Positions 1 through 64,000 are shown, counted from the first letter of the stretch. The stretch is DNA of 64,000 nt from Halanaeroarchaeum sp. HSR-CO (GCF_024972755.1 NZ_CP087724.1:992001-1056000); one strand, 5' to 3'. Program-made: numbers and translations. The notes: generated by a model from the sequence alone, not told the origin.

Positions 1-339
1 GCGACCGAAGCGGAACCCGCCGAGGAAGCCGCCGAAGCAGCCGAAGCGGAACCCGCCGAGGAAGCCGCCGAAGAAGCCGCCGAAGTGGCCGAAGCGGAAC
101 CCGCCGAGGGAGCCGCCGAAGTGGCCGAAGCGGAACCCGCCGAGGGAGCCGCCGAAGCGGCCGAAGCGGAACCCGCCGAAGAAGCCGCCGAAGCGGCCGA
201 AGCGGAAGCCGCCGAAGAAGCGGAAGCCGCCGAGGAAGCCGCCGAAGAAGCGGAAGCCGCCGAAGAAGCGGAAGCCGCCGAAGCGACCGAAGCGGAACCC
301 GCCGAAGCGACCGAAGCGGAACCCGCCGAAGAAGCCGCC
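1..339 (+). repeat. In-frame degenerate GCC/GAA-rich coding repeat
   Basis: The DNA is built from recurring blocks such as gccgaagcggaacccgccga, interspersed with shorter gaagccgcc units. All blocks keep the reading frame because their lengths are multiples of three. The repeat encodes the Ala/Glu/Pro linker of the partial gene here. Such tracts change length easily by slippage or unequal recombination, so the linker length probably varies between strains. Confidence 0.8.
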
Positions 340-546
340 AGCGAGGAGCAGCCTCCGGTATCAGCCGAACCCATCGAACTCACCGACATCAAGGGGATCG
401 GGTCGGCCTACGCCGACCGTCTACAGGCCGCGGGCGTCGAAGACGGCGCCGACCTCGCCGCCGCCGATGCCGCGGCTCTCTCCGCCGAGACCGACATCTC
501 CGAGAAGCGTCTCCACCGGTGGATCGACCGGGCCACGGATCGTTGA
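1..546 (+). CDS. Ala/Glu-repeat protein with C-terminal helix-hairpin-helix domain (5' partial)
   Basis: The reading frame is open from the first base, so the true start lies outside the window. The first 110 or so residues are a degenerate Ala-Glu-Pro repeat (units such as EAEPAEEAAEAA). The last 60 residues form a compact domain with the motif LTDIKGIGSAYADRL followed by a second helical pair. This is the helix-hairpin-helix pattern seen in nucleic-acid-binding tails, for example the HhH extension of haloarchaeal ribosomal protein L32e. The acidic repeat is probably a flexible linker between this HhH tail and an unseen N-terminal domain. I do not recognise the full protein and assign no function beyond possible nucleic-acid or protein binding. 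Confidence 0.75.
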   Translation, partial: ATEAEPAEEAAEAAEAEPAEEAAEEAAEVAEAEPAEGAAEVAEAEPAEGAAEAAEAEPAEEAAEAAEAEAAEEAEAAEEAAEEAEAAEEAEAAEATEAEPAEATEAEPAEEAASEEQPPVSAEPIELTDIKGIGSAYADRLQAAGVEDGADLAAADAAALSAETDISEKRLHRWIDRATDR

Positions 547-611
547 GCGACCCCGCGCGACCCGATCGTCCACGATATCGTCTTTCTTTCTGCTCACCGA
601 CCTGCGCCCGG

Positions 612-899
612 TCACTCGATGGTGAACGCGGGTTCGTCGATGGCCTCGCTCTTGCATTCCGGACAGCGTGAGGGGTGATTGAGCGGGTCGTCGAACCCAT
701 CGAAGCCACAGTCGCGACAGGTCGGTGGTCGCACGAGGAAGTCCTCGTCGGTCCCGTCGACCGACCGGGCGACGTGTCGGAGGTGTCGAAGCGCCGACTC
801 GCTCGAAATGGAGTAGCGCTCCGATAGGGAGGACGCCGTCTCCGCCCCCTCCCGGAGGGCCTCGGCGATCTTCTCCCGGGTGGTGCGAGCGTTCTCCAT
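612..899 (-). CDS. HTH and zinc-ribbon predicted transcriptional regulator
   Basis: This 95-residue protein has an N-terminal winged-helix-like half (residues 5-45, with SLSERYSISSESALRHLRHV as the recognition region). A C-terminal zinc ribbon follows, with CRDC near 61-64 and CPEC near 79-82. The order HTH then ribbon matches a small archaeal family of predicted transcriptional regulators (COG3357-like). The start MENARTTREK is chosen because residues upstream of it in the same frame are Arg-rich and antisense to the neighbouring nucleotidyltransferase. It is divergent from that gene. The targets are unknown. Confidence 0.8.
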   Translation of the reverse strand: MENARTTREKIAEALREGAETASSLSERYSISSESALRHLRHVARSVDGTDEDFLVRPPTCRDCGFDGFDDPLNHPSRCPECKSEAIDEPAFTIE

Positions 900-984
900 A
901 CCGAGCGAAGGTGCCACTGTCCTTTCAATCCGCCGCCTGTAGAACATGAAAAAGGACTTAGGGGCGTACGTAGACCTCCAAGAC

Positions 985-1953
985 ATGGATGCTGTCGTTC
1001 TCGCCGGGGGATACGCGACGCGGTTGTGGCCGATCACGAAACATCGTCCGAAGATGTTTCTCCCCGTCGGAGCGTCGACGGTCATCGACCGAATCTTCGC
1101 CGAACTCGAGGCCGAAACGCGCATCGATACCGTCTACGTCAGCACGAACGAGCGCTTCGCCGACGACTTCCGGGAGCACCTGGCGGCGTCGGACTACGAG
1201 AAACCCGTCCTGTCCGTCGAAGACACGACGGCAGAGTCGGAGAAGTTCGGCGTCATCGGTGCGCTCGCCCAGCTCGTCGACCGGGAGGGTGTCGACGACG
1301 ACCTCCTGGTGGTGGCCGGCGACAATCTGATCAGCTTCGCGATCAGCGACTTCGTCGACTTCTTCGAGCGGAAGGGCGTGCCGACCATCGCCGCGTACGA
1401 CGTGGGCTCACTCGATCGGGCGAAATCGTACGGCCTCGTCACGCTCGACGGTGACGAGGTCGTGGACTTCCAAGAGAAGCCCGACGACCCGGAGAGTACG
1501 CTCGTCTCCATCGCGACCTATGGCTTCCCCGCGGAAACGCTGTCGCTACTCGAGACCTACCTCGCCGAAGATCAGAACCCGGACGAACCCGGCTGGTTCA
1601 TCGAGTGGCTCCAGTCGCGTGGCTCGGTCTGCGCGTACACCTTCGACGGCGCGTGGTTCGATATCGGAACGCCGGAGAGCTATCTGGACGCGGTACGGTG
1701 GGCGCTCGACGGGGACAACGTCGTCGCCGACAGTGCGACCCTGGAGAACGTGGATATCGGGGAGAACGTCCACATCATGGACGGTGTCGAGATAACGGAT
1801 TCGAACGTGGATGGGAGCGTCATCTTCCCGAATGCAGTCCTCCGGAACTGTTCGGTTCGCGATTCCATCATCGACGAACAGACCCACCTGGCGGACATCG
1901 ACTTCTCGGGCGCGCTCGTCGGTGCCCACACGACCATCTCGAACGGCGACTGA
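985..1953 (+). CDS. Sugar-phosphate nucleotidyltransferase with left-handed beta-helix tail
   Basis: The 322-residue protein starts with the nucleotide-binding signature VLAGGYATRLWPITKHRPK and the substrate-positioning motif FLPVG, as in glucose-1-phosphate thymidylyl/uridylyl transferases. The middle part carries the GDNL metal-binding region and FQEKPDDP. The last 70 residues contain hexapeptide-like repeats (ATLENVDIGENVHIMDGVEI) that form a left-handed beta helix. It should make an NDP-sugar for glycan or S-layer glycosylation. The exact sugar and nucleotide cannot be read from sequence. I use the ATG at MDAVVLAGG, because the upstream in-frame ATG would add 13 residues not found in the family. 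Confidence 0.88.
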   Translation: MDAVVLAGGYATRLWPITKHRPKMFLPVGASTVIDRIFAELEAETRIDTVYVSTNERFADDFREHLAASDYEKPVLSVEDTTAESEKFGVIGALAQLVDREGVDDDLLVVAGDNLISFAISDFVDFFERKGVPTIAAYDVGSLDRAKSYGLVTLDGDEVVDFQEKPDDPESTLVSIATYGFPAETLSLLETYLAEDQNPDEPGWFIEWLQSRGSVCAYTFDGAWFDIGTPESYLDAVRWALDGDNVVADSATLENVDIGENVHIMDGVEITDSNVDGSVIFPNAVLRNCSVRDSIIDEQTHLADIDFSGALVGAHTTISNGD

Positions 1954-1980
1954 CGCTCTCGCTTTCGACCATCGAATGGC

Positions 1981-2694
1981 TCACTCGTCTCCGAGCCAGG
2001 CGTCCGTGATCTCGAGATGGCCGCGGGTCCCCTCCCAGACGGTTTCGGCCTCGAACTCGATCGGTCGGTCCATGTGCGGGGCGTCGGTCACGAGCGTCTC
2101 GAACTCGCCGCCCTCCCCCAGGATGTGCACCCCGTAGCGGTCGTTGAGTTCGCGGAGCTCCGCCAGTGCGGCCGCGTCGAGCTGGCGTCCGACCCACGAT
2201 TCGTCGAGTCCGCCGGCCGCGACCTGGACGATGTAGATCTCGAATCCGGCCTCGAGTATGGATTCGCCCAGGGCCATGGGATCCTCACGCCAGAGCGGGG
2301 CGTAGAGGTCGGCATCGAGGCGCTCGCACATGGCTTCGATCCGGGAGGTCTGAAACTCGGACTCGACCGCACCGGCCACGACGCCCTTGATTCCACCGAT
2401 CTCGGGTGCCAACTCCCCGAGGGCTGTCTCGAGGGTCTCCGTCTCCGCGTCGCCTCGTTCCCCGGAGTCGTGACCCTCCAGGGCTGGTTGGCTCACGTCC
2501 ACGAGTGGAATCCCGATACTCTCGGCGGCCAGTCCGGCCAGTCCAGTGGCCGGAACGTGGTACATGTACGAATCCGTCTCGGGATGGACCGTGAGGAGAC
2601 GACCTACATCCAGTCCGGTCTGGAGGGCTCGATACAGTGCCCACGAGGAATCTTTGCCGCCGGAGAACAGACTCACCCAGCGCCCACTCGTCAT
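1981..2694 (-). CDS. dph6: Diphthine--ammonia ligase (Dph6-type ATP pyrophosphatase)
   Basis: The 237-residue protein opens with the PP-loop motif LFSGGKDSSWALYRAL of N-type ATP pyrophosphatases. It carries the family-specific C-terminal signature VGRQLD followed by GVHILGEGGEFETLV. This combination defines the MJ0570/Dph6 family. The enzyme amidates diphthine on elongation factor 2 using ATP and ammonium, the last step of diphthamide synthesis. The start MTSGRWVSLFSGG places the PP-loop at residue 10, as usual. It lies just downstream of the DUF373 gene on the same strand with a 49-base gap, so they may be cotranscribed. Confidence 0.88.
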   Translation of the reverse strand: MTSGRWVSLFSGGKDSSWALYRALQTGLDVGRLLTVHPETDSYMYHVPATGLAGLAAESIGIPLVDVSQPALEGHDSGERGDAETETLETALGELAPEIGGIKGVVAGAVESEFQTSRIEAMCERLDADLYAPLWREDPMALGESILEAGFEIYIVQVAAGGLDESWVGRQLDAAALAELRELNDRYGVHILGEGGEFETLVTDAPHMDRPIEFEAETVWEGTRGHLEITDAWLGDE

Positions 2695-2743
2695 TGGCTG
2701 GACTTCGCGAGCGCTCCATAAAGGGTGCTCGGAACTACTCCGT

Positions 2744-3883
2744 TCAGGCCACGTCGCCCGATTCCTCGAACTCGCCGGCGAGGTACGACGACACGCGGAT
2801 GCCCGCGAGACTGACGAAGAGGCCCAGCACCACGAAGACCGCAAGGTGTTCCTCGGGGGTGAGTGTGAATCCCCGAATCGTCGCCGCGCCCATCTGGATC
2901 GGGGGGACAGACAGCCCACTCACGTAGCCGGCCCGTTCGATGAAGTATCCCGAGAACCCTCGCACGACGAGGCCGACGGCGAGGACCCCGAACGGCAGGT
3001 TCAGGTACGAGGTCCGCACCTGCTCGTTCTGGATGACCTCGTCGAGGAGCCGACCGGTACTGGCCGCCAGCGCACCGAGCGCGAGCCACGGGACGCTGTA
3101 GTAGGTGAACCCCATGACTGTCACTAACTGGACGTTCCCGAGCCCGAGGTCCGATATCCCGAGGACGCCGGCGAACACGCCGACGAGCGCCAGGCCGACG
3201 GCCACCACGTAGGTGACGATGGAGACTCGACCGGAGTACATCGCCTCCCGGGCCTGGGTCGAGAGGTCCGCCAGGTGGGCGTCCACCGACAGCCCCTTGT
3301 AGAGCAAGAAGACGCCGATGACGGCGGCGATGGATCCGACCGCGATGGCCAGACTGCTCAGCATGAGGATCGCCGGGAAGACCAGCAGGACGATGCCGAT
3401 GGGGACCAGAACGGTGGTCCGGAGTTCCTCGTCAGCCAGGAACTGCTTGAGGAGGTAGTACGTGGACTCCAGGTCGCGTGCCTGGCGAACGACCACCCGA
3501 TCGACCGAATCGACCTGGAGACGACTCTCGATGATAGGTAACAGCCGTTCGTCCTCCGTGCTGTCGATGACGACGATGGACGTTTCGGGGTCGTAGCGGT
3601 CGATGAGTTCTTCGATCTCCCTGGCGATGGCCTGGTCGGCACCGACCATGCTGTCAGTCCCGCCAGAGACCACGGCGACGACGGCGTCCTCGTTCTCGTC
3701 TCGAAGACTCCGCGTCACGTTCAGGCCCTCGAGCAGACAGTTGACCGTCGAGTCCTCCGGATCCGCGATACCCAGATCCACGACGAGCGACTGGATGGCC
3801 TCCCAGCCGGCGATGGGCGTCGCCAACCCCGTCTTCCGGGGCACGTCACCGGACCTGTCCACGATTACCACGAGCGTACGCAT
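2744..3883 (-). CDS. DUF373 family membrane protein
   Basis: The 379-residue protein has a soluble N-terminal half beginning MRTLVVIVDRSGDVPRK, with the conserved GGTDSM and ATPIAGW segments. About six or seven transmembrane helices follow from residue 155 onward. This architecture is the archaeal DUF373 family, whose biochemical role is not known. The N-terminal part looks like a Rossmann-type fold with Asp-rich loops (VIDSTEDERLLPI), so a nucleotide or metal role is possible but inferred. The gene ends 49 bases before dph6 on the same strand. Confidence 0.85.
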   Translation of the reverse strand: MRTLVVIVDRSGDVPRKTGLATPIAGWEAIQSLVVDLGIADPEDSTVNCLLEGLNVTRSLRDENEDAVVAVVSGGTDSMVGADQAIAREIEELIDRYDPETSIVVIDSTEDERLLPIIESRLQVDSVDRVVVRQARDLESTYYLLKQFLADEELRTTVLVPIGIVLLVFPAILMLSSLAIAVGSIAAVIGVFLLYKGLSVDAHLADLSTQAREAMYSGRVSIVTYVVAVGLALVGVFAGVLGISDLGLGNVQLVTVMGFTYYSVPWLALGALAASTGRLLDEVIQNEQVRTSYLNLPFGVLAVGLVVRGFSGYFIERAGYVSGLSVPPIQMGAATIRGFTLTPEEHLAVFVVLGLFVSLAGIRVSSYLAGEFEESGDVA

Positions 3884-3970
3884 TCCCTACTGCAAGGCTC
3901 ATTCCGACGGGATAAAAACCCTCGCTGTCCGTCACCAGCGGTCACGGTCACTCACCCTTGCCGACCGCCC

Positions 3971-4978
3971 TCAGCGGAACTCGAAGTCCGTCGCGCCATC
4001 ACCATCGTCGACCAGGACGCTTGAGAGACCGGCCCCGAGTGCGAACGCGACCCGTTCGGCACCCATTCCGATTCTGTCGGCGAAACCGATCTGGGGTTCG
4101 AACTCGCGGATCGTCACGGCCTCGTCTAGCTCCGCTTCGATCCACTCCTCGACGGTGTCCGCCGCGCCGATGTCGTCGACCAGACCGCGTTCGAGCGCGT
4201 CTTCGCCGAGGAAGACGCGGGCTTGCGTGTCCATAACGTCGTCCTCGTCGAGATCTCGGCCCGAGACCACGCGGTCGACGAACGTCTGGTAGTAGTCGTC
4301 GACGATCCCCTGGAGATACTCTCGCTCGTCGTCGTCCATGTCTCGGAGTGCGACGCCCGCGTCCTTGTAGTCGCCAGCGACGAGTCGTTCGTACGTCAGT
4401 CCCAGTCGCTCGAGCAATCCCTCGCCGGTGACGCGAGACGCGATGACGCCGATACTTCCGACGATACTCCCCTCCCGTGCGACGATGTGGTCACAGCCAC
4501 TCGCGATCCAGTAGCCGCCACTGGCACAGGTGTCGGTCGCGTAGGCGACGGTGGGCCCGTCGAAATCCTCGACCGCTCTTCGGATGTCGTCACTCGGTAC
4601 CACCTCACCACCGGGCGTGTCGAGGTGGACGACGAGTGCCCGGACGGCGTCGTCGGCGTCCGCCGCTTCGATCTGCTCGACGATGTCGTCGGCCGTCACC
4701 ATCACCGGCGGTGTGGAGAGCGAACGCCCGGGACGGCGCGCGATCGGCCCCTCGACGGAGACCTGGCCCACGTTGTACGGGGCGAAGCGGTGCTCGCTGT
4801 ATCGGCGCGCCATCCTGATTCCGAGGATCGCAACGCCGATGGTGAGGAGCACGCCGAGTAACCGCGCGAGACTGCCGCCGGGGAGATCGACGAAGACCAG
4901 ATAGCCGAGGGCCGCCGCCACGACCGCGGCGACGACGGCGATCAGGACACGCGCCAGTCTAGACGCTGTGCTGGACAT
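3971..4978 (-). CDS. sppA: Signal peptide peptidase SppA (S49 family serine protease)
   Basis: The 335-residue protein has two N-terminal membrane segments (about residues 9-30 and 36-54) and then an S49 protease domain. The catalytic Ser153 lies in CASGGYWIAS and the general-base Lys205 in YKDAG, as expected for the Ser-Lys dyad. The oxyanion region HLDTPGGEVVPSDDIRRA is intact. The protease should cleave remnant signal peptides or membrane proteins at the membrane surface. It is the short, archaeal single-domain form rather than the duplicated E. coli form. It is on the same strand as the neighbouring DUF373 gene but separated by 87 bases. Confidence 0.9.
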   Translation of the reverse strand: MSSTASRLARVLIAVVAAVVAAALGYLVFVDLPGGSLARLLGVLLTIGVAILGIRMARRYSEHRFAPYNVGQVSVEGPIARRPGRSLSTPPVMVTADDIVEQIEAADADDAVRALVVHLDTPGGEVVPSDDIRRAVEDFDGPTVAYATDTCASGGYWIASGCDHIVAREGSIVGSIGVIASRVTGEGLLERLGLTYERLVAGDYKDAGVALRDMDDDEREYLQGIVDDYYQTFVDRVVSGRDLDEDDVMDTQARVFLGEDALERGLVDDIGAADTVEEWIEAELDEAVTIREFEPQIGFADRIGMGAERVAFALGAGLSSVLVDDGDGATDFEFR

Positions 4979-5091
4979 ATCCTGTCTCTCTCCACCAATC
5001 GGGATAAAGGTTGACCGGTCCCAGTCCGGTCGCCAGGCCCGCCGAACGCTATCGCTACGGGCCCAGAGAATACCCGAAAAGTGCTATGGTT

Positions 5092-5991
5092 TCAGAGGTG
5101 GCCGCTCTTCTGGAGTTTGCGGAGGTCCTCGGTGTCGAGGGTCTCGCCCTCTTTGAACCGCTCGTAGATTTCTTCGGCTTCCTCGCGAGCTTCCTCGCGC
5201 TTCTCTGCGCGCTGGTCCTTGCGCTGCTCCTCTTCTTTCTTGTCCAGTTCGCGCAGGCGCTTCTGGACGTTGACGAAGGCCTCGTGGTGGGCGTCGGCTG
5301 CCTCCTGGGCCTCGACGAACGCCTCGTGCATCTCGTCGGCGTCGTCGCGGATGTCGTCGGCCTCGCGGTAGGCCTCGATCATCTGATTGTGGTGTTTCTG
5401 GGCCCGGTCGGCCAGTTCGGTGACCTTGTCGTGATGTTTCGACGCCTCGGCGCGGACCTCTTCGGCCTCGTCGACGTAGGTCTCGAGGTCGTTGTTGTCG
5501 TCGAGTTTCTCCTTTTTATCCTGATACTCGTCGCGTTTCGCCTCGATCTTCTCGATGAGTTCGCGTTCCGCGTCGGCGGAGAGGACCTCGGTCTGCTGTT
5601 TGAATTCGAGTTCCTCGATCTCCTCTTTGAGCTGCTCTAGGTTCTTGCCCTCGTCGAGCTCCAGGTCGGATTTGAGTTTCTCGACCTTCTCGAAGAGCTC
5701 GTTCGCCTTCGCGTTGAGCTCGTTGCGCACCGACTTGTGTTCCTGGACACGCTCGTTGAGCGTGTCGCGTTTCTCGCGATGACCCTGGGCTTCGTCGACC
5801 TTCTCGCGGGTCTTCGCGTTCAGGTCGTCCCGTTTGGATGCTCGCTTGCTCGCGAGCTGGTTGAGCTCGTTCCGGCGGTCGCGGAACTGGCCAGCATTTT
5901 TGATGAGCTGCCCTTTGGATTTGTCTTGAAGCTGTTCTTCGGTGATAAGTTCGTCTGCGCTCGATACGCTGATTTCGATTTCCTCAGCCAT
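5092..5991 (-). CDS. Haloarchaeal coiled-coil protein (COG1340-like)
   Basis: Nearly all of this 299-residue protein is predicted coiled coil. It is rich in Glu, Lys, Arg and Asp with heptad-like Leu/Ala spacing, for example KREKRDTLNERVQEHKS and LEQLKEEIEELEFK. No enzymatic motif is visible. Similar archaeal proteins are sometimes misnamed phosphoserine phosphatase, and nothing here supports that. The start MAEEIEISVSSADEL is preferred to the upstream in-frame ATG because the preceding 15 residues are not acidic. Function is unknown; a structural or scaffold role is inferred. Confidence 0.8.
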   Translation of the reverse strand: MAEEIEISVSSADELITEEQLQDKSKGQLIKNAGQFRDRRNELNQLASKRASKRDDLNAKTREKVDEAQGHREKRDTLNERVQEHKSVRNELNAKANELFEKVEKLKSDLELDEGKNLEQLKEEIEELEFKQQTEVLSADAERELIEKIEAKRDEYQDKKEKLDDNNDLETYVDEAEEVRAEASKHHDKVTELADRAQKHHNQMIEAYREADDIRDDADEMHEAFVEAQEAADAHHEAFVNVQKRLRELDKKEEEQRKDQRAEKREEAREEAEEIYERFKEGETLDTEDLRKLQKSGHL

Positions 5992-6293
5992 TGTTCGTAC
6001 CTCGATGCCATCCAGCTCGGGCGACGACGCACGCACTGCTCGCTCGTCGGTTGCAGTGCCTGCGTCGGTGGAGAGAATATCCGGTCATTCTCGCGCTGTG
6101 CTTTCCGAACGCCCGAAGCGTTCTGGTGATACACCCTACATGACCGCGTGATTTAAACGTTTTGTTCGAACGAATCGTGAAAACCGTTAGCAGGCACCGT
6201 CATTCGGCGGTATGTGGACATTTCACGCGTGCCAAGAACTGGTACCGACGGGTGGCACTTTCACTTTCACCACGCTCTAGGCTCGCTTTGACC
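5992..6293. other. Intergenic region upstream of two divergent genes
   Basis: This 302-base gap separates the minus-strand coiled-coil gene from a small plus-strand gene. It holds an A/T-rich stretch around 6150-6160 (gatttaaacg) that could be a TATA element for either direction. If it serves the coiled-coil gene, that transcript would have an unusually long leader of about 140 bases. I see no RNA gene or further ORF I would support. Confidence 0.4.
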
Positions 6294-6479
6294 ATGCCTC
6301 GCGACGTGGGTTTTCTCATGCTCGCCGATATCGTCTGTGCCTGTGAACGCTGTGATGCTCCGCTCGGTGACGAGCACCTGCGGCTCACCATGGAGTCGGC
6401 AGGAGGCGTTCGTCACGCCTACGAGTGCGACTGTGGCGCAGTCACTATCACCGTCGCGGACGGGTCCGGGCGGGCGTGA
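6294..6479 (+). CDS. Small Cys-rich (zinc-ribbon-like) protein
   Basis: This 61-residue ORF contains a CxxC pair within CACERCD and a CxC pair within YECDCGAV, separated by about 28 residues. That is a plausible single zinc-binding knuckle. The composition is acidic and ordinary for this genome, unlike the Arg-rich shadow frames. The ATG at MPRDVGFLML is chosen, and MLADIVCAC eight residues later is an alternative start. It is followed 51 bases later by the DUF371 gene on the same strand. I do not recognise a named family. Confidence 0.5.
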   Translation: MPRDVGFLMLADIVCACERCDAPLGDEHLRLTMESAGGVRHAYECDCGAVTITVADGSGRA

Positions 6480-6530
6480 GCGTCCAGTCGCGATAGCGAT
6501 TCTCAAGTGGCTCCATCGTCGAGCGGGAGT

Positions 6531-6950
6531 ATGACTCGTACCGAGCGCGTGCAGGCCACCGGGCACGAACACGTGTCCGCGGCACACGAGAGCACCTTCG
6601 AGTTTACCACCGACGATTACCTTACGCCGGCGGGCGATTGTATCCTCGGCATCGAGGCCGACCGCTCGCCCGCGGATTTCTCCGAGGGGTTCGTCGCGGC
6701 ATGCCAGGATCCGGATGCCACCATCACGGCGACCATCGAGGCGGCCGGGTACGAGGTCACCATCACGGGTCGAGGCGACCCGGAGTTGACCTTCGAGAAC
6801 GAGCGTAGCATGGTCGGCCGAACCAGCACGTACGTCGACGACCGAACGATCATGGTCGACGCCGACGCTGCAGCGGCCGACATCGACCGGGAACTCGTCG
6901 ACGCACTGGCCGGCGGGGCGAGTGTGACGATGGCGCTGACCGTCGACTGA
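6531..6950 (+). CDS. DUF371 family protein
   Basis: The 139-residue protein contains the conserved opening ATGHEHVSAAHESTFEFTTD, then LTPAGDCILGI. Both are typical of the archaeal DUF371 family, a small beta-rich cytosolic protein of unknown function. Length agrees with the family. The start MTRTERVQATGHE is preferred to an upstream in-frame ATG because family members begin shortly before the GH motif. It is transcribed in the same direction as nth, 60 bases downstream. Confidence 0.82.
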   Translation: MTRTERVQATGHEHVSAAHESTFEFTTDDYLTPAGDCILGIEADRSPADFSEGFVAACQDPDATITATIEAAGYEVTITGRGDPELTFENERSMVGRTSTYVDDRTIMVDADAAAADIDRELVDALAGGASVTMALTVD

Positions 6951-7010
6951 GACGCGGCGCGGACAGCACGGAGCGTCAGATTTGAACCGGACGGCTCCCG
7001 ACAGCTATCC

Positions 7011-7829
7011 ATGAGCGACGACCCCGAGCCGACGCGGAACATCTCCGGCGGCAGCGAGGGCGGCGGAGCGATAGTCGACGTCGAACCGGGGGTGGCCGAC
7101 ACCCGTGCCGAGGCGGTCGTCGACCGACTGGGCGAACGCTACTGGCAGAAGTCCTACGGGGGTCAACACGCCTTCGTCTCCCTCGTCAGAACGATCCTCT
7201 CGCAGAACACCAGCGATGCGGCGAGCCAACCCGCACACGACCGATTGATGGATCGATTCGACGGGGACGACGGGGACCTCGCGACTGCACTGGCCTCGGC
7301 AGCGACAGACGACCTGGTCGACGCCATCCGATCGGCCGGCCTCTACAACCAGAAGGCGGCCGTCATCCAGCGCGTCGCCTCGCACGTGCTGTCGGAGTAC
7401 GGAAGTGCCGACACCTTCGACCGCTACGTCCGCGAGGAGGACGCCCACGAGGTTCGAGACACCCTCCTCCGTCTGAAAGGCGTCGGGCCGAAAACCGCCG
7501 ACTGCGTGCTGCTGTTCGCCGGTGGTCGTGGGGGTGTCTTCCCCGTCGATACACACGTCCACCGTATCTATCGACGACTTGGTATCGCTCCACCCGATGG
7601 CGATCACGAGGCGGTCCGGGCGGTCCTCGAAGCCGACGTCCCTCCGGAGAAGTGTGGCTTCGGTCACACCGCGAGCATCCAGTTCGGCCGGGAGTACTGC
7701 ACTGCCCGAACCCCCGCGTGTCTCGACGGCCCGGATGCGTGTCCGGTGTCAGAACTGTGCGACCGGGTCGGCGTCGACACGCAGACGGGCACCGTGATCG
7801 ATCCTGCAGAGACGATCGGTGACGAGTAG
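7011..7829 (+). CDS. nth: Endonuclease III (DNA glycosylase/AP lyase)
   Basis: The 272-residue protein is a HhH-GPD glycosylase. The hairpin LKGVGPKTADCVLL carries catalytic Lys161, and FPVDTHVHR carries catalytic Asp180. It removes oxidised pyrimidines and nicks the abasic site in base excision repair. Four cysteines near the C-terminus (230, 237, 244, 250) would hold the [4Fe-4S] cluster. Their spacing is Cx6Cx6Cx5C rather than the usual Cx6Cx2Cx5C, so the cluster loop carries a four-residue insertion. An N-terminal acidic extension of about 30 residues precedes the core fold. Confidence 0.93.
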   Translation: MSDDPEPTRNISGGSEGGGAIVDVEPGVADTRAEAVVDRLGERYWQKSYGGQHAFVSLVRTILSQNTSDAASQPAHDRLMDRFDGDDGDLATALASAATDDLVDAIRSAGLYNQKAAVIQRVASHVLSEYGSADTFDRYVREEDAHEVRDTLLRLKGVGPKTADCVLLFAGGRGGVFPVDTHVHRIYRRLGIAPPDGDHEAVRAVLEADVPPEKCGFGHTASIQFGREYCTARTPACLDGPDACPVSELCDRVGVDTQTGTVIDPAETIGDE

Positions 7830-7964
7830 AGCACGGGGCGGTGCAGATTTACCAGTATCCTCTCATGGTGTTATTGCAATGAGTGGCGGTGTCGTGACTA
7901 CCATTATCAACACAGTGATATATGTGTCGAATGAAATATGGTGCTGGCCGAGAGACATTCGAGC

Positions 7965-8309
7965 ATGGTCGTTGGAACCATCGTTTCGTTCGTCGTCGCA
8001 CTGCTCGTCGGTGGTCTGGCGATTTACATCGCCGCGAACGTCGTCGCGGGCGTGGACGACTATAAGTACGCTATCGTTACGGCGTTCATCGGGGCGGTGG
8101 CGTGGGCCATCGGCTCGCTGATACCACTCATCGGAACGCTCGTGGCTCTCGTCGCCTGGATATGGGTCATCAAGTGGCGCTATCCCGGTGGCTGGAAGGA
8201 CGCGGCGATCATCGGTCTCGTCGCCTGGGTCTCCGCGCTCGTCATCATCTTCATCCTGGATACGGTCCTGGGACTGGGTATCAGCGCGTTCGGTGTGCCG
8301 GGTGTCTGA
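7965..8309 (+). CDS. Small haloarchaeal membrane protein
   Basis: The 114-residue protein has about four hydrophobic segments: residues 2-25, 33-60, 60-71 and 82-106, with the cytosol-type segment KWRYPGGWKDAA between the last two. No catalytic motif is visible. An in-frame ATG at 7938 would add nine residues. I prefer 7965 because a TATA-like atatatg lies near 7917-7923, so the transcript would begin just before this start. Function is unknown. Confidence 0.65.
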   Translation: MVVGTIVSFVVALLVGGLAIYIAANVVAGVDDYKYAIVTAFIGAVAWAIGSLIPLIGTLVALVAWIWVIKWRYPGGWKDAAIIGLVAWVSALVIIFILDTVLGLGISAFGVPGV

Positions 8310-8333
8310 GGCCGGCTACGAAGGGATTCGTAG

Positions 8334-10250
8334 TCAGATCAGGCGGAACGTCTCGAGGTTCTTCGGTGCGAACGTTCGGATGTTGTACTCGTGGTAGAGT
8401 GCCGAGGAGAGTTCCTGTGTGGACCGTTCGTCACCGTGCACACAGAGGACCTTCTCCGGCCGGGGGTTCATCGTCTTCACGAAGTCCATGAGGCCCTGTC
8501 TGTCTGCGTGGCCCGAGAAGCCGTCTACCGTCTCGACGTCGACTTTGAGCGTGAGGCGGTCGGCCCGGCCACCGTCGTTCGAGATGGGAATCTCGTCCCA
8601 GCCGTTCTGGATGCGTCGTCCCATGGTCCCCTGTGCCTGGTAGCCGACGAAGACCATCGTGCTCTTCGGGTCGGGGCCGATGTGCTCGAGCCACGACATG
8701 ATGGGGCCGCCGGTGACCATGCCGGACGTCGAGAGGATGATGGACTGGTCGTCTTCGGCGATGTCCATGCGCTCGTCCTCGCCGCCGTCGACCTGGTTGA
8801 ACGCGTCTGCGAGGAACGGATTGGCGTCCTCGTGGAAGATGCGCTCGCGGAGATCGTCGCGAAGATACTCTGGATAGGTCGTGTGGATGGCCGTCGCTTC
8901 GAGGATCATCCCGTCCAGATGGACGGGCATCTCCGGGATCTTGCCCTCGCGCATCGCCTCCTCGAGGACGAGCATGATCTCCTGTGACCGACCGACGGCG
9001 AACGCCGGGATGAGGATCTTCCCGCCCTTCTCGTAGGTCTCGTTGATGACGTCGATGAGTTGTTGTTCCGCGTCCTCCTGGTCGGTCTGGTAGTCGTTGC
9101 GCCCGCCGTACGTCGACTCGAGGACGAGGGTCTCCACCCGCGGGAAGTCGTTTACGGCGCCGTTGAACAGCCTGGTGTCGTCGTAGTGGATGTCGCCGGA
9201 GAACGCCACGTTGTAGAGGCCGTCACCGATGTGGAAGTGCGACACCGCCGAGCCCAGGATGTGGCCCGCGTTGTGGAAGGTCAGTTTCACGTCCGGGGCG
9301 ATGTCGGTGACGTCGCCGTACTCGAGGGGGATGGTGTGCTTGATCGCCTCTCGAACCATCTCGCTTCCGTATGGGGGTGTCCGCCCTTCCTTCGAGGCGA
9401 CGTCGAGATAGTCCAGGGTCAACAGGCCCATCAGATCACGGGTGGGTTCGGTCGTGTAGATTGGCCCATCGTACCCGTACTTGTACAGGAGGGGGACGAG
9501 CGCCGAGTGGTCGAGGTGCGCGTGGGTGAGGACCACGGCGTCGATGGTCGACGCACCCGCGCCCAGCGCCTCCGGTACCTGGAGATAGGGGACGTCGTCA
9601 GAGCCGGGTTTGTCTCCGGAGTCGACCAGGATGCGGGTCTCGGGCGTCGAGATGATGAACGCCGCACGGCCGACCTCGCGACAACAGCCGAGCGTCGTGA
9701 TGCGGACCCATTCGTCGTCGGACATCTCCTCGCGGTGGATCTGTCGACCCACGCGTTCGAGGATGTCCCGTCGCTCGTCGCGTTCCTGTTTCAGGAAGTT
9801 GCGGACGTTGCTGACGGTCGCCGACTCGAGCGGTGGTGTGCGCAACACCTCGGGGGTCCACCCGGATTTCTGGGTGATGTCGCGCAGCGTCGATCCGTGC
9901 CGGCCGATGACCATCCCCGGTTTCGAGGCCTCGATGACGACCTCGCCGGTGTCCTCGTGGAAGTCGAGATTCGTGACCCCGGCGTCGTCCGGGATCACCG
10001 CCATGATCTGCTCTCTGGCCGTCTCCGGTCTGGTGAGGACGTCCGGGTCGGGTCGAACGGTGATGCGTTTGCGCAGTTTGCTCGCCAGCCGCCGGATGAG
10101 GTCGCCGTTGCGGGCGAACTTCTTGGGGTCGCGCGTGTAGACGACGAGTTCGGGTCCCTCGTATTTCACCTCCGTTACGGAGATGTCGGGGGGTACTTCG
10201 TGCTCTATCGTCGCTTGGATCTCTTCGAGTTGCCGGTCTACAGCACTCAT
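8334..10250 (-). CDS. fttA: Beta-CASP ribonuclease FttA (aCPSF1), KH-domain transcription terminator
   Basis: The 638-residue protein has two N-terminal KH-like domains (to about residue 145, with the GxxG loop GMVIGRHGSTLRDI). A metallo-beta-lactamase domain with THAHLDHSALVP (HxHxDH) follows, together with the beta-CASP insertion. Further metal or active-site motifs are GHILGSAVSHF, SGDIHYDD, LESTYGGRN, STSGMVTGG, DGFSGHADRQG and CVHGDE. This is the archaeal homolog of CPSF73, which cleaves nascent RNA at U-rich sites and terminates transcription. Length matches archaeal orthologs (about 635-640). The gene is divergent from the 10512 gene across a 261-base gap. Confidence 0.95.
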   Translation of the reverse strand: MSAVDRQLEEIQATIEHEVPPDISVTEVKYEGPELVVYTRDPKKFARNGDLIRRLASKLRKRITVRPDPDVLTRPETAREQIMAVIPDDAGVTNLDFHEDTGEVVIEASKPGMVIGRHGSTLRDITQKSGWTPEVLRTPPLESATVSNVRNFLKQERDERRDILERVGRQIHREEMSDDEWVRITTLGCCREVGRAAFIISTPETRILVDSGDKPGSDDVPYLQVPEALGAGASTIDAVVLTHAHLDHSALVPLLYKYGYDGPIYTTEPTRDLMGLLTLDYLDVASKEGRTPPYGSEMVREAIKHTIPLEYGDVTDIAPDVKLTFHNAGHILGSAVSHFHIGDGLYNVAFSGDIHYDDTRLFNGAVNDFPRVETLVLESTYGGRNDYQTDQEDAEQQLIDVINETYEKGGKILIPAFAVGRSQEIMLVLEEAMREGKIPEMPVHLDGMILEATAIHTTYPEYLRDDLRERIFHEDANPFLADAFNQVDGGEDERMDIAEDDQSIILSTSGMVTGGPIMSWLEHIGPDPKSTMVFVGYQAQGTMGRRIQNGWDEIPISNDGGRADRLTLKVDVETVDGFSGHADRQGLMDFVKTMNPRPEKVLCVHGDERSTQELSSALYHEYNIRTFAPKNLETFRLI

Positions 10251-10462
10251 AGTCGAGAGGTTAGGGGTTCAGGATCGGTGGTCGTGTCACGAGGTCCGAC
10301 GCCGCTGCTCGTCCGGAACGGTCCGGACGGCAGACGACGAGTATCGCCCTCGTTCACAACACGCAGTATTCCAATAGTCATCGCTCGTAGCGGTGCGCCC
10401 TTCGCTGGGCTCCGCGGGAATGTTACGGGAAAACCCGCTTGGTTTGACGTATATCCGTGACG

Positions 10463-10470
10463 TTATAAAA
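10463..10470 (+). promoter_or_regulatory. TATA-like box for the downstream 157-residue protein gene
   Basis: The sequence ttataaaa lies 42 bases before the ATG at 10512. A start of transcription about 25 bases downstream would give a short leader. The surrounding DNA is G/C-rich, so this A/T island stands out. This is inference from position and sequence only. Confidence 0.5.
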
Positions 10471-10511
10471 GCCTTCGCAAAGTTGGTAGCCCTGCCCCTC
10501 CCAGTACGGGT

Positions 10512-10985
10512 ATGCAGGTGACCCGAGCGGTCGTGGAGCGTGAGTACGAGTGGACGAGAGCACGGGCAGCGACGGTCGTCCCGGTGGCGAACGAGGTACG
10601 CCGACGGCTCGGTGACGTGTTCGACGTCGACGTCGGAGATGTGACAGTGAACCAATACGAGGCCGCTATCGACGAGGCGTACGCCGACGGCGATCGGGCC
10701 GTGAATCTAGCGACGATGACCGCGCTGCTCCGGGATCTCGACGTCGAAGAGGATTACCCCGGGTTCGTCGTCGACGAGATACTGGGTCGCGAGATCGCCG
10801 CGATGATCGCCGGCGAGCAACCACTGCGGATGCTCGCGGAGGCGACCTTCCACTTCGCCGACGTTCACACCCACGTCGACGGGCCGGCGGGTCTCGACGA
10901 CCTCGACGCCGCACTCGCGGCGGGCGTTCAGACTCGCTTGCCCGGCTGGGACTGGACCGAGACCGACCCCTTCTCGGTCCGATAG
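10512..10985 (+). CDS. Haloarchaeal protein of unknown function
   Basis: This 157-residue acidic protein has no motif I recognise. It looks helical and soluble, with segments such as EYEWTRARAATVVPVANEVRRRL and an aromatic C-terminus (LPGWDWTETDPFSVR). There is no signal peptide or membrane segment. Codon use and acidity match real genes in this window. It follows a good TATA-like element and is divergent from fttA. Confidence 0.65.
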   Translation: MQVTRAVVEREYEWTRARAATVVPVANEVRRRLGDVFDVDVGDVTVNQYEAAIDEAYADGDRAVNLATMTALLRDLDVEEDYPGFVVDEILGREIAAMIAGEQPLRMLAEATFHFADVHTHVDGPAGLDDLDAALAAGVQTRLPGWDWTETDPFSVR

Positions 10986-11018
10986 ATTGCCGTAAAACCG
11001 GTCGACAGCTAGAGGACG

Positions 11019-11171
11019 TTACTCCTCGAGGTCGGCGTCGATCTCGATCTCTTCGTCTTCTATCTCGGGCATCTCGTCGTCCGCTTCGAGGGTCCGTTTG
11101 ACTTCCTTCCGACGCAGCTGTTCTTCTTTGACCATGCCCTTGCGCTCGCGACCACGCTTCGTGTCGCCCAT
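11019..11171 (-). CDS. Small charged protein (50 residues)
   Basis: This short ORF encodes MGDTKRGRERKG, then a basic stretch (VKEEQLRRKEVKR), and ends with an acidic tail (EIEDEEIEIDADLEE). The split of a basic N-terminal half and a very acidic C-terminal half is not expected by chance. The frame is clean from ATG to TAA. It lies convergent to the 10512 gene and divergent from the Nudix gene. I do not recognise a family; a nucleic-acid or ribosome-associated role is only a guess. Confidence 0.55.
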   Translation of the reverse strand: MGDTKRGRERKGMVKEEQLRRKEVKRTLEADDEMPEIEDEEIEIDADLEE

Positions 11172-11243
11172 ACTGTGAAAGTCGTTCGCATGACCCATAA
11201 GTCTTCACGCCGGTCTCTCGAACCGGCACCGAGGGGAAAGTAT

Positions 11244-11732
11244 ATGAGCGATGTCCCCCGGGGTCAACCCGTGCAGGAGGCAACCATCACGTACCCCGTT
11301 CGCGACGGTTCGGTGTTGCTGATCGAGAAGAAACGAGGCATCGGTGCTGGGCTGTACAATGGTCCGGGTGGCAAGGTAGAACCCGGCGAATCTCCAGTCG
11401 AGGCCGCCCGCCGCGAGGTACGAGAGGAGATCCGGGCGACGGTGCCGAGGCTCTCAAAGCGGGGCGAACTCGAGTTCGTCTTCGGCGACGACCATTACAT
11501 GACCGTCCACGTCTATCGCGCACCCGAGGTCGACGGCGTTCCCGAGGAGACGCCCGAAGCGATACCGCGGTGGGTCGATATCGACGCGATCCCGTACGAC
11601 CAGATGTGGGAGGACGACCGGTACTGGCTCCCGCTGCTCCTCGCAGACCGAACGTTCCAGGGGTGGTTCCGCTTCGACGCTGCGGCGGAGGTCCTGCAGG
11701 GCCGGTACGTGGACCCCGACGTCGAGCTTTGA
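11244..11732 (+). CDS. MTH1-like Nudix hydrolase (8-oxo-dGTP diphosphatase type)
   Basis: The 162-residue protein has a Nudix box, GKVEPGE, then SPVEAAR, then REVREEIRA. The usual Gly of REUxEExGU is Arg here. The C-terminal half (WVDIDAIPYDQMWEDDRYW, then PLLL and GWFRF) is the hallmark of MTH1-type oxidised-nucleotide sanitising enzymes. It probably hydrolyses 8-oxo-dGTP or related triphosphates. The start MSDVPRGQPVQEATITYPV is preferred over an in-frame ATG 23 codons upstream, which lies in basic, non-family sequence. Confidence 0.83.
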   Translation: MSDVPRGQPVQEATITYPVRDGSVLLIEKKRGIGAGLYNGPGGKVEPGESPVEAARREVREEIRATVPRLSKRGELEFVFGDDHYMTVHVYRAPEVDGVPEETPEAIPRWVDIDAIPYDQMWEDDRYWLPLLLADRTFQGWFRFDAAAEVLQGRYVDPDVEL

Positions 11733-11783
11733 GGCGGGTGTGCTTCAGGGGATTTAAGCCACTCTCCGCTCAGTTGTGGGGTA

Positions 11784-13238
11784 ATGAGTGGCGAACAGGA
11801 ACTCGGTATCACCGAGTCGAAGGAGCACAACCCCGGCGACTGGTACGCCGAGGTGGTCCAGAAGGCCGAACTCGCGGACTACGCGCCGATGGGAGGGTTC
11901 ATCGTCACCCGTCCCCGTGGCTATGCCATCTGGGAGACCATCCAGGACAACCTCGATACGTGGTTCAAGGAGACGGGGGCGCAGAACGCGTACTTCCCGA
12001 TGTTCATCCCCGAGAGCTATCTCGAACGGGAGAAAGACATCGTGGAGGGATTCGACCCCGAGGTGGCCTGGGTCACGCAGGGTGGCTACGACGAACTCGA
12101 GGAACGGCTCGCGGTCCGTCCCACGAGCGAGAGCATCATCGCTCCATTCATGGCCAAATGGGTGCGGAGCCATCGCGACCTCCCGATCCGCTTGAACCAG
12201 TGGAACTCCGTGGTTCGCTGGGAGGCCACCGAGACGAAGCCGTTCTTCCGAACCAAAGAGTTCCTCTGGCAAGAAGGCCACACCGCCCACGCAACCTGGG
12301 AAGACGCCTGGGACGAGACGACGATGCGTCTCGATCAGTATCAGCGTCTCTACGAGGACGTCCTGGCGATTCCGGTCCTCCGCGGTCGAAAGCCGGAACA
12401 CGACAAGTTCCCTGGTGCGGACACGACGACGACAGTCGAAGCCCTGATGCCCGACGGTAAATCGGTACAGGGTGGCACCAGCCACCACCTCGGACGGAGC
12501 TTCGCCGACGCCTTCGACATCACCTACGCCGACGAGGACGAGGAAGAACGGGTCGCACACACGACCTCCTGGGGCCTGTCGTGGCGAGCTATCGGTGCGC
12601 TCATCATGACCCACTCCGACGATCAAGGTCTCGTGCTCCCGCCGACGGTCGCACAGACCCAAGTCGTCATCGTCCCCATCTGGCAAGAGGACACCCAGGA
12701 GAAGGTGCTCCAGTACGCGAGCGAGATCGCAGCGGAACTGCAGGAGGGCGGCGTCCGAGTGAAACTGGACGACCGCGACGAGCGCAACCCCGGTTTCAAG
12801 TTCAACGAGTGGGAACTGAAAGGGGTCCCCCTTCGCCTCGAGATCGGGCCGAACGAGGTCGACGACGAGGCGGTGACTGTCGTCCACCGACCGGACGGGG
12901 AGACGGTGCCAGACGACCGGTCTGGTATCGTCGAGAGCGTCAAGGACCATCTCGACGAGGTCTACGCGAAGCTCTACGCCACCGCCGAGGAAACCCTCGA
13001 GTCGAACGTCCGCGAGGCCACGACCCGCAACGAGATACTCGGCACCATCGGCCAGCACGGGGGGTACGTCACGGCACCGTGGTGTGGGGACGAGGCCTGC
13101 GAGACCGAGATCAAAGAGGAGATCCACGCCGAGATAGTGATGGTGCCTTTCGACGAAGACGAACCGCCGATAGGGGAGGAGTGTGCGGTCTGCGGTGACG
13201 TTGCTGAGACGACGGCCTATTTCGCCAAATCGTACTGA
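11784..13238 (+). CDS. proS: Prolyl-tRNA synthetase, archaeal/eukaryotic type
   Basis: The 484-residue class II synthetase begins with the typical LGITESKEHNPGDWYAEVV. It contains motif 2 around LNQWNSVVRWEATETKPF with FFRTKEFLWQEGHTAHAT, and motif 3 around TSWGLSWRAIGALI. A C-terminal anticodon domain and a metal-binding tail follow (WCGDEAC and EECAVCGDV), ending in the Tyr characteristic of this subtype (FAKSY). It charges tRNA-Pro. A ggatttaagcc element about 27 bases before the ATG suggests a leaderless transcript. Confidence 0.96.
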   Translation: MSGEQELGITESKEHNPGDWYAEVVQKAELADYAPMGGFIVTRPRGYAIWETIQDNLDTWFKETGAQNAYFPMFIPESYLEREKDIVEGFDPEVAWVTQGGYDELEERLAVRPTSESIIAPFMAKWVRSHRDLPIRLNQWNSVVRWEATETKPFFRTKEFLWQEGHTAHATWEDAWDETTMRLDQYQRLYEDVLAIPVLRGRKPEHDKFPGADTTTTVEALMPDGKSVQGGTSHHLGRSFADAFDITYADEDEEERVAHTTSWGLSWRAIGALIMTHSDDQGLVLPPTVAQTQVVIVPIWQEDTQEKVLQYASEIAAELQEGGVRVKLDDRDERNPGFKFNEWELKGVPLRLEIGPNEVDDEAVTVVHRPDGETVPDDRSGIVESVKDHLDEVYAKLYATAEETLESNVREATTRNEILGTIGQHGGYVTAPWCGDEACETEIKEEIHAEIVMVPFDEDEPPIGEECAVCGDVAETTAYFAKSY

Positions 13239-13365
13239 CGGTCGGTCGGCTCGCTCACACCGGGGACGTTTTCGAAGCCTGAGAACAGTCGACCAGCTTA
13301 AACCCTCCATGCTCGAAGATAGTACCGAGACCAGTGGTGCCCGGCCGCCTGGTGAGTAATCGATT

Positions 13366-14007
13366 ATGGCCCAACAAATCCTCGAAAAACCGAAGAACGG
13401 ACACCTTAGCGAGCGCGAAGTCCAGGTCGTCTTCGAGATCACGCCCAAAGCAGCCTGTTTCATGGACGACCTCGAGGGCGAGATCTCGAACGTTGAACTG
13501 TACTTCCCCGAGGGCGAATGCCACTCGGACGTGACGGTCTGTCGGGACGAGGGTGAGAAACGCAGTGTCGAGGTCTTCAACCACAAGGGAGATGTCTGTG
13601 ACAACTGCCCGGGGACGGTCTTCAACGAGTTCGATCTCGTCCCCCGCTTCCAGGACCGGAGTCGGAAGGGGTTCATCGTTCAGGTTCATCTGCCGTCCAA
13701 CGATCAGCTCTCCGAGCTCGTCGCAGACCTCCGCGAGGTCTCCGAGTTCGTCCGTATTCTCCGCATCGTGGACGTTCGCCAGAGCCAACTCGACGACGTC
13801 ATCGGTGAAGTAGATTTCACGCAGTTGACCGACAAACAACGAGACGCGCTCAAAGGGGCCGTCGACGCCGGGTATTACGGCCTCTCACACGATGCCTCTC
13901 TCGAGAACCTGGCCGAGGAGTTCGGCATCTCGACGTCCGCCCTCTCACAGCGACTCGCCCGTGCCGAGCAGAACGTGATGGCACAACTCTTCCGCGACGA
14001 CGAGTAG
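13366..14007 (+). CDS. Bat-type HTH regulator with N-terminal cysteines (NarO/DmsR-like)
   Basis: The 213-residue protein ends with a bacterio-opsin-activator-type HTH (residues 154-209, LTDKQRDALKGAVDAGYYG then LAEEFGISTSALSQRLARAE). The N-terminal half carries Cys31, Cys52, Cys59, Cys78 and Cys81, the last two as CDNC. Haloferax NarO and DmsR, regulators of anaerobic respiration genes, have the same layout of N-terminal cysteines plus bat HTH. The neighbouring sulfur-reductase operon makes a role as its oxygen- or redox-responsive regulator likely, but this is inferred. A paralog with matching cysteines lies at the other end of that operon. Confidence 0.85.
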   Translation: MAQQILEKPKNGHLSEREVQVVFEITPKAACFMDDLEGEISNVELYFPEGECHSDVTVCRDEGEKRSVEVFNHKGDVCDNCPGTVFNEFDLVPRFQDRSRKGFIVQVHLPSNDQLSELVADLREVSEFVRILRIVDVRQSQLDDVIGEVDFTQLTDKQRDALKGAVDAGYYGLSHDASLENLAEEFGISTSALSQRLARAEQNVMAQLFRDDE

Positions 14008-14131
14008 TTCGCCGGATTGTTCGGGGTCGCCCACTCGTTCGGGTCGATTCGCTGGTCGCAGACGGCGCCACCACGTCTATCGAATGGAGCACCGACGGTT
14101 TTGCCTGCAACCGCTCCGATGGGGGAAAGAT

Positions 14132-14178
14132 GGTAATTAGTAGCAAGCTTGGTAATTAGTAGCAAGCTTGGTGATTAG
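14132..14178. repeat. 19-bp tandem direct repeat upstream of rhodanese gene
   Basis: The unit ggtaattagtagcaagctt occurs twice with no gap (14132-14150 and 14151-14169). A third, shortened and imperfect copy (ggtgattag) follows at 14170-14178. The tract is far more A/T-rich than its surroundings. It lies between the end of the first HTH regulator and the promoter of the rhodanese gene, about 57-100 bases before the TATA box. A spacing of 19-20 bases corresponds to roughly two helical turns, so stacked regulator binding on one DNA face is plausible. Confidence 0.85.
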
Positions 14179-14179
14179 C

Positions 14180-14191
14180 TCCATATTTTTC
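14180..14191 (+). terminator. T-rich element, shared with 15583
   Basis: The 12-mer tccatatttttc follows the direct repeats. Exactly the same 12-mer occurs at 15583-15594, just downstream of the rhodanese gene. Archaeal termination occurs on short T runs, so this could end the transcript of the upstream HTH regulator. Position before a promoter in both cases means a regulatory role is also possible. Confidence 0.4.
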
Positions 14192-14234
14192 GGGGTCAAA
14201 CGTGAACAACGACACGACATAATATCTACCCCCA

Positions 14235-14266
14235 TATAAAACCTGAACAGGTCCCGAGTTATGGTC
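14235..14266 (+). promoter_or_regulatory. Promoter of the rhodanese lipoprotein gene with shared core motif
   Basis: A TATAAA box (14235-14240) is followed by ACCTGAACAGGT, a perfect ACCTG-N2-CAGGT inverted repeat (14241-14252), and then CCCGAGTTATGGTC. Almost the same sequence follows the TATAAA at 15672 in front of the molybdoenzyme genes. Transcription should start near 14262, giving a leader of about 34 bases before the ATG at 14296. The motif sits between TATA box and start site, a common location for archaeal repressor contacts. Confidence 0.72.
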
Positions 14267-14295
14267 ATCCTCTTTGTCCAAGTGGGGTTCAGTGT

Positions 14296-15555
14296 ATGGA
14301 GAAGAACCTCAACCGCCGACGGTTTATCAAGATGACCGGCGTCGCTGGCATGGCCGCGATCGCCGGCTGTTCGGGTTCCGACGATGGTGAACCGACCGAA
14401 GCACCCACGGAGGAACCGACTGCAGAGCCGACCGAGGAACCGACCGAAGAGCCGACCGAGGAACCGGAGAAGCCGGATCCGACGGACACCGAGAATGCGT
14501 TGATCGAGCCCGCCACACTCAAGGAGTGGCAGGACGCGGGCATCGTCAACACCGACGACACTGCAGACGACCGTGTCGTCATTCTCCGCATCGATACGGA
14601 CGGGTACGACAGCGGTCACGTCCCCGGTGCCGTAAAATGGTCGACCTCCGAGGGCGAGGGACCGGCGGTTCTGACCGAGACGCGTCTCGAGGGACTGGCG
14701 GAGACGCCGACGATGGTCGCGAGCGGCTCGATCATCGACGAGGTCATCCAGAGCGCCGGCGTCGGTCAGAACACGACGATCGTTCTGTCGGGCAAGGCAC
14801 CGATGCGGATGGCTCGGGCGTACTGGACTCTTCGGTACTGGGGTTTCCCGCGTGAGCGTGTGAAAGTCCTGCAGGGCGGAACGACGGTCTACGGCGAGGA
14901 GTACGACCTCGCGTTCGAGGCGCCCGACCACCCGACCAGCAACTACACGGTCAAGGCGTTCGGCGAGCCCAACTACGATCTGCGCTACGGGCTCAACCAG
15001 ATGATTCAGGAAGTGGACGCCAAGAACGCGGGCGAATCGGAGGCCTCCTTCCTCGACCTGCGCGGGGACGCGACGCCGAAACCCGCCGGGGCCGTCGCCG
15101 ATCCGCCGGCGACGTACCTGCAAGGCGACAGCTTCAGCGGGGACTTCCCGTGGCAGGACGCGGACACCATCTCCGAGCACGTCTGGGGACTCGAGGGCGT
15201 CGAAGAGGGACAGAAGATCATCACCTTCTGTGGCAGCGGCTACCGCGCCGCGATGGGCTTTTTCGCCCTGGACGGCATTCTCGGATACGACAACGTCACG
15301 CTGTGGGACGGCTCCGTCTCGCGGCAGTGGGTCCACTACGATGGCAACAACGACCCGGTGCCCAACGACGCCTGGCGCGTCGACCAGCAGGACCGTACGG
15401 TGGGCGACACCGGCGAGAGTTCGCTGACGATCGATCCGGATCTCAACGAGGAGTTGACCGACCTGGCGACCATCGACGCGAACCAGGTCAAGAAGGCCGA
15501 CATCCAGTACATGGGCGGCGACACGAGCGGCGGTGGCTTCGGCTGCGGCTCGTAG
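14296..15555 (+). CDS. Tat-exported lipoprotein with two rhodanese domains (sulfurtransferase)
   Basis: The 419-residue protein starts with a twin-arginine signal (NRRRFIKMTG) and a lipobox ending at Cys25 (AIAGC), so it should be anchored on the outer face. A Thr/Glu/Pro repeat linker (about residues 32-64) leads to two rhodanese domains. The first (about 70-205) has the substrate-loop position LSGKAPM without a cysteine, so it looks inactive. The second (about 245-350) carries Cys312 in the loop CGSGYRA and should carry persulfide. The C-terminus is Gly-rich with a lone cysteine (GGGFGCGS, Cys417). Next to a Psr-like reductase, it may bind and deliver polysulfide sulfur, as Sud does in Wolinella; that role is inferred. 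Confidence 0.9.
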   Translation: MEKNLNRRRFIKMTGVAGMAAIAGCSGSDDGEPTEAPTEEPTAEPTEEPTEEPTEEPEKPDPTDTENALIEPATLKEWQDAGIVNTDDTADDRVVILRIDTDGYDSGHVPGAVKWSTSEGEGPAVLTETRLEGLAETPTMVASGSIIDEVIQSAGVGQNTTIVLSGKAPMRMARAYWTLRYWGFPRERVKVLQGGTTVYGEEYDLAFEAPDHPTSNYTVKAFGEPNYDLRYGLNQMIQEVDAKNAGESEASFLDLRGDATPKPAGAVADPPATYLQGDSFSGDFPWQDADTISEHVWGLEGVEEGQKIITFCGSGYRAAMGFFALDGILGYDNVTLWDGSVSRQWVHYDGNNDPVPNDAWRVDQQDRTVGDTGESSLTIDPDLNEELTDLATIDANQVKKADIQYMGGDTSGGGFGCGS

Positions 15556-15576
15556 AGACCCTGAACGCCTCGTCCC

Positions 15577-15597
15577 AAATTTTCCATATTTTTCATT
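15577..15597 (+). terminator. T-rich terminator after the rhodanese gene
   Basis: Two T runs (aaatttt and tattttt) occur 21-42 bases after the rhodanese stop codon. They include the 12-mer tccatatttttc also seen at 14180. Archaeal RNA polymerase and FttA both stop on U-rich tracts. This supports the rhodanese gene being transcribed on its own, with the reductase operon driven by the promoter at 15672. Confidence 0.5.
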
Positions 15598-15671
15598 ACC
15601 GTTAGCACCGCATATCGGGTCGCTGTCGTGCGATTAGTTCCGGCTGAACGGTTCGCAGTCACGCACCCTCT

Positions 15672-15702
15672 TATAAAGCCTTAACCGGTCCCGAGTGTGG
15701 TC
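15672..15702 (+). promoter_or_regulatory. Promoter of the molybdoenzyme operon with shared core motif
   Basis: TATAAA (15672-15677) is followed by GCCTTAACCGGTCCCGAGT and then GTGGTC. Aligned to the rhodanese promoter, the 25 bases after the TATA box differ by four substitutions and one single-base gap. The matched part includes the identical block GGTCCCGAGT. Start of transcription should be near 15699, about 43 bases before the small ORF at 15742. The similarity indicates common control of both transcription units. Confidence 0.72.
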
Positions 15703-15741
15703 TATCTCCGTTGGTCTCCTGGATTTACCCGTAGAACAGTC

Positions 15742-15849
15742 ATGACGCTAATCGTAGATCAGACGCCGGACGGTACGGTCGGACGGCACGGTTTCGAAGC
15801 GGGACAGTGGACGGTACGACCCACTGCGCCTTCGGGGTGTAAACGATGA
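15742..15849 (+). CDS. 35-residue upstream ORF coupled to the molybdoenzyme gene
   Basis: An ATG located about 43 bases after the predicted transcription start opens a 35-codon frame (MTLIVDQTPDGTVGRHG to PSGCKR). It ends with TGA overlapping the ATG of the catalytic subunit in the sequence ATGA. Such overlaps signal translational coupling. The peptide is not hydrophobic and has one Cys. I do not recognise it. It may be a leader that sets translation of the reductase, or a small accessory protein. Without it the operon would have a 5' leader of about 147 bases, unusual in this group. Confidence 0.5.
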   Translation: MTLIVDQTPDGTVGRHGFEAGQWTVRPTAPSGCKR

Positions 15850-18155
15850 GTACGGGCGGACGCGACGGGACCTCCCTCACCCGTCGGACGCTCCTGAAAG
15901 CCGGTGGAGCCGCCGCCGGTGCCGCGGCATTGGGCGGCTGTCTGTCCTCCGGGGACGGTCCAGCGGACGAACCGTCCGGTGGCGAGGCGACGACTGCCTT
16001 CGGTAACTGCTGGATGTGTTCGCACAACTGCGGACAGAAGGCGTACGTTCGGGACGGTTCCGTGGTCAACCTGACCGGCGTCGATGGGCACCCGCGTGGG
16101 AGTGCAGGCCCAGACACCGAGGGAACGCTTTGCCCGAAGGGCCTCGCACAACTGGATAAGACCCACGATCCCAAGCGCATCAAGGAACCGCACGTTCGCA
16201 AGAACGGGGAACTGCAGAAGGTGAGCTGGGACGAGGCGTTCCAGTACACCGCCCAGCGACTCGTCGAGTTCAAAGAGCAAAACGGCGCCGAGACGCTCCT
16301 CGACGCGACGAGCTGGGCCGAGACGCCGATCTTCTCGACCGTTTGGCGCGAGCTCTACGGGACTCCGGAGCGGATCAGCCGTGGGATCCACGTCTGTGCC
16401 GGACCGACGTTCGTCACGGGCGGCATGATGGGTGTCGGATCGAACAACCGCGTTCCCGACTATCAGAACTCCAAGTACATCATCGCCTGGGGCCGCAACC
16501 AGCTCAACTCCTTCGCCGGCCAGTTCGAGGCGAAGGGAACGCTGGAAGCCATCGAGAAGAACGGCGCGAAACTGGTGACGATCGACCCCCAGCACACGAT
16601 CACCGCCGAGAAGTCGGACAAGTGGCTCCCGATCAAGCCCAGAACGGATGGTGCACTGGCCCTGGCGATGGCCAACGTGATCATCGAGGAGGAGCTCTAC
16701 GACCAGGAGTTCGTCGAGAACTACACCTACGGCTTCGACGCCTACCGCGAAGCGGCCGCGGACATGCCACCCGAAGAGGCGGCCGAGATTACGGGCATTC
16801 CCGCCGACGAGATCCGCGAGGTCGCTCGCGGGTTCGCGGAGGCCGCACCGCAGGCCGGCATCTCCGTCTGGACCGGCACCTCGCAGATGGGCAACGGCTG
16901 GAAGGCAACCCAGAACATCACCGCGCTCAACGGGCTGGTCGGCAATATCGACCGACCCGGCGGACTCCGTCTCTGGGAGTACGCCAGCACTGCCTCGTTC
17001 GGCGAGGTTTGTGAGATGGATTACACGAATCGGGCCGAGTTCAAGGAGCCGGCCATTACCAAGTACGACGAGTACTCGGACTACCCGGTCCGGCATATCA
17101 CCGATATCGCTCACAACCTCGTGCCCGAGATGGTCGACAACGGCCACATCAACGGCATCGTCGTTCACCACGACGACCCCCTGAAGGACGGGAACGCCGA
17201 CGCGTGGATCGAGGCAATCGAGAAGATGGACCTGGTTCTCTCCATCGATGCCTACTGGAACGGCGTCTCGCGCAACGCGGACATCGTCCTCCCGGAGGCG
17301 ACCCAGCTCGAAAAGGACACTCTCGGGACCGGCAACTGGTCGGCGTACCCCAACCACAAGTGGATCACCGGCTCGAAGGCCGCCGTCGACCCGCAGTGGA
17401 ACACCAAACCGGACTTCGACATCCTGGTCGGCATCGCCAATGCGATGGCCGAGGAGACCGGCGAGGAGGACTGGACGGTCTTCCAGCAGTGGGACGATCA
17501 CGAGGACTTCATCGACGATCAGCTATCGGTCCTCGATCTCACGCTCGAGGATATCGACAGCGGCGAAGTCAACTACGAACTGGTCGAATCCTACGATTAC
17601 GAGAAGTGGAAGGATAACGACAACTTCACCTTCCGGTTCGATCTGGATCAGGTCGGGAGCTTCGCCCAGGCGGCCGAGGAGGCCGGGATGACCACCGCGC
17701 CAGAGTGGATCCCGCCGGGCGAGTACGGCGACGAGATCGGCGGCGACTATCCGCTCGAGTTCTACGACGTTCGCTCCGTGTTCTTCTCGCACGGCAGCAA
17801 CCAGCCCCACGACCGGCTCCGCGATCAGTTCGCGAAGCGCAACCGTCTCGATGACGAGGACTACCGCGGTAACTACCTCCACTTGAACCCCGCCGACGCG
17901 GAACCCCGTGGTATCGAGTCCGGGGACATGGTTCGCGTCGAATCGCGAACCGGGAGTGGCGAACTCATGGCGGTCGTCTCCGAACGCGCACGCCCCGGAT
18001 TCGTCACCGCCGAATACGGGTTCGGCGAGACGTCGGCGACGCCCGACGGAGAAGGGATGAACACGATGACGCTACACGACAAACAGATGGATCCGATTAC
18101 GGGACAGGTGGACAGGCACATCGCCGTCGAGGTCGAGTCGGCGGGGGGTGAGTGA
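15846..18155 (+). CDS. Molybdopterin oxidoreductase catalytic subunit, polysulfide/thiosulfate reductase type
   Basis: The 769-residue DMSO-reductase-family protein has a Tat signal (LTRRTLLKAGG) and a possible lipobox at Cys32 (LGGC), placing it on the outer face. Cys55, Cys58, Cys62 and Cys96 (CWMCSHNC and LCPKG) bind a [4Fe-4S] cluster. The Mo ligand region RGIHVCAGPT shows Cys184, as in polysulfide (PsrA), thiosulfate (PhsA) and formate/nitrate periplasmic enzymes, and unlike Ser in DMSO reductases. The C-terminal cofactor-binding domain is complete (YLHLNPADAEPRGIESGD). With ferredoxin and NrfD subunits next door it forms a PsrABC-like complex. Arsenate or tetrathionate reductase activity cannot be excluded from sequence. 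Confidence 0.9.
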   Translation: MSTGGRDGTSLTRRTLLKAGGAAAGAAALGGCLSSGDGPADEPSGGEATTAFGNCWMCSHNCGQKAYVRDGSVVNLTGVDGHPRGSAGPDTEGTLCPKGLAQLDKTHDPKRIKEPHVRKNGELQKVSWDEAFQYTAQRLVEFKEQNGAETLLDATSWAETPIFSTVWRELYGTPERISRGIHVCAGPTFVTGGMMGVGSNNRVPDYQNSKYIIAWGRNQLNSFAGQFEAKGTLEAIEKNGAKLVTIDPQHTITAEKSDKWLPIKPRTDGALALAMANVIIEEELYDQEFVENYTYGFDAYREAAADMPPEEAAEITGIPADEIREVARGFAEAAPQAGISVWTGTSQMGNGWKATQNITALNGLVGNIDRPGGLRLWEYASTASFGEVCEMDYTNRAEFKEPAITKYDEYSDYPVRHITDIAHNLVPEMVDNGHINGIVVHHDDPLKDGNADAWIEAIEKMDLVLSIDAYWNGVSRNADIVLPEATQLEKDTLGTGNWSAYPNHKWITGSKAAVDPQWNTKPDFDILVGIANAMAEETGEEDWTVFQQWDDHEDFIDDQLSVLDLTLEDIDSGEVNYELVESYDYEKWKDNDNFTFRFDLDQVGSFAQAAEEAGMTTAPEWIPPGEYGDEIGGDYPLEFYDVRSVFFSHGSNQPHDRLRDQFAKRNRLDDEDYRGNYLHLNPADAEPRGIESGDMVRVESRTGSGELMAVVSERARPGFVTAEYGFGETSATPDGEGMNTMTLHDKQMDPITGQVDRHIAVEVESAGGE

Positions 18156-18157
18156 TC

Positions 18158-18808
18158 ATGGCGGCCGAAGGCGATCACTGGGTCTTCTACTTCGACCCGA
18201 ACCGGTGTATCGGGTGTCACGCCTGTACGGTCTCGTGTAAGCAGTACCACGACCGCGAATCCGGTGCCGACGACTGGCGGACGGTCACGCACCACGAGAA
18301 GGGTACCTTCCCGGACGTCAGCGAAGTGCCGATCTCGATGTCGTGTATGCACTGTCACGACGCGCCCTGCGAGAAGGTCTGTCCGACCAACGCCATCGAG
18401 AAACGTGAGTCCGACGGCATCGTGACCATCGACCGCGAGAAATGTATCGGCTGCAAGTACTGCGGCTGGGCCTGTCCGTTTGGCGCGCCAACCTACGGCG
18501 ACGAGGGGCTCATGTCGAAGTGCAACATGTGTATCGGTCAGGGTCCCGGGTCGGGTGCGGACGCCGATCCTGCCCCGAAACACGAGCAGGACGGAATCGG
18601 CGCCGTGCAGCCGAACTGCGTCTCCGACTGCGTCGGCGACGCGATCAAGGCCGGCCCACAGAGCGAGGTTATCCAGGAGGCCTCCCAGGCGGCGGCGAAC
18701 CGATTCAAGTCTAACAACGGCCGCGTGATCGTCGAGCCCTTCGAGGACAGTACCGCCGCCGTCGACGGCACCAATGACGTCATCACGCCGTTCAACGCAG
18801 GGGACTGA
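18158..18808 (+). CDS. Four-cluster [4Fe-4S] ferredoxin subunit (PsrB/DmsB-like)
   Basis: The 216-residue protein contains 16 cysteines in four sets: 17/20/23/27, 63/66/71/75, 96/99/102/106, and 122/125/154/158. The usual spacings (CIGCHACTVSC, CMHCHDAPCEKVC, CIGCKYCGWAC, CNMC) are present. This is the electron-wire subunit between membrane and Mo subunits in PsrABC/DmsABC complexes. It has no signal of its own and is presumably exported with the catalytic subunit. An in-frame GTG at 18152 overlaps the previous stop codon, but the ATG at 18158 begins the family-like sequence. Confidence 0.93.
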   Translation: MAAEGDHWVFYFDPNRCIGCHACTVSCKQYHDRESGADDWRTVTHHEKGTFPDVSEVPISMSCMHCHDAPCEKVCPTNAIEKRESDGIVTIDREKCIGCKYCGWACPFGAPTYGDEGLMSKCNMCIGQGPGSGADADPAPKHEQDGIGAVQPNCVSDCVGDAIKAGPQSEVIQEASQAAANRFKSNNGRVIVEPFEDSTAAVDGTNDVITPFNAGD

Positions 18809-18811
18809 GCC

Positions 18812-19957
18812 ATGAGTGCGATACCAGGCGGCACGGAGTGGCTGTGGTTGGAGTCGCCTCACTGGGCGGAGTTCATCGCGATGTACCTGTTCCTGGGCGG
18901 GGTGAGCGGCGGCGCCTACGTCACCTCGGCGTGGGCGAGTTTCATGAAGAGCCTGATGGTGAGTGGCTCCCGACTCGGTGACATCTTGCTGGGGGACCCG
19001 GGTGACCCCCACCACCACTTCGCGTGTGCGGAGACCTCGCGGTGGGGATCGCTGATCGGCGTGCTGGGCATCGCGGTGGGTGGCGTCGCGTTGCTCTCCC
19101 ACCTGGGCGCGCCGCTACGTGCGCTGACCTTCCCGGTGTTGTTCACGAACTTCGGTTCGTGGCTGGTGATCGGGACGTGGGTGATCGTGCTGTTCGCGAT
19201 CTGGGCGGTCTTCGAGACGCTGTGGCTGCACTTCGGGTCCGATCTCGCTCACCCGACGGGTCTGAGCCTGTTCCCACGGAAGATCCTGCAGTGGATCGAC
19301 GGGGTAATGCCGTGGCGTACGGAGCGGGGCATCACGTGGCTGTTAGACAGGATCGCGGACGTGACCCGACCGCCAGGAAAGCTGTGGGGCGCGTTGCGAA
19401 TCGTCGGCGGCGTGCTGTCGCTGACGTTGATCGGATACACGGCGATGCTGTTGAGCGACGTCACGGTCGTGCAGTTCTGGACGCGGCCGTACCTGCCGGT
19501 GATCTTCCTGTTGAGCGGCGTCTCGACGGGGATCTCGGCGGCGCTGCTGGGAACGGTCCTGAGCGGCGGGGCGCTCTCGCGTGTGAACCACCGGTTCTGT
19601 CTGACCGACGACGCGATCATCGTCGCGGAGCTGGTGGCGATCGGGCTGCTGTTGTCGTTCCTGGCGAACACGCCGAACATGGGTTCGCAGGCGAGTCTGA
19701 CGGCGCTGTTCGACAGCTACCAGCTGCTGTTCGTGGGCGGGGTGTTGGTGTTCGGAACGGTCGTGCCGGTGATCCTGTCGCTGACGGTGACGGTGTTACA
19801 TCAGTTCACGAGCTTCGAGGAGCGGCCGTGGGGCGAGGAGCTGCTGACGGGCGGGTACGCGGCGAAGTACGCGCTGGTGCTGGTCGGCGGGTTCCTGTTG
19901 CGCTACGTGGTGTTGATGGCAGCCGTCAAGAGCCCCCTGGTCGTACCTGGACTGTAA
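18812..19957 (+). CDS. NrfD/PsrC-type membrane subunit (quinol-interacting)
   Basis: The 381-residue protein has about eight transmembrane helices. The first contains EFIAMYLFLGGVSGGAY, a typical NrfD/PsrC opening. A conserved region HLGAPLRALTFPVLFTNFGSW follows in the third segment. It should anchor the complex and take electrons from menaquinol. The start is three bases after the ferredoxin stop codon, within one operon. G-rich codon choice (gtg, ctg) differs somewhat from the neighbours, as often seen for membrane proteins. Confidence 0.9.
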   Translation: MSAIPGGTEWLWLESPHWAEFIAMYLFLGGVSGGAYVTSAWASFMKSLMVSGSRLGDILLGDPGDPHHHFACAETSRWGSLIGVLGIAVGGVALLSHLGAPLRALTFPVLFTNFGSWLVIGTWVIVLFAIWAVFETLWLHFGSDLAHPTGLSLFPRKILQWIDGVMPWRTERGITWLLDRIADVTRPPGKLWGALRIVGGVLSLTLIGYTAMLLSDVTVVQFWTRPYLPVIFLLSGVSTGISAALLGTVLSGGALSRVNHRFCLTDDAIIVAELVAIGLLLSFLANTPNMGSQASLTALFDSYQLLFVGGVLVFGTVVPVILSLTVTVLHQFTSFEERPWGEELLTGGYAAKYALVLVGGFLLRYVVLMAAVKSPLVVPGL

Positions 19958-19960
19958 GCT

Positions 19961-20596
19961 ATGGACGACCAGACGCAAGCAGCGTGGTCCGAGGCCGTGA
20001 TCGTGCTCTCGAACTGTCTGCGCCATCCCGACGAATCCGTCCGCGAGGCCGTCTCCTCACCGGCCGGCCTCTCGGCGGCGGTCGAGTCGATCGAACGGGC
20101 TGGCGTCGAGCCGCCAGCGGCACCCGCGATCGAGGACCGTGATCTCACCGAGGAGTACGAGGGGCTCTTCGGGGCGTTCCGAACGCCCTTCGCGCCACCG
20201 GCCGCGTCGCCGTACAAGGAGTGGTACGAGGGGCGAGAAGGACTCATGGAGGGGCCGCCAGCGACCGCCATGGAACGACGGTACGCCGCGATCGGCGCCG
20301 ACGTTCCCGAGGCCTACCCGGCGGATCACGTGGCCCTCGAGCTTGAGTACGCGAGCATCCTGCTCGATGCGGGCGAAATCGAGGAACTCCGTCGGTTCGT
20401 CGAGTCCGAGCTGGACTGGATCGATGCTTTCGCGAGACTCGTGGAGGATGCCGCTGCCGAGGCACCGTTCCACCGGTGGAGCGTGAAGACACTGGTCGAA
20501 GCGATGGCGGCCTTACGCTCCGAACTCGACGTCGACGGACCGTCGGAGGAACGTATCGATCGGATGGTCGACCGGGCACGAACGAACGTGGTGTGA
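19961..20596 (+). CDS. TorD-family maturation chaperone
   Basis: The 211-residue helical protein contains the TorD/DmsD-type core, with a central YEGLFGAFRTPFAPPAASPYKEWY segment and the signature PADHVALELEYASILL. These chaperones bind the Tat signal of a molybdoenzyme and hold it until cofactor insertion. The gene begins three bases after the NrfD stop codon. Its presence in the operon supports a Tat-exported Mo catalytic subunit encoded upstream. Confidence 0.87.
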   Translation: MDDQTQAAWSEAVIVLSNCLRHPDESVREAVSSPAGLSAAVESIERAGVEPPAAPAIEDRDLTEEYEGLFGAFRTPFAPPAASPYKEWYEGREGLMEGPPATAMERRYAAIGADVPEAYPADHVALELEYASILLDAGEIEELRRFVESELDWIDAFARLVEDAAAEAPFHRWSVKTLVEAMAALRSELDVDGPSEERIDRMVDRARTNVV

Positions 20597-20602
20597 TCAC
20601 GA

Positions 20603-21220
20603 ATGGGTGCCGACCGGGACCGTGAACTCGAACGATGGGGACATCGCGTCGAGTACCGGGTCCGCGCACCCGAACGCTGCCCGATTCGACAACTGGACGT
20701 CGAGGTGACCGGCATCTCCGTCTTCTGGAACGACGGGACGATAAACTGCGATTACGTGACCCGGAACGCCGACGGCGAGATCACCGTCCATCACGCGAGC
20801 CAGTCGGACACGACCGACTGTCCCTGTGCGGTGGTCTTCGAGAACGACGCGATTCCACGGGTTCGACCGGCCCGGTCCGGGACCGACGGCGATCTGTGTT
20901 TGACGACGTACGTCCAGAGCCCAGAGCGTGCAGAACAGATCACTGCGGCGCTTCGCGAGGTCTCGTCGTCCTTCGAGGTGATCGATTACCGGGAGATCGG
21001 GGCCGGTGAGGAGTGGAGTGCCCAGCTCGATCTGGCAGGGCTTACGGACAAACAGCGTGAGGCGATCAGAATGGCGATGCTCGAGGGCTACTACGAGATG
21101 CCGAGCGAGACGACGGTCGAAGAGCTGGCGGCCATGACCGGCATCTCGAGTTCCGCGTTTGCGACCCGCCTCCGCAAGGCCGAACGTGAGATCTTCTCCC
21201 AGCTACTCGAGTACGTCTGA
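20603..21220 (+). CDS. Second bat-type HTH regulator with N-terminal cysteines
   Basis: The 205-residue protein ends with a bat-type HTH (residues 147-205, LTDKQREAIRMAMLEGYYEM then AAMTGISSSAFATRLRKAE). Cysteines sit at 26, 49, 73, 75 and 99. The pair at 73/75 (DCPC) aligns with CDNC of the regulator at 13366, so the two are paralogs that frame the reductase operon. It begins six bases after the TorD gene and is probably cotranscribed, giving possible autoregulation. Its 3' end overlaps the convergent DoxX-like gene by 18 bases. Confidence 0.83.
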   Translation: MGADRDRELERWGHRVEYRVRAPERCPIRQLDVEVTGISVFWNDGTINCDYVTRNADGEITVHHASQSDTTDCPCAVVFENDAIPRVRPARSGTDGDLCLTTYVQSPERAEQITAALREVSSSFEVIDYREIGAGEEWSAQLDLAGLTDKQREAIRMAMLEGYYEMPSETTVEELAAMTGISSSAFATRLRKAEREIFSQLLEYV

Positions 21221-21733
21221 GTGGTGTTCGTCTCTCGTCGATACGCTCTCCTCGCGGACGGTCGATCCGACGACGAGTGCGGCGCCGATGATCAGCAGAT
21301 TCTTGACGATGTACTGACCCTCGACGGTGAGCGCGTACGGGACCGTCTGAAAGACGACCTCGGGGAGCAGGACGACCGGAAGGAAGGTGCCGGGTAACTG
21401 CAGGAACAACAGGAGGATAGCTACTCGAATCAGGGGACGGTACAGGAAAAAGAGGCCAATCAAGACCTCCCAGACGCCCAGGATCGGTACGAACAGTTCT
21501 GGGGGCAGAAAGACGACCGTCTCCGCGACGAGGCTCGCCGCCGGGCTCTGGTCGATGACCTTCAACGCCCCGAACCAGACGAACACGACACCGAGAGCGA
21601 ATCGTAGCGTCGGCACTCCGAGACGCCCCATCGCGGTCGCAATCCGCCGATCGAGACGGTCGAATCGGACGCCGAGGGCTGCGATTCCATCGCCACCTTC
21701 CACCTGTTCCGTTGTTCCGTCGTCGGTGTCCAT
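21203..21733 (-). CDS. DoxX/DUF417-like integral membrane protein
   Basis: The 176-residue protein has four hydrophobic segments (about residues 40-60, 70-95, 98-120 and 140-162). It carries the family pattern FVWFGALKVIDQSPAA and later LTVEGQYIVKNLLIIGA. DoxX-type proteins are membrane proteins; some, such as archaeal DoxD/DoxA, are part of thiosulfate:quinone oxidoreductase. A sulfur link here rests only on proximity. The start MDTDDGTTEQVEG avoids an upstream in-frame ATG in Arg/Ser-rich sequence. It is convergent with the second HTH regulator. Confidence 0.75.
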   Translation of the reverse strand: MDTDDGTTEQVEGGDGIAALGVRFDRLDRRIATAMGRLGVPTLRFALGVVFVWFGALKVIDQSPAASLVAETVVFLPPELFVPILGVWEVLIGLFFLYRPLIRVAILLLFLQLPGTFLPVVLLPEVVFQTVPYALTVEGQYIVKNLLIIGAALVVGSTVREESVSTRDEHHSDVLE

Positions 21734-21888
21734 TCGGAAAGAAACGGGAGACGCCACAAAGAAGGCGTCGGCAGCGGCGGATTTCCGGATGTTCGCTTGT
21801 TCGGCTCTCGGGACGGACGGCCTGGAGAACAATTACCTTCTACGACCTTAGTTGATACTAATATACACTAACAGTCTCAGGAGTAATG

Positions 21889-21894
21889 TTATAT
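21889..21894 (+). promoter_or_regulatory. TATA-like box of gltB
   Basis: ttatat centred about 26 bases before the ATG at 21918 predicts a leaderless transcript. A second A/T-rich element (ctaatatacacta) lies upstream at 21858-21870. The 184-base gap between the DoxX-like gene and gltB holds nothing else I can support. Confidence 0.5.
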
Positions 21895-21917
21895 GTGGAT
21901 GTGTGCCATGATGCGAC

Positions 21918-24900
21918 ATGCACGAACGGGACACCCGAAGCGGCGGCCGTCTTCTCGCGTCTCCCGAGGAGGCACGGGCAAACTGTGGGGTCGGGACGGT
22001 GATGGACCTCGATGGAGACTCGACGCATCGGATCGTTTCCGATGCCGTAGAACTCCTCGAGAACCTCGAACATCGCGGGACGACCGGCGCAGAGGAGAAC
22101 ACCGGGGACGGTGCGGGCATCTTGCTCCAGACTCCCCACGAGTTCTTCGCCGACGTCGTCGACACGCTTCCGGAGATCTACGCCGTGGGGGCACTGTTCA
22201 TGCCCCGCGACGATGCGGCCCGGCAGACAGTTGAGGAAACCGTCGAGACGCTCCTTGCGGACCACGGACTCTCCGTCGTACACTGGCGGGACGTCCCGAC
22301 CGACAGTTCGGACCTGGGGACGACGGCACTCGATTCCGAACCGGCAGTCGTCCAGGCCATCGTCGCGCCGCAGACGGACGTCTCCGACGAGGAGTTCGAT
22401 CGGCGCCTCTACGTGGCCCGTCGGGCAATCGAGAAGGCTGTCGACCAGGAGCGGTTTTTCGTCGTCTCGCTGGATCGGGAGACGCTCGTCTACAAGGGAC
22501 TGCTCAAGGGCTCACAGCTCGCCGCGTACTATCCCGACCTCCAGGACGAGCGCGTCCGGTCGAACTTCGCGATGGTCCACGCGCGATTCTCGACCAACAC
22601 GCTCGGCCGCTGGCACCTCGCCCATCCACATCGGACCGTTATCCACAACGGCGAGTTCAACACCATCCAGGGGAACGTCAACTGGATGCGAGCTCGTGAG
22701 GCCGACCTCGAATCGCCGGCCTTCTCCGAATCTGACCTCGAGACGCTCACGCCGATCATCCGCGACGAGTCCCAGAGCGATACGGCGTCACTCGACAACG
22801 CCCTCGAGTTACTGCTGGCGTCGGGCCGAGACCTCCCCCACGCGCTCCGGATGCTCGTGCCCGAAGCGTGGCAGGGCCACGACAACATGGACGACGACCG
22901 TCGGGACTGGTACGACTTCCACGCGTCACTAATCGAACCGTGGGATGGCCCGGCACTCGTCATCGGGACCGACGGCGAACGCGTCGGCGCCGTTCTCGAC
23001 CGCAACGGCCTCCGCCCGTTTCGGTACGAGGTACACCACGACGGGACGCTCGTGATGGCCAGCGAGCAGGGCGCACTCGAGGCAGATCCGGCGGACGTCG
23101 AGCGCCGCGGTCGGCTCAAGCCCGGCCAGTTGTTCATGGCTGGGCCAGACGCGGGAATTCGCTCCGACGACGAGGTCTTCGCCGATCTCGTCGACGAGAA
23201 ATACGGACGGTGGCTGGCCGACGAACAGGCCTCGCTCCCGACCGACGGTGACCCGTTCGGCGACACCGTCGAAGACGTCCGATCCCGGCAGGTGCTCCAC
23301 GGCTACACCAGGGACGAACTCGACGAACTCCTCAAACCGATGGTCGAGTCGGGCTCGGATCCGGTCGGATCGATGGGCGACGACACGCCGCTGTCCGTGC
23401 TCTCGGCGTTCAACCGGCCGCTGTTCAGCTACTTCCGCCAGCAGTTCGCCCAGGTCTCGAACCCGCCCATCGATTACATCCGCGAAGAACTGGTCACGAG
23501 TCTAGAGACCCGACTGGGCCGCCAGCGGAACCTCCTGGCCGAGTCCGCCGCGCACGCCCGGCAGTTGGTTGCCGATTCGCCGGTCCTGGGCGACGGTGCG
23601 GTGGCATCGGTGCGCGATTCCACGTTCTCGACGGCGACCATCGACGTCACCTTCGATCCCTCGGGGGGACTTGCAGCTGCGGTCGACCGGGTCCGGGAGC
23701 AGGCGGTGGAAGCCGTCGCATCCGGTGCCGAGATACTGATCCTCTCCGATCGCAACGCTGGCGAGGACGCGATACCCATCCCGAGTCTCCTGGCCACGAG
23801 CGGCGTTCACCATCACCTCGTCAGGGAGGGACTTCGAGCGAGAGTCGACCTCGTCGTCGAATCGGCCGAACCCCGGACGACCCACCACGTGGCCGCCCTG
23901 ATCGGGTACGGGGCCGGTGCTGTCAACCCGTACCTCGGCATCGAGACCGTCACCGAACTCGCCGGTGCACCGGAGGGGATGACCGACCAGTCCGTCGCCC
24001 GGACCTACCTCTCGGCGCTGGAGAAGGGGCTCCTGAAGATCATGGCAAAGATGGGCATCTCGACGGTCGAGAGCTACCAGGGCGCCCAGATATTCGAGAC
24101 AGTCGGGCTGGATTCCGCGGTCGTCGACGAGTACTTCACCGGGACGCCCAACCGGACGGAGGGTATCGGCCTCGACGAGATCGAAGCCGACCTCCGGGAA
24201 CGGCATCGTGCGGCGTTCGAGGCGGATCCGGAACTCGAGATCCAGGGGGAGTTCAGCAACCGGCAGGACGGGCGGAACCACGCCTGGAATCCACAGACGG
24301 TCAACACACTCCAGCAAGCCGTCCGGACCGGCGAGTGGGAGACCTACGAGGAGTTCTCCGGCCTGGTAAACGCCCAAAACGAGTCTGGGCACACGCTCCG
24401 TGGCCTCCTCGATATCCGCACCGACGAGCACGAATCCATCCCCATCGAGGCGGTCGAACCCGTAACCGACATCGTCACTCGGTTTTCCACCGCCGCGATG
24501 AGTCTCGGGTCGCTCTCACCGGAAGCGCACGAGAACAACGCCATGGCGATGAACGCGCTCGGCGGAAACGCCAACACGGGCGAGGGTGGCGAACCGCCAT
24601 CTCGCTACGGAACCGACCGCGAGTGTGGCATCAAGCAGGTCGCCTCCGGTCGGTTCGGCGTGACGAGCGAGTACCTGGGTGCAGCCGAGGAACTCCAGAT
24701 CAAGATGGCCCAGGGATCGAAGCCGGGCGAAGGCGGGCACCTCCCCGGCGAGAAGGTAAACGAGATGATCGCCGACGTGCGCTCCTCGACGCCGGGTGTC
24801 CCGCTCATCTCGCCGCCGCCCCAGCACGACATCTACAGTATCGAGGATCTCAAACAGCTGATCACGGACCTCCGCACCGCGAACAGGGCGGCCGACATCC

Positions 24901-26390
24901 ACGTCAAACTCGTCTCCGAGGCCGGGATCGGGACCATCGCGGCCGGCTGTGCGAAGGCCAAGGCCGACAAGATCCACATCAGCGGTCACTCCGGGGGGAC
25001 CGGTGCGAGCCCGAAGACGTCAATCAAACACGCAGGTATTCCCTGGGAACTCGGGCTCGCCGAGGCGAACCAGCTGCTCCGGGAGACCGGCCTCCGCTCC
25101 CGCGTGACTCTCCGCGTCGACGGTGGGTTGCGGACTGGCCGCGACGTCGCCATCGGGGCCCTGCTCGGCGGGGAGGAGTTCGCCTTCGGTACCGCGAGCC
25201 TCGTCACGGGTGGTTGCGTGATGGCCCGCCAGTGCCACCAGAACACCTGCCCGGTCGGCGTCGCGACGCAGGCCGAGAAGCTCAGGGAGCGATACCCTGG
25301 GACCCCACAGGAGGTCATCAACTACTTCACCTTCGTCGCACAGGAGCTCCGCGAGATCATGGCCGATCTCGGGGTCGCCACCGTCGACGACCTCGTCGGT
25401 CGGGTCGACTTCCTTGCCCAGCGGGACGTCGACCACCCGAAGGCGCGGACACTGGACCTCTCGGCGGTCATCGCCGAACCGGCCGGGGACGATCGGTACA
25501 AGACCCGGGAACAGCCGGTCGACATGTCGGAGCATCTCGATCACACCCTCATCGAGGGAGCCACGCCCGCACTCGAATCGGGACAATCGGTCGCGCTCGA
25601 CGAGCGCGTCACGAACGTCGACAGAACCGTCGGTGCGATGCTCTCCAGTGAAGTGACCGACCGCCATGGTGGCGAGGGCTTGCCCGAGGACACCATCTCC
25701 GTTCGGTTCACGGGGACCGCCGGCCAGAGTTTCGGGGCGTTCCTGGCACGGGGCGTGACCTTCGAACTCGACGGGCCCGCGAACGACTACGTCGGTAAGG
25801 GGCTCTCCGGCGGAACTATCGCGGTCAGTACGCCCCGGGCGCCCGGATTCGATCCAGCGGAGAACACCCTCGTCGGGAACGTGGCGCTCTACGGCGCGAC
25901 CGGCGGCGAACTCTACGTCAACGGCGTCGCCGGCGAACGGTTCGCGGTTCGGAACAGCGGGGCGAACGCGGTCGTCGAAGGCGTCGGCGATCACGGCTGC
26001 GAATACATGACCGGCGGCATCACCGTCGTCCTCGGCGACATCGGGCGGAACTTCGCCGCGGGGATGAGCGGCGGGGTCGCGTACCTACTCGATACCGACG
26101 GTGACGTGGTCGACCACGTCAACGGGGACATGGTGGCGGTCGAGACCACCCTCGAACCGGCCGACGAACGGGCCATCCGCCGCCTCGTCGAGAACCACGT
26201 GAGCCACACCGGGAGCGAGCGGGGCGACGCAGTCCTCGAGAACTGGGACGACGTCCGCGATTCCTTCGTGAAGGTAATGCCCGACGCCTACCGCGACGCC
26301 ATCGCCGAACGGCCCGACGCAGACGTCCGGGAGTCCCTCCCCGAGCGGGCGGCCGCGAAGTCCCCCGGTGCGGTCGGTAGCGCTGACTGA
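21918..26390 (+). CDS. gltB: Glutamate synthase large subunit
   Basis: The 1490-residue protein has the full four-domain layout of glutamate synthase. First is a class II glutamine amidotransferase with nucleophile Cys23 (ANCGVG, after a short pro-segment). Then come a central domain, an FMN-binding synthase domain (GGTGASPKTSIKHAG, RVDGGLRTGRDV) and a C-terminal beta-helix (GXGXG) domain. The 3Fe-4S ligands lie in CVMARQCHQNTCPVG near residue 1100. It makes two glutamates from glutamine and 2-oxoglutarate. No small GltD subunit is adjacent, so reduced ferredoxin is the likely donor, as proposed for single-subunit archaeal and cyanobacterial enzymes. Confidence 0.95.
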   Translation: MHERDTRSGGRLLASPEEARANCGVGTVMDLDGDSTHRIVSDAVELLENLEHRGTTGAEENTGDGAGILLQTPHEFFADVVDTLPEIYAVGALFMPRDDAARQTVEETVETLLADHGLSVVHWRDVPTDSSDLGTTALDSEPAVVQAIVAPQTDVSDEEFDRRLYVARRAIEKAVDQERFFVVSLDRETLVYKGLLKGSQLAAYYPDLQDERVRSNFAMVHARFSTNTLGRWHLAHPHRTVIHNGEFNTIQGNVNWMRAREADLESPAFSESDLETLTPIIRDESQSDTASLDNALELLLASGRDLPHALRMLVPEAWQGHDNMDDDRRDWYDFHASLIEPWDGPALVIGTDGERVGAVLDRNGLRPFRYEVHHDGTLVMASEQGALEADPADVERRGRLKPGQLFMAGPDAGIRSDDEVFADLVDEKYGRWLADEQASLPTDGDPFGDTVEDVRSRQVLHGYTRDELDELLKPMVESGSDPVGSMGDDTPLSVLSAFNRPLFSYFRQQFAQVSNPPIDYIREELVTSLETRLGRQRNLLAESAAHARQLVADSPVLGDGAVASVRDSTFSTATIDVTFDPSGGLAAAVDRVREQAVEAVASGAEILILSDRNAGEDAIPIPSLLATSGVHHHLVREGLRARVDLVVESAEPRTTHHVAALIGYGAGAVNPYLGIETVTELAGAPEGMTDQSVARTYLSALEKGLLKIMAKMGISTVESYQGAQIFETVGLDSAVVDEYFTGTPNRTEGIGLDEIEADLRERHRAAFEADPELEIQGEFSNRQDGRNHAWNPQTVNTLQQAVRTGEWETYEEFSGLVNAQNESGHTLRGLLDIRTDEHESIPIEAVEPVTDIVTRFSTAAMSLGSLSPEAHENNAMAMNALGGNANTGEGGEPPSRYGTDRECGIKQVASGRFGVTSEYLGAAEELQIKMAQGSKPGEGGHLPGEKVNEMIADVRSSTPGVPLISPPPQHDIYSIEDLKQLITDLRTANRAADIHVKLVSEAGIGTIAAGCAKAKADKIHISGHSGGTGASPKTSIKHAGIPWELGLAEANQLLRETGLRSRVTLRVDGGLRTGRDVAIGALLGGEEFAFGTASLVTGGCVMARQCHQNTCPVGVATQAEKLRERYPGTPQEVINYFTFVAQELREIMADLGVATVDDLVGRVDFLAQRDVDHPKARTLDLSAVIAEPAGDDRYKTREQPVDMSEHLDHTLIEGATPALESGQSVALDERVTNVDRTVGAMLSSEVTDRHGGEGLPEDTISVRFTGTAGQSFGAFLARGVTFELDGPANDYVGKGLSGGTIAVSTPRAPGFDPAENTLVGNVALYGATGGELYVNGVAGERFAVRNSGANAVVEGVGDHGCEYMTGGITVVLGDIGRNFAAGMSGGVAYLLDTDGDVVDHVNGDMVAVETTLEPADERAIRRLVENHVSHTGSERGDAVLENWDDVRDSFVKVMPDAYRDAIAERPDADVRESLPERAAAKSPGAVGSAD

Positions 26391-26448
26391 CCCGAATCGA
26401 AGGCTGCCAAACAGCACGGTTTTGGTCCGCTCTCTCGTCGGGGTGGTC

Positions 26449-27438
26449 ATGGAACGTGCCCTGGTCATCGGCGGAACGAAATTCATCGGCCGGCATCTGG
26501 TCGTCGAACTGCTCGAGAACGAGTACGACGTCACGCTCTTCAACCGCGGGTCACACGAGAATCCATTCGCAGACGACCCGAACGTGGACCACTTCGAAGG
26601 TGACCGGACGAACGACGGCGCACTCGAGGCTGCCCGGGACGCCGTCGACCCGGACGTGGTCTTCGACGTTGTCGCCTACCATCCCCGGGACGTCGAGAGC
26701 GCGACCAGAATCTTCGCCGACGGGGACGCCTACGTCTACGTCTCGAGCGGCGAGGCATACGCCGTCGACGCCATCCCGAAACGGGAGGACGACACGCCGT
26801 GGCACGATTGTACCGACGAACAGGCTACCGACGACACCTTCGCGACCTACGGGAACCGGAAGGCAGAGGGAGACCGAGCCGTGGTTCGAGCCGCGGAGCG
26901 TGGCGTTCGTGCCATGTCGGTGCGGCCGCCCGTCGTGTACGGCCCACACGATTACCGCGAACGACTCGATTACTGGCTTCATCGAATCGACACGTACGAT
27001 CGGATAGTGGTGCCCGGTGATGGGACGAACGTCTGGCATCGTGCCTTCGCCCCGGACCTCGCGACCGCTCTTCGACTCGTCGCCGAGGAGGGAACGGCCG
27101 GGGAAGTGTACAACGTCGCCGATCAGAACGCGGTTTCACTCGACCGGATGATAACCCTCGCCGTCGAAGCGTTGGACGCTTCCGTCGAGGTCGTCCACGC
27201 CAGCGAACGCGAACTCTCTATCGCCGACCTCGACCTCGAGGACTTCCCGCTGTATCGGCCGTATCCGCACCTCCTCTCGACGGCGAAACTGGCGGGACTT
27301 GGCTGGGAGTCGACGCCGGTCGACGAAGCGATGGCCATAACCGTCGAAGACCACCGCGAGAGCGACCGCGACGGCAGGGACGAGGGGCCGTTACGCGAGG
27401 CCGAAGAGCGAGTGCTCGGCGTCCTCGAGACGATCTGA
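26449..27438 (+). CDS. NAD-dependent epimerase/dehydratase family protein
   Basis: The 329-residue extended short-chain dehydrogenase starts with MERALVIGGTKFIGRHLV, a variant of the GxxGxxG NAD-binding motif. The catalytic Ser appears in YVSSGEAY and a Tyr-x3-Lys-like region in TYGNRKAEGDR (YGNRK). Conserved RPPVVYGPHDY follows. Substrate is unclear; such proteins act on nucleotide sugars or as RNA-binding homologs. The start is the ATG directly before the Rossmann motif, discarding 27 upstream in-frame codons. It is followed 40 bases later by egsA. Confidence 0.85.
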   Translation: MERALVIGGTKFIGRHLVVELLENEYDVTLFNRGSHENPFADDPNVDHFEGDRTNDGALEAARDAVDPDVVFDVVAYHPRDVESATRIFADGDAYVYVSSGEAYAVDAIPKREDDTPWHDCTDEQATDDTFATYGNRKAEGDRAVVRAAERGVRAMSVRPPVVYGPHDYRERLDYWLHRIDTYDRIVVPGDGTNVWHRAFAPDLATALRLVAEEGTAGEVYNVADQNAVSLDRMITLAVEALDASVEVVHASERELSIADLDLEDFPLYRPYPHLLSTAKLAGLGWESTPVDEAMAITVEDHRESDRDGRDEGPLREAEERVLGVLETI

Positions 27439-27478
27439 GTCCCGAACCGTTTTCCCCTCTCCCCGCGCTGGTTCCGGT

Positions 27479-28537
27479 ATGTTCGACAAATCCACGTGGA
27501 TTCGCCTCCCGCGGAACGTCGTCGTGGGCCACGACGCCCTGGACGACGTCGGTGCAGTGCTGGCGGACACGCACCTCACCGGCCGCCCACTCATCGTCAC
27601 GAGTCCGACGCCGAAGCGGGTCGCCGCTGACCCGATCGTCGAGCAACTCGAGGCGGACGGCCTGGATCCCGCACTGACGATCGTCGAGACGGCAACCTTC
27701 GAGTCCGTCGAGCAGGTGCTCGAGGACGCCCGCCTGGCCGACGTCTCCTATCTCGTCGGCGTGGGGGGTGGCAAGGCCATCGATATCGCAAAGATGGCCG
27801 CCGACGAACTCGGCGTGGGGTTCATCTCCGTCCCGACCGCCGCGAGCCACGACGGCATCGTGAGCGGGCGGGGCTCGGTCCCCGAAGGCGACACCCGCCA
27901 CAGCGTGGCCGCGGACCCACCCATCGCGGTCATCGCCGACACGAGCGTCATCGCCGACGCACCCTGGGAGTTGACGACCGCTGGCTGTGCGGACATCATC
28001 AGCAACTACACCGCCGTGAAGGACTGGCAACTCGCCAACCGTCTCCAGAACGTCGAGTACTCCGAGTACGCCGGCGCGCTCTCCCAGATGACGGCCGAGA
28101 TGCTCGTCGATCGCGCCGAGTCCATCAAACCGGGCCTGGAGGAGTCCGCGTGGGTCGTGGTCAAGGCCCTGGTCTCCTCCGGGGTCGCGATGAGCATCGC
28201 CGGCTCTTCCCGCCCGGCCAGCGGTGCCGAACACCTCTTCAGCCACCAGCTGGACCGGATCGCGCCGGGAGCAGCGCTGCACGGTCACCAGGTCGGCGTC
28301 GGCGCCATCATGACGGAGTACCTCCACAGCGGCGAATCGGGCACCTGGCGGTCGGTTCGGGATGCGTTGAAGAGCATCGACGCGCCGACGACCGCCGAGG
28401 AACTCGGCGTCGACGAGGAGGACGTCATCCAGGCGCTGACGACCGCCCACGAGATTCGCGACCGGTACACCATCCTCGGCAGCGGTATCAGCGAACCGGC
28501 GGCGCTCCAGGTCGCGGAGACGACCGGCGTGATCTAA
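27479..28537 (+). CDS. egsA: sn-Glycerol-1-phosphate dehydrogenase
   Basis: The 352-residue protein belongs to the metal-dependent family that reduces dihydroxyacetone phosphate to sn-glycerol-1-phosphate, the stereo-defining step of archaeal lipids. Visible signatures are the NAD-binding GVGGGKAIDIAKMAADEL, the substrate region SVPTAASHDGIVSGR, and the metal-binding HGHQVGVGAIMTEYLHSG. Length equals the archaeal family. A tttt-rich element about 27 bases upstream suggests a leaderless mRNA. Its stop codon overlaps the convergent SRPBCC gene by four bases. Confidence 0.95.
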   Translation: MFDKSTWIRLPRNVVVGHDALDDVGAVLADTHLTGRPLIVTSPTPKRVAADPIVEQLEADGLDPALTIVETATFESVEQVLEDARLADVSYLVGVGGGKAIDIAKMAADELGVGFISVPTAASHDGIVSGRGSVPEGDTRHSVAADPPIAVIADTSVIADAPWELTTAGCADIISNYTAVKDWQLANRLQNVEYSEYAGALSQMTAEMLVDRAESIKPGLEESAWVVVKALVSSGVAMSIAGSSRPASGAEHLFSHQLDRIAPGAALHGHQVGVGAIMTEYLHSGESGTWRSVRDALKSIDAPTTAEELGVDEEDVIQALTTAHEIRDRYTILGSGISEPAALQVAETTGVI

Positions 28538-29052
28538 CGCCCTTTCGGCCCGTCTGCCTGGTCTGTCGAACGGTCAGTGGCATCCGACCGTCCGGGCCGA
28601 TTGTCGGCCGAGGACGCTGTGGCGAGCACCTCGATCCGTGCGAGTGCCCACCAGCAAACGAGGACGTACGGAAACGCGAACAGCGGGACCTCGAACCCCG
28701 CTCGACACACATCACCCTGTGGAACCACACGATGTCCCGTCGCCTGGACGGGACCGATTCGCCAGGCCCACGACCACTCGGAGACTCTCGTAACGGTGAA
28801 TGGAAGCCAGCGGCCGAAGAACGTGCGAACCCGACCACTGGCCCCTGCTTCGATCCGCGGGGACCGTGTTTCGACGTCGAGTACACTTGGCCCCCAGTCT
28901 GGCCAGCGGCGGGTGTCGACCAGCAGCTCCCAGACCCGCTCTGGCGGCGCATCGATCCGCCGTGTGACGACGATCCGGAGCCCCTCTGGTGTGTCTTCTA
29001 TCGCGAGCGCGTCTCGGAGCCGGCCCAGACCGTCGGCGATTCTCCCGACCAC
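28534..29052 (-). CDS. SRPBCC (START-like) family protein
   Basis: The 172-residue frame contains the Bet v1/START-like opening IVVTRRIDAPPERVWELLVD, followed by WPDWGPSVLDVETRSPRIEAGASGRVRTFFGRWLPFTVTRV. These are typical of SRPBCC hydrophobic-ligand-binding proteins. A hydrophobic segment near residues 128-146 (FPYVLVCWWALARIEVLA) may interact with membrane or lipid. No ATG fits well. I use the GTG at 29052, so the start is uncertain by several codons. It is convergent with egsA. The ligand is unknown. Confidence 0.65.
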   Translation of the reverse strand: MVGRIADGLGRLRDALAIEDTPEGLRIVVTRRIDAPPERVWELLVDTRRWPDWGPSVLDVETRSPRIEAGASGRVRTFFGRWLPFTVTRVSEWSWAWRIGPVQATGHRVVPQGDVCRAGFEVPLFAFPYVLVCWWALARIEVLATASSADNRPGRSDATDRSTDQADGPKGR

Positions 29053-29137
29053 GGGTATACGTTCGTCTCGTCGAACATAACGTCCCCGTGACCGGACCCA
29101 GCGGGACGGTAAACGGGCCTGTCGTCGAGCCGATCGA

Positions 29138-30928
29138 TCAGACGTACTCACCCAGGAAATCGACGATGGTGCGGTAGGCTTCGATGCGGTTCTCCAGTTT
29201 GGTGAACCCGTGGCCCTCGTCGTCGAAGATTCGGGTTTCGACGGGGACGTGTTTGGCGGCCTCCTCGGCGATCTGTTCGGCCTCACCCACTGGTACGCGG
29301 GGATCGTTGCGACCGTGAAGGACGAGCAACGGCGCCTCGATCGATTCGATGTTGTTGATGGGCGAGATGTCGGCGAGGAACTCCCGGTCCGCCTCGAGCG
29401 AGCCGTATTCGGCCTCGCGGAGCGAGCGCCGCCAGTCGCCGGTGTTCTGGAGGAAGGTGATGAAGTTCGCGATGCCGACGATGTCCACCCCCGCCGCCCA
29501 CACGTCGGGATACTCCGTCAGAGCGGCCAGGACGACGAACCCGCCGTAGGATCCGCCCATCGCCACGATGCGGTCCTCGTCGATGTCCGCCCGGGAGCGG
29601 AGCCAGGCGGCTCCCTCTCGCACGTCTCGCACGGCGTCCATCCGCTTTCGAACGTCGTCGAGGTGGGTGTAGGCCTTGCCGTAGCCCGTCGACCCCCGAA
29701 CGTTCGGCTCGAAGTAGGCGTAGCCCTGTGCCAGGAAGTACTGCTTGACGGGGTTGAACGAGGGACGCCGCTGGCTCTCCGGCCCCCCGTGGACGTCGAC
29801 GATTACCGGATAGGGGGGTGTGGACGCGTCCGGGGTCGTGAAGAGGGCGGGGATGGTCAGGTCGTCGAAGGAGTCGTAGCGAACGATGTCCGGTTCCCGA
29901 AAGGTATCCCGGGGGATACCGGCGGTGGCGGCCCGGGTCCAGCGTGTGCGGCGTTCGCTCGGGAGGTCGAAGACGTGGACGTTCGCGGTGTCGGTACTCG
30001 CGGTGAGCGAGACGGCCAGTCGCTGCGCGTCGGGACCGAAATCGAACCCGCCGAGGACGCCCGTCGGGAGGTCGAACGGTCGCTGTTCGGTGACGGTGGC
30101 CCCGTCGACCCGCCCGGTTGTGAGTTCGGTGTAGCCCTCGACGTTCCTGGAGTAGGCGATACGACCGGACTCCTGGTGGATGGTCACCGCCTCGACATTC
30201 CAGTCCCCACCCGATTCGACGACGGTCATTTCACCCTCCGTGACGTCCATCCTGGCCAGTTCGAGTGTGTCGGCGTTCGCGTCGGTACAGACGAAGACGC
30301 TTTCCCCGTCCGGTCCCCACTCGACGCTTCCGTATCTGACGTTGCCTTCGTGGGGGGTCAGGTGTTCGAACTGTCCGGTCTCGACCTCGAGCACGAAGAC
30401 ATCGTGATCGAAACTCGAGTGGGCCTCGTGGACGAGCAACCGGTCGTCGTCGGGACTCCACCCGACGACAGAGAGCCAGCCGTCGCCCTCGTGGACGAGG
30501 GTGGCGTCGTCCCCACGCTCGTCTCGTCCCTGGACGTAGACGTCGAAGACGGACTCGTCCCGCCGGTTCGACGCGAACGCGAACCGGTCGCCGTCGTTCG
30601 ACCAGCCGCCCCACCGGTGTTTGGCGGACGGCCGGTCCGTGAGTGGGGTCGTTTTCGATCCGTCCGCGGCCAGCCTGAAGAGCTGGACCTTCTCGTCGCC
30701 GCCCTCGTCCTTGCCGTAGACGAACTCGGGACGGGTGGGCGAGGCGGCGACGAAGGCGACGCGCTCCTCGTCGAAGGTCAACTGAGCTGGCCACTCGCCC
30801 GGCTCGTCGAGCCGCCAGACCTGTGGGACGCCGGTGGTGTCCATGAGGAACGCGAGCCCGCCGTCGACCCCCAGCGACGGCCCGTACGCGCTCCGGACGT
30901 TGAGGTAGCGTTCGATGTCGAAGCTCAT
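29138..30928 (-). CDS. S9 family peptidase (prolyl oligopeptidase / acylaminoacyl peptidase type)
   Basis: The 596-residue protein has an N-terminal seven-bladed beta-propeller (to about residue 340, with WSPDDDRLLV and GPDGESVF blades) and a C-terminal alpha/beta hydrolase. The catalytic triad is Ser460 (GGSYGGF), Asp542 (HGRNDPRVP) and His573 (EGHGF). It should cleave short peptides or acylated amino-terminal residues in the cytosol; there is no signal peptide. It is divergent from the glycosyltransferase gene with about 100 bases between. Confidence 0.92.
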   Translation of the reverse strand: MSFDIERYLNVRSAYGPSLGVDGGLAFLMDTTGVPQVWRLDEPGEWPAQLTFDEERVAFVAASPTRPEFVYGKDEGGDEKVQLFRLAADGSKTTPLTDRPSAKHRWGGWSNDGDRFAFASNRRDESVFDVYVQGRDERGDDATLVHEGDGWLSVVGWSPDDDRLLVHEAHSSFDHDVFVLEVETGQFEHLTPHEGNVRYGSVEWGPDGESVFVCTDANADTLELARMDVTEGEMTVVESGGDWNVEAVTIHQESGRIAYSRNVEGYTELTTGRVDGATVTEQRPFDLPTGVLGGFDFGPDAQRLAVSLTASTDTANVHVFDLPSERRTRWTRAATAGIPRDTFREPDIVRYDSFDDLTIPALFTTPDASTPPYPVIVDVHGGPESQRRPSFNPVKQYFLAQGYAYFEPNVRGSTGYGKAYTHLDDVRKRMDAVRDVREGAAWLRSRADIDEDRIVAMGGSYGGFVVLAALTEYPDVWAAGVDIVGIANFITFLQNTGDWRRSLREAEYGSLEADREFLADISPINNIESIEAPLLVLHGRNDPRVPVGEAEQIAEEAAKHVPVETRIFDDEGHGFTKLENRIEAYRTIVDFLGEYV

Positions 30929-31026
30929 CGCCAGAGGTACCGCAGGACACCCGATAGTCCTTGGGGTGCCCGCAGGACGCCGGACAAATGGTATCCTTTT
31001 TTACCGCCCATTGCATGGCCGATGGT

Positions 31027-32079
31027 ATGCGCGTGGCGTTCGTGTCGGCGTCGACGAAACACCACGAAGCGACCGATGGCGCCGAGCGGCTCCACGCTCT
31101 CGCCGCCGACCTCGTTGCACGGGGCCACGAGGTCGTCGTCTTCTCGACGCAGTGGTGGGACGGGGAACCTGACGTCTTCGAACGCGACGATATCGAGTAT
31201 CGGGCGGTCACCCGCCACGCCGACGACTGGACGTTTCCCCTCGGGCTCCCGGGCGACCTCCGTGCATTTCAGCCAGACGTCATCCACGCCACCTGTCACC
31301 CCGCGAGCCACCTCCTCGCCGCGAGAGTGGGGTCGTCGCTTACGGGGGCGCCCCTGCTCGCGGAGTGCTACGATCCGCCGGCGGTCCAGGGATCGCTCGC
31401 CCGCTCGCTCACCGAGTTCGCCGTTCGGTCGGCCGACAGTGTGGTGACTCCCTCCCGGACCGTCCGCACGAGAGTCCGCGAGTTCGGGGTTCCAATCGAC
31501 CGTATCGACGTCGTTCCGACGGGCATCGAGATGGACGTCGTCCGAGACGTCGAGCCTGCCGACGGGGGCGACATCGTCTTCTCGCGACGGCTCGACGAAG
31601 CGGCGAACCTGGAGACCCTGTTGCTCTCTCTCGCGGAGTTCCGCAAGTACGACTGGACGGCGACGATCATCGGCGATGGGCCCGAGCGGGAGAATTACGA
31701 ACGTCAGGCTCGCGACCTCCGAATCGAAGACCGCGTCGATTTCGTCGGCGACCGCTCCGTGGCGGAGCGCATCGCCCTGTTCAAGAACGCCCACGTCTAC
31801 GTGCACACCGCGGAGTATACCCCCTTCGCCGTCGACCTGCTTCGGGCGCTCGCAGCGGGCTGTGTCGGCATCGTGGAGTACCACGCCGACTCGAGCGCGC
31901 ACGAACTCGTCGAACAGCGCAGTCGTGGATTCACCGCCACGAACGACGAGGAACTCACCCGTCGGCTGGTCGAGGCCGGGGACCTGGAACGCCTCTCGAT
32001 CGACGAGGAGTTCGCCGAATTCGATCGGCGGTCCGTCCTGGAACGATACCTCCAACGATACCGCGACCTGCAGTCCTGA
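31027..32079 (+). CDS. GT4-like glycosyltransferase
   Basis: The 350-residue protein has a two-Rossmann GT-B fold typical of glycosyltransferase family 4. The N-terminal MRVAFVSASTKHHEATDGAERLHALAADL is characteristic of a haloarchaeal group. The C-terminal half holds the phosphate-binding region (IIGDGPERENYERQAR) and the EX7E-like segment (HTAEYTPFAVDLLRALAAG). It likely transfers a sugar to a lipid or glycan acceptor; donor and acceptor are unknown. An in-frame ATG four codons upstream is an alternative start. Confidence 0.83.
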   Translation: MRVAFVSASTKHHEATDGAERLHALAADLVARGHEVVVFSTQWWDGEPDVFERDDIEYRAVTRHADDWTFPLGLPGDLRAFQPDVIHATCHPASHLLAARVGSSLTGAPLLAECYDPPAVQGSLARSLTEFAVRSADSVVTPSRTVRTRVREFGVPIDRIDVVPTGIEMDVVRDVEPADGGDIVFSRRLDEAANLETLLLSLAEFRKYDWTATIIGDGPERENYERQARDLRIEDRVDFVGDRSVAERIALFKNAHVYVHTAEYTPFAVDLLRALAAGCVGIVEYHADSSAHELVEQRSRGFTATNDEELTRRLVEAGDLERLSIDEEFAEFDRRSVLERYLQRYRDLQS

Positions 32080-32100
32080 GCAGCGCTCGGCCTCGGCCCC

Positions 32101-34524
32101 TCAGTCTTCTCGGTTGGTCGCGAGCACCGTCGACACCGCATCGAGGTTTGCTTTCACGTCGTGCACCCGAACGATGTCCGCGCCACGGTCGGCTGCCAGG
32201 GCGGTCGCCGCGACAGTCGCTGCCCCCCGTTCGTCGGCGTCCAGCCCGATTTCGGCGAACATCGACTTGTGGGAGTGACCCACGAGGACCGGCCCGCCCA
32301 GTGCGTGGAACTCGTCGATCCGGTCGAGGAGGGCGAAGTTCTCTCGGGCCGACTTGCCGAACCCCAGCCCCGGATCGATGATGATCTGCGAGCGATCCAG
32401 GCCCGCACGTTCGGCGCGGTGGACCGCTTCAGCGAGTTCGTCGATGACGTCGTCGATGACGTCGTCGTACTCGACATCCCTCGTCGGATCGACGGGTGCA
32501 TCGATGCTGTGCATGACGACCAGTGGGACGTCGAACGCTGCGGCGAGGAAGGGCATCTCGGGGTCGTCCAGCCCGGTGACGTCGTTCAAGATGTCCGCAC
32601 CGGCCTCGAGTGCCGCGCGGCCGACGTCGGCGTCGCGGGTATCGACGGAGACGGCTACCTCGAGGTCCGCGAGGGCCTCGATGACGGGGACAACCCGTTC
32701 GCGTTCGACCGTGGGCGCAACTGGCTCCGCTCCCGGTCGGGTGCTCTCTCCACCGACGTCGATGATGTCGACGCCGGCATCGACCATCTCCCGTGCCCGC
32801 TCGACGGCCGCCTCGGTGGTGTCGTACTGGCCGCCGTCGTGGAAACTGTCGGGCGTGACGTTCAGGATGCCCATGATCGCCGGCCGGTCCTCCCACGGAT
32901 ATTCCCGCTCTCGAGACGGTGTACGGATGTCCAGGGCCCTCCGGAGGTCGTCGGCGAAGACGGAGAGACCGTATGGTTGCCCGTCGAGTTTCGTCACGAG
33001 CCGATTGAACTGCGCGAGCGTCCCCATGAGAACGACGTCCAGGTATCCTTCCGTCTGGTCGTTGAGACCGGAGATAGAACACTCCCCGCCCAGCGACAGC
33101 ATCTCCTCTTTGAGGTACTGCGCCTGGCGGTTCTGGACCCGTGTCGAGACGACCCGGTGGTGTCCTTTCGCTCGCATCCGCCAGACGCCCGGTGGGGTGA
33201 CGTGAGCCCGTTCGAGTGTCCGCCTCGCATCGGCGAGTGAATCCACATTTCGCGTGACGAATCGGCGCGTCCACCGCCGTCTCGCCTCGGCGATGGTGAA
33301 CAACGAGCCAGTGACCAGCACGCAGTCGTCGGCGTCGGCCTCGTCTATGGCCCTGTCGACGGCGGCCGCCACGCTGCTCATTGCCGTCACGTCGTCACTG
33401 ACGCGGTCGAAGACCGCCTCGAGGACGCTCTGGTCCTCCGCGCGGTCCGTATCCGGCCGACAGGTCGTGACGGTGTCCGGCGTCGGGAGGGCCGAGGCCA
33501 TGCCGACGTGGTCTTTGTCCTGCATCGATCCGACGACGACGTGGAGGTCGTCGTACGGTAGCTCGGCGAGCGTCCCGGCGACCGCCGCCATCCCGCCCGG
33601 ATTGTGCGCGCCGTCGAGGACGACGGCCGGATCCGTCTCCACGACCTCGAAGCGCCCCGGCCAGGTCGCCTTCCTGAGCCCTCGTGCGATGGACGATTCG
33701 TCGACGTCCGTGACCTGTCTCGCGAGCACGGCGGCGATACCGGCGTTCGTCGCCTGGTGGGTTCCCAGCAGTGGGATTACGGTCTCCACGGTCCAGTCCG
33801 CGTTCTCGAGCGTGATCGACGCCTCGTACGTTTCGGTTATGCCGCCGTACGTGGCGGTCACGTCGGCGTCCTGGTCACCGACAGTCGTCACGCTGTCGGC
33901 CACCTCGGAGACCGCTTCGAGAGCGCTCTCGGTGGTGCCGGTGACGAGCGGGTTCTCCGCCGGGGCGACGGTTGCCTTGTCGCGTGCGATCTCCTCGATG
34001 GTATCTCCGAGGACGCTCGTGTGCTCCAGTGTCACGCTCGTGACCGCGCTGGCGACCGGGTCGACTACGCTCGTCGCGTCGTAGCGTCCACCGATCCCGA
34101 CCTCGAGGATCGCGACGTCGACGTCCTCGCGGTCGAAGTACCACAACGCCATCGTGGTCATCACCTCGAAGAAGGTCGGGGCGTCGTTGTCCGCTGCGCG
34201 CTCGACGACGCGGGGTCGGATGCGTTCGGCGAACTCGGTGACCGCCGTCTCGGTGATGGTCCGGTCGTTCACCCGGATCCGTTCGCGGAAGTCGTCGAGG
34301 TGTGGAGAGGTGTACAGTCCGACGTCGAGGTCGGTCTCGGACAGCACGCGTTCGAGCATCCGTGCCGTGCTCCCCTTGCCGTTCGAACCGGCGATCTGGA
34401 CGTGCGCCGGCCCCTCGTGGGGGTCGTCGAGCCACGAGAGAAGGTCCGCCGTCGACGCCGTCCCGGGCTTGGGTCGATAGCGGCGTAAGTCGAGGAGGAA
34501 GTTTGCCGCCTCGTCGTAACGCAT
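32101..34524 (-). CDS. folCP: Bifunctional folylpolyglutamate synthase / dihydropteroate synthase (FolC-FolP fusion)
   Basis: The 807-residue protein fuses two folate enzymes. Residues 1-420 are FolC (dihydrofolate/folylpolyglutamate synthase), with the ATP P-loop AGSNGKGSTARMLERVL and the later VVLDGAHNPGGMAA. Residues 535-807 are FolP, with IMGILNVTPDSFHDGGQYDT, DVGGESTRPGAEPV and NDVTGLDDPE. A linker of about 100 residues (ISGLNDQTEGYLDVVLMG) lies between. This fusion is known in haloarchaea. It is divergent from hemE. The start MRYDEAANFLLDLRRY is chosen because upstream in-frame residues are outside the family. Confidence 0.94.
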   Translation of the reverse strand: MRYDEAANFLLDLRRYRPKPGTASTADLLSWLDDPHEGPAHVQIAGSNGKGSTARMLERVLSETDLDVGLYTSPHLDDFRERIRVNDRTITETAVTEFAERIRPRVVERAADNDAPTFFEVMTTMALWYFDREDVDVAILEVGIGGRYDATSVVDPVASAVTSVTLEHTSVLGDTIEEIARDKATVAPAENPLVTGTTESALEAVSEVADSVTTVGDQDADVTATYGGITETYEASITLENADWTVETVIPLLGTHQATNAGIAAVLARQVTDVDESSIARGLRKATWPGRFEVVETDPAVVLDGAHNPGGMAAVAGTLAELPYDDLHVVVGSMQDKDHVGMASALPTPDTVTTCRPDTDRAEDQSVLEAVFDRVSDDVTAMSSVAAAVDRAIDEADADDCVLVTGSLFTIAEARRRWTRRFVTRNVDSLADARRTLERAHVTPPGVWRMRAKGHHRVVSTRVQNRQAQYLKEEMLSLGGECSISGLNDQTEGYLDVVLMGTLAQFNRLVTKLDGQPYGLSVFADDLRRALDIRTPSREREYPWEDRPAIMGILNVTPDSFHDGGQYDTTEAAVERAREMVDAGVDIIDVGGESTRPGAEPVAPTVERERVVPVIEALADLEVAVSVDTRDADVGRAALEAGADILNDVTGLDDPEMPFLAAAFDVPLVVMHSIDAPVDPTRDVEYDDVIDDVIDELAEAVHRAERAGLDRSQIIIDPGLGFGKSARENFALLDRIDEFHALGGPVLVGHSHKSMFAEIGLDADERGAATVAATALAADRGADIVRVHDVKANLDAVSTVLATNRED

Positions 34525-34620
34525 ATGGGAGAGTCCGGGTGGTCGCGCATAGGCCTGTCGGAGTCGAACCGCGTCCGGGACGACCAACCTACTTTACCCC
34601 GCCCGTCCAACCCACACCCA

Positions 34621-35628
34621 ATGAAAGAACGGTTCCTCCGGGCCGCCCGTGGCGAGCGGACCGATCGTCCACCGGTCTGGCTGATGCGCCAGGCGGGACG
34701 GTACCTCCCCGAGTATCGCGACATCCGCGCCGACTACACGTTTCGCGAAGCCATCTCGACCCCGGACGTCGCAGAGGAGATTAGCCTCCAGCCCTGGGAG
34801 CGCTACCGCGTCGACGGTGTTGTCATGTACTCCGACATCCTCGTCGCGCTCGAACCGCTCGACCTCGAGTACCACATCGAATCCGGGGTCGGACCGGTCG
34901 TCGAGGAGCCGATCGAAGAGCCGAGAGACGTTCCCGAGGGCCAGGCGCCAGTATCGGAGTCCCTCGATTACGTCGGCGAGTTGCTCGAACGGCTGCACGA
35001 CCGAGTCGGTGACGAGGCGGCCGTCATCGGCTTTGCCGGCGGGCCGTTCACCCTCGCCTCCTACGCCGTCGCGGGGAAGCCGTCTCGGTCGCACGTCCCC
35101 GTCAGGGGGTTCCGCGCGAAACATCCCGACGCCTTCGCGAATCTCCTCGAGACCTTCGCCGACGTGGTCGGGGAGTTCTTGCAGTATCAGGTCGCCCACG
35201 GAGCGGACGTCGTCCAGCTGTTCGACACGTACGCGGGACTGCTCGGCCCCGACGACTACGAAGAGTTCATCCTGCCCGTCCACCAGCGTATCCTCGAGAC
35301 TGTGGACGTTCCGACTATCGTCTTCGTCAGAAACATGGCCGGCCGACTGGAGCAGTTACGGGAGAGCGGCGCAGACGTGATCGGCCTCGACTGGACGGTG
35401 GACATCGAGGAGGCCCGGGAGACGCTGGGCGACGTGCCGGTCCAGGGCAATCTCGACCCCTCGTACCTCCTCGGCGACCCGGATTTCGTCGCCGAACGGA
35501 CCCGGGAGCTGATCCAGCGGGCCGGCGACGCCGGACACATCCTCAACCTGGGCCACGGCGTCGACCGGCGGACCGATCCGCTGGCCGTCGAGGCGTTCGT
35601 CAGGACGGCGAAATCGATCGAACGGTGA
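34621..35628 (+). CDS. hemE: Uroporphyrinogen decarboxylase
   Basis: The 335-residue protein has the family hallmarks PPVWLMRQAGRYLPEYR near the N-terminus and FAGGPFTLASYAV in the middle, then GLDWTVDIEEAR and VQGNLDP. It decarboxylates uroporphyrinogen III to coproporphyrinogen III in heme synthesis. hemH follows in convergent orientation 12 bases away, so two heme genes meet tail to tail. A tttacc element about 26 bases before the ATG suggests a leaderless mRNA. Confidence 0.95.
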   Translation: MKERFLRAARGERTDRPPVWLMRQAGRYLPEYRDIRADYTFREAISTPDVAEEISLQPWERYRVDGVVMYSDILVALEPLDLEYHIESGVGPVVEEPIEEPRDVPEGQAPVSESLDYVGELLERLHDRVGDEAAVIGFAGGPFTLASYAVAGKPSRSHVPVRGFRAKHPDAFANLLETFADVVGEFLQYQVAHGADVVQLFDTYAGLLGPDDYEEFILPVHQRILETVDVPTIVFVRNMAGRLEQLRESGADVIGLDWTVDIEEARETLGDVPVQGNLDPSYLLGDPDFVAERTRELIQRAGDAGHILNLGHGVDRRTDPLAVEAFVRTAKSIER

Positions 35629-35640
35629 CCTCGTTCTGGC

Positions 35641-36684
35641 CTACAGATCGGCGTTGAGACAGTACGTTCCCGGTTCGTCCCGGCACTGACACTGTCGGAG
35701 CTGGTAGTAGCGCGGGTCGAAGTCGGCGATGAACGGTTCGACCAGATCGGCCATGATGCCGGGGAGGCGCGGTTCGTCGTGGGGAACCGGTACCCGGTAG
35801 AACTCCAGTCCCGCCGCCTCGGCCTCCTCGGCCAGTTCCTCGTCGAGTTCCGAGAGGGTCTCGGACTGCTCGTGGAGGAAGCTCGCTGGCTCGACGACCA
35901 CGCGCTCGGCGTCCACCGTTGCGATGGCTTCCTCGACTTCCGGCTCCGTCCAGGGGATATCGCGGTTCTCGTGGTTCTGGAATCCCAGCGTATAGTCGTC
36001 CACACCGAGGAGCGCGGCCATCGTCTCGGTGTACTCGTCGACGTACTGGTCGTATCGACTCCCCTCCTCCAGGTAGTGGAGGGTCGTCCCGTGCGCCGAG
36101 AAGAGCAGTTCCGTGTCTGGATCCTGGAGGTCCAGGCCGGACTGGGAGACGAACGACTGGACGTTCTCCGCCCGCATCCGTGGATAGGTCGGATGGCGGT
36201 GCCACCCCGTGACCGCGTTCCACTGCACGTCACGGTCGCGGTCCCTGACGGCCGCTTCGAGGTCGTCGACCGCGAAGACGTTCGTCGAGGGGCCGCTGAG
36301 CGGGTAGACCGGGAAGCCGATGAGGTGCTCGACGCCGTCGTCGAATGCCGCTTCCACGGCGTCCCCGATGAGCGGTTCGGTGTACTGATAGCCGAGGTAG
36401 GTCCTCGCGTCGTAGCCGCGCCCTTCGAGTTCGGCCTGGAGGGACTCGGCCTGTGCTTCCGCCTGCGCCTGGAGCGGCGACCCGCCGATCGCCTCGTACT
36501 CCTCGATGAGGGCCGGCGCCCGCCGCTCCGCCAGGGTCCGGGCACGCTCTCTGGCCTCGGCTTCGGTATCGTATCGCTCGAGGTCCGCGTTATCGAAGAA
36601 GATCCGCTCGAGATACGTGGTCACTTCCGCACGATCCGGCGTTGCAGGTTCGCCGAAGTTCAACAGGACGACGCCGACGTTCAT
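35641..36684 (-). CDS. hemH: Ferrochelatase
   Basis: The 347-residue protein begins MNVGVVLLNFGEPATPDRA, the ferrochelatase opening. It contains the active-site His in FSAHGTTLHYL and a region equivalent to the conserved SDHxETLxExD segment (LHEQSETLSELDEEL). It inserts iron into a porphyrin or coproporphyrin. The last 20 residues hold three cysteines (332, 334 and 342, as CQC and YCLNADL), unusual enough to suggest metal or Fe-S binding; this is inferred. It faces hemE tail to tail. Confidence 0.92.
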   Translation of the reverse strand: MNVGVVLLNFGEPATPDRAEVTTYLERIFFDNADLERYDTEAEARERARTLAERRAPALIEEYEAIGGSPLQAQAEAQAESLQAELEGRGYDARTYLGYQYTEPLIGDAVEAAFDDGVEHLIGFPVYPLSGPSTNVFAVDDLEAAVRDRDRDVQWNAVTGWHRHPTYPRMRAENVQSFVSQSGLDLQDPDTELLFSAHGTTLHYLEEGSRYDQYVDEYTETMAALLGVDDYTLGFQNHENRDIPWTEPEVEEAIATVDAERVVVEPASFLHEQSETLSELDEELAEEAEAAGLEFYRVPVPHDEPRLPGIMADLVEPFIADFDPRYYQLRQCQCRDEPGTYCLNADL

Positions 36685-36763
36685 GGCTTCATCTCCGGGT
36701 GGACCCCGGGTATAGGCTTCGGTGTCGTCGGTTTGCGCCCGTTTGGACTGGGCGGTTGCCCCC
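36685..36763. other. Short gap upstream of hemH, no gene seen
   Basis: Between the hemH start and the first 108-bp unit are 79 bases with a C run at 36759-36767. Any hemH promoter must lie here or in the repeat. I see no clear TATA box. Confidence 0.4.
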
Positions 36764-36984
36764 CCCCTCTAGTCGTGTCTGAACGCACGACTGCCAGTGA
36801 ACGCGATGGCCATCCAAGCCCTCGCTCGCTTCGCTCGCTCGCCCTTGGAGATTCCGCCAGGACCGCAACCGCCCCTCTAGTCGTGTCTGAACGCACGACT
36901 GCCAGTGAACGCGATGGCCATCCAAGCCCTCGCTCGCTTCGCTCGCTCCCCCTTGGAGATTCCGCCAGGACCGCAACCGCCCCT
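36764..36984. repeat. 108-bp tandem repeat duplicating the 3' end of purNH
   Basis: Two near-identical 108-bp units lie in tandem (about 36764-36871 and 36872-36979). The motif ctctagtcgtgtctgaacg recurs a third time at exactly the same 108-base spacing inside the end of purNH. Read on the minus strand, each copy encodes MAIAFTGSRAFRHD and a stop codon, compared with the true tail MAMAFTGSRAFRHD. The copies also contain a palindromic-looking cgctcgcttcgctcgctc block. The two copies share substitutions that purNH does not, so the unit was probably duplicated after diverging from the gene. Confidence 0.85.
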
Positions 36985-38595
36985 CTAGTCGTGTCTGAAC
37001 GCACGACTGCCAGTGAACGCCATCGCCATCCCGTGCTCGTCCGCGGCCTCGATGACGTCATCGTCGTTGACCGAGCCACCCGGCTGGACGACGGCTTCGA
37101 TTCCCGCCTTCGCGGCTTCCTCGATCCCGTCCGGGAAGGGGAAGAACGCGTCGGAGGCCATCACGGCGCCCTCGGCAGTCTTGCCCTCGGCGTCCTTCTC
37201 GGCTTTCATCGCGGCGATCTTGACCGCGTCGACGCGGCTCACCTGGCCGACGCCCAGCCCCACGGTCTCCGTGCCCTTTGCGAAGAGGATGCCGTTGGAC
37301 TTGACGTGCTTCATCGTCTGCCAGGCGAACACCATGGCCTCGAGTTCTTCCTCGGTCGGCTCTCGTTCGGTAACGACTTCGAGGTCCTCGGCGGTTATCT
37401 CCTGCTGGTCGCGTTCCTGGACGAGACGTCCGCCGACGATTGGTTTCTCGGTGAGCGTCTCGGTGACCTCTCCGAGGTCCCCCACGTCGAGGACGCGCAA
37501 GTTCTTTTTCTCGCGCAGGATGGCGAGTGCCTCCTCGGTGTAGCCGGGCGCCACGACGACTTCCTTGAACGAATCGGTGATCTGTTCGGCGGTCGCGGCG
37601 TCGCACTCCCGGTTGAGCGCGACGATGCCGCCGAACGCACTCATCGGGTCTGTCGCGAGCGCCTTCTCGTAGGCTTCGGCGACGGAATCGGCGACCGCAC
37701 AGCCGGCCGGATTCGTGTGCTTGATGACGGCCGCGGCGGGGTCGTCGAACTCCTTGATGAGGTTGAGTGCGCCGTCGGCGTCGTTGTAGTTGTTGTACGA
37801 GAGCGCCTTCGCCCCCTCGTTCAGTTGGTCGGCGTCGACGACGTTCGCCTCCTCGACCGTGGCGTCGGCGTAGAGCGCGGCGTCCTGATGGGGGTTCTCG
37901 CCGTATCTGAGTTCGCGGACGCGGTCGTCGGAGACGACGCGACGATCCGGGAACGACCCCCCACCATCGCCCTCGACGGTGACGGTGTCGCCATCGACCG
38001 TGACGCGACCCTCGGCGAACCACCGGACTGCCCGCGGGTACGCCTTGAACTCGCCCTCGTAGAGGACGCGATCTTTGAGGTCGCTCTCGTCGTCGCCCTC
38101 GTAGACCGGCACGGGTTCCTGGGTGATGACCGGTCCGGCGTCCACTTCGGATTCGAGCAGGCTGCCGTCCTCGGCGACCGCGTTCGTGACGACGTGGACC
38201 GTACACCCGGTGAGGGCGACGCCGGCCTCGAGTACCTGTTCGTGCGCGTTCATCCCTGGGAACGAGGGGAGCAGGGCCGGGTGGACGTTGATGGTCGTCG
38301 GCGCCTCGTCGAGGAACGTACTCGAGAGGATTCGCATGTAGCCGTCGAGAACGACCAGGTCGAAGTCGTACCCCGACAGGGCCTCGAGGACCGCCCGTTC
38401 GTGCTCGAAGCGGTCCATATCGTCGGTCTGCTCCACGATTTCGGTGGGGATGTCGCGTTTCTCCGCCGTCTCGAGCACCGGCGCGTCCGGGTCGTTCGAG
38501 AGAACGACGCCCAGTTCGGCACCGCCCGGTCGGCGGTCCTGGATATGCATGAGGTTCCGTCCCCGATTGCTCGCCATGCCGGCAATCCGTACCAT
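36985..38595 (-). CDS. purNH: Fused PurN-PurH (GAR and AICAR formyltransferase)
   Basis: The 536-residue protein joins an N-terminal PurN-type formyltransferase (residues 1-190, with MASNRGRNL, INVHPALLPSFPG and VDAGPVI) to a C-terminal AICAR formyltransferase (about 225-536). The latter shows LRYGENPHQDAALY and KHTNPAGCAVADSV. It covers the third and ninth steps of purine synthesis. The IMP cyclohydrolase half of bacterial PurH is missing; archaea use PurO or an equivalent for that step. The start MVRIAGMASNRG follows family practice. Its last codons lie in the 108-bp repeat. Confidence 0.93.
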   Translation of the reverse strand: MVRIAGMASNRGRNLMHIQDRRPGGAELGVVLSNDPDAPVLETAEKRDIPTEIVEQTDDMDRFEHERAVLEALSGYDFDLVVLDGYMRILSSTFLDEAPTTINVHPALLPSFPGMNAHEQVLEAGVALTGCTVHVVTNAVAEDGSLLESEVDAGPVITQEPVPVYEGDDESDLKDRVLYEGEFKAYPRAVRWFAEGRVTVDGDTVTVEGDGGGSFPDRRVVSDDRVRELRYGENPHQDAALYADATVEEANVVDADQLNEGAKALSYNNYNDADGALNLIKEFDDPAAAVIKHTNPAGCAVADSVAEAYEKALATDPMSAFGGIVALNRECDAATAEQITDSFKEVVVAPGYTEEALAILREKKNLRVLDVGDLGEVTETLTEKPIVGGRLVQERDQQEITAEDLEVVTEREPTEEELEAMVFAWQTMKHVKSNGILFAKGTETVGLGVGQVSRVDAVKIAAMKAEKDAEGKTAEGAVMASDAFFPFPDGIEEAAKAGIEAVVQPGGSVNDDDVIEAADEHGMAMAFTGSRAFRHD

Positions 38596-38761
38596 GCTGA
38601 GACCACCGTCTGCGAGGGGCAAAGGAATTGCGGTTGTAAAGCGGATTGTATCCACGATTGCGGATTGAATCGGCCAAATTCGGGGCGAAAAACCATGTTG
38701 GTATGCACGCCTGTGGGTGGATACCGACACGTTTTTGCGCCGACCGCCGTCTTTGCGCTGT

Positions 38762-40144
38762 ATGTACCCCGACCGAAGTCCGCTCGACGCGGTCTCACCT
38801 CTCGACGGTCGATACGCCGGTCGCACGGCCCCGCTGGCGCCCTACGCGAGCGAGGCCGCGCTCATGCGGACACGCGTGCAGGTCGAGATAGCGTACCTCA
38901 TCGCCCTCGCCGACCTCCCGGCGGTCCCGTTCTCGCTCGAGGCCGACGAACGAGACGCCTTGCGGTCGGTCTACGAGAACTTCGACGACGAGGACGCTCG
39001 CCTCGTCAAACGCATCGAGACGGAGGGCGCCCGCGGGTACGCGGCGACCAACCACGACGTCAAGGCCGTCGAGTACTTCGTCCGCGAACACGCACCCGAA
39101 CGGGTCCATCCGTGGATCCACTTCGGGCTGACCAGCGAGGACGTGAACAATCTCGCGCATCGGCTCCTCGTCAGACCGGCGATGGAGGCAGTCCTTCTTC
39201 CCGAACTGCGCGCAATCCGTGACGAACTCGTCGAGATGGCCCACGACCACGCCGACCTGCCGATGCTCGCGCGAACTCATGGCCAGCCAGCCACGCCGAC
39301 GACGTTCGGCAAGGAGATGGCCGTCTTCGCCACCCGATTGGGCCGGGCCATCGGTCGCATCGAGACCGCCGTCGACGAGCTCCAGGGCAAACTCGGCGGC
39401 GCGTCGGGGACGCTCGCGGCTCACGAGGTGGCCTATCCGGACGTCGATTGGCGGGCGTTCTCTCGGCAGTTCGTCGAATCGCTCGGCTTCGAGCACGTGG
39501 AACCGACTACGCAGATCAACCCGAGCGACGACCTGGCGACCCTCTTCGACGCAGTTCGCGGTGCGAACGCCGTCCTCCTCGACCTCGACCGCGACGTCTG
39601 GCGCTACGTCAGCGACCGGTATCTCGGCCAGGAGGCGGCCGCGGGCGAGACCGGGTCCTCGACCATGCCGCACAAGGTGAATCCCATCGACTTCGAGAAC
39701 AGCGAGGGGAATCTCTCGAAGGCCAACAGCGACCTCCAGTTCCTCGGCGAATACCTCACGTCGTCCCGACTCCAGCGAGACCTCTCGGACTCGACGGTCA
39801 AGCGGAATATCGGCGCTGCCTTCGCGTACTGTCTGCTCGGGTACGTCAAGCTCCGCGATGGACTCGCGACGGTCGTCCCGAACGAAGCGGTCATGCGAGA
39901 GGACCTGGAGGGGACGCCCGAGGTGATCGGTGAGGCCGTCCAGACCATCCTCCGTCGAGAGGGCAAATCGGACGCCTACGAACACGTGAAGGAGCTGACC
40001 CGGGGACAGCGCGTCGACCTCGAGGACTTCCGTGCCCTCTTCGACGACCTGGACGTCTCTGAGTCGGTCAGAGAGGAACTGCGCGCGCTGACGCCAGCGA
40101 CCTACACCGGCGTCGCGAGCGACCTGGCCGAGGACGTGCAGTAG
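38762..40144 (+). CDS. purB: Adenylosuccinate lyase
   Basis: The 460-residue fumarase/aspartase-superfamily protein starts with DAVSPLDGRYAG. It contains HFGLTSEDVNNLAHRL, the catalytic-His region ARTHGQPATPTTFGKEMA and the signature loop GSSTMPHKVNPIDFEN. It splits succinyl-AICAR and adenylosuccinate to release fumarate. It is divergent from purNH across a 166-base gap, so two purine genes share a promoter region; a tttttg element lies about 26 bases before the purB ATG. Confidence 0.95.
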   Translation: MYPDRSPLDAVSPLDGRYAGRTAPLAPYASEAALMRTRVQVEIAYLIALADLPAVPFSLEADERDALRSVYENFDDEDARLVKRIETEGARGYAATNHDVKAVEYFVREHAPERVHPWIHFGLTSEDVNNLAHRLLVRPAMEAVLLPELRAIRDELVEMAHDHADLPMLARTHGQPATPTTFGKEMAVFATRLGRAIGRIETAVDELQGKLGGASGTLAAHEVAYPDVDWRAFSRQFVESLGFEHVEPTTQINPSDDLATLFDAVRGANAVLLDLDRDVWRYVSDRYLGQEAAAGETGSSTMPHKVNPIDFENSEGNLSKANSDLQFLGEYLTSSRLQRDLSDSTVKRNIGAAFAYCLLGYVKLRDGLATVVPNEAVMREDLEGTPEVIGEAVQTILRREGKSDAYEHVKELTRGQRVDLEDFRALFDDLDVSESVREELRALTPATYTGVASDLAEDVQ

Positions 40145-40151
40145 TCTCCGG

Positions 40152-41225
40152 TCATTCGGAATCGAACAGCGTTTCGAGTGCGTCCTCGAGCGCCACGCCT
40201 GCCTCCTCGACGGCCGATATCGTGACGTACTCTCGCTCGCCGTGGGCCACCGGTCCCGCACCGTCCTGGAGATGCCCGGGACCGAAAACGACGGTCGGTG
40301 CGTCCTTCGCGAAGTAGGATGCCTCCGTCGCGGCACCGAACGCTCTAACCTCCCCGCCGCTCGCCGTCTGGAGGGCGGTGACGACGGGTGCCTCCGGGTC
40401 GGTCTCGAACGCCTCGAGGAACGGCGTCGGCCGATCTTCGGGTTCGACGTCGATCGAGAGGGTGTCGGGCGTGTGTGCCCTGAGGTGCTGGCCGAGCAGG
40501 TCGAACAACCGATCGGCGGACTCCGGCGGGACGCTCCGCCGGTCGAAGGTGATCGTCACCTGCGAGGGAACCCGGTTGGTCGCTTCACCCCCCTCGACGA
40601 GCGTGGGGGTGAGCGTCGGCGGTCCCAGTCTGGGGTGGGGTGCCGGGCCGAATTCGGCGTCGAAGGAGTCCAGTGCCGCGATGGCCTGCGCGGCCCCCGA
40701 GATGGCATTGACGCCCGCCGATGGCTCGGCGGCATGCGCACCCGTCCCGCCGATGGTCACCGTTCCCTGGAATCGGCCACGGGCCGCGACACAGACGTCG
40801 AGACCGGTCGGTTCGCCGACGATGTAGGCGTCGGCATCGAGGTCGAGGTGCGCTGCACCGGTCGACGCGGTCTCTTCGTCCGGCGTGACCGCGAGCGTGA
40901 GCGTGCCCGTGGATGGCTCGGTAGCGAGGAATGCCGCGAGTATCGCTGCGAGCGGCCCCTTCGCGTCGCAGGAACCACGACCGCGTATCTCGTGGTCCGT
41001 TCGCTCGAAGGGGACGTGCGGTGGGACCGTGTCGATGTGCGTGTTGAGGACGACGTGTGGCTGTCCCTCCCCCTTCGACGCGACGACGTTGCCCGCATCG
41101 TCGATGGTAGGGGATGCACCGTGTTCTTCCAGGGTCGAGACGAGCAGTGCTCGCATCTCGTCGACGCCCTCGTGGGAGGGCGTCTGGACGGCGCGTTCGA
41201 GAAACGAGATCGGATCGAAGCTCAT
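40152..41225 (-). CDS. dapE: Succinyl-diaminopimelate desuccinylase
   Basis: The 357-residue M20 metallohydrolase has the two-zinc ligand motifs VLNTHIDTVPPH, RGSCDAKGPLAAILAAF and VTPDEETASTG, and a dimerisation domain in the middle (GGTGAHAAEPSAGVNAI). It removes succinate from N-succinyl-LL-diaminopimelate. It is the last gene of the lysine operon, and its ATG overlaps the dapF stop by four bases, indicating tight coupling. Related M20 enzymes such as LysK and ArgE look similar, but the operon context favours DapE. Confidence 0.88.
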   Translation of the reverse strand: MSFDPISFLERAVQTPSHEGVDEMRALLVSTLEEHGASPTIDDAGNVVASKGEGQPHVVLNTHIDTVPPHVPFERTDHEIRGRGSCDAKGPLAAILAAFLATEPSTGTLTLAVTPDEETASTGAAHLDLDADAYIVGEPTGLDVCVAARGRFQGTVTIGGTGAHAAEPSAGVNAISGAAQAIAALDSFDAEFGPAPHPRLGPPTLTPTLVEGGEATNRVPSQVTITFDRRSVPPESADRLFDLLGQHLRAHTPDTLSIDVEPEDRPTPFLEAFETDPEAPVVTALQTASGGEVRAFGAATEASYFAKDAPTVVFGPGHLQDGAGPVAHGEREYVTISAVEEAGVALEDALETLFDSE

Positions 41226-42073
41226 CCGTCGACCACCGCCGGGGTGTCGGGGTCGCGAGGGGCCGTCTCGGAGAACTCGAACGCGGTTGGGCCCCGGAGG
41301 GTCGTCGTCCAGTCCTCCCTGACGGTCACGGTAAGGTCACCTCCCGGTGGACTCACGACCGTCGATTCGCCGGGCTCGATCTCGCCCAGGTGTGTGGCGA
41401 CGGCCGCGATGGCGACGGCGCCGGTGCCACAGGACAGCGTCTCGCCCTCGACGCCGCGCTCGAAGGTTCGCTGGTCGAATCCCTCGGTGGTACGGGCGGC
41501 GAAGGTCGCGTTGGCGCCCTCCGGGAAGACGTCGGCGTGTCGGATCGGCGGGGCATCGGCGTCGATGTCGACCGCCTGGACGTCGTCGACGAAGGCGACC
41601 GCGTGGGGGACGCCCGTATTGACGGCTGTGACGACGTATCCCTCCAGTTCGGTCTCGACCATCGGCTCGTCTGCCTCGACGGGGACTGCCGCCGGATCGA
41701 AGGATGGCGTCCCCATCTCGACGGTGACACTCCAGTCCTCGTGGATCCGGGTGTGTCGGGGGCCGGCGTCGGTCTCGAGCAGCACCTCGTCGGCACCGGT
41801 TCGTTCGGAACCCCAGCGTCCCGCGACCCGGGCGCCGTTGCCGCACATCTCGGCGGTGCTCCCGTCGGGCTGATATAGCGTCATGTCCACGACGGGTGGT
41901 TCCTCGCCGTCTCCGTCCGTCTCCTCGGGTTCGAGGAATAGGACCCCGTCGGCGTCGAGGTCCGCACAGAGTGCGATTGCGAAGGCTGGGCGGTCCGGAA
42001 CGTCTTCGTGGCCCTCGACGACGGCGAAGTCGTTGCCCGTGCCGTGGTATTTCTGGTACGGGACCTCGGTCAT
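41222..42073 (-). CDS. dapF: Diaminopimelate epimerase
   Basis: The 283-residue protein has both catalytic cysteines of the family, Cys77 in EMCGNGARV and Cys215 in LSCGTGAVAI. The N-terminal YHGTGNDFAVVE is also present. It converts LL- to meso-diaminopimelate. It overlaps lysA upstream and dapE downstream by four bases each. Confidence 0.95.
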   Translation of the reverse strand: MTEVPYQKYHGTGNDFAVVEGHEDVPDRPAFAIALCADLDADGVLFLEPEETDGDGEEPPVVDMTLYQPDGSTAEMCGNGARVAGRWGSERTGADEVLLETDAGPRHTRIHEDWSVTVEMGTPSFDPAAVPVEADEPMVETELEGYVVTAVNTGVPHAVAFVDDVQAVDIDADAPPIRHADVFPEGANATFAARTTEGFDQRTFERGVEGETLSCGTGAVAIAAVATHLGEIEPGESTVVSPPGGDLTVTVREDWTTTLRGPTAFEFSETAPRDPDTPAVVDG

Positions 42074-43308
42074 ACGTCCTCCATCGCAGTCACGTCGGAA
42101 AACTCCTCGCGCCGTCGAACGACGCGAGCGGCACCGTTCTCGAGTGCGACGACGGCGGGTCGTGGTCGTGTAGTGTACTGGTTCGCCATCTCGATGCCGT
42201 AGGCACCGGTGTTGCCGATCGCGAAACTGTCCCCCCGGATCGGCTCCGGGAGTCGTCGGTCCTCCGCGAGTACGTCGGTACTCTCACAGACGGGACCGAC
42301 GACCGTGACGGTGGTGTCGCCACGTTCGCTCGCGTCCGATGCCAGATTCCGGACGTGGTGGTACGAGTCGTAGAGGGCGGGACGAAGGAGGGTCGTCATC
42401 CCCGCGTCGACGCCCGCGAACACGTGATCTTCGCCAGCCCGCTTGACCGTGTTCACGGCGGTCACCAGCACGCCCGCGTCGGCGACGACGTACCGGCCCG
42501 GTTCGACCGCGAGGTCCACGTCGAGGTGCGAGAGCGCGTTGCGGGTCGCCTCGGCGATCGGATCGAGGTCGATGGGCGGTTCGTCAGGGTGGTAGGGGAC
42601 ACCGAATCCGCCCCCGACGTCGACGAACTCGAGCGAGACGTTGGTCGCTTCGACCACGTCCGCGAGCGTCTCGACGACGGCACGATGGGCCTCGTTGTCT
42701 TCGTTCGAGAGGCCGCTTCCGGTGTGTGCGTGGACACCGACCACGTCGAATCCCCGAGCCTCGGCGCCTTCCAACACTGCCGGCACTTCTGCAGCGGAAA
42801 TGCCGAAGGAGGCGTCGCCACCGGTGGCGACCGCGTCGCCATGTCCGGCACCGATACCCGGGTGAACGCGAATGGCGAGGCGTCCCGAATACCCACGCTC
42901 GTCGAGTCGATTGACGGTGTCTCGGGCACCGGCGGTGATCGTCAGGCCGGGGTGGTCTTCGGCGAGCGAGACGACCGCGTCGAGGTCGGTCGCCGGTGGA
43001 TTGACCGCTGTGTAGAGGACGTGTTCGCCCGCGAAACCCGCCTCGAGTGCCCGGACGACCTCGCCAGCGGAGGCACACTCGACACCGATATCTTCGGCGG
43101 CCAGCCGTTCCAGGACTGCCCGACCAGCGTTCGCCTTTGCGGCGTAGTGAACCTCGGCCGTCGGGAATGCGTCCTGGATGCGCGCGGCGTTCTCCGCGAC
43201 CCTGTCGAGGTCGATCACGTACAGCGGCGATCCGTGCTCATCGACCAGAGACTGTAATTCGCCCGCGTCCCAGTCGGCCAGACGACGGATCGGTGGCCCA
43301 GTCCTCAC
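42070..43308 (-). CDS. lysA: Diaminopimelate decarboxylase
   Basis: The 412-residue fold-type III PLP enzyme has Lys58 in YAAKANAG as the cofactor Schiff base, with HPGIGAGHGDAVATGG and VGPVCESTDVL later. These are typical LysA sequences. It decarboxylates meso-diaminopimelate to lysine, the final step. It overlaps dapD and dapF by four bases each in the lysine operon. Confidence 0.94.
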   Translation of the reverse strand: MRTGPPIRRLADWDAGELQSLVDEHGSPLYVIDLDRVAENAARIQDAFPTAEVHYAAKANAGRAVLERLAAEDIGVECASAGEVVRALEAGFAGEHVLYTAVNPPATDLDAVVSLAEDHPGLTITAGARDTVNRLDERGYSGRLAIRVHPGIGAGHGDAVATGGDASFGISAAEVPAVLEGAEARGFDVVGVHAHTGSGLSNEDNEAHRAVVETLADVVEATNVSLEFVDVGGGFGVPYHPDEPPIDLDPIAEATRNALSHLDVDLAVEPGRYVVADAGVLVTAVNTVKRAGEDHVFAGVDAGMTTLLRPALYDSYHHVRNLASDASERGDTTVTVVGPVCESTDVLAEDRRLPEPIRGDSFAIGNTGAYGIEMANQYTTRPRPAVVALENGAARVVRRREEFSDVTAMEDV

Positions 43309-44138
43309 GACCGAAGTACCTCCTCGCGCTGTGCCCCCTCGAGGGTGGTCGCTTCGAGGTCGGTCGCCACGACCGCTGGCTTGTAGGCGCCGCCTTCGAA
43401 GAGGTCGTGTTCGCCCATCCTCGATTCGACGAACCGCGTGAATGCCCGGCGTTCGGGCGGGAGGTGGCCGTAGACGATCTCCTCCTCGACGAGGTCGTAG
43501 ATGGGGATTCGCGGGGTGAGCAGCGTGTTCTCGCCGACGACGCTGTTCGCCCCGACGACGAATCCGGAGGTCACTCGCGATCCGGCCCCGAGCGCGACCC
43601 CCTCCTCGACGACGACGGGGGCGTCTTCGATGGGTTCGAGGACACCACCGATGACCGTATTTGCCCCGAGTTTGACGTCGTCACCGATCTGGGCGGCCGA
43701 CCCGATCGTGTCCGCCGAATCGACGAGCGTTCCGTCCCCGACGTAGGCGCCGATGTTGACGAAACTCGGGCTCATTAGGATGGCGTCTTCGCCGACGTAC
43801 GCACCCCGGCGGATGACCGTTCCGTCGGGCGTGTTGCGCGTGCCCTTCGTGAGCAGGTCGTCAGTACCACGCAAGCCCAGGACGTCGTGGTAGGTCACGT
43901 CGCCGTACTGTCTGGGCTCGGTCTCGCGAAGAGCGAAGTTCAGGAGGATCCCTCGTTTTACCCAGGGGACCGCCTCCCAGGAGTCGTCTCGCTTCTCGGC
44001 GGCGCGCACGTCCCCTCGTTCGAGGGATGCGAGGAACGCATCGAGGGTGTCGAGGGCGTCAGCTCCTGCCGAATCGGCATCGATCTCGTCGGTCTCGTAG
44101 CGGTGCTGCAGGTCGCGAATGTCGGATTCCAGTGTCAT
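43305..44138 (-). CDS. dapD: Tetrahydrodipicolinate N-succinyltransferase
   Basis: The 277-residue protein has an N-terminal helical part and a left-handed beta helix of hexapeptide repeats (RRGAYVGEDAILMSPSFVNIG, then DDVKLGANTVIGG). RGTDDLLTKGTRNTPDGTV marks the DapD subfamily. It succinylates tetrahydrodipicolinate using succinyl-CoA. With dapE in the operon, this shows the succinylase branch of lysine synthesis. It overlaps dapB and lysA by four bases. Confidence 0.93.
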   Translation of the reverse strand: MTLESDIRDLQHRYETDEIDADSAGADALDTLDAFLASLERGDVRAAEKRDDSWEAVPWVKRGILLNFALRETEPRQYGDVTYHDVLGLRGTDDLLTKGTRNTPDGTVIRRGAYVGEDAILMSPSFVNIGAYVGDGTLVDSADTIGSAAQIGDDVKLGANTVIGGVLEPIEDAPVVVEEGVALGAGSRVTSGFVVGANSVVGENTLLTPRIPIYDLVEEEIVYGHLPPERRAFTRFVESRMGEHDLFEGGAYKPAVVATDLEATTLEGAQREEVLRS

Positions 44139-44902
44139 GCGAGTTCCTCTGCGACGTCCGTGAATCGATAGTATCCCGGTTCCCGTCCAGTGAGCCAGTC
44201 GGCCGCGTCGACGGCGCCGGCGGCGAAGACCCCTCTCGACCCCGCGCGATGGGTCAGCGAGAGTGTCTCCTGGTTCCCAGCGACGAGCACCTCGTGTTCG
44301 CCGGTCACGTCGCCGGCGCGGCGAGCGTGAATGCCGATCTCGCCGTCGCTCCGGAGTGCCTCCCCCTCTCGACCGTGGACGCGGGTGCTCTCGTCGTCTC
44401 GTGCCTCGTCGATGTGGTCCAGAATGACTTTCGCGGTGCCACTCGGGGCGTCACGCTTCGCGTTGTGGTGGGTCTCGGTGAGTTCGACGTCGTACTCGGG
44501 GAGCGCACCGACGGCGGCCTCGACGGCGCCGATGAGCGCCTGGACCCCTCGAGCGAAGTTGGCGCCAACGAGCACCGGGATGTGCTCCCCGGCCGCTTCG
44601 AGCGCAGCGACGTCGTCGGTGGAGAAGCCGGTCGTCCCGGTGACGAACGGGACGCCCGCCCTGGCGGCCGCTTTCGCGTACTCGACGCTCGCCGCCGGAA
44701 CGGTGAAGTCGACGACAACGTCCGTGTCCCGCGCTGCAAGCAGGTTGTCGATCTGGTCGGCCGACTCGATTGGTGATGCTGTCGCTCCTTCGATCGGGCC
44801 GCTTCTGGCCACCGCGAAGGCGACGTCGGCGTCCCGTTCCGCGAGGACGTCGAGCACCTCCTGGCCCATGCGGCCCGTGGCGCCAGTGACGCCGACGTTC
44901 AT
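44135..44902 (-). CDS. dapB: 4-Hydroxy-tetrahydrodipicolinate reductase
   Basis: The 255-residue protein starts with the NAD(P)-binding motif VGVTGATGRMGQEV and contains the DapB signature ETHHNAKRDAPSGTAK. It reduces the dapA product to tetrahydrodipicolinate. The start MNVGVTGATGRMG is used; upstream in-frame codons are Pro/Arg-rich and antisense. It overlaps dapA and dapD by four bases. Confidence 0.94.
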   Translation of the reverse strand: MNVGVTGATGRMGQEVLDVLAERDADVAFAVARSGPIEGATASPIESADQIDNLLAARDTDVVVDFTVPAASVEYAKAAARAGVPFVTGTTGFSTDDVAALEAAGEHIPVLVGANFARGVQALIGAVEAAVGALPEYDVELTETHHNAKRDAPSGTAKVILDHIDEARDDESTRVHGREGEALRSDGEIGIHARRAGDVTGEHEVLVAGNQETLSLTHRAGSRGVFAAGAVDAADWLTGREPGYYRFTDVAEELA

Positions 44903-45798
44903 ACCGTGGCGGCCTCCTCGAGGTCTTCGAGGACGGATTCCAGGCCTGCTCGGTATTCCTCGTCGAGGCGGGTCAGGGGCAGGCGGAGTTCGGCGGGACC
45001 GTACCCGCGGATGGCCATCGCCTCCTTGACGGGGATGGGGTTCGTCTGGACGAAGAGTTCGCGGAACAGCGGGCCGAGTTCGTGGTGGAGCGATCGGGCC
45101 TCCTCGTACCGGCCTTCGAGGGCCGCCCACGTCATTCGCGTGACGCGTTCGGGTTCGACGTTGGCGGCGACGCTGATGACCCCGGTTCCACCCGTCGCGA
45201 GGATGGGAAGGGTCATTCCGTCGTCACCGGAGATGACGGAGAACTCCTCGTCGGCGGTGCGCTCGGCGACTTCGCCGATGCGTCCCAGGTCGCCGCTGGC
45301 GGCCTTGTAGCCCACGACGTTCTCGTGGGACGCGAGATTCACGGCCGTCTCGACGGCGATGTTACGGCCGGTGCGTGAGGGGACGTTGTAGATGATCTGT
45401 GGCAGGTCCACCTCGTCGGCGATCTGACGGTAGTGGGCCTCCATGCCGGCGGGTTCGGGCTTGTTGTAGTACGGCGAGATGAGGAGGAGTGCGTCGGCGC
45501 CCGCCTCGGCCGAGCGTCGGGAGAGCGAGACCGCCTCGTGGGTGGAGTTCGAACCGGAACCGGCGATGACCGGCACCGATTCGCGCGCCTCCACGACCGT
45601 CTCCACCACGTCGATGTGCTCGTCGTGGGTCAACGTGGCGCTCTCGCCGGTCGAACCGACCGGGACGAGGCCGTCGACGCCTGCGCTTTCGAGGCGGCGG
45701 ACGTCTGCGGCGAGTTGGTCGTGGTCGATACTACCATCGTCGTCGAACGGCGTCGTCATCGCGGGGAAGACGCCGGTTGTGAGGTCGTCGGGTGTCAT
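44899..45798 (-). CDS. dapA: 4-Hydroxy-tetrahydrodipicolinate synthase
   Basis: The 299-residue TIM-barrel aldolase has Schiff-base Lys165 (VGYKAASGD), Tyr137 (IIYNVPSRTG) and the GSTGESATL loop. It condenses pyruvate with aspartate semialdehyde. It is first in the six-gene lysine operon. The 292-base gap upstream to the metallophosphoesterase gene holds A/T-rich stretches but no other gene I can support. Confidence 0.95.
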   Translation of the reverse strand: MTPDDLTTGVFPAMTTPFDDDGSIDHDQLAADVRRLESAGVDGLVPVGSTGESATLTHDEHIDVVETVVEARESVPVIAGSGSNSTHEAVSLSRRSAEAGADALLLISPYYNKPEPAGMEAHYRQIADEVDLPQIIYNVPSRTGRNIAVETAVNLASHENVVGYKAASGDLGRIGEVAERTADEEFSVISGDDGMTLPILATGGTGVISVAANVEPERVTRMTWAALEGRYEEARSLHHELGPLFRELFVQTNPIPVKEAMAIRGYGPAELRLPLTRLDEEYRAGLESVLEDLEEAATV

Positions 45799-46090
45799 GT
45801 CGCTGGTGTCTGTGATCTGTCGGACTGCGTGGTCGGAAATCGGACGGTCGACGCGGACGCCCGGGACGGAATTGCCACTTCCGCAACGAGCGGTTCACTC
45901 CCGTTTGCCGCGTTTACCCGAGAAAACGACGTGGCTCCCCGTCCGACGAGGACTGTCTTCGGGAACCACGTTCATACCCAGATGCTATACGTCGGCCACT
46001 ATATGCCTTCCGACGGCTGCAAACCATGCCGACCCCGATAGGGGCCGCTTTCACCGGGTTTTTTCTCGGTCCGGTCCAGACTGCTTCTCG

Positions 46091-46732
46091 ATGCTCGTCC
46101 TGGGTGATGCGCACGCGAACGATTCCGCCCGCCGACGAGCGTTGTTCGCGGCCATCCGAGACGCCGACGAGGAAGTCCTCCTGCAGGCGGGCGACCTGTT
46201 TTACTACGACCTTCCGGTCGAGACCTACTTCATCGCCGGCAACAACGAGGACTTCGACGTCATCGACGCGCTCCGGTACGGTCGACTCGAGAGTTCCGCC
46301 GTGCACAACGTCACCCTCATCGCGAGCGAGGTCGTCGAGGTCGAGGGCCTCAGGGTCGCCGGCCTCTCGGGGAACTACGCACCCACACAGTACGAGAAAC
46401 CGCGAGATGCCCTCTACGAGCAGCGGCGTCGACATTTCGTCGAGGAGGACGTCGAACGAGCGAAGGAGCTGGAGGACGTCGACGTGTTCCTCGCTCACGA
46501 GGTACCCCACGGCACCCCCGTCCACGAGGAGTACGCCGTCGGCTGTACCGCGATCGACGAGATCCTCGAGGCGCTGGAACCCGACCTCTGTCTCGCGGGC
46601 CACCATCACCAGCACACCGAGAGCACGTTCGGATCGACGCGTGTCGTCACGCTCGCTCCGGCGTGGGAATCGTACTACCTGCTGGACCCGGAGACCCTCG
46701 AAGTCACCCGCCACGAAACGCCCTCTGCGTAA
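46091..46732 (+). CDS. Metallophosphoesterase
   Basis: The 213-residue protein has the ordered metal motifs of calcineurin-like phosphoesterases: GDAHAN, QAGDLF, GNNED, LAHEVPH and GHHHQH. It begins MLVLGDAHAND, so the frame starts right at the first motif. Substrate is unknown; such archaeal enzymes can act on nucleotides or phosphodiesters. It is followed 44 bases later by a NYN-domain gene. Confidence 0.88.
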   Translation: MLVLGDAHANDSARRRALFAAIRDADEEVLLQAGDLFYYDLPVETYFIAGNNEDFDVIDALRYGRLESSAVHNVTLIASEVVEVEGLRVAGLSGNYAPTQYEKPRDALYEQRRRHFVEEDVERAKELEDVDVFLAHEVPHGTPVHEEYAVGCTAIDEILEALEPDLCLAGHHHQHTESTFGSTRVVTLAPAWESYYLLDPETLEVTRHETPSA

Positions 46733-46776
46733 CTGTTCTACCTAGGTACTTAGGCGAGGGCCCGCAAGGCGTGCGT

Positions 46777-47274
46777 ATGGTTTCGATCCATCCGGGCCAG
46801 CGCGTCGCCGTTCTGGCGGACGCGCAGAATCTCTATCACTCCGCCCAGAGCCAGTACTCCCAGAACGTCGACTACGCGGCCCTCCTGGAGAAGGCGGTAC
46901 AGGGCCGTGAACTCACGCGGGCTATCGCCTACGTCATCCGTGCGGACTCGCCGGACGAGGAGACGTTCTTCGAGGCCCTGGAGGATATCGGGTTCGAGAC
47001 GAAGATCAAGGAGATCAAGACGTTCGCGGACGGGACGAAGAAGGCCGACTGGGACGTCGGGATGAGCCTGGACGCCGTCACACTCGCGGACCACGTCGAC
47101 ACCCTGGTACTGGTGACGGGTGACGGCGACTTTTCGCGACTGTGCTCGCACCTCCGCCACGAGGGCGTCCGGGTCGAGGTCATGGGATTCCGTTCCTCGA
47201 CGGCGGACGAACTCGTGGCATCCGCCGACTCGTTCATCGACCTCGGTGAACGGACGGAGACGTTCCTCCTGTGA
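46777..47274 (+). CDS. NYN domain protein (LabA/DUF88, putative RNase)
   Basis: The 165-residue protein has the NYN/PIN-like acidic active-site pattern: ADAQNLYH near residue 13, then KKADWDVGMSLDA, then DTLVLVTGDGDFSRL. This fold includes RNases that act on structured or aberrant RNA. The start MVSIHPGQRVAVLADAQN fits the family. It lies in a group of RNA- and translation-related genes (PUA, NAC, TrmI). Confidence 0.85.
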   Translation: MVSIHPGQRVAVLADAQNLYHSAQSQYSQNVDYAALLEKAVQGRELTRAIAYVIRADSPDEETFFEALEDIGFETKIKEIKTFADGTKKADWDVGMSLDAVTLADHVDTLVLVTGDGDFSRLCSHLRHEGVRVEVMGFRSSTADELVASADSFIDLGERTETFLL

Positions 47275-47341
47275 CCGGGGAACGATATTTCCCGGTCGTC
47301 TCTCGAAGGCGCTTTAGTGTCGCCGGCTCGACGGTCTACAC

Positions 47342-47818
47342 ATGAACGACGCCGATCTCCCCGCGCTCAGGATCCTCGCCGACTACCAGTTCGGTGCGGG
47401 GGCCGGCGAGGATCTTTTCCCCGAGGACGAATCTCTGCGAATCCAGCGATCGAGTTCGGGCCGGCCACGCCAGGTGTTGGCAGCGAACGGGCGACTGGTC
47501 TCGCTGGGGCTCGACGGTCGATTCACCCTTGGTATCGAAGGGGGGCGACGGCTCGTCGAGTCCCTCGATTTCCCCGCCTACCGGGTCGAGGTCGGCGACG
47601 AGAGCGAACCATACGTCCGCGACGGCAAGAACGTCTTCAACAAGTTCGTCGACACGGTCGATGGTGACGTCCGTGGCGGTGACGAGGTGGTCGTCGTCCA
47701 CGAGCGCGGGGACGTGCTCGCGGTAGGTCGTGCCGAACTCGACGCGGACGCAATGGTCGATTTCGAGACCGGGATGGCAGTACGGGTCCGCGACGCGGCC
47801 GGGCCGAGCGGTGACTGA
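47342..47818 (+). CDS. PUA domain RNA-binding protein
   Basis: The 158-residue protein has a C-terminal PUA domain (about residues 75-145, with [36 protein letters not shown]). The N-terminal half contains [14 protein letters not shown], as in haloarchaeal relatives of archaeosine tRNA-ribosyltransferase accessory domains. It likely binds tRNA or rRNA; the target is unknown. It is followed 44 bases later by the NAC gene. Confidence 0.83.
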
Positions 47819-47862
47819 CCGGGTTCGCCACGCTTTTTTCCTCCGGTGTCGACTGTTCGGGT

Positions 47863-48237
47863 ATGTTTGGAGGCGGCGGCATGAACCCACGCAAGATGGA
47901 ACAGATGATGGAACAGATGGGGATCGACGTCGAGGAAATCGACGCGACGGAGGTCATCATCCGGCAGGAAGACGGTACCGAGATCGTCTTCGACGACCCC
48001 GACGTCACGCGGATGGACGCTCGCGGCCAGCAAACCTACCAGGTCATTGGCGAACCGACCGAGCGGGAGGGGTCCGAACCCGAGACGACCGAGACCGAGT
48101 CCGCCGCTGCGGACGACATCCCGCAGAGCGACGTCGATCTGGTCCGAGAGCGGACCGGCGTCAGCGAGGACGAAGCTCGTGACGCCCTCGAAGCGACGGA
48201 TGGCGACCTGGCCGCCGCCATCGACCACCTCGAGTGA
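47863..48237 (+). CDS. nac: Nascent polypeptide-associated complex protein
   Basis: The 124-residue protein starts [20 protein letters not shown], the signature of archaeal NAC. It carries the NAC beta-sandwich and a C-terminal UBA domain ([21 protein letters not shown]). It binds nascent chains at the ribosome. A tttttt-rich element about 30 bases before the start suggests a short leader. Its stop overlaps the trmI start. Confidence 0.94.
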
Positions 48238-48953
48238 TCCTTCTCGTCAGAGCGGACCGGGAGTTCCTCTGCGCCCCCGGCGACGAGGTGCATACCGACC
48301 TCGGCGTGGTCGAGGTTCCCACCGACGTCGCTCCGGGCGACGTCGTCGAGTCCCACCTGGGCGAGGCGTTCAGCGTGCGGGCCCTCCGTGGGCCAGACCT
48401 CTTCCAACACCTGGAGCGAACCGGCGCGCCGATGATGCCGAAGGACATCGGGCTCGTCGTTGGGCACACCGGCGTGGCCGCCGGCGACCGTGTGCTCGAC
48501 GCTGGAACCGGGACTGGCGTCCTCGCCGCGTACCTGGGCCGAGCGGGCGCGGAGGTCCTGACCTTCGAGCAGGACCCCGACTTTGCCGACGTGGCGCGCG
48601 AGAATATGGAACTCGCCGAGGTAGCAGAACGGGTGACCGTCCGGGCGGGAGACGTCACCGATCACCTGGAGGAACTCTCCGGATTCGACCTGCTGACACT
48701 CGACACCGCCGACGCCGCCACGGTCGTCGAGCAGGCCCCCTCTCTCCTCGTCTCCGGTGGGTTCGTCGCCGTCTACTCTCCCTTCGTGGAGTCCGCTCGC
48801 GAGGTCGAACTCGCCGCTCGCGACGCCGATCTCGAGGACATCGAGACGATCGAGACCATCCAGCGCCGGATGGACTTCGACGACCGGGGGTCGCGGCCCA
48901 CGACGAAAGGCGTGGGTCACACCGGCTATCTCACCTTCGCGCGGAAGTTGTAG
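48234..48953 (+). CDS. trmI: tRNA (adenine-N1)-methyltransferase, TrmI type
   Basis: The 239-residue class I methyltransferase has the SAM-binding motif [16 protein letters not shown]. The TrmI-type N-terminal barrel and region [15 protein letters not shown] precede it. It methylates A57/A58 in the T-loop of tRNAs. The start is a GTG overlapping the NAC stop (GTGA), giving translational coupling. Confidence 0.9.
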
Positions 48954-49300
48954 CGAACAGGCGGTGGCACGCGCTCCACGAGGGGGCCACCGCACTCCCG
49001 CCACGCCCTCGTGGCAATGCTCTCAGCATAGCACGGGGTGGCTGTGGCTCGGTATTTGAAGGTTTGTCTGGGTTGAGGCGCTCGGGGTTGTTAGTAAAGC
49101 ATCCGCGAGCGAGTGGTCCGACGGACCCGAGCGAAGCGGTTTTCCATCAGAGCAAAGCTCTGATGACGTCCCGCTCACGGTTGTTCGCGGGACCCCCCGC
49201 GCCGAAGGCGCGGGACGTTTTTGGTCCAGATTTTTGGACGAGGGGTTCCCGCAGCGAGCGGACGCGAGCGAGGAAACCCCTCGTGTAAAAAGGTGGGCGT
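48954..49300. other. Hairpin-rich intergenic region
   Basis: This 347-base gap has no convincing ORF but several perfect or near-perfect inverted repeats. Examples are a 9-bp stem with a 3-base loop at 49145-49165 (catcagagc/gctctgatg) and an 8-bp stem at 49196-49214 (cccgcgcc/ggcgcggg) followed by ttttt. A 5-bp stem (gtcca/tggac) lies at 49224-49239, and a 9-bp outer stem at 49239-49283 (cgaggggtt/aacccctcg). The palindromic cgcgagcg/gcgaagcg blocks recall repeats seen elsewhere in haloarchaeal intergenic DNA. It could be a non-coding RNA or a repeat-element remnant. Confidence 0.5.
49196..49222 (+). terminator. GC hairpin followed by T run
   Basis: A perfect 8-bp G/C stem with loop gaa (49196-49214) is followed within three bases by ttttt. 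This resembles an intrinsic terminator on the plus strand. It is 240 bases downstream of trmI, so it either ends a long 3' extension of that transcript or closes a separate non-coding RNA. Confidence 0.4.
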
Positions 49301-49612
49301 TTAGTGATCGTCTTCGCGCCACTTGTGCTCGCACTCGGTACAGACGAAAAAGCGCGTCTCGGATTCGTCCGCCGCGCGGATCTGTTGCATGTACCAGTAG
49401 GCGCGGTCGTTACCACACTCCGGACACCGGGCGTCGGTCGTCGGGAGCCCGGAGTCACCCTCCCCGGTCTCGATGATCTCGCTGACCTCCTGTTCCTCCG
49501 AGATGACGTACTCGGCGTCGGGGTCCTTGACTTGCGTGTTCCCACAGTTACTGCACTCCCAGACCCCGTCCGTCGCCCGCATCATCGAGCCGCATTCGTC
49601 GCAGAATTCCAT
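49301..49612 (-). CDS. tfs: Transcription factor S (TFIIS-like, RNA cleavage factor)
   Basis: The 103-residue protein begins MEFCDECGSMM and has two zinc ribbons (CDEC/CSNC and CPEC/CTEC). The C-terminal ribbon holds the acidic hairpin residues in IRAADESETRFF, which stimulate RNA cleavage in paused RNA polymerase. This is archaeal TFS, related to eukaryotic TFIIS and Rpb9. The ATG at MEFC is preferred over one four codons upstream. Confidence 0.93.
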   Translation of the reverse strand: MEFCDECGSMMRATDGVWECSNCGNTQVKDPDAEYVISEEQEVSEIIETGEGDSGLPTTDARCPECGNDRAYWYMQQIRAADESETRFFVCTECEHKWREDDH

Positions 49613-49727
49613 GTGTCGGTTCACACCGCCGAGGCGATAAACGCCTTGCGTTCTCCCAACACGATGTTCCAGCTACCGGCCTCTCGTTTCACAACACGCA
49701 AGGACGGGGCCGTCCAACGCCACTCCG

Positions 49728-50993
49728 ATGGGAGTGTTCGGCACCGACAGACGCGTACTCGTCCTGGCGTTCGCCCGTATGGCGGACGCGCTGGGCAACT
49801 CGTTTCTCATCGTGGTCCTCCCGTTGTACATCGCCTCGGGCCAGATATCGATCGATGCGATCGTGGGGACCAGGCTCCCCATCCTCGGCGTCCCGGTCAC
49901 GGAATCACTGCTCATCGGACTCGCACTGTCGTTGTTCGGCTTCCTGAACAGCTTCTCGCAACCGCTGACGGGCCGGCTCTCCGACCGTCTCGCGAAGCGG
50001 AAGGCGTTCATCCTCGTCGGCCTCGTGTTGCTCGGGCTCGCGAGCGGGGCGTTCATCTTCGTCTCCTCGTACTGGGCCGTCGTCGTCCTGCGAGCCCTCC
50101 AGGGGATCGGCGCGGCGTTGACCATCCCGAGTACCGTCGCGCTGGTCAACGAACTCGCGACCTCGGCGTCGGAGCGCGGCGGGAACTTCGGTGTCTTCAA
50201 CACCTTCCGGCTCATCGGCTTCGGATTCGGGCCGATCATCGCCGGCGTCGTCATCGAGTGGTGGGGCTATCACGCGGCGTTCGCGGTCGCCGTCGCGGGT
50301 GCGTTCCTCAGCTTCCTGCTCGTGGCGGCACTGGTCTCCGACACCGAGGAGACGAAAGCGGACGCCGGCGAGGACCTCTCGATCGCCATCCGTGGTGCGG
50401 GTGACCGCCTACTGGACCCGGTGTTCGCGCTCGGTCTCGGGACCATCGTGATGGGCATCGCCATCGCGATGTTTGCCACGCTCGAAGCCCAGATCAACAC
50501 GCGATTGTCCCAGCCTACCTACATGTTCGGTCTTCAGTTCGGCGCAGTCACCATCGCGAACGTCGTCGCACAGATCCCCGTCGGACGGGCGAGCGACGTC
50601 TACGGCCGCCGGCCGTTCATCCTCCTCGGGTTCTTCTTGCTCATTCCCTCGACCGCGATCCAGGGCTACGTGTTCACGACGGCCGGGATGGTGGTGGTCC
50701 GATTCATCCAGGGTGTCGCGGTCGCGCTGGTCTTCGCCCCCTCGTTAGCGCTCGCCGGGGATCTCGCCAAACGTGGCGCCTCAGGGGCGACGCTGTCAGT
50801 CTTGACGATGTCGTTCGGTCTCGGGACGGCGATCGGACCGCTGACCTCCGGGTTCCTGGTTGCCTACGGGTTCGCCGTCCCGTTCGTGGTCGGGGGCGCG
50901 CTCTCGGTCGCGGCGTTCGGTATCGTGTATTCGCAGGTGGAGGAGACGTTGTCGGACTCGCGGGGGATCCCGTTCGTGTCGACCGCCGACTGA
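49728..50993 (+). CDS. MFS transporter
   Basis: The 421-residue protein has about 12 transmembrane segments. The major-facilitator motif A occurs twice: GRLSDRLAKRKAFI between helices 2 and 3, and GRASDVYGRRPFILL at the equivalent place in the second half. Substrate cannot be told from sequence; drug or metabolite export is common for such genes. It is convergent with the enoyl-CoA hydratase gene, with no gap. Confidence 0.88.
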   Translation: MGVFGTDRRVLVLAFARMADALGNSFLIVVLPLYIASGQISIDAIVGTRLPILGVPVTESLLIGLALSLFGFLNSFSQPLTGRLSDRLAKRKAFILVGLVLLGLASGAFIFVSSYWAVVVLRALQGIGAALTIPSTVALVNELATSASERGGNFGVFNTFRLIGFGFGPIIAGVVIEWWGYHAAFAVAVAGAFLSFLLVAALVSDTEETKADAGEDLSIAIRGAGDRLLDPVFALGLGTIVMGIAIAMFATLEAQINTRLSQPTYMFGLQFGAVTIANVVAQIPVGRASDVYGRRPFILLGFFLLIPSTAIQGYVFTTAGMVVVRFIQGVAVALVFAPSLALAGDLAKRGASGATLSVLTMSFGLGTAIGPLTSGFLVAYGFAVPFVVGGALSVAAFGIVYSQVEETLSDSRGIPFVSTAD

Positions 50994-51764
50994 TCACTCG
51001 AAGTCCGGTTCTCGGTCCGCCAGGAACGCCTCCATCCCTTCTCGCTGGTCGTGGGTGCCGAAGAGGCTCGTCCACGTTCGGCGTTCGAACGCCAGGCCTG
51101 CGGCCTGTGGCCCCTCGTGGGACTGGTTGATGGCTTCTTTGGCCGCCGCGAGCGCGAACGCGGGCTGGCTGGCCAGTTCCGCCGCCAGATCGTCGACCCG
51201 ATCGTACAACTCGTCGTGAGCGACGACCTCGCCGACGAGTCCCAGTTCGTTCGCGTCGCTCGCGTCGACCCGGTCGCCGAAGTAGATGAGTCGACGGGCG
51301 ACCTCGTCGCCGACGAGTCGGGGGAGTCGCTGTGTTCCGCCCCAACCGGGGATAATGCCGAGGTCGATCTCGGTCTGGCCGATGATGGCGCGTTCGCTCG
51401 CGACGCGCATATCACAGCCCAGTGCGATCTCCGCACCGCCGCCGAACGCGTAGCCGTTGATGGCCGCGATGACCGGTGCAGGGAACGATTCGATGGCCTC
51501 GATTAGATCGTGGCCGAGGGTCGCGTATTCGTGGGCTTCGCTCGGACCGAGATCCTTCATGTGGCTGATATCGGCGCCCGCGACGAACGCTTTCTCGCCC
51601 GCTCCAGTAATGACGAGGACGCGGGCCTCGTCTTCTGCTGCTGTGTCGAGGGCGTCCCGGAGGGCGTGGAGCGTCTCGACGTTGAGGGCGTTGAGTTTGT
51701 CGGGTCGGTCGACGGTGATGGTGGCGACGCCGCCGTCGATCTCGTATCGAACAGTGTCGTTCAT
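50994..51764 (-). CDS. Enoyl-CoA hydratase/isomerase family protein
   Basis: The 256-residue crotonase-fold protein has the oxyanion-hole regions KAFVAGADISHM and NGYAFGGGAEIALGCDMRVAS, and TEIDLGIIPGWGGTQRLPRLVG with the typical Glu-bearing loop. It should hydrate or isomerise acyl-CoA thioesters in fatty-acid or amino-acid breakdown. The start MNDTVRYEIDGGVATITVDRP matches the family; the upstream frame is Arg/Ser-rich. Confidence 0.92.
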   Translation of the reverse strand: MNDTVRYEIDGGVATITVDRPDKLNALNVETLHALRDALDTAAEDEARVLVITGAGEKAFVAGADISHMKDLGPSEAHEYATLGHDLIEAIESFPAPVIAAINGYAFGGGAEIALGCDMRVASERAIIGQTEIDLGIIPGWGGTQRLPRLVGDEVARRLIYFGDRVDASDANELGLVGEVVAHDELYDRVDDLAAELASQPAFALAAAKEAINQSHEGPQAAGLAFERRTWTSLFGTHDQREGMEAFLADREPDFE

Positions 51765-51843
51765 GTCCGTCGCCACGACCGTTCGGAGCATAAACGTCCG
51801 GGATACAGAACATCGAAATACGCTCGGGACACAATCGACGTGC

Positions 51844-52323
51844 ATGTCCCTCTCCGAGACGGCGCGCGAGCGCCTCGCCGACATCGTCGAATTACAGCCG
51901 ACGAAGAACAAGGAACTGCAACGACGATGGGAGATGGAGAGTGGTAGCGAGGTGCACCAGTACCTGGAGAACGAACTCAGGGATTACTACTATCGGGACG
52001 AGAACTCCCTGATTCGTGCGACCGCCGAGGGCGTCGCCATTGCGACCGGCGAGGAGATGGCCGACACCCTGGCGGTCCACATGTCCGACCTCGAACGCGA
52101 CATCTTCGCCGTGCTCGCCGGACCGGACGAGCGCTCCCAGAGCGTCGTGTCCGTGCTGCACGTCCTCCAGGACCAGGGGGACGAGGCGTACGACGTGGGC
52201 GAGGTCCGCCGTGCGTTGCAGACGCTCTCGCGGAAGGGGGTCGTCGAGAAGGTCCAGCGGACGGTTCCGACGTTCCGACTCGCCGTCGAACGGGACGCGG
52301 TCGTCATCGACGCCGAGGCTTGA
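51844..52323 (+). CDS. Haloarchaeal DUF5797-like protein (predicted winged-helix)
   Basis: The 159-residue protein begins MSLSETARERLADIVELQPTK and continues KELQRRWEMESGSEVHQYL and YYYRDENSLIRAT. I recall this as a haloarchaeal domain family named DUF5797, but cannot verify it here. The pattern of an N-terminal helical HTH-like part followed by a second winged segment (GEVRRALQTLSRKGVVEKV) suggests DNA binding. It is divergent from the enoyl-CoA hydratase gene. Confidence 0.75.
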   Translation: MSLSETARERLADIVELQPTKNKELQRRWEMESGSEVHQYLENELRDYYYRDENSLIRATAEGVAIATGEEMADTLAVHMSDLERDIFAVLAGPDERSQSVVSVLHVLQDQGDEAYDVGEVRRALQTLSRKGVVEKVQRTVPTFRLAVERDAVVIDAEA

Positions 52324-52338
52324 GTCGACCGCGCCCGG

Positions 52339-53367
52339 TTACCGCCGTCGGTTTCGTCGTGCCGTCAGGACTCGTTGTATGGCCTTGCCGGGGCCGCCGT
52401 CGATGGGCCACCCACGCTGTCGCCAGGCGGGCGGCTCCGGCTCGAAGTGGGGGCATGTCTGTCTGCATTCTGCGGCCGTCTGTTCGTGCCCCGTGGCCCG
52501 ACACGAGGGAACGAAGTCCTCGGACGCGCGCGCCAGTGCGAAGTGTCTGCAGTCCGGCCGCATCGTCTCGACGAACGACCGCCAGCCCCGCTCGTACGCC
52601 CGTTCGGCTATCTCGAGCCGTTTCTCCCGCTTTGCCGCAGGTTCGACGTAGCTGAACCGTGCCGCCGACTCCCCGTAGGTCGTGCTATCGCCGCGTTCCT
52701 CGATGACCGTGCCCGTGTGGCCGACCGCGAGCGTGCGCGGGTGCCACAGTACGTCCGCTTCGCCGTCGCCCACCGCGAGAATACCCGCTTCGACCGGGAG
52801 GTCCTCCAGCAGTGCCGGTTCGACGCGGTCGTCGGTCCGCGTAGTCGCCAGCCAGACCTCGTCCGCCAGCGCGTATGCGACGTCGCGTTCGAGTTGATCG
52901 TGCAGGGCCCGGGCCGCGCTCGCGTCCAGGTCGGGTTTGTTCTCGATGACCACGAGTCGGTCCACCCAGTCCGGGTACGCAGCGATGCGTCTGATCTCGA
53001 TGCGGTTTCCGCGCTTTCGCTCCTCGAGGATTCCCCTATCGCTTGCGCGGTGGATCGCCTCCCGGACGTATCGCCATGGATACCCTGGATCCGGGAGCGC
53101 ATCGCGATAGTACGCCCACTTCTCGGGCGCGTTCCGTACCACGTGGAGGAGGTCGCCGTCCAGTCGCTTCTCGCCGAACTGGCCCCGTCGTTCCAGCGCG
53201 TCCGGGTCGACCTCGACGACGATGGTGTCCCAGCGACGACCACGGGTGCCGAGCTGTCTGGCGACGACCACCGGTCGCTCGTCGGCCGTCTCCGGTGGCC
53301 AGTTGCGTTCTGCCCAGGCACAGACGCGGAGTTCGAACCCGAACTCGTGGTCGGCTTCCGCGTTCAC
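52339..53367 (-). CDS. Haloarchaeal DUF5787-like protein with C-terminal Cys cluster
   Basis: The 342-residue protein contains FGFELRVCAWAERNWPPE, VVARQLGTRGRRWDTIVVEV and VVIENKPDLDASAARAL. The last resembles a restriction-endonuclease-like acidic pair (ENKP). From memory this matches a haloarchaeal family called DUF5787. Near the end four cysteines occur (RPDCRHF, VPSC, AAEC, QTCPHF), a possible zinc or Fe-S site. No ATG fits; a GTG at 53367 is used. It is convergent with the 51844 gene. An RNA/DNA-binding or nuclease role is inferred only. Confidence 0.68.
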   Translation of the reverse strand: MNAEADHEFGFELRVCAWAERNWPPETADERPVVVARQLGTRGRRWDTIVVEVDPDALERRGQFGEKRLDGDLLHVVRNAPEKWAYYRDALPDPGYPWRYVREAIHRASDRGILEERKRGNRIEIRRIAAYPDWVDRLVVIENKPDLDASAARALHDQLERDVAYALADEVWLATTRTDDRVEPALLEDLPVEAGILAVGDGEADVLWHPRTLAVGHTGTVIEERGDSTTYGESAARFSYVEPAAKREKRLEIAERAYERGWRSFVETMRPDCRHFALARASEDFVPSCRATGHEQTAAECRQTCPHFEPEPPAWRQRGWPIDGGPGKAIQRVLTARRNRRR

Positions 53368-53455
53368 GGTCGATTGCAGACGCTCCGGGGAGATAACCGT
53401 TTGGCGGCGGCTATCCGTGGGCCGATCGGGCGCTCGGATGGGTTCCGGACCCGGT

Positions 53456-53881
53456 TCAGATGCCCTCGTCTTCCAGGAACCCACGGGCTTCGCGGAGGAT
53501 GTCCCGCGGCCCGTCCTGGGTGATGGTGTTGATCGCTTGCTCGTAGTCCCGCCACTGGAGGTCTCGGTGCTCGGAGGAGAGTTCTGCGCTCGCCTCGAAG
53601 GACTTCGCGATGAACAGGTGGACCGTTTTGTGAATCCGGTTACCGTTCGCCTCGAAGACGTAGTCGTAGTCCTCTCGGAAGCCGTCGATGAGGCGGAACT
53701 CCTCGATGCCGGCTTCCTCCATGACCTCGCGGATGGCGGTCTGTTGTAACTCTTCGTTCCCCTCCACTCCACCCTTGGGGAACTCCCAGTCCCCTGGTCG
53801 GGATTTGAGGAGGAGGTACTCGCGCCGGCCCCGCGTGTCGCGGAACAGGATCGCACCGGCGCTCGTAGCTTCGACCGTCAT
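53456..53881 (-). CDS. Nudix hydrolase (diadenosine tetraphosphatase-like)
   Basis: The 141-residue protein has a complete Nudix box (GGVEGNEELQQTAIREVMEEAG) with all Glu residues. It also has WEFPKGG and a C-terminal WRDYEQAINTI helix typical of Ap4A hydrolases. It starts MTVEATSAGAILFR, directly before the first strand. It is divergent from the S10-like gene. Confidence 0.9.
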   Translation of the reverse strand: MTVEATSAGAILFRDTRGRREYLLLKSRPGDWEFPKGGVEGNEELQQTAIREVMEEAGIEEFRLIDGFREDYDYVFEANGNRIHKTVHLFIAKSFEASAELSSEHRDLQWRDYEQAINTITQDGPRDILREARGFLEDEGI

Positions 53882-53996
53882 TTGACGAATGGTATACTGC
53901 CATGCAATAAGAGAATGTCGGAGTACGCGACGACCTGGCACGGGGGAAGCCAAACACACGGTTTTTGCTGGTCGGCACCGATTTCCCGGTATATCA

Positions 53997-54305
53997 ATGA
54001 CCGTCGTCACCCGATTCTCGTTCAAGAGCGGCGATAGGGAGGCTCTCGACGCGGTGGTCGAGGACATCGTCGAGACGAGTCGCCGCAAAGGCGCGGAGAT
54101 GAAAGGACCGCATCAGGACCCGCCGACAGACCACGAAGTCACGCTTTACCGTCGTCTCGATGGCGACGCCGACGCCGGGTCGGACAACTGGACCTACACG
54201 GTGTTTCAGCGTCGGATCGACCTTCGGGGATACGACGAACTGGCCAGAGACTTCCTCGAGAAGGACTATCCGGACAGCATCCAGATCGAAGCCGAAGTGA
54301 AATGA
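53997..54305 (+). CDS. S10/mL48-family ribosomal protein paralog
   Basis: The 102-residue protein matches the uS10 fold: MTVVTRFSFKSGDREAL, then VETSRRKGAEMKGPHQDPP (the S10 loop region) and YTVFQRRIDLRGYDELARDF. The usual S10 gene lies in the str operon next to EF-1-alpha, not here, so this is a second, divergent S10-like protein. Similar extra copies occur in haloarchaea. It may be a ribosome-associated or moonlighting factor; function is unknown. Confidence 0.8.
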   Translation: MTVVTRFSFKSGDREALDAVVEDIVETSRRKGAEMKGPHQDPPTDHEVTLYRRLDGDADAGSDNWTYTVFQRRIDLRGYDELARDFLEKDYPDSIQIEAEVK

Positions 54306-54363
54306 CCGCGTCGCGGTCCCTGTTCTGCCGTAGACCCGTCGAAACGAGCAGAAGGGGCGTCCC

Positions 54364-54624
54364 CTAGAAGCTACTCTCGCCGATCTTCTCTATGAACTCC
54401 ACGGTCCCCTGGTGGGACTCCGTGTCGAAGTCCGTCACGCGTGCCCGGATACGGGTATCGACGGACCCGCTCGGGGCGCCTTCGACGTGCAAGATCGTAT
54501 CGCCGACGCGAGCGACGAACCCCTCGTCCGATTGGCCGGTGACGAACAGCTCGAGTTCGTCTCCGACGTCGAAGGACGGCGTCTTCGTCCGGAAGCTGAA
54601 TCCGGCGAAGAAGGGGTTGGTCAT
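54364..54624 (-). CDS. Small TRAM/OB-fold-like protein
   Basis: The 86-residue protein has the beta-barrel pattern of TRAM domains: VGDELELFVTGQSDEGFVARVGDTILHVEG, then IRARVTDFDTESHQGTVEFIE. TRAM domains bind RNA or serve as cold-shock-like proteins in archaea. Its start codon overlaps the NhaC stop by four bases, so it is coupled to the transporter. I recall a similar haloarchaeal DUF family but do not assign a name. Confidence 0.75.
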   Translation of the reverse strand: MTNPFFAGFSFRTKTPSFDVGDELELFVTGQSDEGFVARVGDTILHVEGAPSGSVDTRIRARVTDFDTESHQGTVEFIEKIGESSF

Positions 54625-56171
54625 ACGCGAGCCACCTCCTCGGACGCGCGATCAGTGGTGTACTCCCGCCCGAAGCCGGTGAGGGCTGCGAAGAGGAACA
54701 CACCGACGAGCAGCCAGCCGTGGAAGACGAACGGGACGACCGAGATGGGCTGGACCAGCAACTGGTCGACGCCGTACTCTGCGACGAGTCCAGGCATCTG
54801 TGCGTAGCCGACGAGGACGCCGCCCGCCCACGGGAAGATGTACCCGAGTGCGGAGGTGTTCGCGTCGAGGATGTTGGCGCGCCGGTAGCCGTTGATGTTG
54901 TACCGTTCACCGATACGAGCGATGTACGGCGCGATCGCGATCTCTGCGGCCGTGTTGATCGTGATCATCGCGTTCATCGCACCGGTCCCGAGGACCATCG
55001 TGGTCTCGGCACGGGTCACGTTCGTCGCGACCCTGTTGAGCAGCCAGTCCTGTAACGCCTCGAAACCGCCGCCGCGGATCATGATCCGGGCACCGGCGAC
55101 GATGAGCAGTGTCAGGACGATGAGCGGGAAGAATCCGACGGCACCGCTGTAGAGACTTCCAGAGACGCCGGTCTCGGTCCCCGGCACGAGCGTCACGAAC
55201 GGGAGCCACGATAGCGACTGCGCAGTGGCCAGCCCCTCCGGCGCCTCGAACGCGAGGATGTCGGCGACCGAGGAGAGACCGAGTGCCACGTTGAAGACGA
55301 TAGCGGTCACGATACCCCACGAGATGGCCTCGACGATGTGACGGCCACGGACCGCCGTCGCGATGACGATAGCGATGGACGCGAGGTGGACGAGACCCAG
55401 GGGCGTCCCCTCGAGAGAGGCCGCCCCTTCGAGGGACAGCGTTGGCATCGTGAACCCGGCGACCAGGTAGCCGGCGAATGCGATTACTGCAGCGATGATG
55501 GCGTACTTGAACCGTGAGGCGACCACGCCACCGATGTCGGAGTCCTGGGTCACCGCACTGACGATGGTCGTGTCACTCACTGGCGCCAGGTTGTCCCCGA
55601 AGACCGCCCCCGAGAGGATGGCACCGAAGAGCAGGACCGGATTCGCCCCGAGCAGGACGCCGGCGGGGAAAAAGAGCGTGACGAACGCGATGGTCGTCCC
55701 GTAGCCGGTCCCGATACCGGTTGCGAGAACGGCCGCCAGGACGAAGGTCACCGCAGGGAACAGCTCGGCGCCGACCTGGAGGGCATCGGCAGCCCAGATG
55801 AGCCCGTCGACGAAGCCGCCGACCTGAAGCGTCTCGGAGAACATACCTGCCCACAGCCACGCGACGATCGCGGTGGCCGCGACGCGTTGTGTCATGCCCT
55901 CGAAGATGGTGTTCGCGTATCCGGCCCAGGAGCCCTTGACGAAGAACATGCCGATGACGAGTGCTACCAGCATTCCGGCAACGAGTCCTCTGGTGTCACC
56001 GATCTGTAATACGCCGCTCTGGAAGATGGCCCAGACGATGAACAGTCCCAGGGGGATTCCGCTCGCCCACTTTCCGCCGTAGAACTCGATGTCGGGCTCG
56101 TCTCCTCCTTCCTGAACGTCTGAAAATTCGTCCATTACATCCTCATCGAGGTCGTCTTCGCTGCCTGCCAT
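54621..56171 (-). CDS. nhaC: Na+/H+ antiporter, NhaC family
   Basis: The 516-residue membrane protein has about 11-12 transmembrane segments. It carries NhaC-type conserved regions: GDNLAPVSDTTIVSAVTQDSDI, GYGTTIAFVTLFFPAGVLLGANPVLLFGAILSG and INTAAEIAIAPYIARIGERY. It exchanges Na+ for H+ at the membrane, relevant in high salt. A charged N-terminal tail (DEDVMDEFSDVQEGGDEPDIEF) precedes the first helix. Amino-acid/H+ family members also have this fold, so the substrate is inferred. Confidence 0.87.
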   Translation of the reverse strand: MAGSEDDLDEDVMDEFSDVQEGGDEPDIEFYGGKWASGIPLGLFIVWAIFQSGVLQIGDTRGLVAGMLVALVIGMFFVKGSWAGYANTIFEGMTQRVAATAIVAWLWAGMFSETLQVGGFVDGLIWAADALQVGAELFPAVTFVLAAVLATGIGTGYGTTIAFVTLFFPAGVLLGANPVLLFGAILSGAVFGDNLAPVSDTTIVSAVTQDSDIGGVVASRFKYAIIAAVIAFAGYLVAGFTMPTLSLEGAASLEGTPLGLVHLASIAIVIATAVRGRHIVEAISWGIVTAIVFNVALGLSSVADILAFEAPEGLATAQSLSWLPFVTLVPGTETGVSGSLYSGAVGFFPLIVLTLLIVAGARIMIRGGGFEALQDWLLNRVATNVTRAETTMVLGTGAMNAMITINTAAEIAIAPYIARIGERYNINGYRRANILDANTSALGYIFPWAGGVLVGYAQMPGLVAEYGVDQLLVQPISVVPFVFHGWLLVGVFLFAALTGFGREYTTDRASEEVARV

Positions 56172-56204
56172 TGCTAGCTCTCACCTATCGGAGTCATCGA
56201 CCAC

Positions 56205-56218
56205 ATGGGTATAAATAA
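56205..56218 (-). promoter_or_regulatory. TATA box of the nhaC gene (may also serve the divergent amidohydrolase)
   Basis: On the minus strand ttatttata lies about 43 bases before the nhaC ATG, which fits a short leader. On the plus strand the same DNA reads tataaataa, about 65-70 bases before the amidohydrolase ATG. A shared divergent promoter is possible. Confidence 0.5.
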
Positions 56219-56281
56219 CCCTGACTTTCCCAGGAGAAACCCGAGGGGTGGCTTCATGGGTTTTCCGTTCCAGTATCGACC

Positions 56282-57556
56282 ATGGACCCAACGACGCGGT
56301 CGCAACTGATCGACCTTCGGCGGGAGCTACATCGGTATCCCGAACCGGCATGGTGTGAGTTCTGGACGACGAGTCGGATCGTCGATGAGTTCGAACGTAT
56401 CGGCGTCGACGACTACCATGTGGGACGAGCGGTCCTGTCGTCGCCCGATCGAATGGCCGTCCCGGACGAGGCGGCCCGCTCTGAGTGGCTCGAGCGGGCT
56501 CGCGAGAACGACGCCCGATACGACGTCCTCGAGGCGACGACCGGCGGCCACACCGGCGCCATCGCGGTCCTCGAACGGGGGGCGGGCCCGACCGTCGCGC
56601 TCCGCGTCGACATCGACGCGCTCTGGATCGAGGAGTCGGTAGATGGCGCACACGCCCCCGCCGAGTTGGATTTCAGGTCGCAGACGGGCGAGACAATGCA
56701 CGCGTGCGGACACGATGCGCACGCGACGATCGGTATCGGCGTCCTCGAGGCCGTCGCCCAGTCGTCCTTCCAGGGGACGTTCAAGGTGTTCTTCCAGCCG
56801 GCCGAAGAGCAGGTTGGCGGTGGGAAAGCGATGGCCGAGAGCGGTCACCTGGACGACGTGGAGTATCTCTTCGCGCTCCACGTCGGGCTAGACCATCCGA
56901 CGGGAACGGTCGTGGCCGGTATCGACGAGTTCCTCGCGGTCAATCACTTCGATGCGGACTTCGTCGGCGAATCCGCACACGCCGGCGCCCACCCGGAAGC
57001 GGGGCGAAACGCGGTGCAGGCGATGACGACGGCCGTGCAGAACCTGTACGGCATCGCCCGGCACGATGGCGGCGCGACGCGTGTGAACGTCGGCCCGGTC
57101 GGCGGCGGGTCCTCATCCAATATCGTTCCAGCGACGGCGTTCGTTGAGGGAGAGGTCCGCGGTGAGACGACCGAGTTGATGGAATACATGCGCGAACGCG
57201 CGAACGTGATCCTCGAGAACGCCGCCGACATGCACGACTGCGACGTCGACGTCGAGACGGTCGGCCAGGCGCCGAGTGCCGAGAGCGACGACGAACTGAT
57301 CGACCTGGTGTCCGCCGTCGCTCACGAACACTCGGCCGTCACGGACCTGGTCGAGCGCGCACCGCTCGGTGGGAGCGAGGACGCGACGTACCTCATGCGT
57401 GCGGTCCAAGAACGTGGCGGACTGGCGACGTACGTCGTCGTCGGGACCGACCATCCGGGCGGTCACCACACCGACACCTTCGACGTAGACGAGGAGACCA
57501 TCCCCATCGCCGTGGAGGTCCTGACCGACGCCGTCCTCGCCGTCGGTGACCGGTGA
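56282..57556 (+). CDS. M20 family amidohydrolase (AbgA-like)
   Basis: The 424-residue protein is an M20/peptidase D-type metallohydrolase: RRELHRYPEPAWCEFWT, ALRVDIDALWI, MHACGHDAHATIG (metal ligands), FFQPAEEQVGGG, HVGLDHPTGT, and a final GTDHPGGHHTDTFDVDEE. The layout resembles AbgA, the p-aminobenzoyl-glutamate hydrolase subunit, and related aminoacylases. It cleaves an N-acyl amino acid; the true substrate is unknown. It is divergent from nhaC. Confidence 0.87.
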   Translation: MDPTTRSQLIDLRRELHRYPEPAWCEFWTTSRIVDEFERIGVDDYHVGRAVLSSPDRMAVPDEAARSEWLERARENDARYDVLEATTGGHTGAIAVLERGAGPTVALRVDIDALWIEESVDGAHAPAELDFRSQTGETMHACGHDAHATIGIGVLEAVAQSSFQGTFKVFFQPAEEQVGGGKAMAESGHLDDVEYLFALHVGLDHPTGTVVAGIDEFLAVNHFDADFVGESAHAGAHPEAGRNAVQAMTTAVQNLYGIARHDGGATRVNVGPVGGGSSSNIVPATAFVEGEVRGETTELMEYMRERANVILENAADMHDCDVDVETVGQAPSAESDDELIDLVSAVAHEHSAVTDLVERAPLGGSEDATYLMRAVQERGGLATYVVVGTDHPGGHHTDTFDVDEETIPIAVEVLTDAVLAVGDR

Positions 57557-57577
57557 GACATCCCTCTCCGATCGACG

Positions 57578-58945
57578 TTAGTACTTCGGGTCGGCTCCGG
57601 TGACGGCGTAGACGTCGTCCATGATGGTATCGCGACGGTCCTGCCACGCCGAAAGCCCCGCCGGCGAGTCCGGATAGTCACCGTAGTGATCGATGAGCGT
57701 GTCGGCGTGGCGTTTGGTCCGGTAGAGCTGGAGGACGGTGTCCCAATAGCCGAGCGCGCCGAAGACAGTTTTGAGTTTGAGCGCGATGTCGAATTCGGCC
57801 GTGCCAGAGTAGAGCGCTTCGGAGAGTTTGTCCGTCGGCAGTGAGGCGAGCAGCCCCATCATCGTGTCCACGTCGAGGGCGGTCGTGAAGATGTTGTAGA
57901 CGTCGAGGCCGGCGTAGCGGGCGCCGAAGTGGTCCATGACGCGCTCGTTGTACGCCCAGAGCGTCGCTTCGCTCACGTCACCGGTCTCGATGGCGCTGAT
58001 CGCTCGTTCCCCCGCGTACTCGCCGGCGTAGGCGGCCCCGGCGATACCTCCACCGGTCGTGGGATTGACGTGTCCGGCGGCGTCGCCGACGGCCATGAAT
58101 CCCGGAGCGACCGCCGAATCGTAGGGCCGTCTCGTCGGCAGGGCGGCCCCGAGTTTGTCGCGGACCTCGGCCCCGGCGAACTCGGGGCGATTGCGAAGGT
58201 CCCGTTTGAGGTCGTCGACGAGGTGCATCGGTGACTCCGTCATCTGGAAGCCGAGGCCGGCGTTGATCGTCGTCTCCGTCCGCGGGAAGTACCAGACGTA
58301 GCCCGCGGCGCGATCGGTCGGCTTGAACACGAGTGCGTCGGACCACTCGACCGGCTCGGGTACCTCGACGACCTCCCGATAGGCCGAGGTGAACTGACTG
58401 TACCTGACGTTCGTATCGAAGGTGGTGTCGGAGAAATCGGTGGCATCCTGGAGAATCGAGAGGGTGCCTGCGGCGTCGATGACGATATCACCCTCGTAGC
58501 GCACGAACTCGCCTTCGTGAACCCCCTCGACACCGACGACGCGGCCGTCCTCCTGGACGACGTCCTTGACGACGGTGTCGTAGTGGAACTCGACGCCTGC
58601 CTCCTCGGCGGCCTGAATGATCCTTCGGCCGTACTCCCATCGATCGACCACGGCGAGTTCACCCGGGACGGGAATCTCCAGGACGACGTCCTCCTGAGGA
58701 ATCTCGAATCGCCCGTGATCGACGTCGGTGTTCGTCATCGCCGGTTCGATCTTCGACTTGGGGATGGCCGAGGGGAACGCGTCGGCGCTCTTGATGGCAT
58801 CGCCACAGGCGATGTGTCCGGCCTCCGTCGCGTTCTTCCGTTCGAGGATGACGACGTCGTAGCCAGCGTCGGCGATGGTCGCGGCCGCGTAGTTGCCTGC
58901 GGTCCCCGCCCCCACGACGACCACGTCGTACTCCTGTGTGGACAT
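57578..58945 (-). CDS. Geranylgeranyl reductase family protein (digeranylgeranylglycerophospholipid reductase type)
   Basis: The 455-residue flavoprotein has an FAD-binding N-terminus (DVVVVGAGTAGNYAAATIADAG) and the geranylgeranyl-reductase signature near PGFMAVGDAAGHVNPTTGGGI. It also has YVWYFPRTETTINAGLGF. It saturates the isoprenoid chains of archaeal lipids or quinones. The start MSTQEYDVVVVGAG fits the family. The next plus-strand gene starts 143 bases away in divergent orientation. Confidence 0.88.
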   Translation of the reverse strand: MSTQEYDVVVVGAGTAGNYAAATIADAGYDVVILERKNATEAGHIACGDAIKSADAFPSAIPKSKIEPAMTNTDVDHGRFEIPQEDVVLEIPVPGELAVVDRWEYGRRIIQAAEEAGVEFHYDTVVKDVVQEDGRVVGVEGVHEGEFVRYEGDIVIDAAGTLSILQDATDFSDTTFDTNVRYSQFTSAYREVVEVPEPVEWSDALVFKPTDRAAGYVWYFPRTETTINAGLGFQMTESPMHLVDDLKRDLRNRPEFAGAEVRDKLGAALPTRRPYDSAVAPGFMAVGDAAGHVNPTTGGGIAGAAYAGEYAGERAISAIETGDVSEATLWAYNERVMDHFGARYAGLDVYNIFTTALDVDTMMGLLASLPTDKLSEALYSGTAEFDIALKLKTVFGALGYWDTVLQLYRTKRHADTLIDHYGDYPDSPAGLSAWQDRRDTIMDDVYAVTGADPKY

Positions 58946-59057
58946 ACCACCTCCAGTACGTCCACGGTCAAAAATCCTTGTTGCAGCGGCGAACGACGTG
59001 AAACCGTCCCAACTCGTGACGCGGTCGCGGACTGTCATCGCCAGATTTGCCACAATC

Positions 59058-59066
59058 TATATAATA
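59058..59066 (+). promoter_or_regulatory. TATA box of the UspA gene
   Basis: tatataata is centred 26 bases before the ATG at 59088. This predicts a leaderless transcript, the usual mode for haloarchaeal single genes. The sequence is by far the most A/T-rich in its neighbourhood. Confidence 0.62.
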
Positions 59067-59087
59067 TATCCGAAACATGTTGGATGT

Positions 59088-59522
59088 ATGGTGGAACATT
59101 CCTACGACCAGATCCTGGTTCCGACGGACGGTAGCGATGCCGCCCTCCGGGCGGCCGAACACGCAGTCGATCTCGCGACCCAGTACGGGGGGACCGTCCA
59201 CGCGCTCTACGTGATGGACATGGGCGATGCGGCGTTCGTCGCAACGCCGTCGGACATCAGCGAGACCCGTGGCCGCCTCGAGAAGAAAGGCCAGGAGTAC
59301 ACCGACGACGTCAAGGTCCTGGCCGTCGATGCCGGTGTAGACTACGTCACCGAGATCCGGTCGGGGATTCCCGAGGACGAGATCCGGGAGTACATCGACG
59401 ACGAGAGCATCGACTTGCTGGTCGTCGGGAAGCGTGGCCGTTCGGACCCCGACAAGCCACTGTTCGGTAGTTTGACCCAGCGGCTCATCGGGAGTCTCGA
59501 CGTCCCGGTCCACACCGTCTGA
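59088..59522 (+). CDS. Universal stress protein (UspA family)
   Basis: The 145-residue protein has the ILVPTDGSDAALRAAEHAVDLA opening and the ATP-binding loop GKRGRSDPDKPLFGS (Gx2Gx9G[ST]) near the C-terminus. It is a single-domain, ATP-binding Usp. Role in stress response is inferred from family. It has a strong upstream TATA box and no operon partner. Confidence 0.9.
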   Translation: MVEHSYDQILVPTDGSDAALRAAEHAVDLATQYGGTVHALYVMDMGDAAFVATPSDISETRGRLEKKGQEYTDDVKVLAVDAGVDYVTEIRSGIPEDEIREYIDDESIDLLVVGKRGRSDPDKPLFGSLTQRLIGSLDVPVHTV

Positions 59523-59596
59523 ACCGGTCTGGTGGCGTGGATCCTCGCCGACGCCGTGGAACAAGAGTTTTAGTATCGGTCGTTCTATCCGGGTGC

Positions 59597-59923
59597 ATGA
59601 CAGAGCACACGGTCGAGTTCGTGGGGACCGGCGAGACGATCGAGGTCTCCGAGACCGAGACGATACTCACCGCTGCGATCCGGGAGGGCGTCGCTCAGGA
59701 GTACTCCTGTCGGGTTGGCATGTGTCTGGCCTGCAGTGCGGAGATAGTCGACGGCGACGTCACACAGCCAGCCGCTCGAGGGCTCACCGACGAAGAAGCC
59801 GAGGACTACGCGTTGACCTGTATGGCCCGTCCAGAGAGCGATCTCGAGCTCGAACGGGGAAAGTATCCCCCGAGTATCGAAACGGACGCGACCGCCGGGA
59901 ACACGGCGGCAGCGGACGATTGA
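59597..59923 (+). CDS. [2Fe-2S] ferredoxin
   Basis: The 108-residue protein has the plant-type cluster motif at Cys38, Cys43, Cys46 and Cys75 (SCRVGMCLACS and LTCMARP). It carries electrons in the cytosol. The start MTEHTVEFVGTGETIEV is preferred over an upstream in-frame ATG with an Arg-rich extension. It is shorter than the main halophilic ferredoxin, which has an acidic insertion, and ends in a loose Ala/Asp-rich tail. Confidence 0.92.
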   Translation: MTEHTVEFVGTGETIEVSETETILTAAIREGVAQEYSCRVGMCLACSAEIVDGDVTQPAARGLTDEEAEDYALTCMARPESDLELERGKYPPSIETDATAGNTAAADD

Positions 59924-59980
59924 GGCGGGTTCGCTTAGGCTTGCAGAACAGCGTGATTCGACGGTCGGACCGAATGCAGA

Positions 59981-60661
59981 TCAGTAGATGAGCGCGTCGT
60001 CGTTCTCGACCATGTAGAGCGTCCGGGCGGCGATGTTCACCGCGTGATCCCCGACGCGTTCCAGGTCGCGGACCGTGAGCAGAAGCCGTGAGACGTCGGC
60101 CATCAACCGTTCGATCTCCTCCTCGCTGGTGTCACCTGCTATCTCGTGTTCGATGAGGTCCCGGACGACCGACTCGGAGGCCACCCGGCACTGCTCGTCG
60201 AGGTCGTCGTCCCGCTCGGCGAGATCGAAGCACTGTTCGGGGTCCTCTTCGTCGTAGGCGATCATCGCGTCCTCGACCATCTCGAGGACCACGGTGCCGA
60301 TGGACTGGATGTCGACCTCAGGGAACATGTCCCGTTCCGCGTCGAGGGTGTAGTCGGCCAGGTTCACGGCGAGGTCGCCGATGCGTTCGAGGTCGGTGAT
60401 GATCTTGAACGTCGCGGCGATGAAACGAAGGTCGCTGGCGACCGGCTGCTGGAGTGCCAGCAGGTTGACGCAGTCGCCCTCCAGTTCGAGATAGAGTTCG
60501 TTGATCTCGTCGTCCCCTTCGATGACCGTCCTCGCCTGTTCGCGGTCCTTTTGCTCCATGGCGTTGAGGGCCATCCTGAGGCGGTCGATGACGACCTCGC
60601 TCATGTAGAGGACGTCGTTGTGCAGTTCGTCCAGCTGGTCCTGATAGCTCTTCCGTGCCAT
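59981..60661 (-). CDS. phoU: Phosphate-specific transport regulator PhoU
   Basis: The 226-residue all-helical protein has two PhoU repeats, each with an E/DxxxD metal-binding pattern (DRLRMALNAMEQKDREQA; FIAATFKIITDLERIGDLAVN and VRDLERVGDHAVNIAARTLY). It modulates the Pst transporter in response to phosphate. It is the last gene of the pst operon, two bases after pstB. Confidence 0.93.
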   Translation of the reverse strand: MARKSYQDQLDELHNDVLYMSEVVIDRLRMALNAMEQKDREQARTVIEGDDEINELYLELEGDCVNLLALQQPVASDLRFIAATFKIITDLERIGDLAVNLADYTLDAERDMFPEVDIQSIGTVVLEMVEDAMIAYDEEDPEQCFDLAERDDDLDEQCRVASESVVRDLIEHEIAGDTSEEEIERLMADVSRLLLTVRDLERVGDHAVNIAARTLYMVENDDALIY

Positions 60662-60663
60662 TG

Positions 60664-61509
60664 TTATCCGAATTTCCCGGTGATGTAATCTTCGACGCGT
60701 TGGCTCTCGGGGTTCTCGAAAATCTTGTCGGTGTCGTCGAACTCGACGAGTTCCCCGCCCGTGAGGAAGACCGCCGTCTTGTCACTGATGCGTGCGGCCT
60801 GTTGCATGTTGTGCGTGACGATGACGACCGTGTAATCCTCGGCGAGTTCCTCGATGAGGTCTTCGATCTGACTCGTGGCGACCGGATCGAGTGCCGAGGC
60901 CGGTTCGTCCATCAGGATGACCTCGGGATCGACCGCGATGGCGCGAGCAATGCACAGCCGCTGTTGTTGACCGCCGGAGAGGTCGAGACCACTTTGGTCG
61001 AGTTGGTCCTCGACTTCCTCCCAGAGGGCCGCCCGTCGGAGGGCAGTCTCGACGATGTCGTCGTAATCGCCCTCTTTGCCCTGGATCTCGAGTCCGTACG
61101 CGACGTTCTCGTAGATGCTTTTCGGGAACGGGTTCGGCTTCTGGAAGACCATCCCGACCTGTCGTCGCAGCGCGACCGGGTCGACGTCGTCCTCGTAGAC
61201 GTTCTTTCCGTGGAGGAACAACTCGCCCTCGACCCGTGCGGCGTCGATCAGGTCGTTCATCCGGTTGATGCTCCGAAGGAACGTCGACTTCCCACACCCC
61301 GACGGGCCGATGATAGCTGTGACCTTCTGTTCGGGGATCTCGAGATCGACGCTCTGCAGGGCCTGTTCATCCCCGTAGTAGACGTCGAGATTCCTGGACT
61401 CGATGACCGTCCGATCCGGTCGTTCGGTGCGTCCAGCTTCGCTCGAGACCGTCGGGGACTGTACCGAGGTATTCGACGTGGGGTCCGGGGACCCGTCCTG
61501 TTCGCTCAT
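60664..61509 (-). CDS. pstB: Phosphate ABC transporter ATP-binding protein
   Basis: The 281-residue ATPase has Walker [10 protein letters not shown], the signature [15 protein letters not shown] and Walker [14 protein letters not shown]. The PstB-type [12 protein letters not shown] and [21 protein letters not shown] are also present. It powers phosphate uptake with PstC and PstA. It follows pstA by 18 bases. A disordered N-terminal acidic tail of about 35 residues precedes the ATPase. Confidence 0.95.
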
Positions 61510-61527
61510 TGTTCGTTGTCCTTGGAT

Positions 61528-63150
61528 TCAGTGTTCGCTTTCATATCGGTTCCGCATGACGATGGCGATGGCGTTCATCGTCAACATCAGCGCGAGCAGG
61601 ACCACGGCCGTGGCTGCGACGACCCCGGTCCGGAACTCCGGTTTGGCATTCGATGCGGAGGCGAAGATCTGCAGTGGTAGTGCGGTCGCCCCATCCAGTA
61701 GCCCCGTCGGCGCCGAGTAGGTCGTCGTCGCGACGGCGATGATGACGAGGGGTGCCGTCTCACCGATGGCGCGTCCCAGCGCGAGGATGGTCCCGGTGAG
61801 GATGCCCGGAATCGCCTCCGGGATGACGACCTCTCGGAGCGTCTGCCACCGACTCGCCCCCATCCCGTACGACGCCTGCCGCAGGGATCCAGGGACCGAG
61901 CGGATGGCCTCCTGTGCGGAGACCACGACGATCGGGAGGATCAACAGCCCGAGGGTTGCCGCCGCGGAGACGACGAGTCCTGGGCCGAACCCGAGTGCGT
62001 TCCGGAACAGGGCCAGACCGAGCAGGCCGTAGACCACCGACGGGACACCGGCGAGGTTCGAGATGTTGACTTCGAGGATGGTGGTGAGCCAGCCGCCGAG
62101 ACCGGACGACGGCGCGTACTCCTCTAAGTAGATGGCGGCACCGGTCCCGACGGGAAACGCCATGAGGCCCATGAATCCGACGATGATGATCGACCCGACG
62201 ATCTGTGGGTAGACGCCGGCGTTCGAGGCAGTCAGCCCGTCCCACGAGTTCAACAGGAGCGTGGGCGTGAGATATCCCTCCAGGCCCTGGATGGCGAATT
62301 CGCGTTCGAGAGACGCGCCGGCCAGGATACCGCCGAGGACGACGAACGGACCGGCGATACCGATCCGTCCCTCTCGACGAACCGTCAGTTGGTCCAGGAC
62401 GACGTACGCGACGGGGACACCGGTCAGGGAGTACAGCACGATCCAGAACGACGGAGGCGTATTGGTGAAGATACCGCCGATGGCGATGAACAGTGCACCA
62501 CTCAGTACCACTGTTCCACCGAGCAGCCCCCGGCGACGCGAGAACCGTCGTGCGACGAGGACGCCCAGGATAGCCGAAACGGGTACCGAGATGACGATAA
62601 CGTACGCGATCCACGTCGCGAGGATCCCAACCATCGGCCGGATCACACCGTATGTCACCGCCGCGACGACGAGTCCGACAACGATGGATACCGGAATCGC
62701 TGGCCCGATGTACGTCGAACGCTCGACCCGTCGTCCGGCCGTCCAGACCGCGATCGGTGGAACCGCGGCGAACAATGCGTAAATGAGGACGTCGTAGGGG
62801 CTCAGGGCGTCGATGACCACGAACGCCGTGAGGGCGAGCACCAGGCCACCGACGGCCGCGGCGAACGCCCGCCCGTTCGCGTCCCTGGCCGCCGGCTGTT
62901 CGCGGATGTACAGTGTGTACGCTGCGGTCGGGGCGAGCAGCGTTCCGAGGTAGATGAGATACCACTGTGGAGAGGCGGCGAATGGGCCGATAGCGTCGAT
63001 GGAAATCTGGACGAATAGGATCAGAAGCGAGAGGATTCCGATAAGTGTCGCCGCGACGAGTCCGACTTCGAACAGTCGTCCTTTGAGCTTGGCGAGACGG
63101 AGGGCGGCATCGCCAGTGAAATCCGCGGTTTCTTCGGCAGGTGCCGCCAT
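61528..63150 (-). CDS. pstA: Phosphate ABC transporter permease PstA, extended form
   Basis: The 540-residue protein has a C-terminal PstA permease domain (about residues 300-540) with the conserved GAIYLEEYAPSSGLGGWLT, NLAGVPSVVYGLLGLALF and the EAA loop region REVVIPEAIPGILTGTILALGRAIGE. Ahead of it lie about eight extra transmembrane segments (residues 30-290). That is far longer than the roughly 280-residue bacterial PstA. The ATG at 63150 overlaps the pstC stop by one base. Confidence 0.9.
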   Translation of the reverse strand: MAAPAEETADFTGDAALRLAKLKGRLFEVGLVAATLIGILSLLILFVQISIDAIGPFAASPQWYLIYLGTLLAPTAAYTLYIREQPAARDANGRAFAAAVGGLVLALTAFVVIDALSPYDVLIYALFAAVPPIAVWTAGRRVERSTYIGPAIPVSIVVGLVVAAVTYGVIRPMVGILATWIAYVIVISVPVSAILGVLVARRFSRRRGLLGGTVVLSGALFIAIGGIFTNTPPSFWIVLYSLTGVPVAYVVLDQLTVRREGRIGIAGPFVVLGGILAGASLEREFAIQGLEGYLTPTLLLNSWDGLTASNAGVYPQIVGSIIIVGFMGLMAFPVGTGAAIYLEEYAPSSGLGGWLTTILEVNISNLAGVPSVVYGLLGLALFRNALGFGPGLVVSAAATLGLLILPIVVVSAQEAIRSVPGSLRQASYGMGASRWQTLREVVIPEAIPGILTGTILALGRAIGETAPLVIIAVATTTYSAPTGLLDGATALPLQIFASASNAKPEFRTGVVAATAVVLLALMLTMNAIAIVMRNRYESEH

Positions 63151-64000
63151 CACTCGTACGCCTCCCTGAAGTGCTGTCGGACGACTTCTGCGAGGACGTT
63201 CATGAGGAGCGTGATGGCGAACAGCGTCATGCCGAGGGCGAACATCGCCTCGTAAGTGACGCCGCCCAGCGAGTCGGCCTGGGCGATCTGGACCATCGCG
63301 GCGGTGATGGTCTGGCCGGACTCGGCGAGGTTCCGGAGGACGTTCGGGAAGTACGGCATCTTCGGGCTCATCCCCATCGCCATGGTCACGGCCATCGTCT
63401 CACCGATGGCCCGGGAAATCGCGAGGACGTACGAGGAGACGATACCGGAGGTCGCGGCGGGGACGACGACCTTCGTTGAGACGTCGAACTTCGTCGACCC
63501 GAGACCGTAGCCGGCCTGTCGGAGACTGTCCGGCACGGCGTTCAGGGCGTCCTCGCTGATCGAGGAGACCATCGGGATGATCATGATGCCGACGACGATA
63601 CTCGCCGACAGCACGTTGAACGTCCGGAGCTCGGGCATATAGAGGGTGAATTCGGGGAGGAACCCGATGCCGGGCGGGATGATGGGGATGGATATCGGGA
63701 GGACCTCCCTGATGGCCGGGGTGATGTAGACGAGGGCCATGTACCCGTAGATGACGGTCGGAACGCCGGCGAGGATCTCGAGGGCGGGTTTGAGGTACGA
63801 GCGGGCCCGGTCGCTCGCGTACTCGCTGAGGTAGATGGCGGCTGCGAGTCCGACGGGCAGGGCGATGAGGGCGGAGAAGATGGTCACGAGGAGCGTCCCA
63901 CTCACGAGTGGGAGCACTCCGTATGAGCCCTCGATGATTGGACTCCACGTCGTTCCCGTGAAAAAGGCGACCGGGGATACTTCGAGGAAGAACGTGATGG
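63150..64000 (-). CDS. pstC: Phosphate ABC transporter permease PstC (5' partial)
   Basis: The window ends inside this gene, and the frame is open through base 64000. The visible 283 residues contain a conserved periplasmic/first-helix region (FTGTTWSPIIEGSYGVLPLVSGT), several transmembrane segments and the EAA loop (STKVVVPAATSGIVSSYVLAISRAIGETMAV). It pairs with PstA to form the phosphate channel. The N-terminus and any pstS gene lie outside the window. Confidence 0.9.
   Translation of the reverse strand, partial: ITFFLEVSPVAFFTGTTWSPIIEGSYGVLPLVSGTLLVTIFSALIALPVGLAAAIYLSEYASDRARSYLKPALEILAGVPTVIYGYMALVYITPAIREVLPISIPIIPPGIGFLPEFTLYMPELRTFNVLSASIVVGIMIIPMVSSISEDALNAVPDSLRQAGYGLGSTKFDVSTKVVVPAATSGIVSSYVLAISRAIGETMAVTMAMGMSPKMPYFPNVLRNLAESGQTITAAMVQIAQADSLGGVTYEAMFALGMTLFAITLLMNVLAEVVRQHFREAYE

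Follow-up and report, generated by a model that had tools for sequence, protein, structure and literature searches.

Gene content of the locus

The locus lies in a 64,000-nucleotide stretch of the genome of Halanaeroarchaeum sp. HSR-CO (the window; C1:992001-1056000 of a 2.79-Mb assembly of two contigs). It encodes a rhodanese-domain lipoprotein, a PsrABC-type molybdoenzyme and a maturation chaperone, accompanied by two regulators and two copies of a promoter element:

13366–14007, plus strand: HTH_10 (bat/DmsR-type) transcriptional regulator at the left end (Pfam HTH_10, 61 bits; DmsR_N below cut-off); orthologues lie upstream of the rhodanese gene in relatives
14131–14178, strand not given: intergenic 19-bp tandem repeat TGGTAATTAGTAGCAAGCT, 2.5 copies, before the rhodanese promoter
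14235–14259, plus strand: TATA box and shared operator-like element, rhodanese promoter, one of two genome-wide matches; similar sequences precede the gene in relatives
14296–15555, plus strand: ExtH-family Tat lipoprotein with two rhodanese domains (NF040901, 250 bits against a cut-off of 200); lipobox C25, active site C312, tail C417, with the cysteines conserved in 50 of 50 proteins
15672–15696, plus strand: second copy of the shared promoter element, psrA promoter, located by the genome-wide pattern search; related sequences in relatives
15846–18155, plus strand: PsrA-like Mo-bisPGD catalytic subunit, Tat lipoprotein; FeS cysteines 55/58/62/96, probable Mo ligand C184
18152–18808, plus strand: PsrB, four [4Fe-4S] clusters (16 cysteines in four motifs)
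18812–19957, plus strand: PsrC, predicted NrfD-type quinol-oxidising membrane anchor (Pfam NrfD, 71 bits)
19961–20596, plus strand: TorD/NarJ-type maturation chaperone, PsrD (Pfam PF02613)
20603–21220, plus strand: HTH_10 regulator with a DmsR_N domain at the right end (Pfam)

Gene calls and HMM matches bear out the gene set and order of the initial annotation, namely a rhodanese lipoprotein, a Tat molybdoenzyme, a four-cluster ferredoxin, NrfD and TorD. The regulators that it placed at both ends are both HTH_10 proteins, but the left one lies outside the range of 14132–21220 that it had given, and its start at 14132 falls in the upstream intergenic 19-bp repeat rather than at the start of a gene. 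The psrA leader contains the beginning of a 35-codon reading frame (15742–15849; MTLIVDQTPDGTVGRHG...), whose stop codon shares bases with the psrA start codon (ATGA); short reading frames also occur in other psrA leaders. Searching the host genome with NrfD_2 (PF14589) gave no match and was uninformative, and a plasmid search gave no match.

The rhodanese is an ExtH-family protein with three invariant cysteines

The N-termini of the rhodanese (RRRFIKMTGVAGMAAIAGC) and of PsrA (RRTLLKAGGAAAGAAALGGC) each comprise a Tat signal and a lipobox, and for both proteins 12 of 12 relatives keep the lipobox cysteine. Since each combines a twin-arginine motif with an invariant lipobox cysteine, both are predicted to be Tat lipoproteins. 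Residues 91–351 of the rhodanese matched solved tandem sulfurtransferases in a structure–sequence search. Pfam detects only domain 1 in the window protein itself and two rhodanese stretches in the orthologues from loci L040 and L043. These matches support a tandem-domain protein, with an active-site cysteine in domain 2 only: C312, in the loop CGSGYR, aligns with the active-site-loop cysteines of 1uar, 3aax and 3hwi, and the corresponding loop of domain 1 has no cysteine.

The protein matched the NCBIfam model ExtH (NF040901) with 250.4 bits against a cut-off of 200, over profile positions 19–430 of 430. Three cysteines, in the lipobox, the domain-2 active site and the C-terminal tail, are invariant in all 50 ExtH proteins compared (19 haloarchaeal rows from 18 loci and 31 rows from Desulfuromonadia), whereas none of 19 ordinary haloarchaeal sulfurtransferases, used as a control, has the lipobox or tail cysteine. 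The tail cysteine is the final residue in 38 of the 50 proteins and is preceded by a Gly/Ser- or Asp/Gly-rich stretch. A literature search found no report of such a conserved tail cysteine, an absence that is weak evidence. An AlphaFold model of the rhodanese (pLDDT 44.5, from eight sequences) was too poor to place the tail relative to the active site. One Desulfuromonadales locus (L052:7833-10358) encodes a fused double ExtH of 841 amino acids, apparently with four rhodanese domains, that ends in a single terminal cysteine and has multiheme cytochromes downstream.

The description of this protein as Sud-like, made in the initial annotation, survives as an analogy only, for the protein is a lipid-anchored, tandem-domain member of ExtH. 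We rejected homology to Sud because the solved-structure matches were tandem rhodaneses of the TST/MST type, with no molecule named Sud among them, and because the architecture differs: Sud-type proteins have a single rhodanese domain and no lipid anchor, and the window protein has tandem domains and a lipobox.

The catalytic subunit resembles Psr and Phs enzymes

The PsrA-like protein is of the Mo-bisPGD type, with N-terminal FeS cysteines at 55, 58, 62 and 96 and an RR motif, and a four-cluster FeS subunit and an NrfD anchor are encoded beside it; these are features of Psr/Phs enzymes. C184 is invariant in 12 of 12 sequences, aligns with the corresponding cysteine of Thermus thermophilus PsrA and is probably the Mo ligand. 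Among catalytic-subunit HMMs, PhsA scored best (284 bits, below its cut-off of 694), followed by Fdh (246), DmsA (208) and ArrA (141). The best solved structure was T. thermophilus PsrA (2vpw, 7e-52).

We placed the subunit in a tree of 26 proteins, in which the T. thermophilus row is partial and was rebuilt from a printed alignment; a quick 58-row tree was not relied on. All haloarchaeal Psr proteins fall together in a single deep clade (100/100); the group nearest to it consists of ArrA-like proteins (95/93), and long branches lead to both. Constraining the haloarchaeal clade to group with bacterial Psr/Phs and T. thermophilus PsrA cost 9.5 log units with a p-AU of 0.073, so that this grouping is not rejected. 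Labels of the reference proteins in this tree are weak, because the searches of Desulfuromonadia for PhsA and ArrA returned only members below the cut-offs. A firm position among arsenate or nitrate reductases, named at the outset as the outcome that would count against a sulfur-reducing role, was not found, yet neither was a firm position with characterised Psr.

ArrA itself was rejected as an identity, given a score of 141 bits against a cut-off of 1600 and a position outside the ArrA-like clade, although that clade is the nearest neighbour. Identities as an arsenate, nitrate, DMSO or tetrathionate reductase were likewise set aside on low HMM scores and on the presence of separate Dms, type II, Fdh and Ttr-like enzymes in the genome. 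By best HMM, the eight molybdoenzymes of the superfamily encoded there are the window Psr, a second Psr, three Dms-like enzymes, one type II enzyme, one Fdh and one Ttr-like enzyme.

The second psr operon carries a psrC (L103:11542-12687; G000:C1, about 107.5–108.7 kb) whose DNA is 95% identical (1092/1146) to the window psrC at 18812–19957, and the PsrA proteins of the two operons are only about 51% identical. On these identities, the membrane anchor looks like the product of recent gene conversion between the operons. No TorD gene lies between psrC and the regulator in the second operon (L103:12687-12941); the same operon in a same-genus genome, G093, has one (L109:11014-11682).

The rhodanese gene recurs beside psrA in haloarchaea

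A rhodanese orthologue was present in 12 of 292 genomes of the class, including the host, with 51–100% identity; the next matches, at about 30% identity, were ordinary sulfurtransferases. The gene-order search proposed in the initial annotation returned the order rhodanese–psrA–psrB–NrfD–TorD in all 12 orthologue-bearing genomes, a recurrence that exceeds chance. Among named genomes, a single-protein query matched none and an alignment query retrieved relatives, adding six distinct loci with psrA within 3 kb (L045, L046 and L048–L051; L047 is the same locus as L042 and was counted once). All 18 distinct haloarchaeal orthologue loci therefore adjoin psrA. The psrA gene is upstream and divergent in L046, an HTH gene intervenes in L042/L047 and L048, and L050, from Halobiforma nitratireducens, has the same gene order as the present locus. 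By name, the relatives of the rhodanese come from halophilic archaea, namely Halodesulfurarchaeum sp., Halobiforma nitratireducens and Natrialbaceae and Haloferacaceae MAGs, with one exception, a Desulfuromonadales bacterium. An exported rhodanese gene next to psrABC and a chaperone gene, as found in the window, is the arrangement of rhodanese-linked haloarchaeal Psr operons.

Relatives of psrA (E ≤ 1e-150) were found in 22 of the 292 genomes. In seven genomes with psrA of the nearest clade, the neighbourhood fetched around it contained no homologue of the rhodanese, and none lay beside the second Psr paralogues. Judging by the seven genomes, not every Psr depends on the rhodanese. The window rhodanese is closest to that of L033, from another family (71%), and the window psrA to that of the same-genus L036 (87%); since their nearest relatives differ, the rhodanese gene may have been exchanged.

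A promoter element is shared by the rhodanese and psrA genes

The 25-bp element TATAAARCCTNAACMGGTCCCGAGT has exactly two matches in the 2.79-Mb genome with three mismatches allowed, both perfect, 61 bp before the rhodanese gene and 174 bp before psrA; a reversed control pattern had none. Because the pattern was built from its two sites, the perfect fit is by construction, and the result is the missing third site. In most relatives, similar sequences stand before each of the two genes. The rhodanese gene and psrA look to be co-regulated through this element, and the module seems to be transcribed as two units under common control. One transcript for the whole operon is doubtful, given a TATA-plus-operator element before the rhodanese gene and again before psrA.

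extH and psr genes are also linked in bacteria

Among Desulfuromonadia genomes holding both an ExtH above cut-off and a Phs/Psr-like enzyme (E ≤ 1e-120), extH and psrA-like genes lay within 15 kb of each other in 8 of 11. Unlinked genes would be expected to do so in about 0.1 genomes, a rough estimate based on 30 kb per genome of about 4 Mb and not corrected for relatedness. Locus L196 carries extH–extI–extJ–psrA–psrB–psrC–extM–extN on one strand, with ExtH, ExtI, ExtJ, ExtM and ExtN each above its curated cut-off. Most other fetched bacterial extH loci have 5-, 12- and 10-heme cytochromes nearby. A gene and HMM survey of the archaeal operon found no porin ExtI and no multiheme cytochromes, the parts of the Ext conduit; PsrABC is there instead.

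Proposed function and alternatives

We consider it likely that the module serves polysulfide or elemental-sulfur respiration, with the ExtH-family rhodanese supplying sulfur to an outer-face PsrABC; C417 may act as a relay. PsrABC (a Tat-exported, lipid-anchored Mo enzyme with a four-cluster FeS subunit and an NrfD quinol anchor, matured by TorD) would reduce sulfane sulfur at the outer face of the membrane, menaquinol electrons reaching PsrA through PsrB and PsrC. Cys312 in domain 2 would take up sulfane sulfur from polysulfide, or from S8, as a persulfide; domain 1, lacking a catalytic cysteine, is probably structural; and Cys417 on the C-terminal tail would probably hand the sulfur on to PsrA, as a swinging relay or as a docking thiol. 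We infer the substrate in the host organism, the direct hand-over and the role of the tail cysteine, reading the gene content, export signals, anatomy, cysteine conservation, linkage and shared promoter element observed here alongside reports on relatives. Support comes from the 18 of 18 loci beside psrA, PhsA as the best HMM and T. thermophilus PsrA as the best structure, from an element that occurs only twice, cysteines conserved in 50 of 50 proteins against 0 of 19 controls and linkage in 8 of 11 Desulfuromonadia genomes, and from the expression of orthologous Psr on sulfur. According to passages of two proteomic reports on close relatives, H. formicicum growing on sulfur contains more of PsrA HTSR_1347, co-transcribed with a periplasmic rhodanese (HTSR_1348), than of any other Psr (PMC5437934), and strain AArc1 expresses its Psr on sulfur only (PMC6176080). 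The outer-face Psr-type reductase served by a rhodanese that the initial annotation proposed agrees with our evidence and with these data. Against it stand the seven psrA neighbourhoods without a rhodanese and the ArrA-like nearest neighbours on long branches.

The preference of PhsA among the HMMs, though far below cut-off, and the resemblance of the rhodanese to thiosulfate sulfurtransferases would also suit a module that is mainly a thiosulfate reductase, in which the tandem rhodanese splits thiosulfate and PsrABC/PhsABC reduces the sulfane sulfur released. We think this improbable, because the putative thiosulfate reductase of H. formicicum is a different molybdoenzyme, HTSR_1522, and thiosulfate was not reduced by cells that had been grown on sulfur and contained abundant rhodanese-linked Psr, as stated in passages of one report (PMC5437934). 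Reduction of another oxyanion (selenite, tellurite, selenate or arsenate) seems more remote still: NCBIfam names ExtH after the Geobacter ext conduit, a selenite/tellurite operon, deletion of extI, the neighbour of extH, harms selenite and tellurite reduction in Geobacter (PMC5877670), and the haloarchaeal clade adjoins ArrA-like proteins at 95/93, but the low ArrA score, the unrejected clade with bacterial Psr given the long branches, and expression of orthologous operons on sulfur in the passages cited above all argue against it.

Another reading is a rhodanese that is co-regulated but mechanically separate, for example a helper that brings S8 and polysulfide into solution or renders them harmless at the surface, with no direct hand-over to PsrA. 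The occurrence of psrABC without a rhodanese in some genomes, the separate promoters and an apparently exchangeable gene, as judged from the differing nearest relatives, are in keeping with such a helper. We regard it as unlikely, since every rhodanese gene of this kind in the haloarchaeal sample had psrA close by, the shared element precedes no other gene and the extH–psrA linkage recurs in bacteria.

Sulfur supply by ExtH to PsrABC, our preferred reading, may extend across domains. Tentatively, and with somewhat more doubt than confidence, we suggest that ExtH is a surface sulfane-sulfur shuttle, in which the domain-2 cysteine loads and a swinging C-terminal cysteine arm delivers to PsrABC in haloarchaea and some Desulfuromonadia, or to a porin–multiheme-cytochrome conduit in Geobacter. 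On that view, the 'selenite/tellurite' ext conduit of Geobacter would be at root a route of elemental-sulfur or polysulfide respiration. Such a bridge to bacteria could matter in that it suggests what the little-understood extHIJKL cluster does, and how insoluble sulfur is handled outside the membrane, in a form open to testing; Geobacter sulfurreducens strains lacking extHIJKL already exist (PMC6148476). The tail cysteine is a single residue on which the relay idea can be tested by mutation.

Comparison with known systems

Wolinella PsrABC is fed polysulfide by the sulfurtransferase Sud, a small, soluble, single-domain periplasmic dimer. The idea of a sulfurtransferase supplying Psr is the same here; the window protein differs from Sud in being lipid-anchored and tandem-domain, with a cysteine tail.

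The operon is real and its type well supported, and it is largely known. Rhodanese-containing Psr operons of sulfur-respiring haloarchaea were published with proteomics in 2016–2018 (Sorokin et al. 2017, 2018; PMC5437934, PMC6176080), so that the core idea of the initial annotation is already in the literature, and the distinctness it claimed for a surface-anchored rhodanese reserved for a haloarchaeal reductase had been anticipated. As far as passages of these reports describe them, the operons of Halodesulfurarchaeum (HTSR_1347/1348), Halanaeroarchaeum, Natronobacterium gregoryi, Halobiforma nitratireducens and AArc1 share the gene set of the operon in the window: an exported rhodanese, PsrABC, a chaperone and bacterioopsin-activator-type regulators. 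The operon studied here is another member, with no essential difference, and confirms published haloarchaeal sulfur respiration. The same passages do not mention the lipobox, the ExtH family, the tail cysteine or the shared promoter element; ExtH membership, the three-cysteine hallmark, the bacterial extH–psrA linkage and the shared element are new beyond what was published.

In Desulfurivibrio dismutans (2025), passages of the report describe a rhodanese-domain lipoprotein, RS06465, in a Psr operon as a proposed sulfur supplier, and other lipoprotein sulfurtransferases beside a porin (PMC12142623). RS06465 is like the window protein in its setting and unlike it in having three rhodanese domains.

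ExtH of Geobacter relatives, a homologue that is likewise a lipoprotein with tandem rhodanese domains and keeps all three invariant cysteines, accompanies an outer-membrane porin and multiheme cytochromes in the extHIJKL(MNOPQS) conduit (PMC6148476, PMC5877670), whereas the archaeal module has neither and uses PsrABC. What makes the locus interesting is the connection that ExtH draws between the Psr of archaea and the conduits of bacteria, together with the conserved tail cysteine, rather than the operon itself: one lipoprotein family stands with PsrABC in archaea and with a porin–cytochrome conduit in Geobacter relatives, which are metal-reducing bacteria, with mixed operons between them.
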